Positions 1 to 64,000 of a stretch of 64,000 nt of DNA are shown in pieces. This DNA is from Mycoplasma sp. Pen4 (lineage in GTDB: Bacteria; Bacillota_I; Bacilli_A; Mycoplasmatales; Metamycoplasmataceae), in the NCBI RefSeq assembly GCF_014352955.1, contig NZ_CP060691.1:558001-622000 (forward strand). The letters are read 5' to 3'. The notes under the pieces are model-generated. The model was given only the letters and a program-made list of their open reading frames with translations, had not been told where the DNA came from and did not search any database. A program made the translations under genes and the position numbers. Each line of letters starts with the position of its first letter. Position 1 is the stretch's first letter.

Positions 1-526
1 AAGTCCCTCTATCATGTCAAGGAATAAAGAAAACATCTTTTACATAGCCATTAAATACAATTCTATCTGTGGCATTACCTAAGTCACCAGCAAGTAGGAA
101 ACCAAATCCTACAATATATGCATAGGCATATTTACCGGTTACAAATAGCGGTAATAATAAAATGATTGCAATTATAATAAAACTAATAACTTGAATTCAG
201 AATACATTACCATGTGTTTCAACAAATGTAACACCTTTGTGTCATATGCTTCTTGTTCCAAAGAAACCGTTTCAATATTCAATAGGACTTGTTGGTGTTT
301 CCGGATTTATTCATCTGCCATTAAATTCAACTTGTCCATTACCGTTCATTTTAAAGACATCACCATGATTAAAAAGAACTTGTTTTGTAACTTGATCAAT
401 TGCATAAACAATAATAAACGCAATGATTAAAGTTAAATAAAGTGTAAGTATTTTAATTTTGTTCTTTTTAAGATGATTAACAAATTCACTTGTTTTAGTA
501 GAAAAATAGGTTTTTAATTTATCCAT
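1..526 (-). CDS. lspA: Lipoprotein signal peptidase II (3' end cut by window edge)
   Basis: Membrane aspartyl protease that removes signal peptides from prolipoproteins after lipidation. About 175 N-terminal residues are visible and the C-terminus lies beyond base 1. A cytoplasmic N-terminus is followed by a membrane segment at about residues 24-48. Further hydrophobic segments follow, then the family motif GDLGNATDRI near residue 143 and a second Asp in YVKDVF. These are the two expected catalytic aspartates. Two in-frame TGA codons fall where Trp fits. The start lies two bases after the ileS stop, so the genes are probably co-transcribed. Its substrates would include lipoproteins such as the OppA encoded at 60606-63644. 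Confidence 0.9.
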
Positions 527-528
527 GA

Positions 529-3192
529 TTATTCACTTAATTTAGAAATAATTGCAAAACATGTTGGACATAATTCATTTTGAATTTCAGATGATTTAAA
601 ATGATTTCAACATCTTTGACATTTTTCAGATTCGAATTTTGTTACATTTAACTCTGAACCTTCGTTAATTTCACCAACCATTAATAAAGTTTTTAAGTCA
701 AGTGATTTTAAGAATTCACTTAATGAAGAAACTGTAACAGAGGCTTCATTAGAACGCTTAAATACACCTGCTTTAACTTGATTATCAATCTCGATGTTAA
801 TTTGGTTTCTTAACTCAAAGAATTCATTGAATTTATCGATAAGCGTTTGATTAACTTCAAGTTTTGTAACATCATTAAATGTTTCAAACATCACTGATTC
901 GAATTTGTTTGCTTTGTCGAAGTTTTTATATGCTTCTTCTGCTGTTGTAGGTAAAATTGGAGCAATAGCTTTAATAATAAAGTCTAAGATATGATACATA
1001 TTATAAAGTACCATTAAACGTTCTGGATCATTGAATTCACGAACATATAAAATATCTTTTGTAACTGATAAATAGAACGCTGATAGATCAACAATATAGT
1101 TGTTTAATAACTTAACAACATTTAAGAATTTATACTCATCATATGCAGCAATAATATTCTTTTGAATTTGTTTAAATTCTTCAAAAACATATTCATGAAT
1201 ACCGGTTAATTTTGTTTCATGATATTCATATTCATTTAGGTTCCCTAATAAGAATTTGATTGTATTACGGATCTTACGGTAAATTTCAGAATTTTGATCA
1301 AGAATGTCATTTGAAATATTAACATCATTAGAATATTCACTATTAGCAGCTCATAAACGTAAAATATCGGCACCACGTGATGAAACTATTTCTTGAGGTG
1401 TAATAATATTTCCTTTTGATTTAGACATTTTTTCACCTTTACCATCAAGAACAAAACCATGTGAGACTAAGTCTTTGTATGATGCAAGTCCTTTGTATGC
1501 AACTGATGAAATAATTGATGAGTTAAATCATCCACGATATTGATCAATTCCCTCAAGATAAAGGTCATATGGTGACTCAAGTCCATCAGCTATATTTACA
1601 GCAATTGATGAAACACCAGAATCGAATCAAACATCCATGATATCCATTTCTCTTGTTCAATTTCTACCTCTATAAGCTTCAGGTAATAATTCATCTGTTG
1701 TTTTTTCTCATCAAATATCGGCACCATCTTTTGATACTAAATCAATTACGTAATCAAATAATTCTTCTTCGAAAACTGGTTCATTATTTTCGTTGTAAAA
1801 GATAATAATTGGAACTCCTCATGTTCTTTGACGTGAGATAGTTCAATCATGACGGTTTGTAATCATTTGTGATAAACGTTTTTTAGCTCAATCAGGATAT
1901 GTATTAACATTTGTTTCAATTTGATTAAGAATTTGATCTCTAATCTTATCAATTGAAACAAATCATTGAGGTGTACCACGGAAAATAATTGGTTGATGAG
2001 TTCTTCAATCATGTGGATATGAGTGTTTTAATCATGCAAAATTTAAAACTCTTGAACCTAAAAATTCAGAAATAAGCTTATTAGCATCTTGATAAAACAT
2101 TCCATCAAATTGTGTACCAGTATTTTCAATGTGACCTGTATCTGAAATGTGCATAATTTTATTTAAATTAAATTTTTGCCCAATCATAAAGTCATCTTCA
2201 CCAAACATTGGAGCAATATGAACAAGACCAGTACCAGAATCAGCAGTAACATGGTGTCCTAAAACGACTGGTGCAATTTCTTTTAGAATTGGTGTTAAAT
2301 ATTTAACATCTGCTAATTCTGAACCCATAAATGTTTCAACAACATCAAATGTTTCTCAATTCATTTTATTAGTGAAATCAGTAACTAATTCTGATGCAAC
2401 AACGTAACGTTGATTATCTTTTGAAATTACACTATATTCAATGTTTTCACCTAATGTGACTCCGGCATTAGCAATTAATGTTCATGGAGTTGTTGTTCAG
2501 ATAACTAAGAAATCACCTTCTTTGATTTTGTTGAAGTTTGAACTAATTACTTCGCATGCAACAGAAATTGAAGGACTTTTAACATCCTGATATTCAACTT
2601 CAGCTTCAGCTAATGCACTTTGTGATGATGGTGATCAATAAACTGGTTTAAGTCCTTTATATACTAAACCATCCATTACCATTTTTTTAAAGACTTCAAG
2701 TTGTTTTGTTTCATAGCTTTTATCTAAAGTTACATAAATATCTTCTAAATCACTAAATAATTGTAAAGTTTTGAATTGTTTACGTTGATTTTCTACTTGT
2801 TTTAAGGCATATTTAGCTGCTTTTTTACGTAAAATAATTGGATCAATACTTTCTTTATTAAGACTTGATTCTTTAAGCATTTTATGTTCAATTGGTAAAC
2901 CATGTGTATCTCAACCAGGTTTAAATGGTGAATAAAATCCTTGAAGTGTTTTATATCTAACAACAATATCCTTTAATATTTTATTTAAGGCATGTCCTAC
3001 GTGAAGATCTCCATTAGCATAAGGTGGACCGTCATGAAGAATGAATTTAGGACCATTTGATCTTGATTTTAAAACTTTTTGGTATATTTCATTATCTAAC
3101 CATTCTTTACGATATAATGGTTCTTTTTGCACTAAATTTGCACGCATATCAAACTTAGTTTGTGGCATATTTAAGGTTTTTTTGTAATCCAT
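529..3192 (-). CDS. ileS: Isoleucyl-tRNA synthetase
   Basis: Charges tRNA-Ile; class I synthetase of 887 residues, normal for the family. The HIGH box appears as HVGH at about residue 64 in the context [16 protein letters not shown]. The KMSKS loop is intact near residue 588 ([10 protein letters not shown]). The C-terminal zinc ribbon is seen as CQRCW followed about 18 residues later by CPTC, just before the TAA at 529-531. Many in-frame TGA codons are read as Trp. The start has the upstream purine-rich stretch GAAGAAAGG. It is the first gene of a pair with lspA. A TATAAT box lies at 3229-3234, directly behind the tRNA-cluster terminator. Confidence 0.97.
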
Positions 3193-3228
3193 TTTAATAC
3201 CTTTCTTCTACTATTTTAATATAAATCA

Positions 3229-3234
3229 ATTATA
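3229..3234 (-). promoter_or_regulatory. -10 box for ileS-lspA
   Basis: The minus strand reads TATAAT here, about 36 bases upstream of the ileS start. It overlaps the U-tract of the preceding terminator. No convincing -35 is visible. Confidence 0.5.
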
Positions 3235-3235
3235 T

Positions 3236-3286
3236 AAAAATTCCTCTATTTTATTAACAAAAGTGCTAACAAAATAGAGGAATTTT
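3236..3286 (-). terminator. Terminator of the tRNA cluster
   Basis: On the minus strand ATTCCTCTATTTT pairs with AAAATAGAGGAAT across a short loop and is followed by a T-run. It lies immediately after the CCA end of tRNA-Phe. Confidence 0.75.
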
Positions 3287-3361
3287 GGTGGCCCCGGCAG
3301 GAATCGAACCAGCGACACACAGAGCTTCAATCTGTTGCTCTACCAACTGAGCTACAGGGCC
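3286..3361 (-). tRNA. tRNA-Phe (GAA)
   Basis: Cloverleaf with a 7-bp acceptor stem (GGCCCTG/CGGGGCC), anticodon loop TTGAAGC giving GAA, T-loop TTCGATT and an encoded CCA. Last tRNA of the eight-gene cluster. Confidence 0.95.
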
Positions 3362-3364
3362 AAA

Positions 3365-3441
3365 TGGCGGTCCAGACGGGGATCGAACCCGCGATCTCCT
3401 CCGTGACAGGGAGGCGTATTAAACCACTTTACCACTGGACC
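3365..3441 (-). tRNA. tRNA-Asp (GTC)
   Basis: Acceptor stem GGTCCAG/CTGGACC, discriminator G, encoded CCA, anticodon loop CTGTCAC giving GTC. Confidence 0.95.
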
Positions 3442-3443
3442 AT

Positions 3444-3518
<75 letters not shown>

Positions 3519-3551
3519 ATATGAACTTTATTGTTACCTGTTGAAATTTAA

Positions 3552-3644
3552 TGGCGGGTGATGAGGGATTTGAACCCCCGCGGGCCGTGAAGCCCCTGCT
3601 AGTTTTCAAGACTAGTCCCTTCAGCCGGACTTGGGTAATCACCC
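3552..3644 (-). tRNA. tRNA-Ser (TGA)
   Basis: Class II tRNA of 93 nt with a long variable arm. Anticodon stem CTAGT/ACTAG with loop CTTGAAA giving TGA. Acceptor GGGTGAT, discriminator G, encoded CCA. Confidence 0.95.
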
Positions 3645-3646
3645 AT

Positions 3647-3722
3647 TGGTGGACCCAACAGGATTCGAACCTGTAACCAACCGGTTATGAGCCGGTTGCT
3701 CTAACCGTTGAGCTATAGGTCC
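3647..3722 (-). tRNA. tRNA-Ile2 (CAT, expected lysidine-modified)
   Basis: Anticodon loop CTCATAA. Acceptor GGACCTA/TGGGTCC, discriminator A. The body resembles the tRNA-Ile2 I recall from Bacillus subtilis rather than elongator Met, and its place between Met and Ser matches the known cluster order. It should need TilS to read AUA; tilS is not in this window. Confidence 0.85.
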
Positions 3723-3754
3723 GCTCTAACAACAAAGTTTTAAATTTTAAAAAA

Positions 3755-3831
3755 TGGTAGCACCGATGAGATTCGAACTCATGACCTTCCGGGTATGAAC
3801 CGGATGCTCTAACCAACTGAGCTACAGTGCC
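3755..3831 (-). tRNA. Elongator tRNA-Met (CAT)
   Basis: Anticodon loop TTCATAC. Acceptor GGCACTG/CGGTGCT with a G-T first pair, discriminator A, encoded CCA. The pattern matches bacillar elongator tRNA-Met. Confidence 0.88.
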
Positions 3832-3836
3832 ATAAA

Positions 3837-3913
3837 TGGTGGAGAGTATGGGATTCGAACCCACCACCTCCTGCGTGCAAGGCAGGCGCTCTAGCCAAAT
3901 GAGCTAACCCCCC
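3837..3913 (-). tRNA. tRNA-Ala (TGC)
   Basis: Anticodon stem CCTGC/GCAGG with loop CTTGCAC giving TGC. Acceptor GGGGGGT/ACTCTCC contains two G-T wobbles. CCA is encoded. Confidence 0.94.
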
Positions 3914-3919
3914 ATAAAA

Positions 3920-3996
3920 TGGTGAAGAAGACAGGATTTGAACCTGCGACCACTACAGCCCAAATGTAGTGCTCTACCAAACTGAGCTACTTCTCC
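3920..3996 (-). tRNA. tRNA-Pro (TGG)
   Basis: Anticodon loop TTTGGGC giving TGG, stem CTACA/TGTAG, encoded CCA. First gene of the tRNA cluster, about 130 bases downstream of the 23S 3' end. Confidence 0.94.
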
Positions 3997-4009
3997 GTTT
4001 TGCAAAAGA

Positions 4010-4039
4010 ATTATACACTAATATTGTAACTATAGTGAA
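4010..4039 (-). promoter_or_regulatory. Possible internal promoter of the tRNA cluster
   Basis: The minus strand carries TATAAT at 4010-4015 and TTCACT at 4034-4039 with an 18-bp spacer. The -10 lies about 14 bases before tRNA-Pro. Read-through from the upstream rRNA is also possible, because I see no hairpin plus U-tract between 23S and the tRNAs. Confidence 0.45.
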
Positions 4040-4125
4040 ATATTTTTCGTTTTTCAAAGATTTGTTCTTTGAAAACTGAACAGTAATTAATAATTCATTA
4101 AAATGCCTTGAATACATTCTAACTT

Positions 4126-7011
<2,886 letters not shown>

Positions 7012-7311
7012 GTCGTTATCAATATTTACCTATTGTTTGTTGATGTATTCAAAGACATTTTAATAAATTATTATTTTAAATAATAATTAACTCGGTAATC
7101 CAAAACAAATTGACTAATTTATTTTTGATGTCGTTGTTATATTAATTTATCTTTACTATTCAGTTTTCAAAGAACAAAGAGAGAAAGTTCTCTCAAAACT
7201 AGATATATCTAATGGACTATTAACATTAGAACATGACCGTTCATTTATTATTAAAATAAAATAGTCATAATGTGTAAGGTAATAACTTTTAAAGTTATTT
7301 ATGTACTCCGT
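7012..7311 (-). other. 16S-23S internal transcribed spacer
   Basis: A spacer of about 300 bases with no tRNA gene. It carries one arm of the 23S processing stem (7152-7175). One arm of the 16S stem, AAACTAGATATAT at 7195-7207, is complementary to 8841-8853. The spacer is identical in the second operon apart from the C/T difference at 7014. Confidence 0.85.
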
Positions 7312-8821
<1,510 letters not shown>

Positions 8822-8892
8822 ATTGACTGTCATGTCTTGTATATATCTAGTTTTAAAAGAACTTTATTGTTGCTTTCCAATCAAGCAAAACT

Positions 8893-8921
8893 ATTATAAC
8901 TCTGTTTTAAATAAAAACCAA
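8893..8921 (-). promoter_or_regulatory. Proximal promoter of rRNA operon 1
   Basis: The minus strand has TATAAT at 8893-8898 and TTGGTT at 8916-8921 with a 17-bp spacer, about 75 bases before the 16S 5' end. Confidence 0.55.
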
Positions 8922-8987
8922 ATAAATTTTAAAAAATATTTAATTTTATTTTGAACAAGTTTTGTTGTTGAAATTAAGAACGAAATT

Positions 8988-8996
8988 AGTATACCA
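8988..8996 (-). promoter_or_regulatory. Possible distal promoter of rRNA operon 1 (extended -10)
   Basis: The minus strand reads TGG TATACT, an extended -10, about 170 bases upstream of 16S. No good -35 is present. The remaining 8822-9105 gap is AT-rich with no gene visible. Confidence 0.4.
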
Positions 8997-9064
8997 TAAA
9001 AGAAAAACCCAAGCATAGATTTTTTATATTTTTTACTAAAAACATATCAGCAACAAAGTGGAAT

Positions 9065-9088
9065 AAAAAAGACAGAAATTAACCTGCC
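9065..9088 (-). terminator. Terminator downstream of ymdB
   Basis: On the minus strand GGCAGG pairs with TCTGTC (including wobble pairs) and is followed by six T residues. Confidence 0.5.
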
Positions 9089-9105
9089 TTATATTATATA
9101 TATAG

Positions 9106-9954
9106 TTATTTTTTAATTACATTGCTAATATTTATTGATTCAATTGAATTTCCATTTATTTTATCCAATGTAATTAATGCAGCATTAAATTGTGTGCTAT
9201 TAGGACTTACAACAAATCTATCTTTTGAATTGAAACGCATTTTTCTATAAACTTCTTCAAAATTTGCTCCAATTGCACAATCCATTGGACCAACCATTCC
9301 TAAATCGGTTACATATGCAGTTCCATTAGGCAAGATATGTGCATCATTAGTTTGAACATGTGTATGAGTTCCTCAAATTGCATCGACTTTTCCGTCTAAA
9401 TATAATGAGAAGACATATTTTTCACTGGTTGTTTCTGCATGAAAGTCAATTAAGTGATAATCAATAACTTCATCATTGTTGTCAAAATCAGAATTTATTA
9501 TTTTATCTGCTGCATCAAAGAAATTATTTGCACTTTGTTCTGTTCATGGGCGATTTAATTCATTAAAAACAATCCCCATCATTGAAGTAACACGAACTTT
9601 TGTTCCTTTAACATCAAAAACAATTGTTCCTTTTCCGGGGTATGTTTCATTAATGTTGTATGGACGAATTACAGGCTCATTATCAATGAAATCATATATT
9701 TCTTGTTGAGCTCAAACATGATTTCCCATTGTAAACGCATTGATTCCGACTTTTTTAAGTCTATCTAAATCTTCTTTCCCAAGACCTTTTCTACCTGTCG
9801 CATTTTCTGCTTGAGCAATAACAAAGTCAATATTTTTATCTTTAATTAATTCTGGAAGAATTTTTTCAACAGTTTCAACTCCTGGGGCTCCAAAAATGTC
9901 ACCTATAGCTAAAACTTTTAATTTTTTTGGATTATTCATTTTAGTTTGTGTCAT
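9106..9954 (-). CDS. ymdB: YmdB-family metallophosphoesterase
   Basis: Calcineurin-like phosphoesterase of 282 residues, the usual length for this family of 2',3'-cyclic nucleotide phosphodiesterases. Metal-binding motifs are visible in order: GDIFG near residue 18, AENATG near residue 50, MGNHVW near residue 78, a DFHAE motif and THTHVQT near residue 200. The start chosen is the first ATG (MTQTKMNNPKK); an internal ATG five codons later is an alternative. It lies downstream of recA, behind recA's own terminator, so it is probably an independent unit. The cellular substrate in mycoplasmas is not evident from sequence. Confidence 0.9.
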
Positions 9955-10022
9955 ACTAACTCATTTCTACTTTTAATTACATATATTTTAATATTAAAAA
10001 ATGATTTTGTTTTATTTAAATG

Positions 10023-10050
10023 AAAAATACCTCCTTTTTGAGGGGTATTA
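10023..10050 (-). terminator. Terminator after recA
   Basis: On the minus strand AATACCCCTC and GGAGGTATT flank a short A-loop and are followed by TTTT. Confidence 0.75.
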
Positions 10051-10056
10051 TGGAAA

Positions 10057-11145
10057 TTAAAGAACTTTTGATTTTATTTCTTCAAAAATTTCTTTGTTAT
10101 TTAATAAGTAGTCTTTAAGTTTAATTTTACCTTGTGCAATATTTTCACCTTTATAGCTATATCATGCACCTTTTTTCTCAATTAAATTGGTTAAAACAGC
10201 CAGTTCAATAATTTCACCGATTTTATCAATTCCTTCACTAAAGATTAGTTCTGATGTAGCGGTTTTATATGGTGCTGCTAATTTATTTTTTACAACTTTA
10301 AACTTAATTTCATTACCTTTGATATCTTTGCTTTCACCAAGTGCTTGGCCTTTTCTAACTTCTACTCTAATACTTGAATAGAATTTTAGCGCTCTACCAC
10401 CCGGTGTAGTTTCAGGGTTACCAAAAATAATTCCTACTTTTTCTCTAATTTGATTAATAAATATAATAGTTGTTTTATTTTTATTTAAATTACCTGTAAT
10501 TTTACGTAATGCTTTTGACATTAATCTTGCTTGTGCACCGATTTGTTGATCAGACATTTCACCATTTAATTCAGCTTCCGGAACAAGCGCAGCAACACTA
10601 TCTACCGCTATTAAATCAATTTGGCCGCTTTTTGCAAGGATATCAACTATATCCATTGCTTGTTCTCCGGAATCAGGTTGAGATAAAATTAATTTATCAG
10701 TGTCCACGCCTAATTTTGCAGCATAAACCGCATCTATTGAATGTTCGGCATCAATAAAAGCAGCAATTCCACCTAACTTCTGAATTTCTGCAATAGCGTG
10801 CAATGCTAGAGTAGTTTTTCCACAACTTTCTGGACCATAAATTTCAATAATTTTCCCACGTGGAAAACCATTTATCCCAAGAGCTTTGTCTAAACAATAA
10901 CTACCACTATGAAATGTTTCAACACTAATGTCTGGAATATCGCCTAAAAACATAATTGATTCTGAACCAAATTTTTTTTCAATTTCTTTGATTGCATCGT
11001 CAATAATCTTTTTATACTCTTTTTCAGTTTTTTTATTTGTTTCATCTTTTTCGTTCGATTTTTTTGTTTCAATTGCATTTAAAGTTTGATCTTCTACAGG
11101 ATCTGTTTTTTTGTTTGTTGATATCTTTTTATTTTCGTTAGTCAT
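10057..11145 (-). CDS. recA: RecA recombinase
   Basis: ATP-dependent strand-exchange protein, 362 residues. The Walker A motif is GPESCGKTT, with Cys where most RecA proteins have Ser. The L2 region INQIREKVG and the segment [13 protein letters not shown] are conserved. The start has a strong Shine-Dalgarno (GAAGGAGAT). Two features are atypical. An N-terminal extension of about 45 Lys/Glu/Asn/Thr-rich residues precedes the conserved core, and the C-terminus reads through a TGA (Trp) to end in a lysine-rich segment. It is probably transcribed alone, with a terminator at 10023-10050. Confidence 0.96.
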
Positions 11146-11225
11146 TTTATATCTCCTTCATGCAATTAATAAATATTAAAAAATCAATTTGAACTAAAAA
11201 AATACTGAAAATGTGTGCGTATAAA

Positions 11226-11248
11226 AAGACATCAAATAATTGATGTCT
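11226..11248 (-). terminator. Terminator after rpsO
   Basis: On the minus strand AGACATCAA pairs with TTGATGTCT and is followed by TTTT. Confidence 0.75.
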
Positions 11249-11264
11249 CTTGTAAAAGAAGTTA

Positions 11265-11531
11265 TTATTTACGAATGTTTAATTCAGCAATAACTTTGTT
11301 GTATTCTTCAACGTTTGTTTCTTTTAAGTGTTTTAATAATGTTTTACGTTGAACGATTTTTGCTAAGAATCCACGTTTTGAGTGGTTGTCTTTAGGGTTG
11401 TTTAAAAAGTGTGGTTTTAATGATTCGATATCTTCTGTTAAAATAGCGATTTGAACTGAAGCATTTCCTGTATCTTTTTCATTTTTACCGAACTTTTTAA
11501 CAAGTTCTAATTTTCTTTCTTTTGAAACCAT
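11265..11531 (-). CDS. rpsO: Ribosomal protein S15
   Basis: Primary 16S-binding protein of the 30S platform, 88 residues, full length. Recognisable segments are [17 protein letters not shown] and [15 protein letters not shown]. The start has the Shine-Dalgarno AGAAGGAGA. It is a single-gene unit with its own promoter (TGGTATAAT at 11628-11636) and terminator. S15 often represses its own translation through a leader structure, and a nested hairpin lies in this leader (11557-11605). Confidence 0.96.
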
Positions 11532-11556
11532 ATTAATCTCCTTCTAATATGTTTTA

Positions 11557-11605
11557 AACGTAGCAAATAACTCATTTGTTATTAACCAAGCTTAAAATTT
11601 ACGTT
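11557..11605 (-). promoter_or_regulatory. Nested hairpin in the rpsO leader
   Basis: In the minus-strand transcript AACGTA (11600-11605) pairs with TACGTT (11557-11562). Inside it AATAAC and GTTATT (11678-independent; 11578-11583 with 11566-11571) form a second stem. The position suggests S15 autoregulation, but no pseudoknot can be proved from sequence alone. Confidence 0.35.
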
Positions 11606-11627
11606 TTTAATTGTTAAATGTGGTTAT

Positions 11628-11636
11628 ATTATACCA
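11628..11636 (-). promoter_or_regulatory. Extended -10 promoter of rpsO
   Basis: The minus strand reads TGG TATAAT, giving a leader of about 90 bases before the rpsO start. Confidence 0.55.
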
Positions 11637-11652
11637 CTTAAATATTTAATAT

Positions 11653-12495
11653 TTATTTACTAGCAAATATTTGTTTTGCATTATCTATATCTATATTTTG
11701 GACATAATCATCAACATTTGAAATAATTAATCTAATTTCTTTTTCCACTTCAAGTCAAATCTTCTTATTAATTAATGAATTTTCTTGGTTAACATCTATT
11801 ACTTTAAAAAAGTATTTTTGTTCTTGGTTAACATGTAATATTGCATAAAAAATTATATTTTCAATGTGTAAATATGCAGCATAAATACCAGGATGCATGT
11901 TGACTAATTTTTCATTTACTTTAACTTCATTGTCATTTGCAACCATGCCACTAAAAGCATATGAATATACAAGCAGTGAATTGACAAAAGAAATTTTTCC
12001 AAACTCAACATTTTCTTTTAACATACTTGTCGAAATTTTAACGTTTTGAACTTTTAAAGTATCAACAGGAAAAATAGAAATGTTTTTATCTCCAAATTCT
12101 TGTAAACCACTTAAATCCATTGCTTGATTTTTTCCAAATTTAAAATCAGTTCCTGCAATAATATTACATTTTTTACCTTGTGTTAACTTTTGAATAAAAT
12201 CTAACGGATCTAAATTTGATACTTGATTATAGTCTAACTCAATTATCGAATCAAAAGATAATCTTGCAAGTTGTGAATATCTAGCATAATTATCCATAAA
12301 GATTTTATTTTGAAATTTTGGCATACCAGCATCATTACTAAATAAAACAAGAATAATTCTCCCTCCAACTTCTAATGCTTTCTTATAGAGTTGAAAGTGA
12401 CCAAGGTGAAACGATTCAAATGCACCAATTATAAAAGTGTCATTATCATCGGTTTTAAATTGGTCCAAATTATAGATAACTAATTCATCATTCAT
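11653..12495 (-). CDS. ribF: RibF-like FMN adenylyltransferase / riboflavin kinase
   Basis: Makes FAD from FMN, and in full-length proteins FMN from riboflavin; 280 residues. The N-terminal nucleotidyltransferase domain is clear: FIIGAFESFHLGHFQLYKKA carries the HxGH motif near residue 32, and a GTDFKFGKN motif follows near residue 115. The C-terminal half is where riboflavin kinase should be. It keeps MHPGIYAAYLHIE, but I do not see the usual GxxNxGxxPT block, so the kinase domain is divergent or degraded. The start lies two bases after the stop of the HAD gene, with truB just upstream (truB-ribF proximity is common in bacteria). Confidence 0.8.
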
Positions 12496-12497
12496 TA

Positions 12498-13310
12498 TTA
12501 AATAAGTCCTAATTCTTTAAGTTTTAAGTATGCTCCATCATATTCACAATCTAAAGCAACTGTGTTTGCAACACTTTTGATTCTTTCATTCGCTCTTTCC
12601 ATAGCAACACCAATTCCAGCTTCACGAAGCATTTCATAGTCATTACTACTATCTCCAAAAGCAATTAAGTTTTCCATTTTGTAACCTAATTTTTCAGCCA
12701 AAATACCTAGAGTATAGCTCTTTTCTATATTTTTAGGTCCGATAAAGAAACCATGTGTTCATCTAGCCGAGATCACCATATCTAAATTATTATCATTAAT
12801 AAATTTTTCAACCATATTTGAAGTTGTTCTCGGATCATCTGAATTAATTGTAATTACATATAAATCATCTGAACCAAGTTGTGATTCATCAAAATCATAG
12901 TAGTTGTGACCGAATGGACGTACAAATCAACTTGTTAATTGCATTGAAGGTGTTTTAAATACTTTGTCATAGTCACAAACAGAAAAAGCATTAACTTTAT
13001 CAACGAATTCATTGTATAACATTACAACTTGTTCTTTCTTTAAAGTGTTTTTGTAGATGAATTCTTTTTTATTTACATCTCAAATAAAAGCACCATTAGC
13101 TCCAATAAAGTAATCTGGTTCTAACTGTTCTAAAAAATCTCCAATTGTTGCAAATTCTCTAGCTGTTGCAACAACACTAGTAATTCCATTTAATTTAAGT
13201 AATGGAAAAATCTTTTTAGTGTTTGTTGAGAACTGCATGTGCCCATTTGGTAAGATTGTTCCATCAACATCAAATGCAGCCATTTTAATAATTTCATTTA
13301 TTTTTTTCAT
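12498..13310 (-). CDS. Cof-type HAD-superfamily phosphatase
   Basis: Soluble hydrolase of 270 residues. The nucleophile motif is DVDGTILP near residue 14. The C-terminal metal motif is GDSSNDYEML, followed by AGIGVAMERA, the signature of the Cof/YidA subfamily that dephosphorylates sugar phosphates or related small molecules. The exact substrate cannot be told. The start overlaps the truB end by 13 bases and ribF begins two bases after its stop, so truB-HAD-ribF looks like one operon. Confidence 0.88.
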
Positions 13311-14146
13311 ACTAACCTCTCATGTGAAATTTTACTTGGTTTAAAATAACCATTTTCAACTTGCCCAATGGCACAAACTAAATTTAAATGTGGATTTTTA
13401 ATAAAGCATAATCCATCATTTGCATTAACTTTAACTTTGGCTCCATTGCTTAATGATGAAACCATTTTTTCTTCAAGCGGAATAATCTGATTATCAAATA
13501 AATCTTCATAGTTTATTTGTTCAATTTGTCCAGATTCTAAATTTCCAAGTTCTATATTCCCAACTTTTACCCGTTTTAAATCAGTCATTATTGCATGTGT
13601 ATTGCATAATTTTGCAATATCAACTAAAACTGTTCTTATATATGTTCCTTCAGAGACATCCATTAAGAATTCTGCAGTTTGTTTTAATGAATTAAAATTC
13701 AATAAATCACATTTGTTTATTTTGATTTTTTGAACTCTCATTTCTACTTGTTTATTTTCACGTGCATATTCATAAGCTTTTTTACCATTTATCTTTTTAG
13801 CACTATAAATAGGTGGTATTTGTTCAGTGCAATCTAGCATTTTATTTGAAGCATCTTTTAATTGTTCAAATTGTACAGTTGCATCATTTGTATTTTGAAT
13901 TTCGCCAGTAACATCATATGTGTCTGACATAAAACCAAAATCACAATTAGCAATATATATTTTATTTTTATTTGGAATATATTGCAACATTTTTGTCTCA
14001 AAATCACTTGCAACAAGCATTAAACCTGACGCCAACGGATCTAATATACCGGTGTGTCCGATCTTTCTTGTATTCAACTGCTTCGAAAGTCGTCTAACCG
14101 ACTGATTTGCAAAATCACCTTTTGGTTTATTGTATTTATAAAACAT
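13298..14146 (-). CDS. truB: tRNA pseudouridine-55 synthase TruB
   Basis: Forms pseudouridine 55 in the T-loop of tRNAs; 282 residues. The N-terminus YKPKGDFANQSVRRL and the catalytic motif GHTGILDPLASGLM (Asp near residue 37) are typical. A TGA near the end is read as Trp, so the protein ends WKK rather than at 13307. It is the first gene of the truB-HAD-ribF group and is divergent from gmk. Confidence 0.93.
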
Positions 14147-14311
14147 TCCACCACCCTTCCAGTATTATTATTTTACTTAAATTAGTTTTTTATTTACATG
14201 ATAATTTAAATAAATTTCTTGCAAATATGAAATATATTTTTTCTCACAAAAACCACATTTTTCACTAAATATGTGAGTTATAAATTTTATTTATAAAAAT
14301 AATTCTGAAAG

Positions 14312-14320
14312 TGTTATAAT
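14312..14320 (+). promoter_or_regulatory. Extended -10 promoter of gmk operon
   Basis: TGT TATAAT lies only 11 bases before the gmk ATG. The mRNA would begin within about five bases of the start codon, and no Shine-Dalgarno is present. Confidence 0.6.
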
Positions 14321-14331
14321 AACTCATAACT

Positions 14332-14937
14332 ATGAATAAGAAAAGTCCAATTATTATTTTTACAGGTCCTAGTGGAGTCGGTAAAGGTACAGTAGAAAGA
14401 TTACTATTTGAATATGACGAGCTTAATCTCTCGTTATCTTGTTCTGCGACCACAAGAAAACCTCGTGAGGGAGAACTTGATGGTGTTCACTATTATTTCA
14501 TTGAAATTGATAGATTCAGAGACAAGATTAAAAGTCGTAAATTTATTGAATTTTCATATCACTTATCAAACTACTATGGAACACTATATTCCGAATTAGA
14601 CAAGATTCATAAAAAAAATAAAGTGCCAATGTTAGAAATTGAAACTAATGGTGCTAAACAAATCATTAAAAAATTCACTAATCCAGATTCAAAAGAATCA
14701 GAAAAATATAATCTAATCACAATCTTCCTTGCACCACCATCAGTAGAAGACCTACGTACAAGAATTTTAAAAAGAGGTTCTGAAAATAGCGAAACTCTAA
14801 AACAAAGACTTAAAAAAGCCGAAGATGAAATAGCAGATTCACATTTATTCAAATATATTATTGTTAATGATATACCTGAAGTTGCTGCTGAAAAAATTAG
14901 AGCTATATTACACAAGGAGTTAGGCCTTAATGATTAA
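14332..14937 (+). CDS. gmk: Guanylate kinase
   Basis: Phosphorylates GMP to GDP; 201 residues. The P-loop is GPSGVGKGT near residue 13. The GMP-binding segment follows as SATTRKPREGELDGVHYYFI and FIEFSYHLSNYYGT. The start codon is preceded closely by a -10 box and has no Shine-Dalgarno, so translation is probably from a nearly leaderless mRNA. The next gene overlaps it by eight bases. Confidence 0.96.
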   Translation: MNKKSPIIIFTGPSGVGKGTVERLLFEYDELNLSLSCSATTRKPREGELDGVHYYFIEIDRFRDKIKSRKFIEFSYHLSNYYGTLYSELDKIHKKNKVPMLEIETNGAKQIIKKFTNPDSKESEKYNLITIFLAPPSVEDLRTRILKRGSENSETLKQRLKKAEDEIADSHLFKYIIVNDIPEVAAEKIRAILHKELGLND

Positions 14938-15697
14938 TTACTTTTCAAAATCATTACAAGGTGTTAGACAAAAAAATGATGATCGAGCAAGTGTTTATCA
15001 AAATGATAATGCAACACTTGCTATTTTATGCGATGGAATGGGCGGGCATGCTTTTGGTGACCTCGCTGCATCTATAGTTGTTAATACCTTTGCATTACAA
15101 TTTAATAATAATTTCAAAGCAAATGATCTATTCTCACTTAAAAAGTGAGTATTTCAGTCTTTTGATAAAGCAAAAATAGAGTTAAGAAAATTGGCATCAG
15201 ATGATAAACGCAAGCACCAAATGGGGACTACTGCCGTTGGTGTGATTATTTTACACAAAGAAAAATGCATTCTTGTTTTCAATGCCGGAGATAGTCGATG
15301 TTACGTGCATAAAACACAAGGAGAATTAATCCAAATAACTAAAGATCATAATTTTAAAAATCAGTTGATTTCAGAAGGTAAAAATATTTCTGATTATGAT
15401 GATCGTCATATGAATTATCTAACAAGTGCCGTTGCTCCAGAGTTTCATACCTTAATTGAAGTATTCGAAATTCAACCAAAGGGTTTTGATAATATTGACA
15501 AAATTCTTCTAACATCAGATGGTATTCATGGTTTTGTTGAGAATTATGAAATGGAATATTACATAAGAACATCAGAAACCCTTGAAAAAGCCGCAAATAA
15601 AATTATCGACCAAGCATGAATTGGAGAAACTACTGACAACATGACATTAGTACTTTTAGACATTAAACATGACAAAAAAGGCGGTGAGCATGTCTAG
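14930..15697 (+). CDS. prpC: PP2C-type serine/threonine phosphatase
   Basis: Metal-dependent phosphatase of 255 residues that should reverse phosphorylation by the adjacent kinase. Motifs in order: the start-proximal RQKNDD, CDGMGGHAFGD near residue 37, GTTAVGVI, NAGDSRCYV near residue 122, TSDGIHG near residue 196 and TDNMTLV near the C-terminus. These supply the metal-ligand aspartates. It overlaps gmk and also the following kinase gene, so it is translationally coupled in a gmk-prpC-pknB-rsgA-rpe operon. Bacilli have a related arrangement. Confidence 0.95.
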
Positions 15698-16685
15698 TAC
15701 AGCAAAAATAACACCAAGTTCAAAAATTCATGAAAAATATATTGTTGGTAAAGTAGTTGGTTTCGGTGGGATGGGAACTGTATTTCTTGTTACTCCTAAA
15801 GATGATAAAAGCAAAAGATATGCAGCTAAATATATGCAAAATGTTTTTGATGAAACTGCATACTCACGTTTTAAGGAAGAAGCAAAATTATTAAAAAAAT
15901 TAAATTCACAATATTTACCAAAATTCATTGAATATTATGGAGATTCAATGGAACAATTCTACATTATGGAATATATTGAAGGAACAGTTTTATATAACTT
16001 AATTCGTGCTGAGGGTTCATTATCTGTGAAACGTGCAAAAGGATATATTACCAAAATAGCCGAAGGAATCGGTGAGTTACATGCAAATGGAATTATTCAC
16101 CGTGACATTAAAACTCAGAATATTATTGTAGATAACACACATAATATTAAAATCATTGACTTAGGAATTTCACTTACAGATGATTCACAACGCTTAACAC
16201 GTGCTAATGCAGTGATTTGTAGCCCATATTACGCTGCTCCAGAATATTCAATCAAAGGTGCAGAAATAACAAAGGCTGTAGATATTTATGCCTTGGGTAT
16301 AGTTTTATTTGAAATGTTGACAGGTCAATATCCATATAAAGCAGAACGTGAACAAGACACAATCATGATGCACTACAAGAGTTCCTTCCCATCACCTAAT
16401 CAATTCAAACAAATACCACAAGCAATGTGTAATGTAGTGATTAAAGCAACTGCAAAAAATCCTGGTGATAGATATAAAAATGTTTATGAATTTATCAAAG
16501 ATACTAAAACATGTTTGGATGCATCTCGTAGGTTTGAACAACCGTTAAATAAAAAAACATTAAAACCTAAGAAAAAATTATCAGAACGTTTAAATAGTAA
16601 TGGTTTTTTAATTGGTGCAATCATATTTATCATACTTATAATTGGTGCAATTGCTTTAACACTATACTTTAAAGGACTTTTATAA
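15690..16685 (+). CDS. pknB: PrkC/PknB-like membrane serine/threonine kinase, no sensor domain
   Basis: Eukaryotic-type kinase of 331 residues. Visible elements: glycine loop GKVVGFGGMGTVFLV, AAKYM lysine, HRDIKTQN catalytic loop, DLG in place of DFG, APEY and DIYALGIVLFEMLTG. A Lys-rich juxtamembrane stretch leads to one membrane helix at about residues 304-326, and only a few residues follow. The PASTA repeats that bind cell-wall fragments in Firmicutes are therefore absent, fitting a wall-less cell. I chose the ATG at 15690, preceded by AAGGCGGTGA; an in-frame ATG at 15669 would add seven residues. Confidence 0.93.
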   Translation: MSSTAKITPSSKIHEKYIVGKVVGFGGMGTVFLVTPKDDKSKRYAAKYMQNVFDETAYSRFKEEAKLLKKLNSQYLPKFIEYYGDSMEQFYIMEYIEGTVLYNLIRAEGSLSVKRAKGYITKIAEGIGELHANGIIHRDIKTQNIIVDNTHNIKIIDLGISLTDDSQRLTRANAVICSPYYAAPEYSIKGAEITKAVDIYALGIVLFEMLTGQYPYKAEREQDTIMMHYKSSFPSPNQFKQIPQAMCNVVIKATAKNPGDRYKNVYEFIKDTKTCLDASRRFEQPLNKKTLKPKKKLSERLNSNGFLIGAIIFIILIIGAIALTLYFKGLL

Positions 16686-17533
16686 TGCAAAATTCAAATA
16701 CATACAAAATTCTTTCTGTAAATGCAGGGATTTTTACAGTTAGAAATGAAAATGAAGAATTAAAAATTCCGGCAGCTGGAAAATTACGTTTTAGAGATGA
16801 AAAACCAATCGTTGGAGACAATGTCATAGTTACAAACGGTCAAATAACTGAAATTTTAGATAGAAGAAATTTCTTCATTCGTCCAAAAGTGGCCAACATT
16901 GATCAAATGATTGTTTTTATGTCTTCTACCGAACCTGCTTTTAGTTCATTTTTAGTTGATAAATACTTTGCTATAGTGGAAAACAAAAATATCGAACCAA
17001 TCTTATTTATTACAAAAGTTGATTTAGATAATCCAACCGCCATTGAAATGCACAATTTATACTCTGAAATGGGTTATAAAGTCTTTTTGATTAATAATGA
17101 ACAAGATAATTTTTCTTTCGAAAATATCAAACACATCTTTAAAAATAAATATTCTGTTTTTATGGGTCAAACTGGAGTTGGAAAAACAACTACATTAAAC
17201 AAATTAAGTAATAATAATTTTGAAACTCAAGCAATTTCTAAAGCATTAGGACGTGGTAAACACACCACTAGAATAGTGCAAATTATTTATTTTAATGAAG
17301 GATTTTTAATTGACACACCTGGTTTTTCTTCTTTAGCATTAGATATGAATAAAGTTGAATTAGCGCAGAGTTTTAAAACTTTTAATACTTTGTCTAAGCA
17401 ATGTAAGTTTAGAAATTGTCTCCATCTTAATGAGAGCAATAATGATTGTGCAGTAAAACAAAAAGTTGGTACACCTGAAATACCAACCATTAGATATAAT
17501 AATTATGTAAAATTATTATCTGAATTAGATTAA
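16685..17533 (+). CDS. rsgA: Ribosome small-subunit GTPase RsgA
   Basis: Circularly permuted GTPase that helps 30S maturation; 282 residues. An N-terminal OB-fold is followed by G4 (ITKVDL) before G1 (GQTGVGKTT) and G3 (DTPGFSS). That motif order is diagnostic of the family. The C-terminal zinc finger is CKFRNCLHLNESNNDC. Its start codon overlaps the kinase stop (TAATG), so translation is coupled. RsgA is a known PrkC substrate in bacilli; whether that holds here is inference. Confidence 0.95.
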   Translation: MQNSNTYKILSVNAGIFTVRNENEELKIPAAGKLRFRDEKPIVGDNVIVTNGQITEILDRRNFFIRPKVANIDQMIVFMSSTEPAFSSFLVDKYFAIVENKNIEPILFITKVDLDNPTAIEMHNLYSEMGYKVFLINNEQDNFSFENIKHIFKNKYSVFMGQTGVGKTTTLNKLSNNNFETQAISKALGRGKHTTRIVQIIYFNEGFLIDTPGFSSLALDMNKVELAQSFKTFNTLSKQCKFRNCLHLNESNNDCAVKQKVGTPEIPTIRYNNYVKLLSELD

Positions 17534-17548
17534 ATTAGGAGAAATATT

Positions 17549-18214
17549 ATGAACAAATACGTTACACCAAGTTTATTAAACGTTGACGCTGATAAAAGAT
17601 TAGATTTGGCTAATACTTTAGTTGAAAATGGTATTAAATGAATCCACTATGATGTTATGGATGGTAAATTTGTACCAAACACAGCTATTCAAGTTGATGA
17701 AATTGCAAACATTAATGCAAATGGTGCAAAACACATTAAAGATGCACACTTAATGGTCGTGAACCCTTACGACTATGTGCAAGAAGTAAAAGATATTGTT
17801 GATATCATTACATTCCATTTTGAAGCAATTGAAAATGACTTAGATAAATTTGATGAATTCTTAACAAATAACTACCACGAATTAAAAATTGGTTTAGCTA
17901 TTAAACCAGACACACAAGTAGAAACAATTAAACCATTTTTAGACAGATTAGCACTTGTATTAGTAATGTCTGTTGAACCAGGTAAAGGTGGTCAAAAATT
18001 CATGCCAATGGCATTAGATAAAATTGCTAAATTAAAAGAATTAAGAGTTCAAAATCAATATGATTACTTAATTCAAGTTGATGGTGGAATTAATCAAACA
18101 ACTGGACCTGAATGTTTTGAAGCAGGTGCTGATGCATGTGTTGCTGGAACATATATAGTTGTTGAACCAACAAAAGAAAGAATTGCAACAGTTTTAGGTA
18201 AATTTGCTAAATAA
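17549..18214 (+). CDS. rpe: Ribulose-phosphate 3-epimerase
   Basis: Interconverts ribulose 5-phosphate and xylulose 5-phosphate in the pentose phosphate pathway; 221 residues. The TIM-barrel signature is clear: PSLLN at the N-terminus, HYDVMDGKFVPN, VMSVEPGKGGQKF and QVDGGIN. A strong TTAGGAGAAA Shine-Dalgarno fixes the start, and one in-frame TGA (Trp) lies near residue 31. Last gene of the operon. Confidence 0.95.
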
Positions 18215-18218
18215 TAAT

Positions 18219-18246
18219 TTGAAATCCATTTTGGGTTTCATTTTTA
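18219..18246 (+). terminator. Terminator after rpe
   Basis: GAAATCC pairs with GGGTTTC around a short loop and is followed by ATTTTT. Confidence 0.65.
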
Positions 18247-18299
18247 ATTTTGAGACCGAAAAAAATAATTAAAAAATATTTCTATGTTATCTCCGTTTT

Positions 18300-18308
18300 T
18301 GTTATAAT
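18300..18308 (+). promoter_or_regulatory. Extended -10 promoter of tRNA-Tyr/Gln
   Basis: TGT TATAAT lies 12 bases upstream of the tRNA-Tyr 5' end. Confidence 0.55.
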
Positions 18309-18320
18309 ATTTTTGCGTTT

Positions 18321-18404
18321 GGGGGGATAGCAAAGCGGCCAAATGCGGGTGGCTGTAACCCACTTTCTTAGGATTCGGGGGTTCGAATCCCTCTCCCCCC
18401 ACCA
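18321..18404 (+). tRNA. tRNA-Tyr (GTA)
   Basis: Class II tRNA with a long variable arm. Acceptor GGGGGGA/TCCCCCC, discriminator A, encoded CCA. Anticodon stem GTGG/CCAC with loop CTGTAAC giving GTA. Confidence 0.94.
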
Positions 18405-18408
18405 TTGT

Positions 18409-18483
18409 TGCCCCATAGCCAAGCGGTAAGGCATCGGGTTTTGGTTCCGACATGCGTTAGTTCGAATCTAACTGGGGCAGCCA
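18409..18483 (+). tRNA. tRNA-Gln (TTG)
   Basis: Acceptor TGCCCCA/TGGGGCA, discriminator G, encoded CCA. Anticodon stem TCGGG/TCCGA with loop TTTTGGT giving TTG. It lies four bases after tRNA-Tyr and is probably co-transcribed. Confidence 0.94.
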
Positions 18484-18486
18484 TAT

Positions 18487-18511
18487 CACCTTGAAAAAGG
18501 TGTTTTTTTAT
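18487..18511 (+). terminator. Terminator of the tRNA-Tyr/Gln unit
   Basis: CACCTT-GAAA-AAGGTG hairpin followed by seven T residues. Confidence 0.85.
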
Positions 18512-18565
18512 GCCATTTTTTGCACTTTTTATATTATTTTAACAAATATATACATATAAAAAATT

Positions 18566-18574
18566 TGCTATAAT
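18566..18574 (+). promoter_or_regulatory. Extended -10 promoter of proS
   Basis: TGC TATAAT ends 10 bases before the proS ATG, implying a leader of only a few bases. Confidence 0.6.
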
Positions 18575-18584
18575 TCAACTAATT

Positions 18585-20027
18585 ATGAAAAAGGAACTAG
18601 ATAAAATTACTCCATTAGAACAAGATTTTGCACAATGGTATACAGATGTTGTTCAAAATGGAAAATTAATGATGTATGGACCTTCAAAAGGTTCGATGAT
18701 ATTACTTCCAAATGCTTTCGGAATTTGAGAATTAATCCAAGAACAATTAAATAAAATGTTCAAGGAAAAAGGTGTACAAAACGTTAACTTACCTTTACTA
18801 ATTCCAGAAGCGTTATTTAACAAAGAAAGGGAACATATTGCGGGCTTTAACCCAGAGTTAGCCACAGTTACAAGAGTAGGAGATAAAGAATTAGATGAAA
18901 AACTTTATGTACGTCCTACTTCTGAAGTTTTATTCGCTTATCTATATAAAAACGTAATCAATTCTTACAAAGACTTGCCACTTATTTACAACCAATGAGT
19001 AAACGTTGTTCGTTGAGAGAAAACTACTAGACCATTTTTACGTTCAAGAGAATTTTTATGACAAGAAGGTCACACAGTTCACTCTGATCCAAAAGAAGCA
19101 AGACAACTTACTAAAGAAATGATTAAACTTTATGCTAAATTCTTACGTAAATATTTAGCTATCCCAACAATAGTTGGTAAGAAAACACCAAACGAAAAAT
19201 TTGCTGGTGCATGTACTACATATACAATTGAAGCAATGATGAAAGATGGTTTAGCCTTACAAGCAGGTACAAGTCACTACTTAGCTCAAAACTTTTCTAA
19301 ACCATATGATATTACATTCAAAAATGAAAATAATGAACTTGAATATGTATATCAAACATCGTGAGGTGTAACAACAAGATTAATTGGTGCATTAATTATG
19401 ACACATGGTGATAATAGAGGTATTATTATTCCACCATTTGTAGCACCTGTTCAAATAGACATTATCGAATTATTTGCAAATAAAGAACCTAAAGTTCATG
19501 AAATTGCTTCTGAATTAGAAAAAACATTAGGTCGTAAATTTAGAGTAAGACTTGATGCAAGCGATAAAAACCCTGGTTTCAAAGCTTCAAACTCAGAAAT
19601 TCAAGGTGTACCAATTAGAATTGAAATTGGTCCACGTGATGCACAAAACGGAACTGTTACAATCGTACGTCGTGATACTTTAGAAAAAGAAGTTATCGCT
19701 TTAGACACAGTTAAAAAATATGTTGGTGAATTATTACAAACAATTCATGACAACTTATTATCTCAAGCTGAAGAAAGATTAAACGCAAATAAAATAATGG
19801 CTACCGATTATGAAGACTTTAAAAAATTAATCGCACAAAACAAATTTGTTATCGCTCCATTCTGTTGTGGTGAAAAGGCAGAAAAATTCATTAAAGAAGA
19901 AACAGGAGCAACTGCTAGATGTGTTCCTTTAACATTTACAAAACCAAATAAATCTGATGGTTGTTTCTTCCCTAAATGTGATAACAAAGACACAAATCGT
20001 TATGTAATTTTTGCAAAAGCATACTAA
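18585..20027 (+). CDS. proS: Prolyl-tRNA synthetase (archaeal/eukaryotic type)
   Basis: Class II synthetase, 480 residues. Class II motifs include RPTSE near residue 106 and [21 protein letters not shown] (motif 2, with TGA codons read as Trp). It lacks the long editing insertion of ordinary bacterial ProRS. It has the C-terminal zinc-type domain of the archaeal/eukaryotic form (CCGEKAE, then DGCFFPKC) and ends in aromatic Tyr. The TATAAT box lies just ahead of the ATG with no Shine-Dalgarno, so the mRNA is probably near-leaderless. It heads a conserved mycoplasma gene order with the next four genes. Confidence 0.96.
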
Positions 20028-20175
20028 TTAGTGTGCTTTTTCTTATATTTTTTTATTTTCTTGAAAAATTAAATTTTTTATCAATTTTTTAGCACTTTTT
20101 AACTAGTTGAAAAAACAGTCATAAAACACTGATTCTATGACCTAAAAGTAACGTGAAAAAGTTTTTTTTAAAATT

Positions 20176-20203
20176 TTGAGTTGCGAAAATATATGATTAT
20201 AAT
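20176..20203 (+). promoter_or_regulatory. Promoter of the gene at 20227
   Basis: TTGAGT at 20176-20181 and TATAAT at 20198-20203, 16-bp spacer. The predicted transcript starts about 17 bases before the ATT start and carries AAAGGAGG. Confidence 0.55.
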
Positions 20204-20226
20204 GGTCAAGTGCGAAAGGAGGAAAT

Positions 20227-20718
20227 ATTAAAGACTCACAGGTAACAAGTCACTTTGATGCATATCTGACAAAATTTGTAAAAAATATCAAGAAGTCACT
20301 TATTTGTCCGCCAAAAATTTTGAATTTGAAAGTTAATAAGGATGAAGATGAAGAACTTTTTGAAAGACAAAAAGAAGTGTTAGACAAAATATTTGAACTT
20401 GAAAAAAAGTACAAAAATTTGTTAAAGAATCAAACGATGATGTTGCTAGCTAAATCGTCCAAAACGGGCAATTCTTCCTTATTAGAACAAGTAGAAATGA
20501 TCCAAGACCGAATAAATGGAAAGGGCTCGCTTATTTATTTAGCCCTCGCGATGATGAGTGTAGAAAACTCTTGAATGCTTACGCATCTTTATCTAGACGA
20601 AGCATCACAACTCGATAAAAAATGATATGAAAAATACTTCTCTAAAACCACTTTTTACAAAAGAAAAAAGGAAGCAATACGAGAATTTATTAATATATAT
20701 TTTAACTGTCCAATCTAG
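20227..20718 (+). CDS. MG284/MPN403-like protein, possible helix-turn-helix; apparent ATT start
   Basis: 163 residues of unproven function. The frame is open from an ATT four bases after a perfect AAAGGAGG, and no ATG or GTG lies near that ribosome-binding site. The first in-frame ATG at 20320 would be 31 codons later, inside what looks like conserved sequence. The N-terminal half is charged and probably coiled. The C-terminal end (SKTTFYKRKKEAIREFINIY) resembles the recognition-helix end of phage ArpU/RinA or sigma-like regulators; this is inference. Its place after proS matches M. genitalium MG284 as I recall the order. Confidence 0.7.
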
Positions 20719-20727
20719 ATTATCACT

Positions 20728-22002
20728 ATGCTAACTTTTTCTCCGGCCATAGTTGATAATGTACGTATTGTAAATGAACGGAAAATCAAAGTAAATACAA
20801 TCTATCAACTTCCATCAAGCAGTGAAATTTCTAGCAATACTAAAAAACCTGATTTCTATTTAGCTATTGATAGAATTGCAACTGCTGGTTTGGTAGATAT
20901 AACCTTTGGTTTATTCTCACAACCACTTTATAAATATTCTGAATACAAAAATAATCCACCTATTGCAGTGGATGGCGTCACTAATGTAAATGAATATTTA
21001 TCGCATAACTATAGAAATATAATTCCTGCTAAATGCTACATATTTGTGAATAGAGAATTAGTTTATACCTATCACAAAGTGTATTTCGATGGCATTATGC
21101 ATGCTAGAATTCCGTTTAATGATTTAAAACTATCATTTAATAAACTTAATAACATTGTTATTAAATTTCAATTTGATACTCCTGGTAACGAACAACCTCC
21201 GATAAAGCTTTACAAAGAATATCAGGTTGTTTTTGCTGAACCCGAAAAAGAATTCCTATCACTTAAAACAGAGGGTTACAGTACACAAATTAAAGTTCCA
21301 TATTCATATCGTTTTACATTCTATTCGGATAAAACATATAAAAAAGAAGTTTATAACACAAATATTTACTTCAGATTCCCACAGATTAATAATTTTAACT
21401 ATAATCAAAAATTATTAGATATAACCTATAAAAATGATTACAAAGTGCAAAAGGCACCGATAGAGATTAGACACACTGAATACCCACCTCTTAAGGTGCA
21501 AGAAGCATTTTTAGAACCATTCATTGAGAAAGAAAAGCTTTCTGCTGAATTAATAGATAAACATTATTCATCTAATGTTTACATAAATAATGATGTAGAT
21601 ATGGTTTCGAAAACTGCTGCAGTTTACTTAAACGACTACTTAACAACTAATGAGAAAGAAATCTCGATTTCAAAAAGCTCAGCTACAAATTCTCAAAAAT
21701 CATTAAAAATTCCATTTAAATATAACGGTGAATTTAATCTTGGTTTCAAATTTGTTTCACCCTATTTTGATTTGATGTTGTCTAAATCGTATAAAGTTGA
21801 AGGAAGTTCTAAAAACTTCAACTCAAAGAATAAGACACTGCAAATAATAGAGAAAAATCAAAATGAATTTAACTATGAAAATCTACGTTTTATGATTAAA
21901 CTTAATACTGCGCTTGACTTCCTTAAGAAATCAGAATTCGACTTTTTAGACTATGCTGTAGATTTAAACTATGGTCTCAGAAACAAAGAAGAAGAAAATT
22001 AA
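20728..22002 (+). CDS. Conserved mycoplasma protein of unknown function (MG285-like by position)
   Basis: 424 residues, not recognised by family. No signal peptide, membrane segment or catalytic motif is visible. The sequence is rich in Tyr, Asn, Lys and Phe with alternating hydrophobic residues, suggesting a mostly beta fold, and contains repeated basic-aromatic patches. The ATG lies 10 bases after the previous stop, and the next gene overlaps its 3' end by 32 bases, so the group is probably one transcript. The assignment to the MG285 position rests only on gene order. Confidence 0.7.
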   Translation: MLTFSPAIVDNVRIVNERKIKVNTIYQLPSSSEISSNTKKPDFYLAIDRIATAGLVDITFGLFSQPLYKYSEYKNNPPIAVDGVTNVNEYLSHNYRNIIPAKCYIFVNRELVYTYHKVYFDGIMHARIPFNDLKLSFNKLNNIVIKFQFDTPGNEQPPIKLYKEYQVVFAEPEKEFLSLKTEGYSTQIKVPYSYRFTFYSDKTYKKEVYNTNIYFRFPQINNFNYNQKLLDITYKNDYKVQKAPIEIRHTEYPPLKVQEAFLEPFIEKEKLSAELIDKHYSSNVYINNDVDMVSKTAAVYLNDYLTTNEKEISISKSSATNSQKSLKIPFKYNGEFNLGFKFVSPYFDLMLSKSYKVEGSSKNFNSKNKTLQIIEKNQNEFNYENLRFMIKLNTALDFLKKSEFDFLDYAVDLNYGLRNKEEEN

Positions 22003-22420
22003 ACTTCTTGCGATAATTGCTTCTATTATCATTCTATGCTTTAGTACATTTTTCTTGGTAAGTAATACTTTAAGCATACAAAAATCAGATAACACCACTA
22101 TTATTGAACGTGAAAAACTACCAAGTGAAAAAATTAAACCTAAAAATGACGATATTCCTAAAAAGATTGGAACAGTATTTCCTATTCTTGATCATTCCTA
22201 TTTTGAGCAATTTGTCAAGAAAGATTCATCTGAAAGAAAATATCTAGATGATGACATAATAAAAGAAATTCTTAAGGACATTGTACGTAGATTAAAAAGT
22301 TATGAAGGCAACTTATTGTTTGACTATAACAAAATTAACGACCAGCACTATATTTTGTACATGAGATATGTAAATGGTGCTAACTCAGAAGAGAAAAATT
22401 ATGAGATTTTTCTTGAATAA
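21971..22420 (+). CDS. Small single-span membrane protein (MG286-like by position)
   Basis: 149 residues. A short Lys-rich N-terminus (SETKKKKIK) leads into one hydrophobic helix at about residues 11-31. A hydrophilic extracellular or periplasm-like domain of about 115 residues follows. There is no lipobox Cys after the helix, so it should stay anchored rather than become a lipoprotein. It overlaps the preceding gene by 32 bases. Function unknown; by gene order it corresponds to MG286. Confidence 0.7.
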   Translation: MVSETKKKKIKLLAIIASIIILCFSTFFLVSNTLSIQKSDNTTIIEREKLPSEKIKPKNDDIPKKIGTVFPILDHSYFEQFVKKDSSERKYLDDDIIKEILKDIVRRLKSYEGNLLFDYNKINDQHYILYMRYVNGANSEEKNYEIFLE

Positions 22421-22449
22421 TTATTGAAAAAGTTTAATATAAAAACACT

Positions 22450-22665
22450 ATGAATAATAATCAAGAAACAATCTTAAACGAATTAAAAAAGATTTCTAAA
22501 AAGAAAAACTTAAGTCTTGATGATAAGGTCAGAGAGCTTGGAATTGACTCGCTAGATATGGCAGAGCTATTATTCGAAGCCGAAGAAAAATTCGGTGTCA
22601 CAATTTCAGATGAACAACTTACATCAATTAATACAATTTCAGACGTTTTAGAAATTTTTAAATAA
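22450..22665 (+). CDS. acpP: Acyl carrier protein
   Basis: 71 residues, acidic, all-helical pattern. The phosphopantetheine attachment site is the Ser in the GIDSLDMAELL motif near residue 35. It carries acyl groups as a thioester; in mycoplasmas that lack fatty-acid synthesis the role may lie in lipid or acyl transfer. The start has no Shine-Dalgarno. TAATAT at 22435-22440 with TTGAAT 16 bases upstream could give a near-leaderless mRNA. Its position after proS and three uncharacterised genes matches M. genitalium MG287. Confidence 0.93.
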   Translation: MNNNQETILNELKKISKKKNLSLDDKVRELGIDSLDMAELLFEAEEKFGVTISDEQLTSINTISDVLEIFK

Positions 22666-22671
22666 TTAAAG

Positions 22672-22698
22672 CCATTCACTATGTGGATGGTTTCTTTT
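22672..22698 (+). terminator. Terminator after acpP
   Basis: CCATTCAC and GTGGATGG form an 8-bp stem around TAT, followed by TTTCTTTT. Confidence 0.75.
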
Positions 22699-22735
22699 AG
22701 CACTTAACCATAGTGTTATAAGTATAAAAATTATT

Positions 22736-22764
22736 TTATCATTCACTCTATTTTATAGTATAAT
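22736..22764 (+). promoter_or_regulatory. Promoter of tRNA-Trp
   Basis: TTATCA at 22736-22741 and TATAAT at 22759-22764 with a 17-bp spacer, 17 bases before the tRNA. Confidence 0.5.
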
Positions 22765-22781
22765 AATTTCATAAATGCGAT

Positions 22782-22856
22782 AGGAGTATAGTTCAACGGT
22801 AGAACAACGGGCTTCAACCCCGTGTGTTGTGGGTTCGAATCCTGCTACTCCTGCCA
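22782..22856 (+). tRNA. tRNA-Trp (TCA), UGA reader
   Basis: Acceptor AGGAGTA/TACTCCT, discriminator G, encoded CCA. Anticodon stem ACGGG/CCCGT with loop CTTCAAC giving TCA. This decodes UGA (and UGG by wobble) as Trp and explains the in-frame TGA codons throughout the window. It borders the accessory-looking helicase locus. Confidence 0.95.
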
Positions 22857-22944
22857 TTTTTTTATACACTTTTTTATCAATTACAAACTATTGTCTACTT
22901 GTTTTTGCATCTGTATGATTATTAATATTGATAAAATATACTAT

Positions 22945-23385
22945 ATGAATAATAAAAATGATAAAAATATAGAAATATTGAAATATTTTCGTTTAATTAC
23001 TAAAAAAATGGAAGATATAACGAATTTATCAAACTTAAAAAAAGAAAGAGATCAAAAGGATAAAGAAGAAAAAGAGAGAGAAGAAAAAGAAAAAGACTTT
23101 TCACACCATTATTTTCAATATAATGAAATCTTCATTAAGAATAATTTAAAAATATCAAAAAATACCATTGAAAAATTACAATTTATTACAAAAGGATGCA
23201 AAAAAGATGAACATGAATTAGTAGCAGCTTTAGCACTAAAAAGAAATATTAAGAATGATGAACAGAATGAAGATATTTCTTTTTGAAAAAACGATATTAC
23301 TTCACCTGACCTAGATCTAGTTTATAATAATATAACTGCTAGTGTATTTTTGGTTTCACATTTAAAAATAATGAGGAAACACTAA
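22945..23385 (+). CDS. Small charged protein paired with the SF1 helicase; unknown
   Basis: 146 residues, not recognised. A very charged Lys/Glu segment at about residues 32-51 (KKERDQKDKEEKEREEKEK) is probably a coiled coil or linker. It separates a short N-terminal region from a mixed C-terminal part. One TGA is read as Trp. There is no Shine-Dalgarno, and TAAAAT at 22932-22937 would start the mRNA at or next to the ATG. The stop overlaps the helicase start (TAATG), so the two proteins are translated together and probably act together. Confidence 0.7.
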
Positions 23386-26132
23386 TGCTTAATGACGAAA
23401 ATAACCCATATTATAAATATATTTGGTTCGGTAAAAATAAATTGTTAGATGAAAATATTAATCCATATGATTTTGAGTTTAATCAAATGTGGGAATGAAA
23501 TAAAGAAATAAGTATTTTTGCTAGTAATCAGAGAAAATGAAAGGAATACAGCGAAAAACTAAAAGAAATATTTTTCAAGATAACTAAAGAAGATTTAGAA
23601 AAAGTTGTTAATGCACATAGAGAATATAACGAGCCATTAATTAACTATGACATTTTGATTGTTGATATTTGTTCGCATACTGGAACGAATATGCATTTAA
23701 ATGTTGCATACAATGAAAGTGTGAATGACAATAAGAAACACCTATACAATAGAGGTTTACTTCAAAATATTTTATCTGCCAATAAAAATCATAACCCCAA
23801 AATATATAAAGTATATGGTGAGCCGAAAGATTTTGATAGTTATATTGAGGATTACAAAAAACACGTAGGAACTTTTCTGCCACATAATGGAGAAACAAAT
23901 ATAAGTCTTTCCGACTCACAAAAAGAAGCAATTTTAGTAACTTCGCAAATGGAAAAAGAAGTTCTCGCAATTAGTGGGCCGCCAGGAACTGGAAAAACAA
24001 CTCTTCTGAAATCAATTATTGCCAATGAGATTGTTAGTTCAATTATCAATAATGATAAACCAAAACCTCCTTTTATCGTTTGTACTTCCACAAACAATGA
24101 GGCTGTAAAAAATATCATCAGGTCCTTAAAATTAAGTGATAACAATGGATGACAAAAGAAATTTATTTTAAATAGCACAAATGAGTTGGGAATTAATTTA
24201 TTCAAGAATACTTTTGCGTTTTATTTTGCATCAGCTGAATATTTACCAGAAAATGATCCAATACTCGAAATTGCCCAAACATTTGAAGAATCAGGCATAA
24301 TACCTAGTGTTTTATTTGAGTTAAATCAAAAATTAAATGCAGATGAAGTTGAAAAAATAGAAAAAAATATACGAGAATATCTAATGAATATCGGTTATAG
24401 TCAAAAGGATATTAATTTTGGTAGGGGTAAAGACTTACAAAATCTCATAAAAAATGTAATGATCAATTTAATAGATTTAATGAACAAAATATTTGACTTA
24501 CTAAAAAATATTAATAAATTCAACGATTTCAATGTTCTGAATGATGAGATGAATAAAATTTCTCTAAAACTCAAAAAGATCGATTCACTTGATATTAATA
24601 AAAAAAGTATTAAAGATTTTAAATTCTCTAAAATCAAATCAATGTTTTCAAAAAAATATAGATTACATAAAATAGAAGAATTTAACAAAATATTATCTAA
24701 TGATGCAAAATTAAAGGGTGTTGATATTGCATATATTAAACACTCTAATTCTATTAAGAAAAATCTTTCGAATTGATTTGATTTCTTTACCTATGAAAAA
24801 GAAAAATATTTAAATGAGTTTAAAAATAAATCATTTAAAAAAGAAAAGATAAAAGAAGAATTAATTGAATTAGAAAAAATAATTAACTATGTAGAAGAAC
24901 ATTGATATAACTACGGAAAATTAAAAGAAGAAATTAGCAAATTGCGTTATATAGACTTTGATACTCAAAACAAAGTTAATATTGTGAAAAATATTGATAA
25001 GGTTCTTGATTATTCAATTAGAAACGAATGTTTTTGACTTGGTGTTCATTATTATGAATTAGGTTTTATTAGGGAACTAAAATATTTTAACGAATATGTT
25101 TTAGGTAGCGATGCAAGTAAATATGATTGACAAAATGAAACAAAAAGAACTAAAATAATAGAATTATTGTGTCATTTATTTCCAGTATTCACTACAACAT
25201 GCCATAAATTACCGAAACTTTTTAAAATTAAGAAAAAGAATGGTACATATTACATGAAAAAGAATGCTGATCTATTAATAGTAGACGAAGCAGGTCAAAT
25301 TTCTAATAATATTGGATTACTATCATTTGCTTTTGCTGATAAAGCAGTTGTGGTTGGTGATGAAAAACAAATATCGCCCGTTTATGATATTGATAATGAA
25401 TATGAGGAAAAAATATTCGAATTGCTCAGACCTCTTTCTGAATTCGATAATGATTTTTACACATTAAGCAAGAACAACATAATGTCTCTTGCTAAGAATG
25501 TAAGTAATTATTCTTTTGATGAAAATGAAAAAGGAATGATGTTACGTGAACACAGACGTTGTGTTAACGAAATCATCGAGATTTGTAATGAATTATGTTA
25601 TGAGGGTAAATTAAAAGCATTTAGAGGCGATTTTAATACTAAATGTAAGAATAATCCTATCAATTATGCTTTAAAGTTTATTGATAGAGGAAACTCTAAT
25701 GCCGAAAAGAAAAAACAAAGTAAAATAAATACTTTCGAAGCTTATGCTATTTCAGAATGAATTAAAAATAACATGCAAAATTTCAATGATATTAAAGAAG
25801 AATTGTGCATAATCACACCTTTTAAAGAGCAAGAGAAACTTATTAAGAAAAAATTAGAAAACATCGTCGGATCAAATGCATTAAATATAGGAACGGTACA
25901 TAAATTTCAAGGTGGTGAGAAAAAAATAGTTATTTTCAGTACTGTTTATGGACCTAATGACAAAGGGGCATTTTTAAAAACTAATATTGATTTAATAAAT
26001 GTCGCAATTAGTAGAGCAAAGGATACTTTTATTGTTTTTGGTTCAAGAGAATTTATGGAAAAACAAAATCCTAATAGTCCATTAGGAATAATTTATAAAC
26101 ATATTATTGAATATGAAAATAATCACAAATAA
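23385..26132 (+). CDS. Superfamily 1 (Upf1/DNA2-like) helicase
   Basis: 915 residues. SF1 motifs in order: Q-like LSDSQKEA near residue 175, Walker A GPPGTGKTT near 199, motif II LIVDEAGQ near 630, motif III GDEKQISP near 657, LREHRRC near 720, motif V HKFQGGEKK near 838 and motif VI NVAISRAKD near 873. Unusual is the roughly 350-residue Lys/Glu/Asn-rich, partly coiled insertion between motifs Ia and II. No nuclease motif is seen. About ten TGA codons are read as Trp, so it is adapted to this code. An accessory or defence role is only inference from the paired layout and tRNA-flanked position. Confidence 0.88.
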
Positions 26133-26140
26133 CAATTATT

Positions 26141-26175
26141 AAACCTATGTTTGTACCTTACACATAGGTTTTTTA
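26141..26175 (+). terminator. Terminator after the helicase
   Basis: AAACCTATGT pairs with ACATAGGTTT around an 11-base loop, followed by T residues. Confidence 0.75.
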
Positions 26176-26227
26176 GTTATATTTTTTAACAGAAAAAGAA
26201 TATAAAATTTAGTAAAATTATATTAAT

Positions 26228-27235
26228 ATGAATAACAATCAGAAAACATGGGGTGTTCTTGGTACAGGAGCATTCGGGAGCGCATTAGCTAATGTACTTA
26301 CAAAAAACGGACATGAAGTTTTAATGTATGGAATCGCACAAGATGAAATAGATGATATTAACTCAGGATGCAATAGAAAATTCTTTAATGAAACCAAATT
26401 TGCAAACGAGCATTTAATTAGTGCAACAAATAACTTAGAAACTTTCTTAAATAAAGTAAATACTGTTATTTTAGCAGTTCCATCTATAGCTGTAGAACCA
26501 TTATTAAAACAAGTTTGTCAAATATTAGGAGATAGACAAATTGATTTAGTTAATTTATCTAAAGGTTTAGAACCAAAAACTAAAGAATTCTTTTCTAAAT
26601 ATATTAATTCTAATTTTGGTAAAAACATTTCAAATTTTGCTTCAATTATGGGACCGTCATTCGCTATTGAAGTATTTAATCAAAAATTAACAATGGTTAA
26701 TATTGTGGGTAGAAACTTAGAATTTAATCAATCAATTGCAAAAGACTTAAATAATGAGTTTTTCTACGTTAAACCATATAGCGATATTTCCGGAGCAGAA
26801 TTATTCTCAGCTTTAAAAAATGTTTTAGCAATTGGAATGGGTATTTGTTCTATATTATATCCAGGACAAAATTCACATGCTGGACTTTTAACACTTGGAA
26901 CAAGTGAAATATATCAAGTTTATAAATCTATTTATCCAGAAGGTGAATGTACAATTGGTTACCATTTTTCATCAATTGGAGATATTTTCTTAACTTGTTC
27001 ATCAACTACAAGTAGAAACTTTACATTTGGTACACAGATTGCCAAATTAGGTATAGATCAAGCATTAAAAGAGCAAAAATTAACAATTGAAGGTTATGAC
27101 ACTGCTAAAACTTTAGTTAAATTAATTAACGAATTCAACATCCAAGACATACCATTTTTAAGAAACATAACTGAGATTCTTTTCGATCATAAAGATCACA
27201 ATTTGATTTTAGATATGTTTAAAAAATCAATATAA
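26228..27235 (+). CDS. gpsA: NAD(P)H-dependent glycerol-3-phosphate dehydrogenase
   Basis: Reduces dihydroxyacetone phosphate to sn-glycerol 3-phosphate for lipid synthesis; 335 residues. The Rossmann motif is GVLGTGAFGSALANVL at residues 10-25. The segments NLSKGLEPKTKEF, MGPSFAIEV and KNVLAIGMGI, which contains the catalytic Lys, are conserved. The start has no Shine-Dalgarno and TAAAAT lies at 26213-26218, so the mRNA is probably nearly leaderless. It is flanked by a terminator upstream. Confidence 0.95.
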   Translation: MNNNQKTWGVLGTGAFGSALANVLTKNGHEVLMYGIAQDEIDDINSGCNRKFFNETKFANEHLISATNNLETFLNKVNTVILAVPSIAVEPLLKQVCQILGDRQIDLVNLSKGLEPKTKEFFSKYINSNFGKNISNFASIMGPSFAIEVFNQKLTMVNIVGRNLEFNQSIAKDLNNEFFYVKPYSDISGAELFSALKNVLAIGMGICSILYPGQNSHAGLLTLGTSEIYQVYKSIYPEGECTIGYHFSSIGDIFLTCSSTTSRNFTFGTQIAKLGIDQALKEQKLTIEGYDTAKTLVKLINEFNIQDIPFLRNITEILFDHKDHNLILDMFKKSI

Positions 27236-27322
27236 AAAACAATAAAAACAATGTAAAATATTAATAATAAATTTTATATATAAGAGTTTGTTTAATAAAA
27301 ACAAGTTCTGAAAGGTTGTAAA

Positions 27323-28642
27323 ATGCAAAAAATTAAACACACAGTAAACAATGAAAAAGCTGAATTAACAGTTAGCTACTTAGTTGAAAAGGAAGTTTTT
27401 GATAAAAAACTTGAAGAAAACTTAGAAGCACTTGCTAAAAATGTAAAAATCAAAGGTTACAGAGCTGGTACAGCACCAATCGAAAAACGTAAACAAGCTG
27501 TAAACCCAGATAAATTATTTGAAGTAACAGCAAGATACTTTAACGATATTCACTCAAAAGATATTTTTGAATACATTAAAAACGAAAAAATCGAAATTAG
27601 TTCATACCCATTTGTATCATTCGACTTGAAAGAAGAAGGTTTCATGATTGAATTCAAATTCATCATTCAACCTAAATTTGATGAAGCAGATATGTCAAAA
27701 TTCACATACGAATATAAAGACATTAAAGCAACAGAAAAAGATATCGAAGATGCTATTAAAGAACTTGAAACAAACCTTTCTACTGAATTAGAAATCAAAG
27801 AAGGAACAACATTAGAAGGAGATAAAGTAATTATCGACTTTAAAGGTTTCATTGATGATGAAGCATTCGAAGGTGGGGAAGCAAAAGGATACGCTTTAAC
27901 ATTAGGATCTAAAACATTTATTAATGGTTTTGAAGATCAATTAGTTAACAAAGAAATTGGTTGAGAAGGTGACGTGGTTGTTACATTCCCACAAGATTAC
28001 TTTGTAAAAGAATACAGAGGAAAAGAAGCAGTATTCCAAGTTAAAATCAACTCAGTAAGAAGAGCAAACCCTGTTAAATTAACTGATGAAGTTATTAAAG
28101 GATTTAATGATCCAAAAATTTCTTCAGTTGAAGAATTTAAAGCAACACTTGCTGAAAACATTAAAGTTAGAAAATTCATTGAAAACAATGTTGAATTCTA
28201 CACATCAGTTGTTGATCAATTAATCGAAAACGCTAATCCAGTTGTTCATGAAAAATTACTTGAACCATTCAAAGCAGAAAGCAAAAAACAATTCGAAAAC
28301 TCATTAAAACAATATGGTATTAAAAAACAAGAATACTTACACTTAATCAAATCAACAGAAGATGATTTAGATAAAGAATTCGAAAAAGAAGCTTTAAAAC
28401 AAGTATTAAAAATGGAAGCTCACAAATTCTTAACACGTACATTCAAAGTTGAAGCAACAGAAGATCAAATTAAAACATTTACAGATGAATTTGTTAAATT
28501 TGGTTTTGGAGCAAATGAAGCAGCTAACTTTGTAAACTCATCATTAAGAATGTCATTAATCCTTGCTAAATTCAAACCAGAATTAGCTGAAAAATTAGAA
28601 AAAGATTTTGTTGAACTTACACAATCAAAAGAAGAAAAATAA
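27323..28642 (+). CDS. tig: Trigger factor (peptidyl-prolyl isomerase chaperone)
   Basis: Ribosome-associated chaperone of 439 residues. The N-terminal ribosome-binding region contains the GYRAGTAPIEKRK variant of the signature GFRxGxxP. The FKBP-type domain spans about residues 150-245 (DKVIIDFKGFIDDEAFEGG onward), with one TGA read as Trp inside it. The C-terminal helical chaperone domain follows. The Shine-Dalgarno is GAAAGG. It is a single gene with its own terminator. Confidence 0.95.
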
Positions 28643-28651
28643 TTCATATAA

Positions 28652-28678
28652 GAGAATTGCGAAAGCAATTCTTTTTTT
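28652..28678 (+). terminator. Terminator after tig
   Basis: AGAATTGC-GAAA-GCAATTCT hairpin followed by TTTTTT. Confidence 0.88.
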
Positions 28679-28713
28679 ATGTCTTTCAATCATTTTAGGG
28701 AGATAGAAAATTA

Positions 28714-28735
28714 AATAGGTTAACACCTATTTTTA
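28714..28735 (+). terminator. Second terminator-like hairpin after tig
   Basis: AATAGGT-TAAC-ACCTATT followed by TTT. Confidence 0.5.
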
Positions 28736-28770
28736 GTACTTTTACTTTTAAAACAAAACAAGACAAATTA

Positions 28771-28970
28771 AAGATGATCAGTTATAAATTGTAGACTAAT
28801 GTTAAATTAGATTTAGATTATCATGCTTTAAAATGAATAGTTTATTACAAAAGAATAACTAGGAACATTAAGAGGTTAAGAAACACTAATAACACATGCT
28901 TATAGGCATTGAACAAAGTAAGTAATGATAATCTACATCTTTGTGATTTTAGTCTCTATAAAGCGACTTA
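28771..28970 (+). pseudogene. Possible decayed coding sequence in the tig-rplO gap
   Basis: The 514-base gap between convergent tig and rplO has no intact gene. One plus-strand frame reads protein-like segments such as LDYHALKWIVYYKRITRN and ALNKVSNDNLHLCDFSLYK, separated by stop codons. This could be the remnant of a lost gene such as a transposase, or chance. No start, Shine-Dalgarno or recognised domain supports it. Confidence 0.25.
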
Positions 28971-29039
28971 ATGATATATTTATCAACTTCTAACTAGTTA
29001 AATTAAGCTTGGTTTATCATGTGAATGGAGAAATTAAAA

Positions 29040-29074
29040 AAAACTACTTCAATTATTACGTTGTTGAAGTAGTT
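29040..29074 (-). terminator. Second terminator of the ribosomal protein operon
   Basis: On the minus strand AACTACTTCAA pairs with TTGAAGTAGTT and is followed by a long T-run. It lies about 35 bases beyond the first terminator. Confidence 0.75.
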
Positions 29075-29105
29075 ATTAAGATCTATATCCCTTTATAAAG
29101 GCATA

Positions 29106-29143
29106 AAAAAATAAAGACATTTATTATGCATGTCTTTATTTTG
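29106..29143 (-). terminator. Terminator after rplO
   Basis: On the minus strand AAAATAAAGACAT and ATGTCTTTATTTT form a long stem ending in a T-tract. Confidence 0.85.
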
Positions 29144-29156
29144 AAGTTATTAGTTA

Positions 29157-29597
29157 TTATAATTCTACTACTTGTCCACCAGCTGCTTCAACTGCTGCTT
29201 TAGCTGTTGCAGATGCTTTGTGTACGTAAATAGTAACATTTTTTGTAAGTGTTCCGTTTCCTAAAAGTTTAACTGGTGTAGTTTTCTTAATAAGACCTGA
29301 ATCAAATAAGTTTTCAAAAGTAATTGTGTCTCCAGCATTGAAACGAGCTTCGATATCTTTTAAGTTAACAACTTGGTATTCGATGTGGTTTACATTTGTA
29401 AATCCACGTTTACCAATTCTACGGAATCAAGGAGTTTGTCCCCCTTCGAATCCTAATCTGTGTCCTTTACGTTTGTTTTGACCTGATTGTCCCTTACCTG
29501 CTTGTTTTCCTTTACCTGCTGCGTGTCCACGACCTTTACGGTGTTTTTCTGGTCTTGAACCTTCTGCGTATGATAATGTGTGTAATTTAATAGCCAT
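29157..29597 (-). CDS. rplO: Ribosomal protein L15
   Basis: 50S protein of 146 residues. The Gly/Lys-rich N-terminus [20 protein letters not shown] and the [17 protein letters not shown] segment, whose Trp is a TGA codon, are characteristic. Start one base after the rpsE stop. It is the last gene of this block. In most bacteria secY and adk follow here, but in this genome they sit at 46683-48730 and two terminators close the operon. Confidence 0.96.
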
Positions 29598-29598
29598 A

Positions 29599-30231
29599 TT
29601 ATTCAAAGTCCTTTACTTGTTTATCTCTGATGTCAGCGATTTCTTCAACTGTTCTAAGTTGTTGTAAAGCTTTAACTGTTGCTTTAACAACGTTAGCTTT
29701 TGAACGTGATCCGTATGTTTTTGTAACAATGTCGGTGTAACCTGCTAATTCAACAACGGCACGAACTGTACCAGAAGCGATAAGTCCTTTTCCTTTTGGA
29801 GCTGGTTTTAATAATACACGTGATGCAAGGAATTTAGCTTTGATTTCGTGAGGGATTGTTCCATTTACAAGCGGTACGTTAACAAGGTTGTTTTGAGCGT
29901 CTTTAATAGCTTTTTTAATTGCATCTGGAACTTCGTTTGCTTTACCGTGTCCAAATCCAACGCTACCTTTTTTGTTTCCTACAACAACGAATGCTGAGAA
30001 ACTAAATCTTCTTCCACCTTTAACAACTTTTGTAACACGTGCAATGTCAACAACTTTTTCTGAGTATTCAGATTCAAATTTTTGGTTACGTGATCTTCTT
30101 GGACCACCATTACGTCTTGGACGGTTGTTGTTATCTGATTTATCGTGAGGTTTTCTAACTGTTCTAACAGCTTTTTTAGCTGTAACTTCTTGTGTACCTG
30201 TTACAGTAACTTTTTCTTGTTGTTTTTCCAT
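29599..30231 (-). CDS. rpsE: Ribosomal protein S5
   Basis: 30S protein of 210 residues, important for decoding accuracy. The double-stranded RNA-binding part begins near [22 protein letters not shown]. The core [15 protein letters not shown]-like segment appears as [19 protein letters not shown]. An N-terminal extension of about 55 charged residues (Lys, Arg, Asn, Thr) precedes the core, as in several mycoplasma S5 proteins. One base separates it from rplR. Confidence 0.96.
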
Positions 30232-30232
30232 A

Positions 30233-30586
30233 TTAGAATTTAACTCCTTCTGCTCTTACTGCTTCTGCAAATGCTTTAACACGTCCGTGGTAAATGTATC
30301 CACCACGATCGAATACTACTTCTGTAACTCCAAGAGCTTTGATTTTTTGTCCCATTACTTTACCTAATTCTGCTGCAGCTGCTACGTTACCTGCGTATTT
30401 TCCACCTTTAACAAGTGTTGTAACGCTAGCTAATGTAACACCTTTTGTGTCGTCGATTAATTGTGCATAAAAGTTTTGGTGTGATTTGAAAACGTTTAAA
30501 CGTGGTTTTGATGCTGTACCAAAAATGTTTTGACGAAGACGTGTGTGTTTAATTTTTCTAGCTTGATTTCTTGATTTAGCTTTCAT
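30233..30586 (-). CDS. rplR: Ribosomal protein L18
   Basis: 5S rRNA-binding protein, 117 residues. Conserved parts are [23 protein letters not shown] and the terminal [20 protein letters not shown] chose the ATG at 30586, which follows AGGTG at normal spacing; an upstream in-frame GTG at 30595 is less likely. Its 5S partner gene is not in the window. Confidence 0.95.
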
Positions 30587-30613
30587 ATTTTTCACCTAAT
30601 AGCATCTAAATTA

Positions 30614-31153
30614 TTATTTAGAAGCCGTTTTCCCTTCTTTACGTCTGATTTGTTCACCTTTGTATGCAATACCTTTACCTGAGTAAACGTTAGGTTTTCT
30701 AATTGCACGAACGACTGCTGCAAAATGTCCAACTTTTTCTTTGTCGATTCCGAAAACTGAAACTTCTGTTGGTTTAGCAACTGTAACTGTAACTTCTGCT
30801 GGAACTTGTTTTGATACTGGGTGGCTATATCCAGCGTTAACTACAAGAGTTTCACCTCTTAATTCAGCTTTGTACCCAACCCCTTTGATTTCAAGGTCGA
30901 TACGGAAACCTTCTGATACACCTTTGATCATGTTTGCTAAAAGTGCATTAGTTGTTCCGTGTAATTGTTTTGTGTGCTTTTCTTCGTTAGCACGAGTTGT
31001 TGTAACTTGGTCATTTTCTACTGTAATTGTAATTAAAGGATTGAAGGTTCTTGTTAATGTTCCATGTTTTCCTGAAACTGTTGCTGTGTTTCCTTCTAAA
31101 GTAACTGTTGTACCTTGAGGGATTGTAATAACACGATTTCCAACACGTGACAT
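30614..31153 (-). CDS. rplF: Ribosomal protein L6
   Basis: 50S protein near the factor-binding site, 179 residues, full length. It begins MSRVGNRVITIPQGTTV and contains the duplicated fold with LEIKGVGYKAELRGETLVVNAGYSHPV. The C-terminal KPNVYSGKGIAYKGEQIRRKEGK is highly conserved. Confidence 0.97.
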   Translation of the reverse strand: MSRVGNRVITIPQGTTVTLEGNTATVSGKHGTLTRTFNPLITITVENDQVTTTRANEEKHTKQLHGTTNALLANMIKGVSEGFRIDLEIKGVGYKAELRGETLVVNAGYSHPVSKQVPAEVTVTVAKPTEVSVFGIDKEKVGHFAAVVRAIRKPNVYSGKGIAYKGEQIRRKEGKTASK

Positions 31154-31163
31154 ATATACCTAC

Positions 31164-31559
31164 CTATCAAATGTAAGCGATGATTTCACCACCCACATTT
31201 TCCTTCTTGGCGTTTGAACCTGTCATAAGACCTTTTGATGTAGAAATAATAACTGTACCAAATCCTGATAAAACTGTAGGAATTTCATCTGCTTTAACGT
31301 AAACTCTAAGACCTGGTTTTGAAACTCTCTTGAAGTCAACGATTGCTGATTTGTTCTTTTTGTATTTTAATGTAACAACAATAGCTTTTTCGACACCTTC
31401 TCCTGTTACAGAGTAAGATGCAATGTACCCTTCTTCTAAAATAAGCTTAACAATTGCTTCTTTTTTAGCAGAATAAGGAATTGAAACTGTTTTATGTTTT
31501 CTAATGTTAGCGTTCTTAATACGAACAACTAAGTCTGAAATTGGATCTGTAATAAACAT
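31164..31559 (-). CDS. rpsH: Ribosomal protein S8
   Basis: 16S-binding protein of 131 residues; in E. coli it also represses the spc operon. Conserved features are FITDPISDLVVRIKNANIRK at the start and TSKGLMTGSNAKKENVGGE near the end. The final residue is Trp encoded by TGA, followed by TAG, matching the usual S8 C-terminus. The ATG at 31559 is used; an in-frame TTG three codons earlier is less likely. Confidence 0.95.
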
Positions 31560-31561
31560 AA

Positions 31562-31747
31562 TTATCAACTCGCTTTCTTAATACCTGGAATTTTACCTTC
31601 GTGTGCAAGGTTTCTGAAACAAATACGGCATACTTTGTATTTTCTTAAAACTGAATGTGGACGTCCACATAATTCACAACGTGTGTAAGCACGTGTAGAA
31701 AACTTAGGTTGACGTTTTGCTTTTTCGATTAATGCTTTTCTCGCCAT
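31562..31747 (-). CDS. rpsZ: Ribosomal protein S14 type Z (zinc-binding)
   Basis: 61 residues with two CxxC pairs (CELC and CRIC) that form the zinc ribbon of the short S14 form. The C-terminus is KKASW, with Trp as TGA, exactly the usual ending. Start codon overlaps the rplE stop (TAATG). Confidence 0.96.
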
Positions 31748-32292
31748 TATTTAGCTCCTTTTTTTTCAAATGGTACACCTAAAGATTCAAGTAATGTTCT
31801 TGCTTCTTCATTTGTTTTAGCTGTTGTTACAATAATAACGTCAAGTCCTTTAATTCTACGAATTTTATCGAACTCGATTTCTGGGAAGATGATTTCTTCT
31901 TTAATTCCTAAGTTGTAGTTTCCTCTTCCGTCGAATGCTTTAGGATTTGCACCACGGAAATCACGGATACGTGGCATTGCCACATTGATTAATTTATCTA
32001 AGAATTCTCACATTCTTTCTCTACGAAGAGTAACTTTACCCCCCATAGGCATTCCTTCACGAAGTTTTCATGAAGCGTTTGATTTCTTAGCTTTTGTTTG
32101 GAAAGGTTTTTGAGATGAAATAAGTGTTAACTCATTTAAAACTTCTTCGATTGCTTTAGAGTTGTTGATTTCTTTACCAGCTGTCATGTTTAAAACAACT
32201 TTTTCGATTCTTGGAACTTCCATTGATGATTTGTATTGGTATTTTTCTTTTAAAGCAGGTACTGCTTTTTCTAAATAAACGTTTTTGAGCAT
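31747..32292 (-). CDS. rplE: Ribosomal protein L5
   Basis: 5S rRNA-binding protein of the central protuberance, 181 residues. Features are [30 protein letters not shown] with TGA as Trp, and [19 protein letters not shown] place the start at 32292; an in-frame alternative ten codons upstream would run into rplX. Confidence 0.96.
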
Positions 32293-32293
32293 A

Positions 32294-32626
32294 TTAAATT
32301 TCCTTTTCAGTCTTTCTAGCAACTCTTACTTTGTTACCTTTATCATCAAATTTGAATCCAATTTTTGATCTTTGAGCAGCTTTGTCTTTTGAAGCTTTCT
32401 TAACTAAGAAAGCGATGTTTGATACGTGGATTGGAGCTTCTTTTTCTGTAATTGAACCATCTTGGTTTTGTTGTGTAGGCTTGTTGTGTTTTTTAATAAT
32501 GTTAAGGTCTTTAACGATAACTCTGTTTTCTTTACGTAACACTCTTTCGATTGTTCCGATTCTTCCCTTTTCTTTTCCTGCGATTACAATAACTTCGTCG
32601 TTTTTCTTGAATTTAATTTTGTTCAT
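32294..32626 (-). CDS. rplX: Ribosomal protein L24
   Basis: 50S assembly-initiator protein, 110 residues. The KOW motif is [20 protein letters not shown]. The segment [25 protein letters not shown] follows typical L24 organisation. One base separates it from rplE. Confidence 0.96.
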
Positions 32627-32643
32627 AATTTCTAACTCCTTGA

Positions 32644-33009
32644 TTAAAGTACTTCCGGTGCAAGTGAAACGATTTTAGGGAATTTTTCACGTAATTCACG
32701 TGCTACTGGACCGAACACACGTGTTCCACGTGGTGTAAGATCTTCTTTAATAATAACAACTGCGTTATCGTCGAAACGGATGTATGAACCATTGTTACGG
32801 TGAACACCGTATGATGATCTAACAACAACCGCTTTAACAACTTGACCTTCTTTTACCATTCCGTTTGGAATAGCTTTTTTAACTGAACATACAATGATAT
32901 CACCGATATTTGCCACTTTTTTCTTTGAACCACCTAAAATACGGATAACACCGATTTCTTTAGCACCTGAGTTATCTGCAACGGTTGCACGTGATAATTC
33001 GTGTAACAT
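32644..33009 (-). CDS. rplN: Ribosomal protein L14
   Basis: 50S subunit-interface protein, 121 residues. Contains [42 protein letters not shown] and [14 protein letters not shown], the best conserved parts of the family. A Shine-Dalgarno-like GGAG precedes the next gene rather than this one; spacing to rpsQ is one base. Confidence 0.97.
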
Positions 33010-33010
33010 A

Positions 33011-33280
33011 TTAGTTTTGTCCTTCTCTTGCAGCTTGTTTTACTGAAACAAGTCTGAAACGTTTTGTTTTTGAAAGTGGTCTTGTTTCCATAATAACAAC
33101 AAAGTCATTTAATTTTGCAACTTCGTTTTCATCATGAACGGCAAATCTTTTTGTTGATTTGTAACGTTTTGAGTATAATGGGTGTTTTTTGTATGTATCT
33201 ACAGCAACGATGATAGTTTTTGCTGTTTTACCAGCAGAAACAACTGTACCTACTAATGTTTTTCTTGTGTTTCTTTCCAT
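33011..33280 (-). CDS. rpsQ: Ribosomal protein S17
   Basis: 16S-binding OB-fold protein, 89 residues. Shows [44 protein letters not shown] and [14 protein letters not shown]. Starts two bases after the rpmC stop. Confidence 0.96.
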
Positions 33281-33282
33281 AA

Positions 33283-33474
33283 TTATTTAGCTCCTTTTTC
33301 ATTTAAAGCTGTTAAAACTTTAGCAATATCTTTTCTGATACTTGCGATTTTATGTGTTTCTTTTAAATCACCTGTTACATTTCTATATCTTAAAGTAAAT
33401 AATTCAGCTTTTAAATCAGCAACTAATTGTAATAATTCATCAACTGATTTGTTTTTTAAATCTTTATAAAGCAT
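33283..33474 (-). CDS. rpmC: Ribosomal protein L29
   Basis: 63-residue helical hairpin protein at the peptide exit tunnel, where trigger factor docks. Contains [21 protein letters not shown] and a second helix ending in [10 protein letters not shown]. Start overlaps the rplP stop (TAATG). Confidence 0.95.
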
Positions 33475-33893
33475 TATTTATCTCCTTCTCTTTTAACGAT
33501 TCTTCATTTAACAGGTAATTTGTGTCCAGCTAAACGTAAAGCATCACGTGCTACGTCTTCTGGAACTCCTCCAACTTCAAACATCATTGTGTTTACTTTA
33601 ACTGCTGCGTATCATACATCAGGTGTTCCTTTCCCTGATCCCATACGAACTCCAATTGGTTTAGAAGTTTTTGAATGGTGAGGGAAAATACGGATAATAA
33701 CGTCCCCTTCACGACCCATTCTACGTGTAGCAGCAATACGAGCTGATTCAATTTGACGTGATGTAATTCAAGCTGATGTTGTAGCTTGAAGTCCAAACTC
33801 ACCAAATGCTACTGTATTACCTTTTGTAGCTTTACGTTTGTCGTGTCTTACAAGGAATGGTTTTCTATATTTAGTTCTTTTTGGTTGAAGCAT
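33474..33893 (-). CDS. rplP: Ribosomal protein L16
   Basis: 50S protein of 139 residues near the A-site tRNA elbow. Features: [11 protein letters not shown] at the start, [20 protein letters not shown] with TGA as Trp, and [21 protein letters not shown]. It is coupled on both sides by TAATG overlaps. Confidence 0.96.
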
Positions 33894-34546
33894 TATTTAT
33901 TTTCTCCTTCCAAAATTTCACCTAATGATACTCAAACTTTAACTCCGATAGCTCCGTAAGTTGTTCTAGCTGTAGCTGTAGCGTAATCAACATTTTGTCT
34001 AAGTGTATGAAGTTTCATTTCACCTTCTGAGTAACCTTCTGTACGAGCCATGTCAACTCCGTTAAGACGTCCAGAAACTGCTGTTTTAATTCCTGTAGCC
34101 CCAGCACGCATTGCGCTTCTAATAGCGATTTTTTGTGCTGAACGGAAGCTTTCACGGTTCTCTAATTTTGTTGCAATCATTTCTGCAAGTAATCTTGCAT
34201 TTAAATCAGGTTTTTTAAGTTCTAAAACTTGAATGTTTAAGTTTATGTTGCTGTTTTTGATGAATTTTTGTAATTTTACTGTTAATTCTTGAATGTTTTT
34301 ACCTTCTTGACCTAAGATGGCTGCTGGTTTAGCTGTGTGAACTAAAACTGTAACTTTGTTTTCTCTGTTACGTTTTACTTCAACTTTTCCAATTTGGTAT
34401 TGACGTACTAACTTATCGAAAAATTTGTAGATTTTTTGGTCTTCAACTAAATATGTACCAAATTTATCTTTATCAGCAAATCATGTTGTGTTATGTGCTT
34501 TTGTAACTCCGTAACGGAATCCATTAGGATTAACTTTTTGTCCCAT
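33893..34546 (-). CDS. rpsC: Ribosomal protein S3
   Basis: 30S mRNA-entry protein, 217 residues. Begins [14 protein letters not shown]. The KH domain contains [14 protein letters not shown] and the C-terminal half has [21 protein letters not shown] codons in HNTTWFAD and VKVWVSLGE are read as Trp, as expected for S3. Confidence 0.97.
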
Positions 34547-34547
34547 A

Positions 34548-34892
34548 TTAATTTCTCTCCTCTAATACTACTGATAAGTTTGATGTACGTTTTAAGATTG
34601 AGTATGCACGACCTTGACTTCTAGGTTGGAATCTCTTAAGAGTTGGACCTTCATTTACATATACTTCTTTAACAAATAATTTAGTTGCTTCCATACCGTG
34701 GTTGTTTGTAGCGTTAGCAACTGCAGAGTTTAATAACTTGATGAAAATAGGAGCAGATTTTTTAGAAGTATTGTGTAAAATCCCTAAAGCGATTGTTACA
34801 TCTTTACCTCTGAATAAGTTAGCAACTAATTTAGCTTTTGAAACACTAACTCTTTGTAATTTTACGTGTGCTTTTGCTTGTCTATTTGCCAT
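34548..34892 (-). CDS. rplV: Ribosomal protein L22
   Basis: 114-residue 50S protein whose beta-hairpin lines the exit tunnel. Conserved SVSKAKLVANLFRGKDV, SAVANATNNHGM and EGPTLKRFQPRSQGRAYSI. Start overlaps the rpsS stop. Confidence 0.96.
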   Translation of the reverse strand: MANRQAKAHVKLQRVSVSKAKLVANLFRGKDVTIALGILHNTSKKSAPIFIKLLNSAVANATNNHGMEATKLFVKEVYVNEGPTLKRFQPRSQGRAYSILKRTSNLSVVLEERN

Positions 34893-35170
34893 TATTTTTT
34901 CTTCCCTTTATCTGCACCATGACCTGTGTAAGTTCTTGTAGGTGCAAATTCTCCTAATTTGTGTCCAACCATATCATCTGTTACGTAAACTTCGATAAAT
35001 TGTTTACCGTTGTGAACAGCGAATGTTAATCCCACGAATGATGGGAAAATTGTTGAACGTCTTGATCAAGTTTTAATTGGTTTTTTAGGTGCTTTTCCTT
35101 CAACGATAGCATCTACTTTTTTAAGTAAGTGATCGTCTGCGAATGGACCTTTTTTAAGACTACGTGCCAT
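34892..35170 (-). CDS. rpsS: Ribosomal protein S19
   Basis: 92-residue 30S head protein. Starts [18 protein letters not shown] as Trp gives the conserved [19 protein letters not shown], followed by [23 protein letters not shown]. It is coupled to rplB (TAATG). Confidence 0.97.
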
Positions 35171-36015
35171 TATTTAGCATCCTTTCTTCTTCTGATGATT
35201 AATTTGTTAGAAGATTTCTTAGTTTTTCTTGTCTTAACTCCAAGAGCTTTCTTACCTCATGGAGTAAGAGGGGCTTTACGACCAACTGGTTGTTTCCCTT
35301 CCCCTCCCCCATGTGGGTGGTCTACAGGGTTCATAACTGATCCACGTACTGTAGGTCTAATACCTTTGTGTCTGTTAATTCCAGCTTTTCCAACATTAAC
35401 AAGTAAGTGTTCTTCGTTACCTACAACACCAATTGTTGCACGACAACGAGCTAAGATACGACGTGTTTCACCTGATTTTAATCTTAACACTACGTATTTT
35501 CCGTTTTCATCTTTACCTAAGATTTGTGCTGATGTCCCTGCACTACGTGCAATGATACCACCACCTCCAGGTTGCATTTCAATATTGTGTACGAATGTAC
35601 CTTCAGGAATATTAGCAAGTGGTAAAGCGTTACCAACAATGATATCTGCTTCCGGTCCTGAAATAACTGTTTGTCCTAATTTAATACCTTTAGGAGCAAG
35701 GATGTATCTTTTTTCTCCATCTGCGTATGCTAATAAACAAATGTTTGCTGATCTGTTTGGATCATATTCAATTGTTTTTACTAACGCAGGGATGTTATCT
35801 TTATTACGTTTAAAGTCTACAAGTCTGTAGAATCTTTTAACACGCCCTCCGTGATGTCTAACTGTAATCTTACCTTGGTTGTTACGTCCAGCGTGGTTTT
35901 TTAAATTCACTAAAAGTGATTTTTCTGGAGCGTGACCTGATAAGTTTTGTCTAAAATCAAGAGAAGACATGTTTCTACGACCATTTGTAGTTGGCTTATA
36001 ATGTTTAATTGCCAT
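35170..36015 (-). CDS. rplB: Ribosomal protein L2
   Basis: Large peptidyl-transferase-proximal 50S protein, 281 residues. Conserved elements are [22 protein letters not shown], the [20 protein letters not shown] loop and [13 protein letters not shown] with the functional His region. A TGA near residue 253 is read as Trp ([12 protein letters not shown]), so the protein continues to 35170. Start has a Shine-Dalgarno AGGAG, and a 10-bp hairpin lies just upstream (36031-36067). Confidence 0.97.
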
Positions 36016-36030
36016 ATTGTCTTTTCTCCT

Positions 36031-36067
36031 TTGCTTAAAAATAGTTGCGGTTCTTTCTTTTAAGCAA
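36031..36067 (-). promoter_or_regulatory. Hairpin in the rplW-rplB gap
   Basis: On the minus strand TTGCTTAAAA (36058-36067) pairs perfectly with TTTTAAGCAA (36031-36040) around 17 bases, directly ahead of the rplB Shine-Dalgarno. The 131-base gap is the longest inside the block. It may be a processing or translational control site. Confidence 0.4.
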
Positions 36068-36146
36068 GCTATGCCGCATTTATATTTAATTTAATTTATT
36101 TTCATTAATTTGATTTGATTAATTTGACCTTAAAGTTCATCGGAGA

Positions 36147-36620
36147 TTATTCTCCACCAACTTTACGTTTTGTTGTAGTTTTTCTAGTTGTTGTTTTAGC
36201 AGTTTTTGTAGCTGTAGATTTTTTAGCAGCCATTTTTGCAGCAGCTTTTTTCTCAACTTCAGCAGCTTTTTTAGCTTTTGTTACTTTAGCTTCTTCTGCC
36301 TTTGCTTTTGTTTCTTCTAAAACAGCAGCTTCTTCTGCCTCACCTGGGATAAAGTTAAGTTTGTCCCCATCAACGATTGTAACCATTGCTTTTTTGTAAC
36401 GGTTTGTAAATCCGTGGAAGCGACCTACGTTTTTAGGTTTTTTATCAACTTTAATTGTGTTAACTTTAGCAACTTTAACTTGGAAGATTGCTTCAACAGC
36501 TTCAGCGATTTGGTGTTTGTTAGCGTGGAAGTCTACTTTAAAAGTGAAAACTCCTTTTGCTCTAGCAATGTCTGATTTTTCTGTTAAAACTGGAGCTTTA
36601 ATAATTCTTGTTAATTCCAT
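36147..36620 (-). CDS. rplW: Ribosomal protein L23 with long Lys/Ala-rich tail
   Basis: Exit-tunnel protein that helps dock trigger factor and SRP. The ordinary L23 domain ends near residue 93 (IKAPVLTEKSD through KKAMVTIVDG). It is followed by about 60 residues rich in Lys, Ala, Glu and Thr, giving 157 residues against about 95-100 usual. The tail has no recognised domain and resembles nucleic-acid-binding histone-like tails. Start overlaps the rplD stop. Confidence 0.95.
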   Translation of the reverse strand: MELTRIIKAPVLTEKSDIARAKGVFTFKVDFHANKHQIAEAVEAIFQVKVAKVNTIKVDKKPKNVGRFHGFTNRYKKAMVTIVDGDKLNFIPGEAEEAAVLEETKAKAEEAKVTKAKKAAEVEKKAAAKMAAKKSTATKTAKTTTRKTTTKRKVGGE

Positions 36621-37297
36621 TATTTAACTTTCCCTTCTAGAAGTTTTAATGATTCTTCTGAGATGATCATAACATCAGCACCAATAATACTTTCAACTGT
36701 TAATGAGTTTGCTCTAGTTGCAAAAACATTTTGTAAGTTGCTTGCTGATTTGTAAACTGTTTCGCTTTCTGTAACGATTAAAATGTGTTTTAAGTTGTAT
36801 ACATTTAAATCTGTTAATTGTGCTACTAATTCTTTTGTAGAATATTTGTCAACTGGTAAGTTGTTAACGATAACTGCATTATCTCTAGCTAATAATGTTA
36901 AACCTGATACGAATGCTGCAAGTTTAACTTTTCTGTTAACTTTAAGTGAGTAGTTTTTGTTTGATTGAGGACCAAATGCTCTACCACCACCTACGAACAC
37001 TGGTGTTCTAAGTGAGCTAGTTCTAGCACGTCCTGTACCTTTTTGTCTTCAAGGTTTTTTACCGCTACCTGAAACTTCAGCACGGTTTTTAACTTGGTGT
37101 GTTCCTTGTCTTCTTGATGCTCTTTCTGAAAGAATTGAGTCGAAGATTGCTTGTTCATAAATTTTTTCGCTTGCAAATAATTTTGCAGGTAATTCAGCTT
37201 TGAATGCTGGTTTTTTAACATTCTTTTCTTTTGCTACTGTTACTTTTTGAGATTTTGGAGCAGCTTTTTTAGCTGTTGTTTTCTTTGTTTCAGCCAT
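36620..37297 (-). CDS. rplD: Ribosomal protein L4
   Basis: 225 residues; 50S assembly protein that in E. coli also attenuates the S10 operon. The core has [21 protein letters not shown], then [21 protein letters not shown] (TGA as Trp) and GGRAFGPQ. The first 30 residues are an extra Lys/Ala-rich extension. Starts two bases after rplC. Confidence 0.95.
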
Positions 37298-37299
37298 AA

Positions 37300-38091
37300 C
37301 TATTTGTCTCCTTTTTCTTCAGCTTCTTTAATTAAAGCAGCAAGTTCATTTGAATGCATTCCAACTGTTACTTCGATGTTGAATTTTTTAGCTTTTTCGA
37401 TTAATTCGTTCATTAAGATAACTTCGTGCATATCAACAAGTTTTACACCTTCGTGGTTTGGAAGCCCTTTAACAGCTTCTTTAACTACAACGAATGATTT
37501 TTTAGGTCCAGGAATTGACCCTTTGATTAAAAGTAAGTTATTTTCTATATCAACTTTAATAACTTCTAAGTTTTGAACTGTTGTTTTAACATGTCCAAGG
37601 TGCCCAGGCATTGTCATACCTTTGAAAACTCTGTTTCCGGCGATGTCCCCAAGTGACCCTGTTTGTCTAACAGGTTGAGAACCTCCCCCTCCACCGTGAG
37701 ATTTTGGCCCAATGTGTTGATTGTGTCTTTTAATTGTTCCGGCAAAACCTTTACCTTTTGATGTTCCTGTTACATCAACAAGTTCTCCGGCTGTAAAAAT
37801 GTCAGCTTTAATTTCACTTCCAAGTTCGTAACCTGACATTCCACGAACTTCTTTAACGAAGCGCTTAGGTGTTGTGTTAGCTTTAGCAAAGTGACCTGTT
37901 TCAGGTTTGTTGAAACGGCTTTGTTTCTTGTCAAATACTGCAAGTTGTAAAGCTTCGTAACCGTTTTTGTCATTAGTTAAAACTTTTGACACAACATTTG
38001 GTTGTACTTCTATTACTGTAACTGGGATGCTTTGTCCTGTTTCAGTAAAAATTTGAGTCATACCAACTTTACGTCCTAAGATTCCTTTCAT
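37300..38091 (-). CDS. rplC: Ribosomal protein L3 with C-terminal extension
   Basis: 263 residues against about 210 in most bacteria. The start [20 protein letters not shown] and the loop [19 protein letters not shown] are conserved. The last 50 residues (after [12 protein letters not shown]) form an extra, probably helical region. The second gene of the block, 29 bases downstream of rpsJ. Confidence 0.95.
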
Positions 38092-38120
38092 ATGTTCTCC
38101 TTAATAAAATGGTACTAAAT

Positions 38121-38435
38121 TTATTTTTGTTTAACTTGAATGTCTACACCAGCTGGCATTTCAAGTCTTTGTAATTTATCTGTTGTTTCAGCAGAAGGAT
38201 CGGTAATTACAACTAATCTTTGGTGTGTTCTGCTTTCAAATTGTTCACGAGATTTTTTGTTAACGTGAACTGATCTTAAAATGGTAATTTCGTCTCTTTT
38301 TGTAGGTAAAGGAATTGGTCCACTAACTTTAGCAGCACCTGTTGATTCAGCTAATACTACAATTTTCTTAGCAGCATTATCAACAAGGTTGTGATCAAAA
38401 CCTTTAACTTTGACGTTTAATGTCATTTTGCTCAT
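38121..38435 (-). CDS. rpsJ: Ribosomal protein S10
   Basis: First gene of the ribosomal block, 104 residues; 30S protein and, in other bacteria, the NusB partner in antitermination. Contains KVKGFDHNLVDNAAKKIV, SGPIPLPTKRDEITILRSVHV and SREQFESRTHQRL. I chose the ATG at 38435, which has AAAGGAGA at good spacing. An upstream in-frame ATG (38468) preceded by GAGGAG would add 11 residues. Confidence 0.95.
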   Translation of the reverse strand: MSKMTLNVKVKGFDHNLVDNAAKKIVVLAESTGAAKVSGPIPLPTKRDEITILRSVHVNKKSREQFESRTHQRLVVITDPSAETTDKLQRLEMPAGVDIQVKQK

Positions 38436-38484
38436 TTGTTGTCTCCTTTGTTCTTTTTGTTTGAACATAGCTCCTCATAAAAAC

Positions 38485-38520
38485 CTAAAATGTCCTCAAC
38501 AACATTAATTGGCATTTTAG
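38485..38520 (-). promoter_or_regulatory. Attenuator-like hairpin in the rpsJ leader
   Basis: On the minus strand CTAAAATG and CATTTTAG (extended by CC/GG) form a stem followed by GTTTTTA. This looks like a weak intrinsic terminator between promoter and first gene. Confidence 0.45.
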
Positions 38521-38554
38521 CAACCTTATGATTCATTGCTATAGTTGCTTACAT

Positions 38555-38560
38555 ATTATA
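38555..38560 (-). promoter_or_regulatory. -10 box of the rpsJ operon
   Basis: The minus strand reads TATAAT, giving a leader of roughly 110 bases before rpsJ. The region where a -35 should be overlaps the upstream terminator. Confidence 0.5.
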
Positions 38561-38571
38561 ATGTAAAACAA

Positions 38572-38595
38572 GAAAAACGGAAAGGTTTTTTCCGT
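38572..38595 (-). terminator. Terminator after the thioredoxin gene
   Basis: On the minus strand ACGGAAA-AAACC-TTTCCGT followed by TTTT. Confidence 0.8.
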
Positions 38596-38638
38596 CTATT
38601 TATTTTAACAACTGCTGTCGGTGTATCGACACTATTTT

Positions 38639-38980
38639 TTACTGCATTCTTTTGTTAATTCAACTGCTTAAAACTTGGCTAGGAATATACTCATAACCCT
38701 TCTCAATTATCTCGTCACCTTGAAGTAAAATCATCGTTGGTACTCTTAATACTTTTCATTTTGTATCAGGGTTTCTGAATAATTTTGCTTCCTCTGCATC
38801 AACGTTTATAAAACGGATATTTCTATTTTCTGCAAACTCATTTGAAATACCTTCGATAATAGGTTTCATCATCTTGCAATCCCCACATCATTCTGTTGTG
38901 AAATTAAGAAAAATTAATTCCTTCGATGGGTTTTGCTCAATAATTTTTTGAGCGTCTTTTCAAGTCATTTTTTCAATCAT
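38639..38980 (-). CDS. trxA: Thioredoxin-like protein
   Basis: 113 residues. The active site reads TTEWCGDCKMMKP near residue 33, with Asp in place of the usual Pro (WCGPC). It is followed by FINVDAEEAKLF and VPTMILLQGDE, which supplies the cis-Pro. The fold is therefore complete, but the redox potential may differ from classical TrxA. Several Trp are TGA codons. A separate terminator isolates it from the ribosomal block downstream. Confidence 0.85.
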
Positions 38981-39010
38981 ATTTTGCTCCTTTATTGCTA
39001 TATTTTAATT

Positions 39011-39928
39011 TTAAAATGATTTCTGTTGTTTTTGTGTTTCATAGTTATAAAAATCTTTAATGTGTTCATCTGTTGCAAATGCTTTAACACTATTAAAATT
39101 TTTCTTGTATGGTGTTTTAGTGTAGTCAATTTGAATCTTACGTGAGATAAAAAATATAAAGTTCATTAAGCTTTTTATGTTGTCTGTGAGTAACATATCT
39201 GACTTATGTTTTATTAATGTTATCCTTAAATCGTTAAGCGATTCTTTGTTTAAAACTTTATTAAGTCAAACATATTTTGATTTCAAAATCACAGCTACAA
39301 AAGCGGCTATTAAACATAAAGATAAAACAATATTTAAAATTGATGATACAGCAATTAATTGTGTGATATTCAATATTGTATCTCAAATAAAACCAACATG
39401 ATAATACATGATTTTTTGTTCTTGGTTAAATTGTTTTCATCAACTATTGACAAAGATATTTTTCATTTCAGAAATATTAAATTCATTATTAGGATTGTAA
39501 AATCATTGCAAAACTAAGTAGTCTCAAATGATTATCATCGCGCTCAATAATAATGCTAATTTAATTAGCTTTTTCTTAAAAGTATACCAATGGTATTTAA
39601 TGATTGGATTGACAAATTTAATTGCATAATTATGATATTTTCAATCAAGAGCATTGAGTATTAAGATTAATAACGTTAAAGGTAAGATTATAAAAATTGT
39701 GTTACCTAATCATGAATCAACTGCATAGACATAAAATACTTTTAGACCATAATTTAAGTGATTAAAAGCGAATAAGATTGTTAAAGTTGTAATTAGGATC
39801 CATAATGCAAAAAGAACAAACAAGATAACTTTGTTTGCTTTTTTATAATAGTTTTTAAACTCAGTTGTCTCAAGTTTTTCAACTAATTTAATATTTAGTT
39901 TCTTTAATAGTTCTTTTTGTTTTAGCAT
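39011..39928 (-). CDS. Integral membrane protein of unknown function
   Basis: 305 residues, not recognised. Four hydrophobic segments can be seen: about residues 33-56, 74-92, 113-130 and 185-210. A Lys-rich loop and a hydrophilic C-terminal tail of roughly 85 residues follow. No signal peptide, lipobox or catalytic motif is visible. Its start lies two bases after the stop of the RNase J-like gene, so the two are probably co-transcribed. A membrane tether or partner for the RNA-decay protein is one possible role, by position only. Confidence 0.7.
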
Positions 39929-39930
39929 AA

Positions 39931-41583
39931 TTAAATTGAAGTTAAAGTTAAAGTAACCATTGGGTCCTTGTCTGTAGACTTAAAGATTCTTTTTCTAACT
40001 GTTTTACGAATTCTCTCATTAAGTTCACGCATATTAGGGAATGTTTTGGTTTTTAAGATATCAATGATTGTTTCTTTGATTAAATTATCTATTGCATCTT
40101 GCTCGTGCTTGTCAATAACACCTAAATAATCAATATGAATTTGACCAACAATTCTTTTTGTTTTAGGTGAGTAAACAGCATTAATAACTATAACACCTTC
40201 ACGCCCTAAAGCTTCACGTTCTGCAATAACTTCTTGCGAAATATCTCCAACACCAAATCCATCAATAATTGTGTTACCAACTTCTTTTATTTTACCATTG
40301 TGGCTAAAAATCTTACCATCAACAAAGTGTGCTATTTTACCATTTTGTAAAACTAATGGTGATGTTGTAAATTGTTTGTTTGATTCCTCAACGATATAGT
40401 TTGATGCATCTACTAAATAACGATAAAGGCCTTGTGTAGGAATAAAAATATCTGGATTAATAGTTTTACATAATTGGAATAAATCTTCACGTGTTGGACG
40501 CACATAGAAATAATCCTTATCTTGGACATCATAAAGATGAGGTGTGATTCTAGCTATTTCGTCCATCATGTAAGCATATTGTGATTCTAAACCATTAACA
40601 GGTGGTGCCATTAAAATAACTGAATCATTATTGTTTATTTTTAAATAAACATCCTTGTTATCTGTGATTCTAAGGAAACGTGAGTATAAACGTTCTGTTG
40701 TAGCTGTAACTAAAACAACTGCATTTGGGGCCTTTTGAATTTGTTTATGATCGATAATTTCAGGTAAGTCTAAGTTTGGTGAAATTTTACGTACTAAATA
40801 AAGTAATTCAGCATAATTTTTACCATATGCAACAACTGGACGGTTGTATTTTTTAGCTAAGTTTAAAACGTGTTGGATAGATACCATTTCTTCGCCATAT
40901 GCACCTACGATTATGCGATTTTCATCACTTGTTGATGCAAAAACTTTTTGGATTAATTCTGTGTTGTTAAACTTATCTAATGCACGTCCTGATGTATGAC
41001 TTTTACCTGCATCAGTAACTAAAGCAGAGACCTTACGATTGTTGAAAAATTTTAATAATGTTTTAAAGTTTGTCTTACCGTAAATACCTAAATCACCTTC
41101 TATGTAGTTAAACATGAAAACATAATCACCTGAATTGGTTTGAAAATTAAAACCAACATTACCAGGCATTGATCCTGTAAGTGTAAAAGATAATACATCA
41201 ACAGAGCCAATTTGTGTTTTGTGTTTCAATGCTACTACTTCATAGTGTTCATTATCAATACCATATTTAGCAATTCTTTCAAGAATCATAACTTTATTGA
41301 ATGCTGATGTATAAACTTTGAGATTAGGTATTCTCATTAAAAGTCATGGTAAGGCGCTGAATGATTCGTTTTTAATATCTGTGATAAAAATCCCTTTGAT
41401 ACGATCTTTGTTTTTTTCTAAGTAAGAAAAGTCAGGTATTAATGTATCTACACCATTGTTAGATTCAATTGGTACTTTTACCCCTGCGTTAATTACATAA
41501 ATGTCATTATTGTGTTCGAAAACATAACAATTCTTACCGTTCTCGTCTTGTCCACCTAATGCAAAAATATTCACATTTTCCAT
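39931..41583 (-). CDS. RNase J-like protein lacking the metal-binding residues
   Basis: 550 residues aligning along the whole length of RNase J (metallo-beta-lactamase, beta-CASP and C-terminal domains). The canonical THGHEDH motif is replaced by TDIKNES before SALP. The GDF segment reads FNYIEGDLG, and the late HGH is VRPTREDL. The loop IPVHGEYRHL is IPTQGLYRYL. All expected zinc ligands thus appear lost, so it is probably a non-catalytic RNase J2-type partner of an RNase J1 encoded elsewhere. Start has a strong AAGGAGAAAC. Confidence 0.85.
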
Positions 41584-41671
41584 ATGTTTCTCCTTGTTAA
41601 ATAAATTGATTATTATTAATGAATTTTAAATTTAAAAAAGTGTTAATTAAATACTTTAATTAATTTAGTTA

Positions 41672-41677
41672 ATTATA
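41672..41677 (-). promoter_or_regulatory. -10 box of the RNase J-like gene
   Basis: The minus strand reads TATAAT inside TTATATAATTAAC; AAGCACTTTTTT lies just upstream in the -35 area. Confidence 0.45.
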
Positions 41678-41710
41678 TAACAAATAGAAAAAAGTGCTTA
41701 AAATTAGATA

Positions 41711-41737
41711 CAAAAAAAAGCGCCTTAACGGCACTTC
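41711..41737 (-). terminator. Terminator after pyk
   Basis: On the minus strand AGTGCC-GTTAA-GGCGCT followed by a run of T residues. Confidence 0.8.
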
Positions 41738-41748
41738 TTGTAAGAATA

Positions 41749-43182
41749 TTATTTAACTTCGTGCTCAGTCATGTTGTCGTTTTCAACAACTAAGTATTTG
41801 TCACCTTTTTGAATTCCGTAAGGTTCTAATGCTGAAACTGCGTTTTCGTGATCTTTTTTGATTAATGGGAATAATGCTTCTGAGTCAACTGATGCTCAAA
41901 CACTTGAGTAAGCACCAAATGCATTAATTAATAATGGATCATTTACAACACCGATAATTGTTGAGTTAGGTCTAAATTTAGCAACTTCTTTAAGTAATGC
42001 TCCTGTTCTTGAAAGAACAACAACAAATTTGTAGTTTCCATCTTTAGCTTTTTCAGCAATTTTGTGCGCTAATTCTGAACGTTTGTTTGTTTGATCTGAA
42101 TTTGCTCAAACTTTTTCAAGTTGAATATCGTAGTAGTTTCTTGCGTAGAATTCTTTTTCTGCTCTTCTTGAGATAGCTGACATTGTTTTAACTGCTTCTA
42201 ATGGGAATAATCCGTTTGCTGATTCTCCTGAAAGCATTGTTGAATCTGCACCTAATTCTACTGCGTAGTAAACATCTGTTACTTCTGCACGTGTTGGGTG
42301 AGGTGTGTTTTCCATTGAGTCAAGCATTTGTGTAGCAACGATAACTGGTTTACCAGCTTCACGACATTTTCTGATCATAATTTTTTCATAGTATGGAACG
42401 TCGTAGTAAGGGATTTCTAATCCTAAGTCCCCACGAGCAACCATGATTCCATCTGATGCTTCGATGATTTCATCAATATTTACACAACCAAGGTGTGATT
42501 CAATTTTTGAAATAATTTGTACGTGTGATCCGCCGTTGTCATCAAGTAATTTTCTAAGTTCTTTAACGTTTCTTGCTGAGTTAACGAATGATGCAGCAAC
42601 ATAGTTAATTCCTGATTTAATTCCGAAAATAACGTCGTTAATGTCTTTTTCTGCTAAGAATGGAAGTGAGAAGTCAACACCTGGTAAGTTAACACGTTTG
42701 TTTGTTTTTAATTTGTGTGTGTTTTCTGCTCTTACTTTAACGTATCCTTCACCAACTTCTGTAACAACTGTTGATAATTTACCGTCGTCGATTAATACTT
42801 GGTTACCAACTGATAAATCTTGTGCCATATCGTAAGCAACAGTAATTTCTGTTGGTGTACCTTCGAATGATGTGTATTTTTCTGTTGTTGTGTGGATTAA
42901 AACTTCAGAACCTGATGTAACTACTTGAGCTCCATCTTTCATTTTTCCAATACGAATTTCAGGACCTTTTGTATCAAGCATTAATGATACTGGTACTTTA
43001 AGTTCTTGTGAAACTCTTTTTCCTAATTTAAATTTATTTAATTGTTCTTCATGTGAACCGTGACTAAAGTTAGCTCTAATTGTTGTAACACCGTTTTCAA
43101 CTAATGATAATAATGTTTCGTAGTTATCACTAGATGGACCAATAGTAGCAACTAATTTTGTTCTTTTTTCAGTAATTTTCAT
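41749..43182 (-). CDS. pyk: Pyruvate kinase
   Basis: Makes ATP and pyruvate from phosphoenolpyruvate; 477 residues. Contains KLVATIGPSSDN, RANFSHGSHEEQ, the active-site segment ISKIESHLGC and MVARGDLGLEIPYYDVP. The tail domain continues past a TGA (Trp) near residue 359 and ends VENDNMTEHEVK. As these cells rely on glycolysis, this is a main ATP source. It stands alone, with its own terminator. Confidence 0.97.
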
Positions 43183-43327
43183 AAAAACTCCTAGTTTGTT
43201 TTTTATATTCTTATTTTATCACTTTTTGTTAGACTTTAATGCATTGATTTTTGAACTATTTCATCTATGGTGTGGTTGTTTTGGTGGTTAATACAATAAG
43301 TTTTTCTTGTTTGAAAAAAGTTAATAA

Positions 43328-43357
43328 AAAATACTCACAAATTATTGATGTGAGTAT
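43328..43357 (-). terminator. Terminator after rplQ
   Basis: On the minus strand AATACTCACA and TGTGAGTATT form a 10-bp stem followed by TTTT. Confidence 0.85.
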
Positions 43358-43376
43358 TTAAGTATGTGAGTTTGAA

Positions 43377-43739
43377 TTATACTAATTCAATAACTGCCAT
43401 ACGTGTTGCGTCACCTTGTCTACGAGGTAACTTGATAATTCTTGTGTATCCACCGTTTCTGTCTTTGTATTTTGGTGCAATATCACTAAATAAGTATGAT
43501 AAAACTTCTTGTCCATCTTTTGTTTTGATTGGACGTACAAAGCTTGCAACTGCACGTCTGTTAGCTAAAGTAGGGTTTTTAGCTTTTTGAATCATTCTTT
43601 CAGCGTGTCTTCTTACTTCTTTTGCTCTTGTTAAAGTTGTTACGATTCTTCCGTTTACATATAATTCACTAACAAGTGAACGCATTACACCATTTCTTCA
43701 TTTAGTATCACGTGAATAAATTTGTGTTGGATTTGCCAT
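43377..43739 (-). CDS. rplQ: Ribosomal protein L17
   Basis: 120 residues. The full N-terminus is MANPTQIYSRDTKWRNGVMR, with TGA as Trp, so the start is 43739. Downstream are LYVNGRIVTTLTRAKEVRRHAERMI and GGYTRIIKLPRRQGD. Last gene of the secY-rplQ block, one base after rpoA. Confidence 0.96.
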
Positions 43740-43740
43740 T

Positions 43741-44751
43741 TTATTCATCTCCTTCTTTTAATTCATAACCATATTCTTTAAGTTTATCTACAATTTCTTG
43801 AATTGATTTTTTACCTAAATTTTTAGTTTGTTCAAGTTGTTGCATGCTTAAGCTTGCTATTTCAGATAATTTTGTTTTCTTAATTCTCTTAAGTGCGTTA
43901 GCTGAACGAACTGAAAGATTTAATTGTGAAATATCAATATCATCTTCTTGTTTTGCTTCTTCTTTAACTTCTTCGACTTCAAAAATATCTACATTCATAC
44001 GATCTACATCACCAATAACTTCAAATAAACCAATTAAAATTTCTGATGCCGATTTAATTGCATCTTTAGCTTTAATTGTTCCATCTGTTGTAACAATAAG
44101 ATCAAGTTTTTCTTCAATTTTAGGTGAAGCTGAGTTCATCTCTGTAACTGTATAACTAACTTTTTTGATTGGTGAGAATTTAGAATCAACAGCAATGAAT
44201 TCTGCTTTTTTATCAGAAATGTTTGTGTCTAATTCTGCTCTACGTTTTTGTAAATATGATTTGTTTTGATCGAATGTCATAAACCCACGTCCTGGACGTA
44301 AGTAAATTTCAAGTTTTAAAGCACGATCTGACATAACTTCAGCAATGTGAACATTACGGTCAACAATTTCTACACCTGGGTGTGAAACAACTTGCATTGA
44401 AGCTGATGTAACTGGTCCCATTACGTCTGATTGTAATGTTACTTTAACGATTTCATCATCTCCAACAATTTCAGGGTTGTATGTAAAACGAACATCCCTT
44501 AGGTTCATTAATAAACTAGGTACATCTTCCACTACATCTTTAATTACTTGGAACTCATGGTTAACACCTTCAATTCTTACACAGAAAGGTGCTAATCCAG
44601 TAATGCTTGAAAGAAGAACTCTTCTTAAAGCAACACCTAAAGTGTTAGCAAAACCTCTTTCAAGTCCTTGTAATGAAAATTCTGTAACGAAATCACTAGT
44701 TTCTTTAATTTGTGGTTTTTCTAGGTAAACCAATTTTTTCATTCTTTCCAT
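43741..44751 (-). CDS. rpoA: RNA polymerase alpha subunit
   Basis: 336 residues. N-terminal assembly domain: LERGFANTLGVALRRVLLSSI near residue 32 and RPGRGF near residue 154. An acidic linker (EVEEVKEEAKQEDD) leads to the C-terminal domain with LNLSVRSANALKR and LGKKSIQEIVDKLKEYG. That domain can contact upstream promoter DNA. The first ATG is used; another three codons on is possible. Confidence 0.97.
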   Translation of the reverse strand: MERMKKLVYLEKPQIKETSDFVTEFSLQGLERGFANTLGVALRRVLLSSITGLAPFCVRIEGVNHEFQVIKDVVEDVPSLLMNLRDVRFTYNPEIVGDDEIVKVTLQSDVMGPVTSASMQVVSHPGVEIVDRNVHIAEVMSDRALKLEIYLRPGRGFMTFDQNKSYLQKRRAELDTNISDKKAEFIAVDSKFSPIKKVSYTVTEMNSASPKIEEKLDLIVTTDGTIKAKDAIKSASEILIGLFEVIGDVDRMNVDIFEVEEVKEEAKQEDDIDISQLNLSVRSANALKRIKKTKLSEIASLSMQQLEQTKNLGKKSIQEIVDKLKEYGYELKEGDE

Positions 44752-44774
44752 TTGTACCTACTTTCGATTACGAA

Positions 44775-45164
44775 TTATTTTCTTGCACGTTCACGTTTTA
44801 AAATACGTTTTGGTGGACGTGTTCCGTTGTGAGGAACTGGTGTAACATCTTTAATTTCTGTAACTGTAATTCCAGAAACTTCGATTTGTTTTCTTGCAGC
44901 ATCTTTACCTGCTCCAAGACCTTTTAATTCAACTTTAACTGATTTGATTCCGTGTTCTTTAGCAGCTTCTGCAGCAGCTTGAGCAGCTAAACCAGCTGCA
45001 TATGGAGTTTTCTTCTTAGTACCTTTGTATCCGATTGCTCCAGCTGAAGATCAAGCAATAACATTACCGTTTTCATCAGCGAAAGTAACAATTGTATTTT
45101 GGTTTGTTGAGTGAATATGAACAACCCCATTAGTAATGTTCTTTTTCTTTGATTTACGTGCCAT
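44775..45164 (-). CDS. rpsK: Ribosomal protein S11
   Basis: 129 residues, 30S platform protein. Contains [39 protein letters not shown] (TGA as Trp), [13 protein letters not shown] and [13 protein letters not shown]. Start two bases after rpsM. Confidence 0.97.
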
Positions 45165-45166
45165 TA

Positions 45167-45535
45167 TTATTTACCTTTCTTTCCAGCTACAGTCTTTCTT
45201 GGACCTTTACGTGTACGAGCATTCTTTTGAGTACATTGTCCACGTACTGGTAACCCTTTACGGTGTCTCATTCCACGGTAGCATTTAATTTCCATTAAAC
45301 GTTTAATGTTTAAGCTAACTTCTCTACGAAGATCTCCTTCTGTTGTGTAATCCTTAGCAGCTTCACGAATTCTTGATAATTCTTCTTCTGATAAATCTTT
45401 AACACGTGCATCTTCGCTAACATTTGCTTTTGCACAAATTTCTTTTGCGAGTGAATTCCCAATACCAAAAATGTATGTTAATGAAATAACAACACGTTTA
45501 TTGTTAGGAATTTCGACGTTTAAAATTCTAGCCAT
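45167..45535 (-). CDS. rpsM: Ribosomal protein S13
   Basis: 122-residue 30S head protein that touches the P-site tRNA and the B1 bridge. Shows [35 protein letters not shown] and the basic tail [15 protein letters not shown]. Confidence 0.97.
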
Positions 45536-45557
45536 TTAATATCCTTTCCTACTTAAA

Positions 45558-45671
45558 TTATCCTTGTCTTTGTTTGTGTTTTGGTAATACACAAATTACA
45601 CGGATAATTCCTTTACGTTTAATAATTTTGCAGTCTTTGCACATTTTTTTAACACTTGCTCTAACTTTCAT
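45558..45671 (-). CDS. rpmJ: Ribosomal protein L36
   Basis: 37 residues, zinc-ribbon type: [15 protein letters not shown] then [11 protein letters not shown]. The Cys and His ligands are present, so this is the zinc-binding form. It lies between infA and rpsM as in most bacteria. Confidence 0.96.
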
Positions 45672-45687
45672 ATAAGTTTCTCCTTAA

Positions 45688-45903
45688 CTATTTGTGTCTG
45701 TATGTAATACGCCCTTGTGTTAAGTCATATGGGCTTACTTCTACATCCACAGTATCACCAGGTAAGATTCTAATGTGATTTACTCTCATTCTACCTGATA
45801 TATGAGCTTTGATAATTGCGCCGTTTTCTAATTCTACTGAATAATCATCCATACTGAATGCTTCTTTGACAACAGCGGTGAATTTGATTGCATCTTTAGC
45901 CAA
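45688..45903 (-). CDS. infA: Translation initiation factor IF-1 (TTG start)
   Basis: 71-residue OB-fold factor that binds the 30S A site. It contains [41 protein letters not shown] and the terminal ITYRHK. The start codon is TTG (codon at 45901-45903), immediately after the map stop and preceded by GGAATT. No in-frame ATG fits the family N-terminus (AKDAIKF). Confidence 0.95.
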
Positions 45904-46650
45904 TTAAATTCCTTTCGTAAGCACAATACCTTTGTTATTTTTGATTAAGATTGTGTGTTCGTAATGAGCTGTATTCTTTTTATCAGCGCTAATGACAGTT
46001 CAACCATCTCTTAGTGTTCTTACACCGGGAGATTGTGTAATCATAGGCTCAATACAAATTACCATCCCATCTTTTAATAATGGTCCTGTGTCTTTTCTTC
46101 CATCATTTGGGACATTTGGATCTTCATGTAGTGCTCTACCGATTCCATGTCCACAAAATTCTGACGGAGTGTATAAATTATGTTTTTTAATATACTGACC
46201 AATAGCATAAGAGATATCTCCGACTCTTGCGCCTTTTTTAATTGCATTAAGTCCCGCTTTGAAAGAACCTTTTGCAACTTCAATTAATTTTAGGTCAGTT
46301 GCTGAGACGTTACCAACAGGTTTAGTGAATGCACTATCACTGTTGTACCCTTCTCAAATACATCCGAGATCAACTTTTACTAAGTCTCCATCTTTTACGA
46401 TGTAATCTGAAGGTATCCCATGGATCAATTGTTCGTTGACAGATATACATGCTGTCGCTGGGAAACCATATAAACCTTTGAAAGCAGGTTTGGCTCCACG
46501 TTTAATAATTTCGTTAAAAGCTAATTGATCAATCTCTTTTAAAGAAACCCCTGGACTTACAAAGTCTCAAACAACTTGTTTAACTTCTGCCAAGATTTGA
46601 CATGATTTTGTGATTTTTTCAATCTCGTTTTGATTTTTAATTGTGATCAT
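45904..46650 (-). CDS. map: Methionine aminopeptidase type I
   Basis: Removes N-terminal Met from new proteins; 248 residues. Metal ligands are visible in KVDLGCIWEGYNSDSAF, FCGHGIG, MVICIEPM and the YEHTIL end. Several Trp are TGA codons. It directly adjoins infA, and adk lies 32 bases upstream. Confidence 0.96.
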
Positions 46651-46682
46651 TTTTTGATTAAATACTATGTATTTAAAAGTGT

Positions 46683-47348
46683 TTAAATTTTATCACTTTT
46701 TGTGACAATTGAAAGAACTTTTTGCGCCACTTCTTCAGGTGTTACAGAAGCATCGACAACATATAACTCGTTTTGTGCTTTGTAGTAATCTAAAAGTGGT
46801 TTTGTTTGTTCTTTATAAATGTCTAAACGATGTGTAATACGTTCAGGTGTATCATCTGGACGCTGTACTAATGAAGCACCACATAAATCACATACATTTT
46901 CTTGTTTTGGAGATTGGAATTTAACATGATATCCTGCTCCACATTGTGAGCAAGTTCTACGACCTGATAAACGTTCTAAAATAACTGATTCATCAACTTG
47001 TAGTTCTACAACAACAAATTCAAATCCTTCAAGGCTTTTAAGGAATTTAGCTTGTGCTGTTGTTCTTGGAAAACCATCAAGTATGAAAAATTTATTTTCG
47101 TCTCTTAATCTTTCAATTGCGTTTTTAACAATTGCATTTGTAATTTCATCTGGTACATATCCACCAGTTGTTACAATATTTTGAACCTTTAAACCAAGTT
47201 CTGTTTTATTAGCGATTTCGCTTCTAAAAATATTACCTGTTGATAAATGAACCAAATTACTTTCATGAGAAATAAGACCGGCTACAGTTCCTTTTCCTGC
47301 TCCGGGCTGACCCATAAAAATAATGTTTTTATCAATATTTTTTATCAT
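46683..47348 (-). CDS. adk: Adenylate kinase (zinc-type lid)
   Basis: Interconverts AMP, ADP and ATP; 221 residues. P-loop GQPGAGKGT near residue 12. The long lid carries a Cys4 zinc site (CSQC and CDLC), as in Gram-positive adenylate kinases. The lid is flanked by GRRTCSQCGAGYH and the RPDDTPERI motif. The start overlaps the end of secY by seven bases. Confidence 0.96.
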   Translation of the reverse strand: MIKNIDKNIIFMGQPGAGKGTVAGLISHESNLVHLSTGNIFRSEIANKTELGLKVQNIVTTGGYVPDEITNAIVKNAIERLRDENKFFILDGFPRTTAQAKFLKSLEGFEFVVVELQVDESVILERLSGRRTCSQCGAGYHVKFQSPKQENVCDLCGASLVQRPDDTPERITHRLDIYKEQTKPLLDYYKAQNELYVVDASVTPEEVAQKVLSIVTKSDKI

Positions 47349-48730
47349 AATAGCCCTTCAACACTTGATACAGTGTTACTTTCAATATTCTTTTGAGACT
47401 CTCTTTTAGCTTTTGAGAGTTTATTTGTTTTTAATCTAGCTTGTAATTGACTTACAGTTTCTAACGATACAGATACTAAAATCATAAGTCCTGTACCACC
47501 AAATGAGAATGCAGCAGGTAAAATACCAGCCATAATTTCCACGAATTGCATACTTCCTAAAATAAGTAAATAAATTGAAGAGAAAACACTTAAACGGAAC
47601 ACAATTCCAATTAAATAATCTTGTGTTTCTTCTCCAGGACGAACTCCGGGAATGAATGTTGAATTTTTAGCAAAATCCTCAGCAATTTTATCAACTTTAG
47701 ATTGCTGAATACCCATAACCAAAGAAAACGCAAAGATGATAACCATTAATAAGGTAAATCCAATTGGTCTTGTAAATTGTAAGTTTTGATTAATTCAATT
47801 TTTAGACACGTTATCGTCTGGTAATAAATTAGCAATCATTGTAGGGAATGATAAAACCATCATTGCAAAAATAATCGGCATAATACCAGCTGGGTTAAGT
47901 TTAATTGGTAATTTACCCATTTCTTTTAGAGATTTTGAACGACCAGCTCCAACTTGTTGAATTGGTATATGACGCTCAGCAACATAAACTATAGCAACAA
48001 TTAAAACAACTACAAGATAGACTATTAAATATGTTGAAAAGTTTACTATACCTACTAAAATACCACTTGGATTGTTCGCAGGATCAGCACCAATGTAATG
48101 CTCAAATGCACTTTTGAATTGGAAAGGTAATCTTGCTGCAATACCAGTGAAAATAATTAAACTTGTACCATTTCCTACACCTTTATTTGTAATTTCTTCA
48201 GAAATAAATAAAGCAAGTAATGATGCTGCAGTTAAAATTGTTGGAATCACAAAATAAGCAATAGAAGGTGATGTATTAGTAAGAGTTATAAATGCACCTC
48301 TTGTACCTGCTGAAAGTGACTTAACTAAGAAAATCGCTTGTGGATAAGCGATTGCCACAGTCACAAATCTTGTAATTACATTAATTTTTCTCCGTCCTTG
48401 CGGTCCACTTTGACTCAATTTATGTATAGGCGGGAATAATTTAGATTGTAAAAGCATCATTATTAAGGATGCATTAATGAAAGGACTAATACCTAAAGCG
48501 AATAACGAAAATTGGCGAAGTCCCCCTCCACCTATTAAATTTAGTGTATTTAGGAATGAGTTTTCTCCAATTACATTTTCGTTTCCGACTTTAATGTAAG
48601 GAGAAGTAATCGTTGTACCCATGATATAAACCATAAGTAAAAAACTTGTAAAAAGTATTTTCTTTAATAATTGCTTATTGGTTCAAAAATCACGTCATGA
48701 GTTGTGCAAGCGATAGAGTAAATTTCGCAA
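47342..48730 (-). CDS. secY: Preprotein translocase subunit SecY (TTG start)
   Basis: Central channel of the Sec pathway, 462 residues with about ten membrane helices. Conserved parts are the N-terminal RNLLYRLHNSWRDFWTNK, GISPFINASLIMMLLQS, the cytosolic loop ERHIPIQQVG and GVRPGEETQDYL. The only start giving the full N-terminus is TTG at 48728-48730, seven bases after GAGGT. A last TGA is Trp. It opens this block with adk overlapping, and its ribosomal neighbour rplO is 19 kb away. A TATAAT box lies at 48771-48776. Confidence 0.93.
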
Positions 48731-48770
48731 TGTTTATACCTCATTTTCTTTGTTATTAATTTTCAAATGT

Positions 48771-48776
48771 ATTATA
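48771..48776 (-). promoter_or_regulatory. -10 box of the secY-rplQ block
   Basis: The minus strand reads TATAAT, about 40 bases before the secY TTG. The -35 is not recognisable. Confidence 0.5.
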
Positions 48777-48812
48777 TTAGATTTTCTTATTTTTTAATGC
48801 AAAAAAGCAAAT

Positions 48813-48830
48813 AAAAAAGCCCTTTTGGGC
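48813..48830 (-). terminator. Terminator of rRNA operon 2
   Basis: On the minus strand GCCC-AAAA-GGGC followed by TTTTTT, about 65 bases beyond the 23S 3' end. Operon 1 lacks this element. Confidence 0.85.
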
Positions 48831-48896
48831 GTTTATTCTTTGAAAACTGAACAGTAATTAATAATTCATTAAAATGCCTTGAATACATTCTAACTT

Positions 48897-51782
<2,886 letters not shown>

Positions 51783-52082
51783 GTTGTTATCAATATTTAC
51801 CTATTGTTTGTTGATGTATTCAAAGACATTTTAATAAATTATTATTTTAAATAATAATTAACTCGGTAATCCAAAACAAATTGACTAATTTATTTTTGAT
51901 GTCGTTGTTATATTAATTTATCTTTACTATTCAGTTTTCAAAGAACAAAGAGAGAAAGTTCTCTCAAAACTAGATATATCTAATGGACTATTAACATTAG
52001 AACATGACCGTTCATTTATTATTAAAATAAAATAGTCATAATGTGTAAGGTAATAACTTTTAAAGTTATTTATGTACTCCGT

Positions 52083-53592
<1,510 letters not shown>

Positions 53593-53665
53593 ATTGACTG
53601 TCATGTCTTGTATATATCTAGTTTTAAAAGAACTTTAAGTGCTTCTTTATCAAGCAAGCAAAACT

Positions 53666-53694
53666 ATTATACATATAATTTATTAATTCAACAA
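53666..53694 (-). promoter_or_regulatory. Proximal promoter of rRNA operon 2
   Basis: The minus strand has TTGTTG at 53689-53694 and TATAAT at 53666-53671 with a 17-bp spacer. This is a closer fit than at operon 1. Confidence 0.65.
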
Positions 53695-53748
53695 GAAAAA
53701 TAAAATTAATTTTTAAATATTATTTGCTCATTTAAGAAAAGCAAGATT

Positions 53749-53754
53749 ATTATA
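53749..53754 (-). promoter_or_regulatory. Possible distal -10 box of rRNA operon 2
   Basis: The minus strand reads TATAAT in an AT-rich stretch. Tandem promoters are common for rRNA, but no good -35 is seen. The 322-base gap 53593-53914 holds these promoters and the alternating tract, and no gene. Confidence 0.35.
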
Positions 53755-53812
53755 ATACAATTTTTTGAACCCAACTAGAAAATATTGTAAATATTTAATT
53801 TATTTCCCCCTT

Positions 53813-53847
53813 CACGCGTGTACGTGTATGTACATGTATGTGCGCAT
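53813..53847. other. 35-nt perfectly alternating pyrimidine-purine tract
   Basis: From C53813 to T53847 every step alternates pyrimidine-purine, with CGCG, GTGT, GTAC and TGCGC parts. It is far more GC-rich than its flanks and has Z-DNA-forming character. Confidence 0.8.
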
Positions 53848-53892
53848 TATTAAATTTACTTTGCTTAGTAAGATGAATTAAACAAAGAAAAA

Positions 53893-53920
53893 ACAAAAAA
53901 AGCCAAGCAAATGCTTAGCT
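53893..53920 (-). terminator. Terminator at the end of the small membrane protein gene
   Basis: On the minus strand GCTAAGC-ATTT-GCTTGGC followed by seven T residues. The stem overlaps the last codons of the gene at 53915. Confidence 0.85.
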
Positions 53921-54385
53921 TCATTGAATAGTAAACGTGAGTATGAGTAATACTATTGATGGTATTGCTCATAAGATCGAACTAAAAATGAATGGAAATT
54001 TAGTTTTTGGTTTGATGTTTTTATTTTTAATGGCATGTTGTTCTTTTTCTTTTACCAAAAAGTATGCTCTTTTTTCATCTGGTGACATTTTATTTAAACT
54101 TCTTTGCTCTCTAGAATCTTTAACACTAAACATGGCTTCTTTTAATTTTGTGAATGTTTTTTCTAAGAAACCTAATTTTAGAATTAAAGAAAGTAAAGAG
54201 ATTAGAAATGTAACAAATGTTGCGGTTGAGAATAAATCGAATAATACTTTTGATGTAAAAACTTGATCTGAATACGTTGCATAATATGCAATTGAAATTG
54301 TTGCAAATATAACAAGATAAACTAAGTTAATTAACCAAAAGCGCAAACTACGGAATTCATAATTTAATTTATTTTTAATTTTCAT
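53915..54385 (-). CDS. Small membrane protein downstream of oppF; unknown
   Basis: 156 residues, not recognised. Two hydrophobic helices lie near residues 16-36 and 48-70. A basic hydrophilic stretch follows (KDSREQRSLNKMSPDEKRAYF), with a third hydrophobic segment at the C-terminus, which includes two TGA-coded Trp. It begins 23 bases after the oppF stop with an AAGGAA Shine-Dalgarno, so it is probably the last gene of the opp operon. A transporter accessory role is possible but not shown. Confidence 0.75.
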
Positions 54386-54408
54386 ATTATCAATTCCTTT
54401 TTTGCGGT

Positions 54409-56793
54409 TTATTCTTTATTTTTTAAATTTTGGATTCATTTATCTCTTTGTGCTTCAGTTCCATAGATGTAATGAATACCATCTTCAATTTCATAAATAT
54501 TTGATACATTTGGGAATGCTTGTTCTTCTAAGTATGATAATTCGAATTTAACATCTTGGAATTTTTCGTTTGCATTTGAGATTTTAGGTATTGCTTTAAA
54601 TAAATTAAGGGTGTAAGGGTGAACTGGGTTAGCATAAATTGCTTCTGTTTTACCTGATTCAACAATTTTACCTAAGTGCATAATTTGTACACTATCAGCA
54701 ACATATTCGATCATCGATAAATCGTGGGCAATAAATACCATACCGATATTATTTGTTTTACATAAATCTTTAAGCAAGTTAACAACTTGAGCTTGGATTG
54801 AGATATCTAATGAAGCAATTGGTTCATCAGCAACAATAACTTTAGGTTCACTAATTAAAGCACGTGCGATAACAATTCTTTGACGTTGTCCACCAGAGAA
54901 TTCATGTGGATAACGATAAGCAAATTGTTTTAATAAACCAACATCTTCTAATGATTTATAAATTTTGGCTTGAGTGTAAAGTTCACCAATTCTTTTCATT
55001 CTAAACGGAATAGTTAAACCTGAAATGAAATTAGCTAATTTCTTTGGTGCTTTACTTATAAATAAATCAAATTTTGAAATTCCTAATAATAAGTAAATAT
55101 TATGTAAGTTTTTATTTAAATATTTAAGTTCAATTTGGAATGATTTAATTCCATTTAATCTATCATGAACATTTGTTTGGAACACTTTTCCATCAATTTT
55201 GGCTTGTTTTAATTTATCTGGTGTTTTTGCTTGTGCAATAAAAGTGTTTTTGTAATATTGATTAAATTTAGAATTATTCTCTTTAAAATGAATCATTAAT
55301 TTTGCATCAATTGCTTGTAAACGTTTTTGTTCTTCAAGTTCTTGATTGATTTTTTCATTAATGCTTTCAATGCGTTTTTGATACTCAATAATGTATTTTT
55401 CTGCTTCTATATCAAAGTTCTTTTGTGCTTTTTTGAACTCATTTTTAGCTTTAACACGTTCTTCATGGTAATCTGGTGCTAATTTAAAGAATTCATTAAA
55501 TACTTTAAATGCACCTTTGAAATATCTTTTACGTGATTTTTTAAGTTTATCTGCTAATTCGAATTTTAATTCATCTGATTTTTGGATGTATTTTGTTAAA
55601 TCAAAACTAAATTTTTCATCAACAATTGTTTTAACTTTCTTAATATCAGCTTTTGATTTTAATTCGAAGTTTAATTCTTGTTTATAGAAGTTTTGTGAAT
55701 ATGCTCTAAATTCATCACCTAATTGTTTTAAATCCTCAAAATCTAAGAAATATAATCTACGAATATTTTTACTGATTAAACGATATAAGTATTTGTTTAA
55801 ATATTTTAATTTTGTTTCATGGAAGTAGAAATCTAAATAATATGTACTTCTCGCATCATTTTTATGCATTTTGAATTCATTATAAATTTCAGACTTAAAG
55901 TTCTTAATTGAAGTTTTAGAAATCATTAATTTATCATGATAGTTTGAATAATCTTCTTTAAATTGAAGCTTATTATTTGCACTTGCTTCTTTAGCATCGA
56001 AGTACTCTTGAGTAAAGAAGAATAATCTTTTTTGATGTTTGTAGTTATTACGTGCATTTTCAAGTTCAACTTCATCTAAATCAATGTTTTTATTTCTAAA
56101 ATCTTGTTGTTTTTGTTCATATAAATTAATTAATTTTTCTGAATTTTTATATAAGTTATTAATTACAATTGTGTTGATTCTTGTTTTTTCTTCTAAATAT
56201 GAAAAGTATTTGTTAAATTCATCATCGATATTACCTTCGTTTCCAAAAGTAATATCATAAGCATTTTTGTCTCATTTTTCAACAAATGGTTTATAAAGTT
56301 TGTTTGAAATTCTTAAGTTTTCTAATTTAAGAGTTAATGATTTTTCTAAGAATGTATATTTAAAGTTGTTTTTAACTTTAGTTCAGTCTTTTTTGATGTC
56401 TCTTTTCTTTTCTTTAATGATTCCATTTACAACTAAAGGTTCTTTTAAAATACTGTAAATTGTATTTTGTCCATTAAGTGCTGCCATTGGGTCTTGGAAA
56501 ATCATTTGAATATTCTTACGCATAAACTTTCTTCTCTTACGAGAGATTTTTTTACCAGAGATTATTCTACCATCTAAGCGTACAAAACCGTTGAAGTCTT
56601 CATATAGACGTAATAATGAACGACCAACAGTTGTTTTTCCTGAACCAGATTCACCTATAAGCCCAACAATTTCACCTTCTTTAACTGTAAAACTAACATC
56701 ATCTACAGCTTTATTAACAGAATTTCTTCCTGTGAAATATTTTTTAAGGTTGATTATTTCTAAAATAGTTTTCTTTTCATTATTTTTTTGCAT
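54409..56793 (-). CDS. oppF: Oligopeptide ABC transporter ATPase OppF with large insertion
   Basis: ATP-binding subunit of the peptide importer, 794 residues against about 330 usually. Walker A is GESGSGKTT near residue 50 and the Q-loop is MIFQDPMAALNG near 100. The signature FSGGQRQR appears only near residue 633, followed by VIVADEPIASLD and the switch IAHDLS. Between Q-loop and signature lie about 450 extra residues, highly charged and coiled-coil-like (Lys, Glu, Asn, Tyr). Large inserts in OppF also occur in other mycoplasmas. The start overlaps oppD by 14 bases. Confidence 0.92.
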
Positions 56794-58015
56794 AGAATAC
56801 CTTCTTGAAACTTTCTAATCTGGTTAATAATTCATTTGATAATTGTACTTTTGGTGCTTCAGGGTGAAGAAGTCATGTTGCAGCATAATGAGTAGGCGAA
56901 ACTTCGAAGAGAGGCGGTTCTTTGATGAAGTCAATTTCTAATGCATACTCATTTCTAGGTGCAAATGCATCTCCAAGTGGTAAGTTGTTCATATCAGGTG
57001 GTGTTCCACTGATTGAATATAAACGATCTTCTTTATTTTCTGGGATAGCCGAAATTAAAGCTCATGTGTAAGGGTGTTTTGGATCTGTAAATATTTCTGA
57101 TTTAAGACCTCTTTCAACTATTTTTCCTGCGTACATAACATAAATATAGTCACAGAATTTAGCAACAACTGAAATGTTATGGCTAATTAAAATAATTGTA
57201 ATGTTTAATTCTTTTCTAATTTGTTCGAATAATGCTAGCACTGAGGCTTGAACGGTTGGATCAAGTGCAGTAGTTGGTTCGTCAGCAATAATTAAACTTG
57301 GACGAAGAGCAACAACCATCGCAATAATAACGCGCTGTTTCATACCCCCTGATAATGTATGAGGATACATATCGAATACTTCTTCAGCACGTCTAATTCC
57401 AAAACGTTCAAGTAAACCAACAAGGTGTTTACGTTTTTCAACGTATGTTTTAGTTTTTCAGTCTTGATTTTTATTTAAAGCATCTAAAAGTTGTTTTCCA
57501 ATTTTTCTAGTTGGATTAAGTGATGTCAATGGATCTTGTGGCACATAACCAATTACGTGTCCACGGATTTTTTGTCAGAATTTATCTTTATTTGATTGTA
57601 AAAGATCAATACCATTGATTTCCATTTGATCTGCAGTCATAAAAGCATTTTCATTAATATTTAACAATGACTTAGATGTAACAGATTTTCCTGAACCAGA
57701 TTCACCAACAAGTCCGATGATTTGTCCTTTATCAATTGATAAATCAATTCCACGAACAATTGTGATGAATTTATTTCTTGAGATCTTAAATGATACTTTT
57801 AAATTTTTAACTCTTAATAAACTTTGATCTTGAGGTTTAGCATATTGAAGAATTGCATTGTGGTTACCTTGACAATTTCCACCACAACGTGCACCTCCAA
57901 TAGGTTGACAAACATTATCTTCACGCGTTTCCATTGATAAAAATTCTTTAACTTCTTGATTTTCAGGTAATGCTACTACTTCTTCATGGATTAATTCTTT
58001 ATTTTCTAATTCCAT
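56780..58015 (-). CDS. oppD: Oligopeptide ABC transporter ATPase OppD
   Basis: 411 residues. Walker A GESGSGKSV near residue 107, Q-loop YVPQDPLTSLNP, signature LSGGMKQR, Walker B LIIADEPTTALD and switch LISHNI are all present, so it should be active. An N-terminal extension of about 65 residues contains a cysteine-rich stretch (CQPIGGARCGGNCQGNH). The C-terminal peptide-transporter motif follows (GTPPDMNNLPLGDAFAPR). Several TGA codons are Trp. Located between oppC and oppF. Confidence 0.93.
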
Positions 58016-58029
58016 AAAAATCTCCTTTA

Positions 58030-59373
58030 TTATTTAGATTTGATTACTTTTGGATCTAGAGCATCATGAACTCCAAGTGCAACGAAGTGTAATGATACTG
58101 AGATAAGAAGTAAGATTGTAGCAGGTAATGCAAGAATTCATACGTTTGTACTTGCTTGTGAGGCAGCCGAAGATAAGATAGCCCCAAGGTTAGCTTGATC
58201 TGATTTGAAGAACCCAAGGAATGCAAGTGATGACACTGACATAATAATTGATGGGATTGAAGCAACATATGATGTAGCAATTTTTCCAACGATTCCTGGA
58301 AGTGCATGTTTATAGATAAGTCTTGCTTTTGATGCTCCAACCGATTTTGAAGCAGTGATGAATTCTGAATCTTTAACTGTGATGATGAACATTCTTGTTC
58401 TACCAACAGAACCAACTCATCCAACGAACACTAAGGCAAATCCTAATGTTAAATCTGTTGTACCGAATGTAGTCGCAAAGATTAAAAGTCAAATAAGTGT
58501 AGGAGGTGCAACAAAGATATCAATTAAACGCATCATAACTGTATCAATTCATGAACCAACGTGGAAACCAAGGTATGCACCAACTGTTACACCGATGATT
58601 GTTTGAATTGTAGCAACAATGATTGCAAGTCTAATAGCTTGTCATGTTCCAACTCATGAAGTTGTTCAGATGTCAAGACCTTTGTCATTTGTTCCTAATA
58701 TTGTGGCTAAGTTTAATTGTGGGTTGTTTTGGATAATGAATCCAGCTAATTTAATTGCGTCTGCTTTTGATGTTGTAGCAGGATTAAATCCAGCGTTATC
58801 AAGTGCAGCAGAAATGTTAAGCATTTTTAAAAAGTTGTAAATATCAATGTAAAGTGTTTTGTTTTCATCGATTCTAAATGTTTTGTCTTTAATTAAACCA
58901 ATTCCTGCATGGTTGAATAAGTCCATGTCATTAACTTTGAATGCACCACCATAGAAATTAGAGTTATTAAAGATTGATATCTCTTGGCTGTAAGGGCTTG
59001 CGATAACGAAAGGTTCAAATGTTGGCGGCAAGCTTATTACTTTTGCTGTTGAAGCAACGCCTGATTTAATTAAGTTACCATCTAAATCATAGACATTGAT
59101 TTTGATATCATCATAAATTGGGTTTGTTGAACTATAAAATGATGTAGATGTAATGATGATAGAAGCAAGTAAAACTCCTAAAAATACTATTAAACCAACA
59201 ACAGCTGATCAACTTGAGAAGAATCTTTTGAAGATTTCAATTACTATTTTTTTAGGTTTACCGGCAATGTTATTTAAATTCGCATCATCTTTAGCAGCGA
59301 AAGAACTAATAGTTGAACGTAATGAACCATTAAGATTTAAATTATATTTTTTCTCGAATTCTTTGGCGTTCAT
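58030..59373 (-). CDS. oppC: Oligopeptide ABC transporter permease OppC
   Basis: 447 residues. One membrane helix near residues 56-77 precedes a large extracytoplasmic loop of about 150 residues. Five more helices follow, with the cytoplasmic coupling motif EFITASKSVGASKARLIYKHALPG. The N-terminus (about 50 residues) and the loop are longer than in most OppC proteins. Two bases separate its start from the oppB stop. Confidence 0.92.
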
Positions 59374-59375
59374 AC

Positions 59376-60563
59376 TTATTCTCCTTCCGCTACTTGTATT
59401 GTTGTTTCTTCTTTGGTTAATTCATTAAATTGTCTTTCTCTTGCTAAATATGCTTTAAAGAAGCGTGAGTAGCTGTATTGACTTGATGAAGAGTACTTAA
59501 TTCTAGGGTCAAGCAATGCAAATGAAATATCAACAATTATTGTAGTTACTAAACTTAATAATGTAAAGAATGAAGTTGAGAACATAATAATGTTAATTTC
59601 ACCATTAGGGAATGCTTGTGCAATTACTTGTGATGTCCCTGGTACTTTTCAATAAGTTTCAATAACAATTCCCCCACTAAGAAGTCCAATATATGATGGA
59701 ATAAGCATTGCTGCAAGTGGGATTGAAATATTTCTTAAGACATATTTAAAGAAGATTTGTTTTCTTGAAAGTCCTTTTGATTTAGCTATTAAAATGTAAT
59801 TTGATGTAAGTACACTAATAACTTGGTTTCTAGTATATGTAATGTAACCTGATAATGAACCTAAAACAATGATTGAGATTGGTGGAATTCATGAAAGAAT
59901 AATTTTTCCTCAACCTTGAGTTTTTACAACTGCTTCATCATTGAAGTTTAGGAATACGGGTGGTACATTGATAGAAAATAGAATTGATATTAAAATCGGC
60001 GCGATAACGAAACTTGGTAATGCCACAAAGATTAAGGCAAATAAGTTAATTCCGGCATCAGAAGCTGATCCACGTTTATATCCAGCAACAATTCCTAATG
60101 CGATTCCAATAATTGCTGAAATCACGAATGCTGGAAGTGTAATAATAATTGAGTATTTTAAGAATTTGAAGAAGAAACCACTAATTGTTGTAGCTCCTGC
60201 TGTTGTTAAAATTCCTTCATTATAAGGTACTCCAAATGGATTTTGTTTATTAGTAAATAAGTTTTGAACTCAATAACCAAAACGTACAATTGGACTGACT
60301 TTTATGTTTGCTCATGTACCGTTTGGATAATCACTAAGATTTAAATCACTTGGTACAAGGTGAAACTTGACGGATTGTTCAAAGGCTTCTTTAAATAATT
60401 TTTGTGAAGCCTCTGAAGAATCACCACTATTAAGCCCCTTACTTAAAGCAGCTTTAAGAAAAGGGTTTTCAGTAAATTGTGCCACTAATAAATAAACCAC
60501 AAGGATGATGATGACTAATGTTATCAATGCAAAACCTAAACGTTTTAAAATATATCTTAACAT
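59376..60563 (-). CDS. oppB: Oligopeptide ABC transporter permease OppB
   Basis: 395 residues. Begins MLRYILKRLGFALITLVII, the usual first helix, followed by an extended extracytoplasmic loop rich in polar residues. The remaining helices include the coupling region with GLSRKQIFFKYVLRNI-like sequence and IIGIALGIVAGYKRGS. The end EETTIQVAEGE abuts oppC. It starts 43 bases after oppA with an AGGAGA Shine-Dalgarno. Confidence 0.92.
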
Positions 60564-60605
60564 TAAATCTCCTTTCAGTTTATATAGATCTTTTTTGTTT
60601 GTTTA

Positions 60606-63600
60606 CTATTTTGCTTGTGCTGTTTTAATTGTTGTTAAATCATCGAAGTCTGAGTAATTTGCAGGAATTACATAGTTAGGGTTCGATAATGTTTCTGTGA
60701 ATGTTTTAACTGAAACAGCCATTGCAACATCTGGATATGCTCCATAGATATTTGAAATTTCTTGTGCTAATTCAACTAATTGTAATTTTGTTACGCTTGA
60801 ATTACTTGTTGTGTATGTTAATCAGAATGTTGACATTAATAATTCTAATGAAATGTATTGACTTGTTTCTTCTGCTGGGATATCAACTAATTCATTGTTT
60901 TCATTAAATCTTTTAACACCAAGGATGTTTCCTAATGTTGAGAGTTGTTTTGTTGTTAAACCAGAAATTTGTTGTGGTGTTAATGATAATTTTTGTTTTG
61001 ATCCATCAGCATTTAATGTATCAACTAATTTTTTGAATGCTTTAGACGCTGCCACAAGTCTTGGATATAATGCTTCCATTTTTTGTGCATAAGCATCATC
61101 TGAAATTAATTTGAATAATGCTGTGTTTAAAACTGCATTACTGTGTGAGTAACCGTCGATTCCTGATCCGATTCCATCGTAATCGTATCCTCATCCAACA
61201 AATCCAACTGGAGAAGCTCCGTTTAATCAGAATGATTGTCATTCATCTCTATCTTTTGGACGTCTAATTGAAAATTCAAATCTTGAATCTAATGAATTCA
61301 ATACTGCTTGAATTAATTCATATGTGTTTGTCATTGTACCAGGTAAATTATTGAACCGATATAATACATTAATTCTAATTTTATCATTTGCATTTGTTTC
61401 TGGTTGTAATTCAGGGTTTGCAGCATAGAATCTATCAAGTAATGCTTTGAATTTTGTTTTAACTTGTTCAAATACTGGTGATTGTAATAATGTATCTGAA
61501 TTTTTAATTGCAACAGATTGACCAGGTTGGATTAATGTTCCTTGAACACCGTCAAATTGAACTCTTGTTCCGTTTGCAGAATCAACTGCAAAGAATGAGT
61601 TAATTAATTTACTGTTTTCTCTAAGTGTGTTTGCAGCTGTTTTATCTTCATCATTTCCGGCAACAATAAGACTATCTGGTGAGAATGCTGTTACTCATGC
61701 ATTTTTTTGTTGAGATGGACCATATTGGTTTTGTGCATATGCAGCTCAGTCAATTGCTGTTGAAATTAATGAGTTAAATTCAGCGCCCATTCCTAATGTA
61801 ATGTTTTCAATGTTATTTGCAAGTGTTCCATTTGATAATTGATCTCTAGTTCCACCATACATTAATTTGATGTATGCATCACTTACAGAACTATTATCTG
61901 CACCACTATCAGGAATTAAGTTTCATGTTTGGTATCTTGTAAATTTATTTTTTGAAAGAACTTTTGAATATGATAATCCGTAAGGATTATTTGTTGCGCT
62001 AGATTTATCAGAAACTTTTGTACGTTCAGCTTCAGATAATGTTGATCATGCAAAACGATATTCTGTACCTGAAAGGTAATTTTTTCATGATTGGTCATCG
62101 AATGTTTTTTCTTCGATTGTTGTAGTTGTATATTTATTTCTAAATTCTTTAATTGTACGTGGATCGTTAACAAAGTTTTGGTCTGCGTAGTGTGTATTTA
62201 ATTTTGTTGCAACGATTTGTGTATCTGGGTTATATGCTACAGCATAGTATTTTCCAGAAAATAATGTTTGATCTAAGCTAGCACCATATCAGTAAATTCC
62301 AGCTTCTTTTGCTAAACCATTTACATTTTTTAATCCATTGAACAAGTCTTCTTCTTGTTTAAATGTTGTTGTTGTAGGTTTAAAGATCTCTTTAACTTTT
62401 TCTGCAGTTGATGATGTATCGTTTGATACTTCTTCATTTTTAGCATTAATATATGCTGATGGAGCAGGAACAAAGTCATATGATGTTGCGACTAAGTCAT
62501 CAATTAATTTTGTAAATTGAGCAGATAAACCTGGTTCAACTTTACCAACTGAGAAGTATGTATTGCCTTGATCATCAGTTGAAAGTGCTTTTGATTCATC
62601 AAGCATGTTGTCAAAATTTATATTAAATAAGTTGTATAAGTATTTGTTGTTGTATCTAGAATCATCATCAAATCTTCCTTTTGAAAGGTTAAGAAGTGCC
62701 GCAGTAACTAAATCGTCAACTTGTTTTGATCCCCCATTTTTTCTTCTGAAATCAACATCAATGAATTGAGTTCTTAAAAGTCCAACAAGGAAGTCTTTAG
62801 CAGTAATTTCATATGGTGTTTTTTGTCCATTTTGGTCAACTCAGAAGTTACCTTTTTTAACTCTAAATTTTACTGATTGTGCTTGTTTTAACATTGCATT
62901 GAAGTTTTCGGAGTTAATTGATTTAGGATCATTTGATGATCTTTCAATTGATGTGAAAGCATAGTATTTTCCATCAATTGTTGGAGCAGGCACTAATGAA
63001 GCATCATCAGAATCAAATACGTGTTCTTGTCCATCGCTTGTAATAATGATAATTGCATCAGCTAATTCGAATTTTCTACGGCTTACTGATGGTCTTAAGA
63101 TATGTTCTACTGTTGTTTCTGATAATGTTGTTTCATCAAGAGTTTTTTCTGTTTCAATAATTGGTGTACCTGTGTGTTGAATCGAAATAAATGATGATAC
63201 TGTTGTATCGTAAAGTGGTTGTTGTCTTCCACCTGAACTAGATGAATTATCATACAATCATGGTAAATTTGTGAATATTGAGTTATATTCATGTTGTAAG
63301 TAACCATCTTTTGCATAGCTATCTGAAACAATTGAATTGTCAAAATAAACTACTGGGTTAATTACGTTATATGCATCTCTAGGTTGTAAGTAACCTTCTT
63401 TTGTTGCATTTGTGTCGTTAAATCCATAAGATGGTTCAACGCTATTTAAGTCTCTTTGCACGATTGATTGAAGCTTTTCCCATGCTAAGTGACCTTCTCC
63501 TGAGTTTGTAACAGGTGTTTCTCCAGTCCCTGGGTTAGATGTGTCGTTATTTGTTGTAGTACCACATGCCACTAAAGCTAAAGCAGGAGTTGTAGAAACT

Positions 63601-63644
63601 GCGGTAATTGATAAATTAAGAAATATTTTTAATTTTTTTGTCAT
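60606..63644 (-). CDS. oppA: Oligopeptide-binding lipoprotein OppA
   Basis: Substrate-binding component, 1012 residues, typical of the large mycoplasma OppA. The signal peptide (MTKKLKIFLNLSITAVS) ends in a lipobox LVAC with Cys27 as the lipidation site. A Thr/Asn/Gly-rich linker follows. TGA-coded Trp are frequent. The Shine-Dalgarno AAAGGAG fixes the start. It is the first gene of oppABCDF, directly downstream of a lysine-riboswitch-like leader and terminator. LspA at 1-526 would process it. OppA of M. hominis is also known as an adhesin/ecto-ATPase; I see no clear P-loop here. Confidence 0.92.
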
Positions 63645-63680
63645 TTTATTCTCCTTTGTATTAGTTTGAAAATGGTATGT

Positions 63681-63719
63681 AAAAAACAAAGCTTTGTAGA
63701 CTACAAATCTACAAAACTT
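63681..63719 (-). terminator. Leader terminator of the opp operon (expression platform)
   Basis: On the minus strand AAGTTTTGTAGA pairs over 12 bp with TCTACAAAGCTT and is followed by TG and six T residues. It lies only about 37 bases before the oppA start, so it would block the whole operon when formed. Confidence 0.85.
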
Positions 63720-63757
63720 TTTTGACTATCAATATATAATTATTAATTCAAAAAGTT
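63716..63757 (-). promoter_or_regulatory. Antiterminator of the opp leader
   Basis: AACTTTTTGA (63748-63757) can pair with TCAAAAAAGTT (63716-63725), using bases that also form the 5' arm of the terminator. The two structures exclude each other. Confidence 0.6.
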
Positions 63758-63761
63758 ATGT

Positions 63762-63922
63762 AAATCTATAGCACCAATGGTTCACCAAAGAGTAGAAATC
63801 TTTTATGCTTTTCTACCAATACTTGTGTTGCCACACATAATATTTCGGCTTTTATATCCTTTCGGTAATTTCATTGCTTGCCAGCTCCATTACTTACTCT
63901 TATTAAAAGCTCCTCTATAGTT
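63762..63922 (-). ncRNA. Lysine riboswitch aptamer (L-box) upstream of oppA
   Basis: The minus-strand leader matches the B. subtilis lysC leader, as I recall it, in order and spacing. P1 is formed by CTATAG on both sides (63915-63920 with 63766-63771). It is followed by AGAGG, the GC of P2, AAGAGTA, a GTAAT/ATTAC stem, CCGAAAGG, AAAAGCCGAA, then P3 with a GTGT-GGCA-ACAC cap. P4 is GTAGAAA/TTTCTAC and P5 is TGG-TGAA-CCA. All five helices can form. Lysine binding would be expected to favour the downstream terminator and lower opp expression. The identification is by eye and not from a covariance model. Confidence 0.82.
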
Positions 63923-63929
63923 TCATAAG

Positions 63930-63965
63930 CAATAACAGATTTCTCTTATTCTAAATCTGTTATTG
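63930..63965 (-). repeat. 13-bp perfect inverted repeat at the start of the opp leader
   Basis: AATAACAGATTT and AAATCTGTTATT flank a 10-base loop; there is no T-run, so it is not a terminator. It lies at the predicted transcript start and may be an operator or a 5'-protecting hairpin. Confidence 0.55.
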
Positions 63966-63967
63966 TT

Positions 63968-63973
63968 AGTATA
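63968..63973 (-). promoter_or_regulatory. Possible -10 box of the opp operon
   Basis: The minus strand reads TATACT about 46 bases before the riboswitch aptamer. No clear -35 is found before the window edge. Confidence 0.4.
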
Positions 63974-64000
63974 CATTAACAGATTACAACTAAATAATAA

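What the first reader, a model, noticed from the sequence alone, without database searches (positions are those of the whole stretch)
63762..63922. Lysine riboswitch controlling the oligopeptide transporter in a mycoplasma
The leader carries the lysine-aptamer signature elements in the right order (AGAGG, AGTA, CCGAAAGG, GCCGAA, then P3, P4, P5 and the closing P1 strand). It lies upstream of oppABCDF, not of a lysine-biosynthesis gene or lysine permease. This would mean free lysine represses bulk peptide import in a cell that cannot make amino acids, a logic I have not seen described.
Basis: partly seen in the sequence, partly recalled or inferred. Interest (0 to 1): 0.88.

Follow-up and report, generated by a model that had tools for sequence, protein, structure and literature searches.

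The report
Lysine riboswitch plus leader-peptide attenuator on opp
In this mycoplasma the operon that imports peptides is preceded by a genuine lysine-sensing RNA switch that should shut it off when lysine is plentiful, and just upstream lies a second, apparently undescribed control element that looks like a short decoy gene by which the ribosome senses shortage of other amino acids.

Summary
RF00168 matches window 63761-63925 (minus strand) at 67.9 bits, E 8.7e-18, full length. It is the only lysine aptamer in the genome and it precedes oppABCDF. All literature-listed core residues checked are kept, with one replacement at the pocket floor (G141/A162 to C/G). Rfam's own structure shows strong covariation across 43 relatives.

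42 of 61 genomes of the genus carry the aptamer. In the family, 49 of 62 aptamers precede opp, pepF-opp or pepF; the others precede an amino-acid permease or surface proteins. None of 70 sampled aptamers elsewhere in the class does. After the aptamer lies a terminator whose 5' arm pairs with the P1 3' strand; this antiterminator covaries. It is therefore an OFF switch by transcription attenuation. A 2017 survey reported only the pepF case.

This is the anatomy of ribosome-mediated attenuation, found in 53 leaders with or without the aptamer. In the window's own group the second hairpin lacks a U-tract, so its output is unexplained. Lysine binding and leader translation are untested.

The parts
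63990..64000 (-). 3' end of the leader ORF and its TAG stop codon. The whole ORF is 64070-63990, MFKQRYMITTININTWRTSIIMNVII* in table 4, and begins outside the window; its TATAAT box is at 64082-64077 (window numbering continued into the genome).
   Evidence: 53 leaders share the architecture
63977..63986 (-). box 1 (TAATCTGTTA) of the three-box attenuator, starting 3 nt after the leader stop codon
63953..63964 (-). box 2 (AATAACAGATTT), complementary to box 1 and to box 3
63931..63942 (-). box 3 (AAATCTGTTATT); the box2:box3 hairpin here has no U-tract
63761..63925 (-). lysine riboswitch aptamer (RF00168)
   Evidence: 67.9 bits, E 8.7e-18; covariation; conserved core residues
63915..63920 (-). 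P1 5' strand (CTATAG)
   Evidence: cmscan alignment
63766..63771 (-). P1 3' strand (CTATAG), shared with the antiterminator
63759..63771 (-). antiterminator 5' strand (CTATAGATTTACA)
   Evidence: 13-pair duplex with 63715-63701, -12.5 kcal/mol
63701..63715 (-). antiterminator 3' strand = terminator 5' arm plus loop (TTTGTAGATTTGTAG)
63688..63720 (-). intrinsic terminator stem-loop, 15 bp, -14.5 kcal/mol
   Evidence: 1 found, 0.0 expected in shuffles
63681..63687 (-). terminator U-tract (GTTTTTT)
63651..63656 (-). Shine-Dalgarno AAGGAG of oppA
60606..63644 (-). oppA, OppA-family substrate-binding lipoprotein
   Evidence: NF045850 E 3e-197
59376..60563 (-). oppB permease
   Evidence: PF00528 E 1.4e-30
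58030..59373 (-). oppC permease
   Evidence: PF00528, OppC_N
56780..58015 (-). oppD ATPase
   Evidence: PF00005, PF08352; NF043079
54409..56793 (-). oppF ATPase with a long insertion
   Evidence: PF00005 in two pieces, PF08352

Best explanation
The leader of opp is a two-stage amino-acid sensor. Stage 2 (strong evidence) is a lysine riboswitch. With lysine bound, P1 closes, the P1 3' strand is kept from the antiterminator, the terminator at 63720-63681 forms and transcription stops before oppA (OFF). Without lysine the P1 3' strand pairs with the terminator's 5' arm and opp is transcribed. Stage 1 (inferred from anatomy) is a ribosome-mediated attenuator. A leaderless short ORF rich in Met, Ile, Asn and Arg codons is translated as it is transcribed. 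A ribosome that reaches its stop codon covers box 1, so box 2 pairs with box 3; a ribosome stalled for lack of charged tRNA leaves box 1 free to pair with box 2. In relatives where box 3 runs into a U-tract, box2:box3 is a terminator, so shortage of those amino acids turns opp ON. In the window's own group the U-tract is lost and the readout of stage 1 is unknown. Overall, peptide import (and in relatives peptide hydrolysis by PepF, an amino-acid permease and surface proteins) is raised when the cell runs short of amino acids, lysine being sensed directly by RNA. Shown: aptamer identity, covariation, terminator/antiterminator, conserved gene context, leader ORF and three-box covariation. Inferred: ligand binding, direction of control, translation of the leader.
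For: RF00168 67.9 bits. Rfam's structure on 43 relatives: 34 of 46 pairs change on both sides, covariation 0.451 against 0.177 shuffled (0/500) and at most 0.154 when slid. Core residues listed in PMC3764141 are kept. Gene context: opp 23, pepF-opp 21, pepF 5 of 62 aptamers, in 4 of the 5 genera that have the aptamer. A terminator-like hairpin follows the aptamer in nearly all leaders; a consensus scan finds 1 in the window's leader with 0.0 expected. Antiterminator: own pairing -8.5 against -5.0 kcal/mol for swapped partners, better in 48/52. In the window leader the ligand-free minimum is the antiterminator (-52.9 against -46.6 with P1 forced). Attenuator: 53 of 69 opp/pepF/PDxFFG leaders pass the test for TATAAT, gap 6-10, ATG and 17-28 codons, against 82/1060 shuffles. 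Leader peptides: Met 8.1% against 1.2% in proteins, Ile 21.2 against 7.6, Asn 15.1 against 6.9, Arg 6.2 against 2.7; Leu 3.4 against 9.4, Glu 0.8 against 6.1. Own box1:box2 -11.6 against -7.0 swapped, better in 51/52. Box 1 pairing mostly starts 1-10 nt after the stop codon. Close pairs that differ in leader length differ by multiples of 3.
Against: No experiment. In the window's group (and 2-3 other leaders) the box2:box3 hairpin has no U-tract, so stage 1 has no evident output there; box 3 shows no covarying partner downstream. Leader peptides show only weak purifying selection in close pairs (14 synonymous changes against 11.4 expected). The criteria for the leader ORF were set after looking at the sequences. 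In three leaders (G047/G049/G055 opp) the antiterminator pairing is no better than shuffles. Sequences are related, so swap counts are not independent trials.
Confidence: 0.85

Rival explanations
1. Only the lysine riboswitch regulates opp; the upstream ORF and three boxes are a fortuitous or non-regulatory structure, for example a DNA operator for a transcription factor or a 5' stabilising hairpin.
For: No U-tract after box 3 in the window's group; weak purifying selection on the peptide; the box set AATCTGTT/AACAGATT/AATCTGTT could also be read as an operator.
Against: Box sequences change between clades (AATCTGTT, TACCTG, TGTGTCTG, GCTCC) while the boxes keep matching one another, which one conserved operator would not do; the exact pattern occurs once per genome, at opp; a reading frame with skewed composition ends just before box 1.
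Confidence: 0.12
2. A lysine-class aptamer whose ligand has shifted (another basic amino acid, hydroxylysine, or a lysine-containing dipeptide).
For: The downstream target is a peptide transporter rather than a lysine gene; the purine pair G141/A162 of the pocket floor is C/G here.
Against: All other listed core residues are kept; the same floor G occurs in most lysine aptamers of ordinary lysine genes in the class (38 of 70 read GGCGC); in G003, G061, G113 and G114 sister aptamers control amino-acid permeases.
Confidence: 0.06
3. opp in these species is in effect the lysine transporter (import of lysine-rich peptides or free lysine), so this is ordinary feedback on lysine uptake.
For: PMC5584792 interpreted the pepF case this way; lysine riboswitches normally sit on lysine transporters.
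Against: OppABCDF and PepF are general peptide import and hydrolysis; four genomes place a separate APC permease under its own aptamer. The two readings overlap and sequence cannot fully separate them.
Confidence: 0.3
4. ON switch or translational control instead of lysine-OFF attenuation.
For: None found.
Against: Terminator with U-tract and an antiterminator overlapping P1 in 48/52 leaders.
Confidence: 0.03

Closest known systems
Lysine riboswitch (RF00168, L box), OFF-type transcription attenuator as on Bacillus lysC
   Same: Aptamer, core residues, P1/antiterminator/terminator arrangement
   Different: Controls oppABCDF (and pepF, PDxFFG-type surface proteins) instead of lysine synthesis or lysine transport; lies in tandem behind a leader-peptide attenuator
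Lysine riboswitch upstream of oligoendopeptidase F in a few Mycoplasma (PMC5584792)
   Same: Same aptamer lineage; that paper's pepF operon is very likely the pepF-opp arrangement seen in 21 leaders here
   Different: That paper did not mention opp and proposed a putative lysine transporter; here opp is the main target, found in 44 leaders, with the expression platform resolved
Ribosome-mediated transcription attenuators (leader peptides of amino-acid operons, PMC1183508; B. subtilis bmrCD, PMC4191407)
   Same: Short leader ORF with skewed codons, stop codon adjacent to segment 1, mutually exclusive 1:2 and 2:3 hairpins, 2:3 a terminator in several clades
   Different: On a peptide importer of mollicutes; leaderless ORF; no single dominant codon; followed by a riboswitch; U-tract lost in the window's clade
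Tandem riboswitch arrangements
   Same: Two RNA sensors in one leader
   Different: One sensor is metabolite-binding, the other depends on translation

Membership tests
Lysine riboswitch RF00168 | Covariance-model score above the gathering cut-off, full length | tested here: met
   67.9 bits against 30, positions 1-182
Lysine riboswitch RF00168 | Conserved core residues (G9 A10 G11 G12 G14 C15 A23 U28 G69 G77 C78 C79 G80 A81 G114 U140 A126 A127 G163 C166, T. maritima numbering, list from PMC3764141) | tested here: met
   All present in the window aptamer; G141 (with A162) is replaced by C/G, a G at A162 being common in the class
Lysine riboswitch RF00168 | Conserved helices P1-P5 supported by covariation | tested here: met
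   34/46 pairs with double changes, 0/500 shuffles as high
Lysine riboswitch RF00168 | Expression platform coupled to P1 | tested here: met
   Terminator and antiterminator sharing the P1 3' strand
Lysine riboswitch RF00168 | Binds L-lysine | not testable with these tools
   needs in-line probing or ITC
Lysine riboswitch RF00168 | Controls a lysine biosynthesis or lysine transport gene | tested here: not met
   Controls oppABCDF. This is a habit of the family, not a structural criterion
Ribosome-mediated transcription attenuator | Translated short leader ORF downstream of a promoter | tested here: inconclusive
   TATAAT 6 nt before ATG, 26 codons, conserved architecture in 53 leaders; translation not shown
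Ribosome-mediated transcription attenuator | Enrichment of regulatory codons | tested here: met
   Met 7x, Ile 3x, Asn 2x, Arg 2x over proteins
Ribosome-mediated transcription attenuator | Segment 1 within reach of a ribosome at the stop codon, alternative 1:2 and 2:3 hairpins | tested here: met
Ribosome-mediated transcription attenuator | 2:3 hairpin followed by a U-tract | tested here: not met
   Absent in the window's leader; present in about 10 aptamer-bearing (GCAGGT-type) and about 6 aptamer-less leaders (T runs of 4 or more)

The most novel reading that the evidence does not exclude
Mycoplasmas, thought to have little gene regulation, control peptide scavenging with a serial two-input RNA device: a leaderless leader peptide that reports charging of several tRNAs (Met, Ile, Asn, Arg), followed by a lysine riboswitch that covers lysine. 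The same device, in parts, governs peptidase, permease and surface-protein genes as one amino-acid-hunger regulon.
Probability: 0.6. Interest if true: 0.88.

Novelty: new variant of a known kind. Interest (0 to 1): 0.76.

Why it matters
It assigns a ligand and a direction of control to the main peptide importer of a large group of mycoplasmas, extends the lysine regulon from lysine genes to general peptide scavenging, and points to leader-peptide attenuation in mollicutes, where I know of no earlier report (the held library gave none). It gives a simple experimental handle: opp reporter expression against lysine and against other amino acids.

Tried and rejected
Chance match to RF00168: rejected by score, covariation and conservation. 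Altered pocket suggesting a new ligand: the only deviation (G141/A162 to C/G) is common in ordinary lysine aptamers. Opp or pepF as a general target of lysine riboswitches: none of 70 aptamers sampled elsewhere in the class; these precede SBP_bac_3 transporters, LysA-type decarboxylases, NhaC-type and DcuC carriers and others. A hidden or decayed aptamer at aptamer-less opp leaders: none among 15 searched permissively. A known Rfam family over the upstream element: none. Coupling of box 3 to P1 or to the terminator: no covariation. A named species through genome contigs: only Metamycoplasma hyosynoviae, 42% in OppB.

Full report
OBSERVATION. A cmscan of the window gives RF00168 (lysine riboswitch) at 63761-63925, minus strand, 67.9 bits against a gathering score of 30, over the full model. 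It is the only match in the 901,484-base genome.

CONTEXT. Downstream, all on the minus strand and read with table 4, are oppA (NF045850, E 3e-197), oppB, oppC, oppD and oppF. The genome has no DHDPS homologue and no Orn/DAP/Arg decarboxylase-fold protein, so lysine synthesis is very probably absent. It has two APC-type permeases, neither with an aptamer. No pepF was found. Upstream of the aptamer the neighbouring genes are divergent, so the opp promoter must lie in the intergenic region. Genome names are withheld; mycoplasma is inferred from TGA=Trp, from the 'Mplas' OppA family and from the only named relative found, Metamycoplasma hyosynoviae.

CONSERVATION. 42 of 61 genomes of the genus have the aptamer, as have 48 of 135 in the family and 48 of 320 in the order, so within the order it is confined to one family. 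I read the first genes downstream of all 62 aptamers: opp 23, pepF followed by opp 21, pepF alone 5, APC permease 5, surface lipoprotein 3, lipoprotein plus PDxFFG protein 3, PDxFFG protein 2 (families). The opp or pepF link occurs in four of the five genera with the aptamer. In G061, G113 and G114 one aptamer sits on opp or pepF-opp and a second on a permease; G003 has three (PDxFFG, permease, pepF-opp). In an OppA tree the window's gene is nested among pepF-opp operons (branch support 97), so pepF was probably lost there. As an outgroup I checked 70 lysine aptamers from elsewhere in the class: they precede SBP_bac_3 proteins (36), LysA-type decarboxylases (9), Na/H-antiporter family carriers (8) and others, and no oligopeptide-binding or M3-peptidase family appears in the tally.

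APTAMER QUALITY. Rfam's structure placed on 43 opp/pepF aptamers gives 34 of 46 pairs with changes on both sides, covariation 0.451 against 0.177 in shuffles (0 of 500 as high) and at most 0.154 when the partner strand is slid. The core residues listed in PMC3764141 are kept. The exception is the pocket-floor pair G141/A162, here C/G; a G at A162 is also the commonest state in the 70 outgroup aptamers, so this is not a sign of a new ligand.

EXPRESSION PLATFORM. A terminator-like hairpin follows the aptamer in almost every leader. In the window it is AAAGTTTTGTAGATTTGTAGTCTACAAAGCTTT-GTTTTTT, 63720-63681; a consensus scan finds it with 0.0 expected in shuffles. Its 5' arm pairs with the P1 3' strand and its flank (CTATAGATTTACA), 13 bp. 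This alternative pairing covaries: own partner -8.5 kcal/mol on average against -5.0 for partners taken from other leaders, better in 48 of 52. In the window leader the ligand-free minimum just before the terminator completes is the antiterminator (-52.9 against -46.6 kcal/mol with P1 forced). This is the textbook lysine-OFF arrangement.

SECOND ELEMENT. Directly 5' of the aptamer the leaders carry three short boxes in which box 2 is complementary both to box 1 and to box 3. Box sequences differ between clades (AATCTGTT/AACAGATT/AATCTGTT; TACCTG/GCAGGT/ACCTGC; GTGTCTG/CAGACAC/GTGTCTG) yet remain mutually complementary. Own box1:box2 pairing is -11.6 kcal/mol against -7.0 for swapped partners, better in 51 of 52. 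The exact AATCTGTT form occurs once per genome in 7 genomes, at these leaders, with no match to the reversed control pattern. Box 1 pairing mostly begins 1 to 10 nt after the stop codon of a short ORF. That ORF starts ATG, typically 6 or 9 nt after a TATAAT box, and has 18-35 codons. Under fixed criteria 53 of 69 opp/pepF/PDxFFG leaders have such an ORF, against 82 of 1060 dinucleotide shuffles; these criteria were set after inspection. In the window's genome it is MFKQRYMITTININTWRTSIIMNVII*, at 64070-63990 in continued window numbering, so only its end is inside the window. The peptides are strongly skewed: Met 8.1% (proteins 1.2%), Ile 21.2% (7.6%), Asn 15.1% (6.9%), Arg 6.2% (2.7%), with Leu, Glu, Asp, Gly and Pro depleted. 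Close pairs that differ in leader length differ by whole codons. Purifying selection on the residues is weak. The same element precedes opp genes that have no lysine aptamer (G001, G002, G010, G011, G024, G034, G035, G042, G048). In several clades box2:box3 ends in a U-tract and is a terminator. In the window's clade it has none, and I found no covarying downstream partner for box 3.

MECHANISM. The simplest account is serial control. A ribosome that translates the leader ORF to its stop codon masks box 1 and lets box2:box3 form; a ribosome stalled on scarce Met, Ile, Asn or Arg codons leaves box1:box2. Where box2:box3 is a terminator, opp is then expressed only under shortage. The lysine riboswitch follows as a second gate. 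Lysine-OFF by attenuation is strongly supported by sequence; leader translation, start site and the readout of stage 1 in the window's clade are inferred or unknown.

KNOWN OR NEW. PMC5584792 (read) reported lysine riboswitches upstream of oligoendopeptidase F in a few Mycoplasma and proposed a putative lysine transporter; opp is not mentioned. Searches of the open library for riboswitch with opp, OppA or Mycoplasma and for leader-peptide attenuation with Mycoplasma found no description of the opp link or of the attenuator; most subscription papers are not held, so this is not proof of novelty. Both components are known kinds; the target, the tandem arrangement and the occurrence in mollicutes appear new.

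Noticed in passing
64070-63931 (continued window numbering; ORF start outside the window): Leader ORF MFKQRYMITTININTWRTSIIMNVII* plus three-box alternating hairpin 5' of the lysine aptamer; same architecture in 53 leaders of the genus.
   Followed up: yes
63942-63925: The box2:box3 hairpin lacks a U-tract in the window's clade although aptamer-less relatives and another clade have one; what reads it out is unexplained.
   Followed up: partly
L045, L048, L050 (G052, G016, G019): Lysine aptamer on pepF in genomes that have no close oppB homologue.
   Followed up: partly
L055, L057, L060, L080, L081: Lysine aptamers upstream of PDxFFG-family surface proteins (one with an HEYGHH zinc-protease-like motif), several with their own leader ORF and boxes.
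   Followed up: partly
L035, L044, L049, L062, L075: Two lysine aptamers about 3 kb apart in G004-G006, one on repetitive surface lipoproteins, the next on oppA.
   Followed up: partly
54409-56793: OppF carries an insertion of about 460 residues splitting the ATPase domain (PF00005 in two stretches, 31-144 and from about 607).
   Followed up: no
38448-38544: Match to the S10-Clostridia ribosomal-protein leader (RF03136, 43.6 bits) in this mycoplasma.
   Followed up: no
L098 (G036), L105 (G032), L110 (G051): Aptamer-less opp leaders with a different long hairpin close to the oppA start, containing a conserved TTTTTTACTAATAATG.
   Followed up: no
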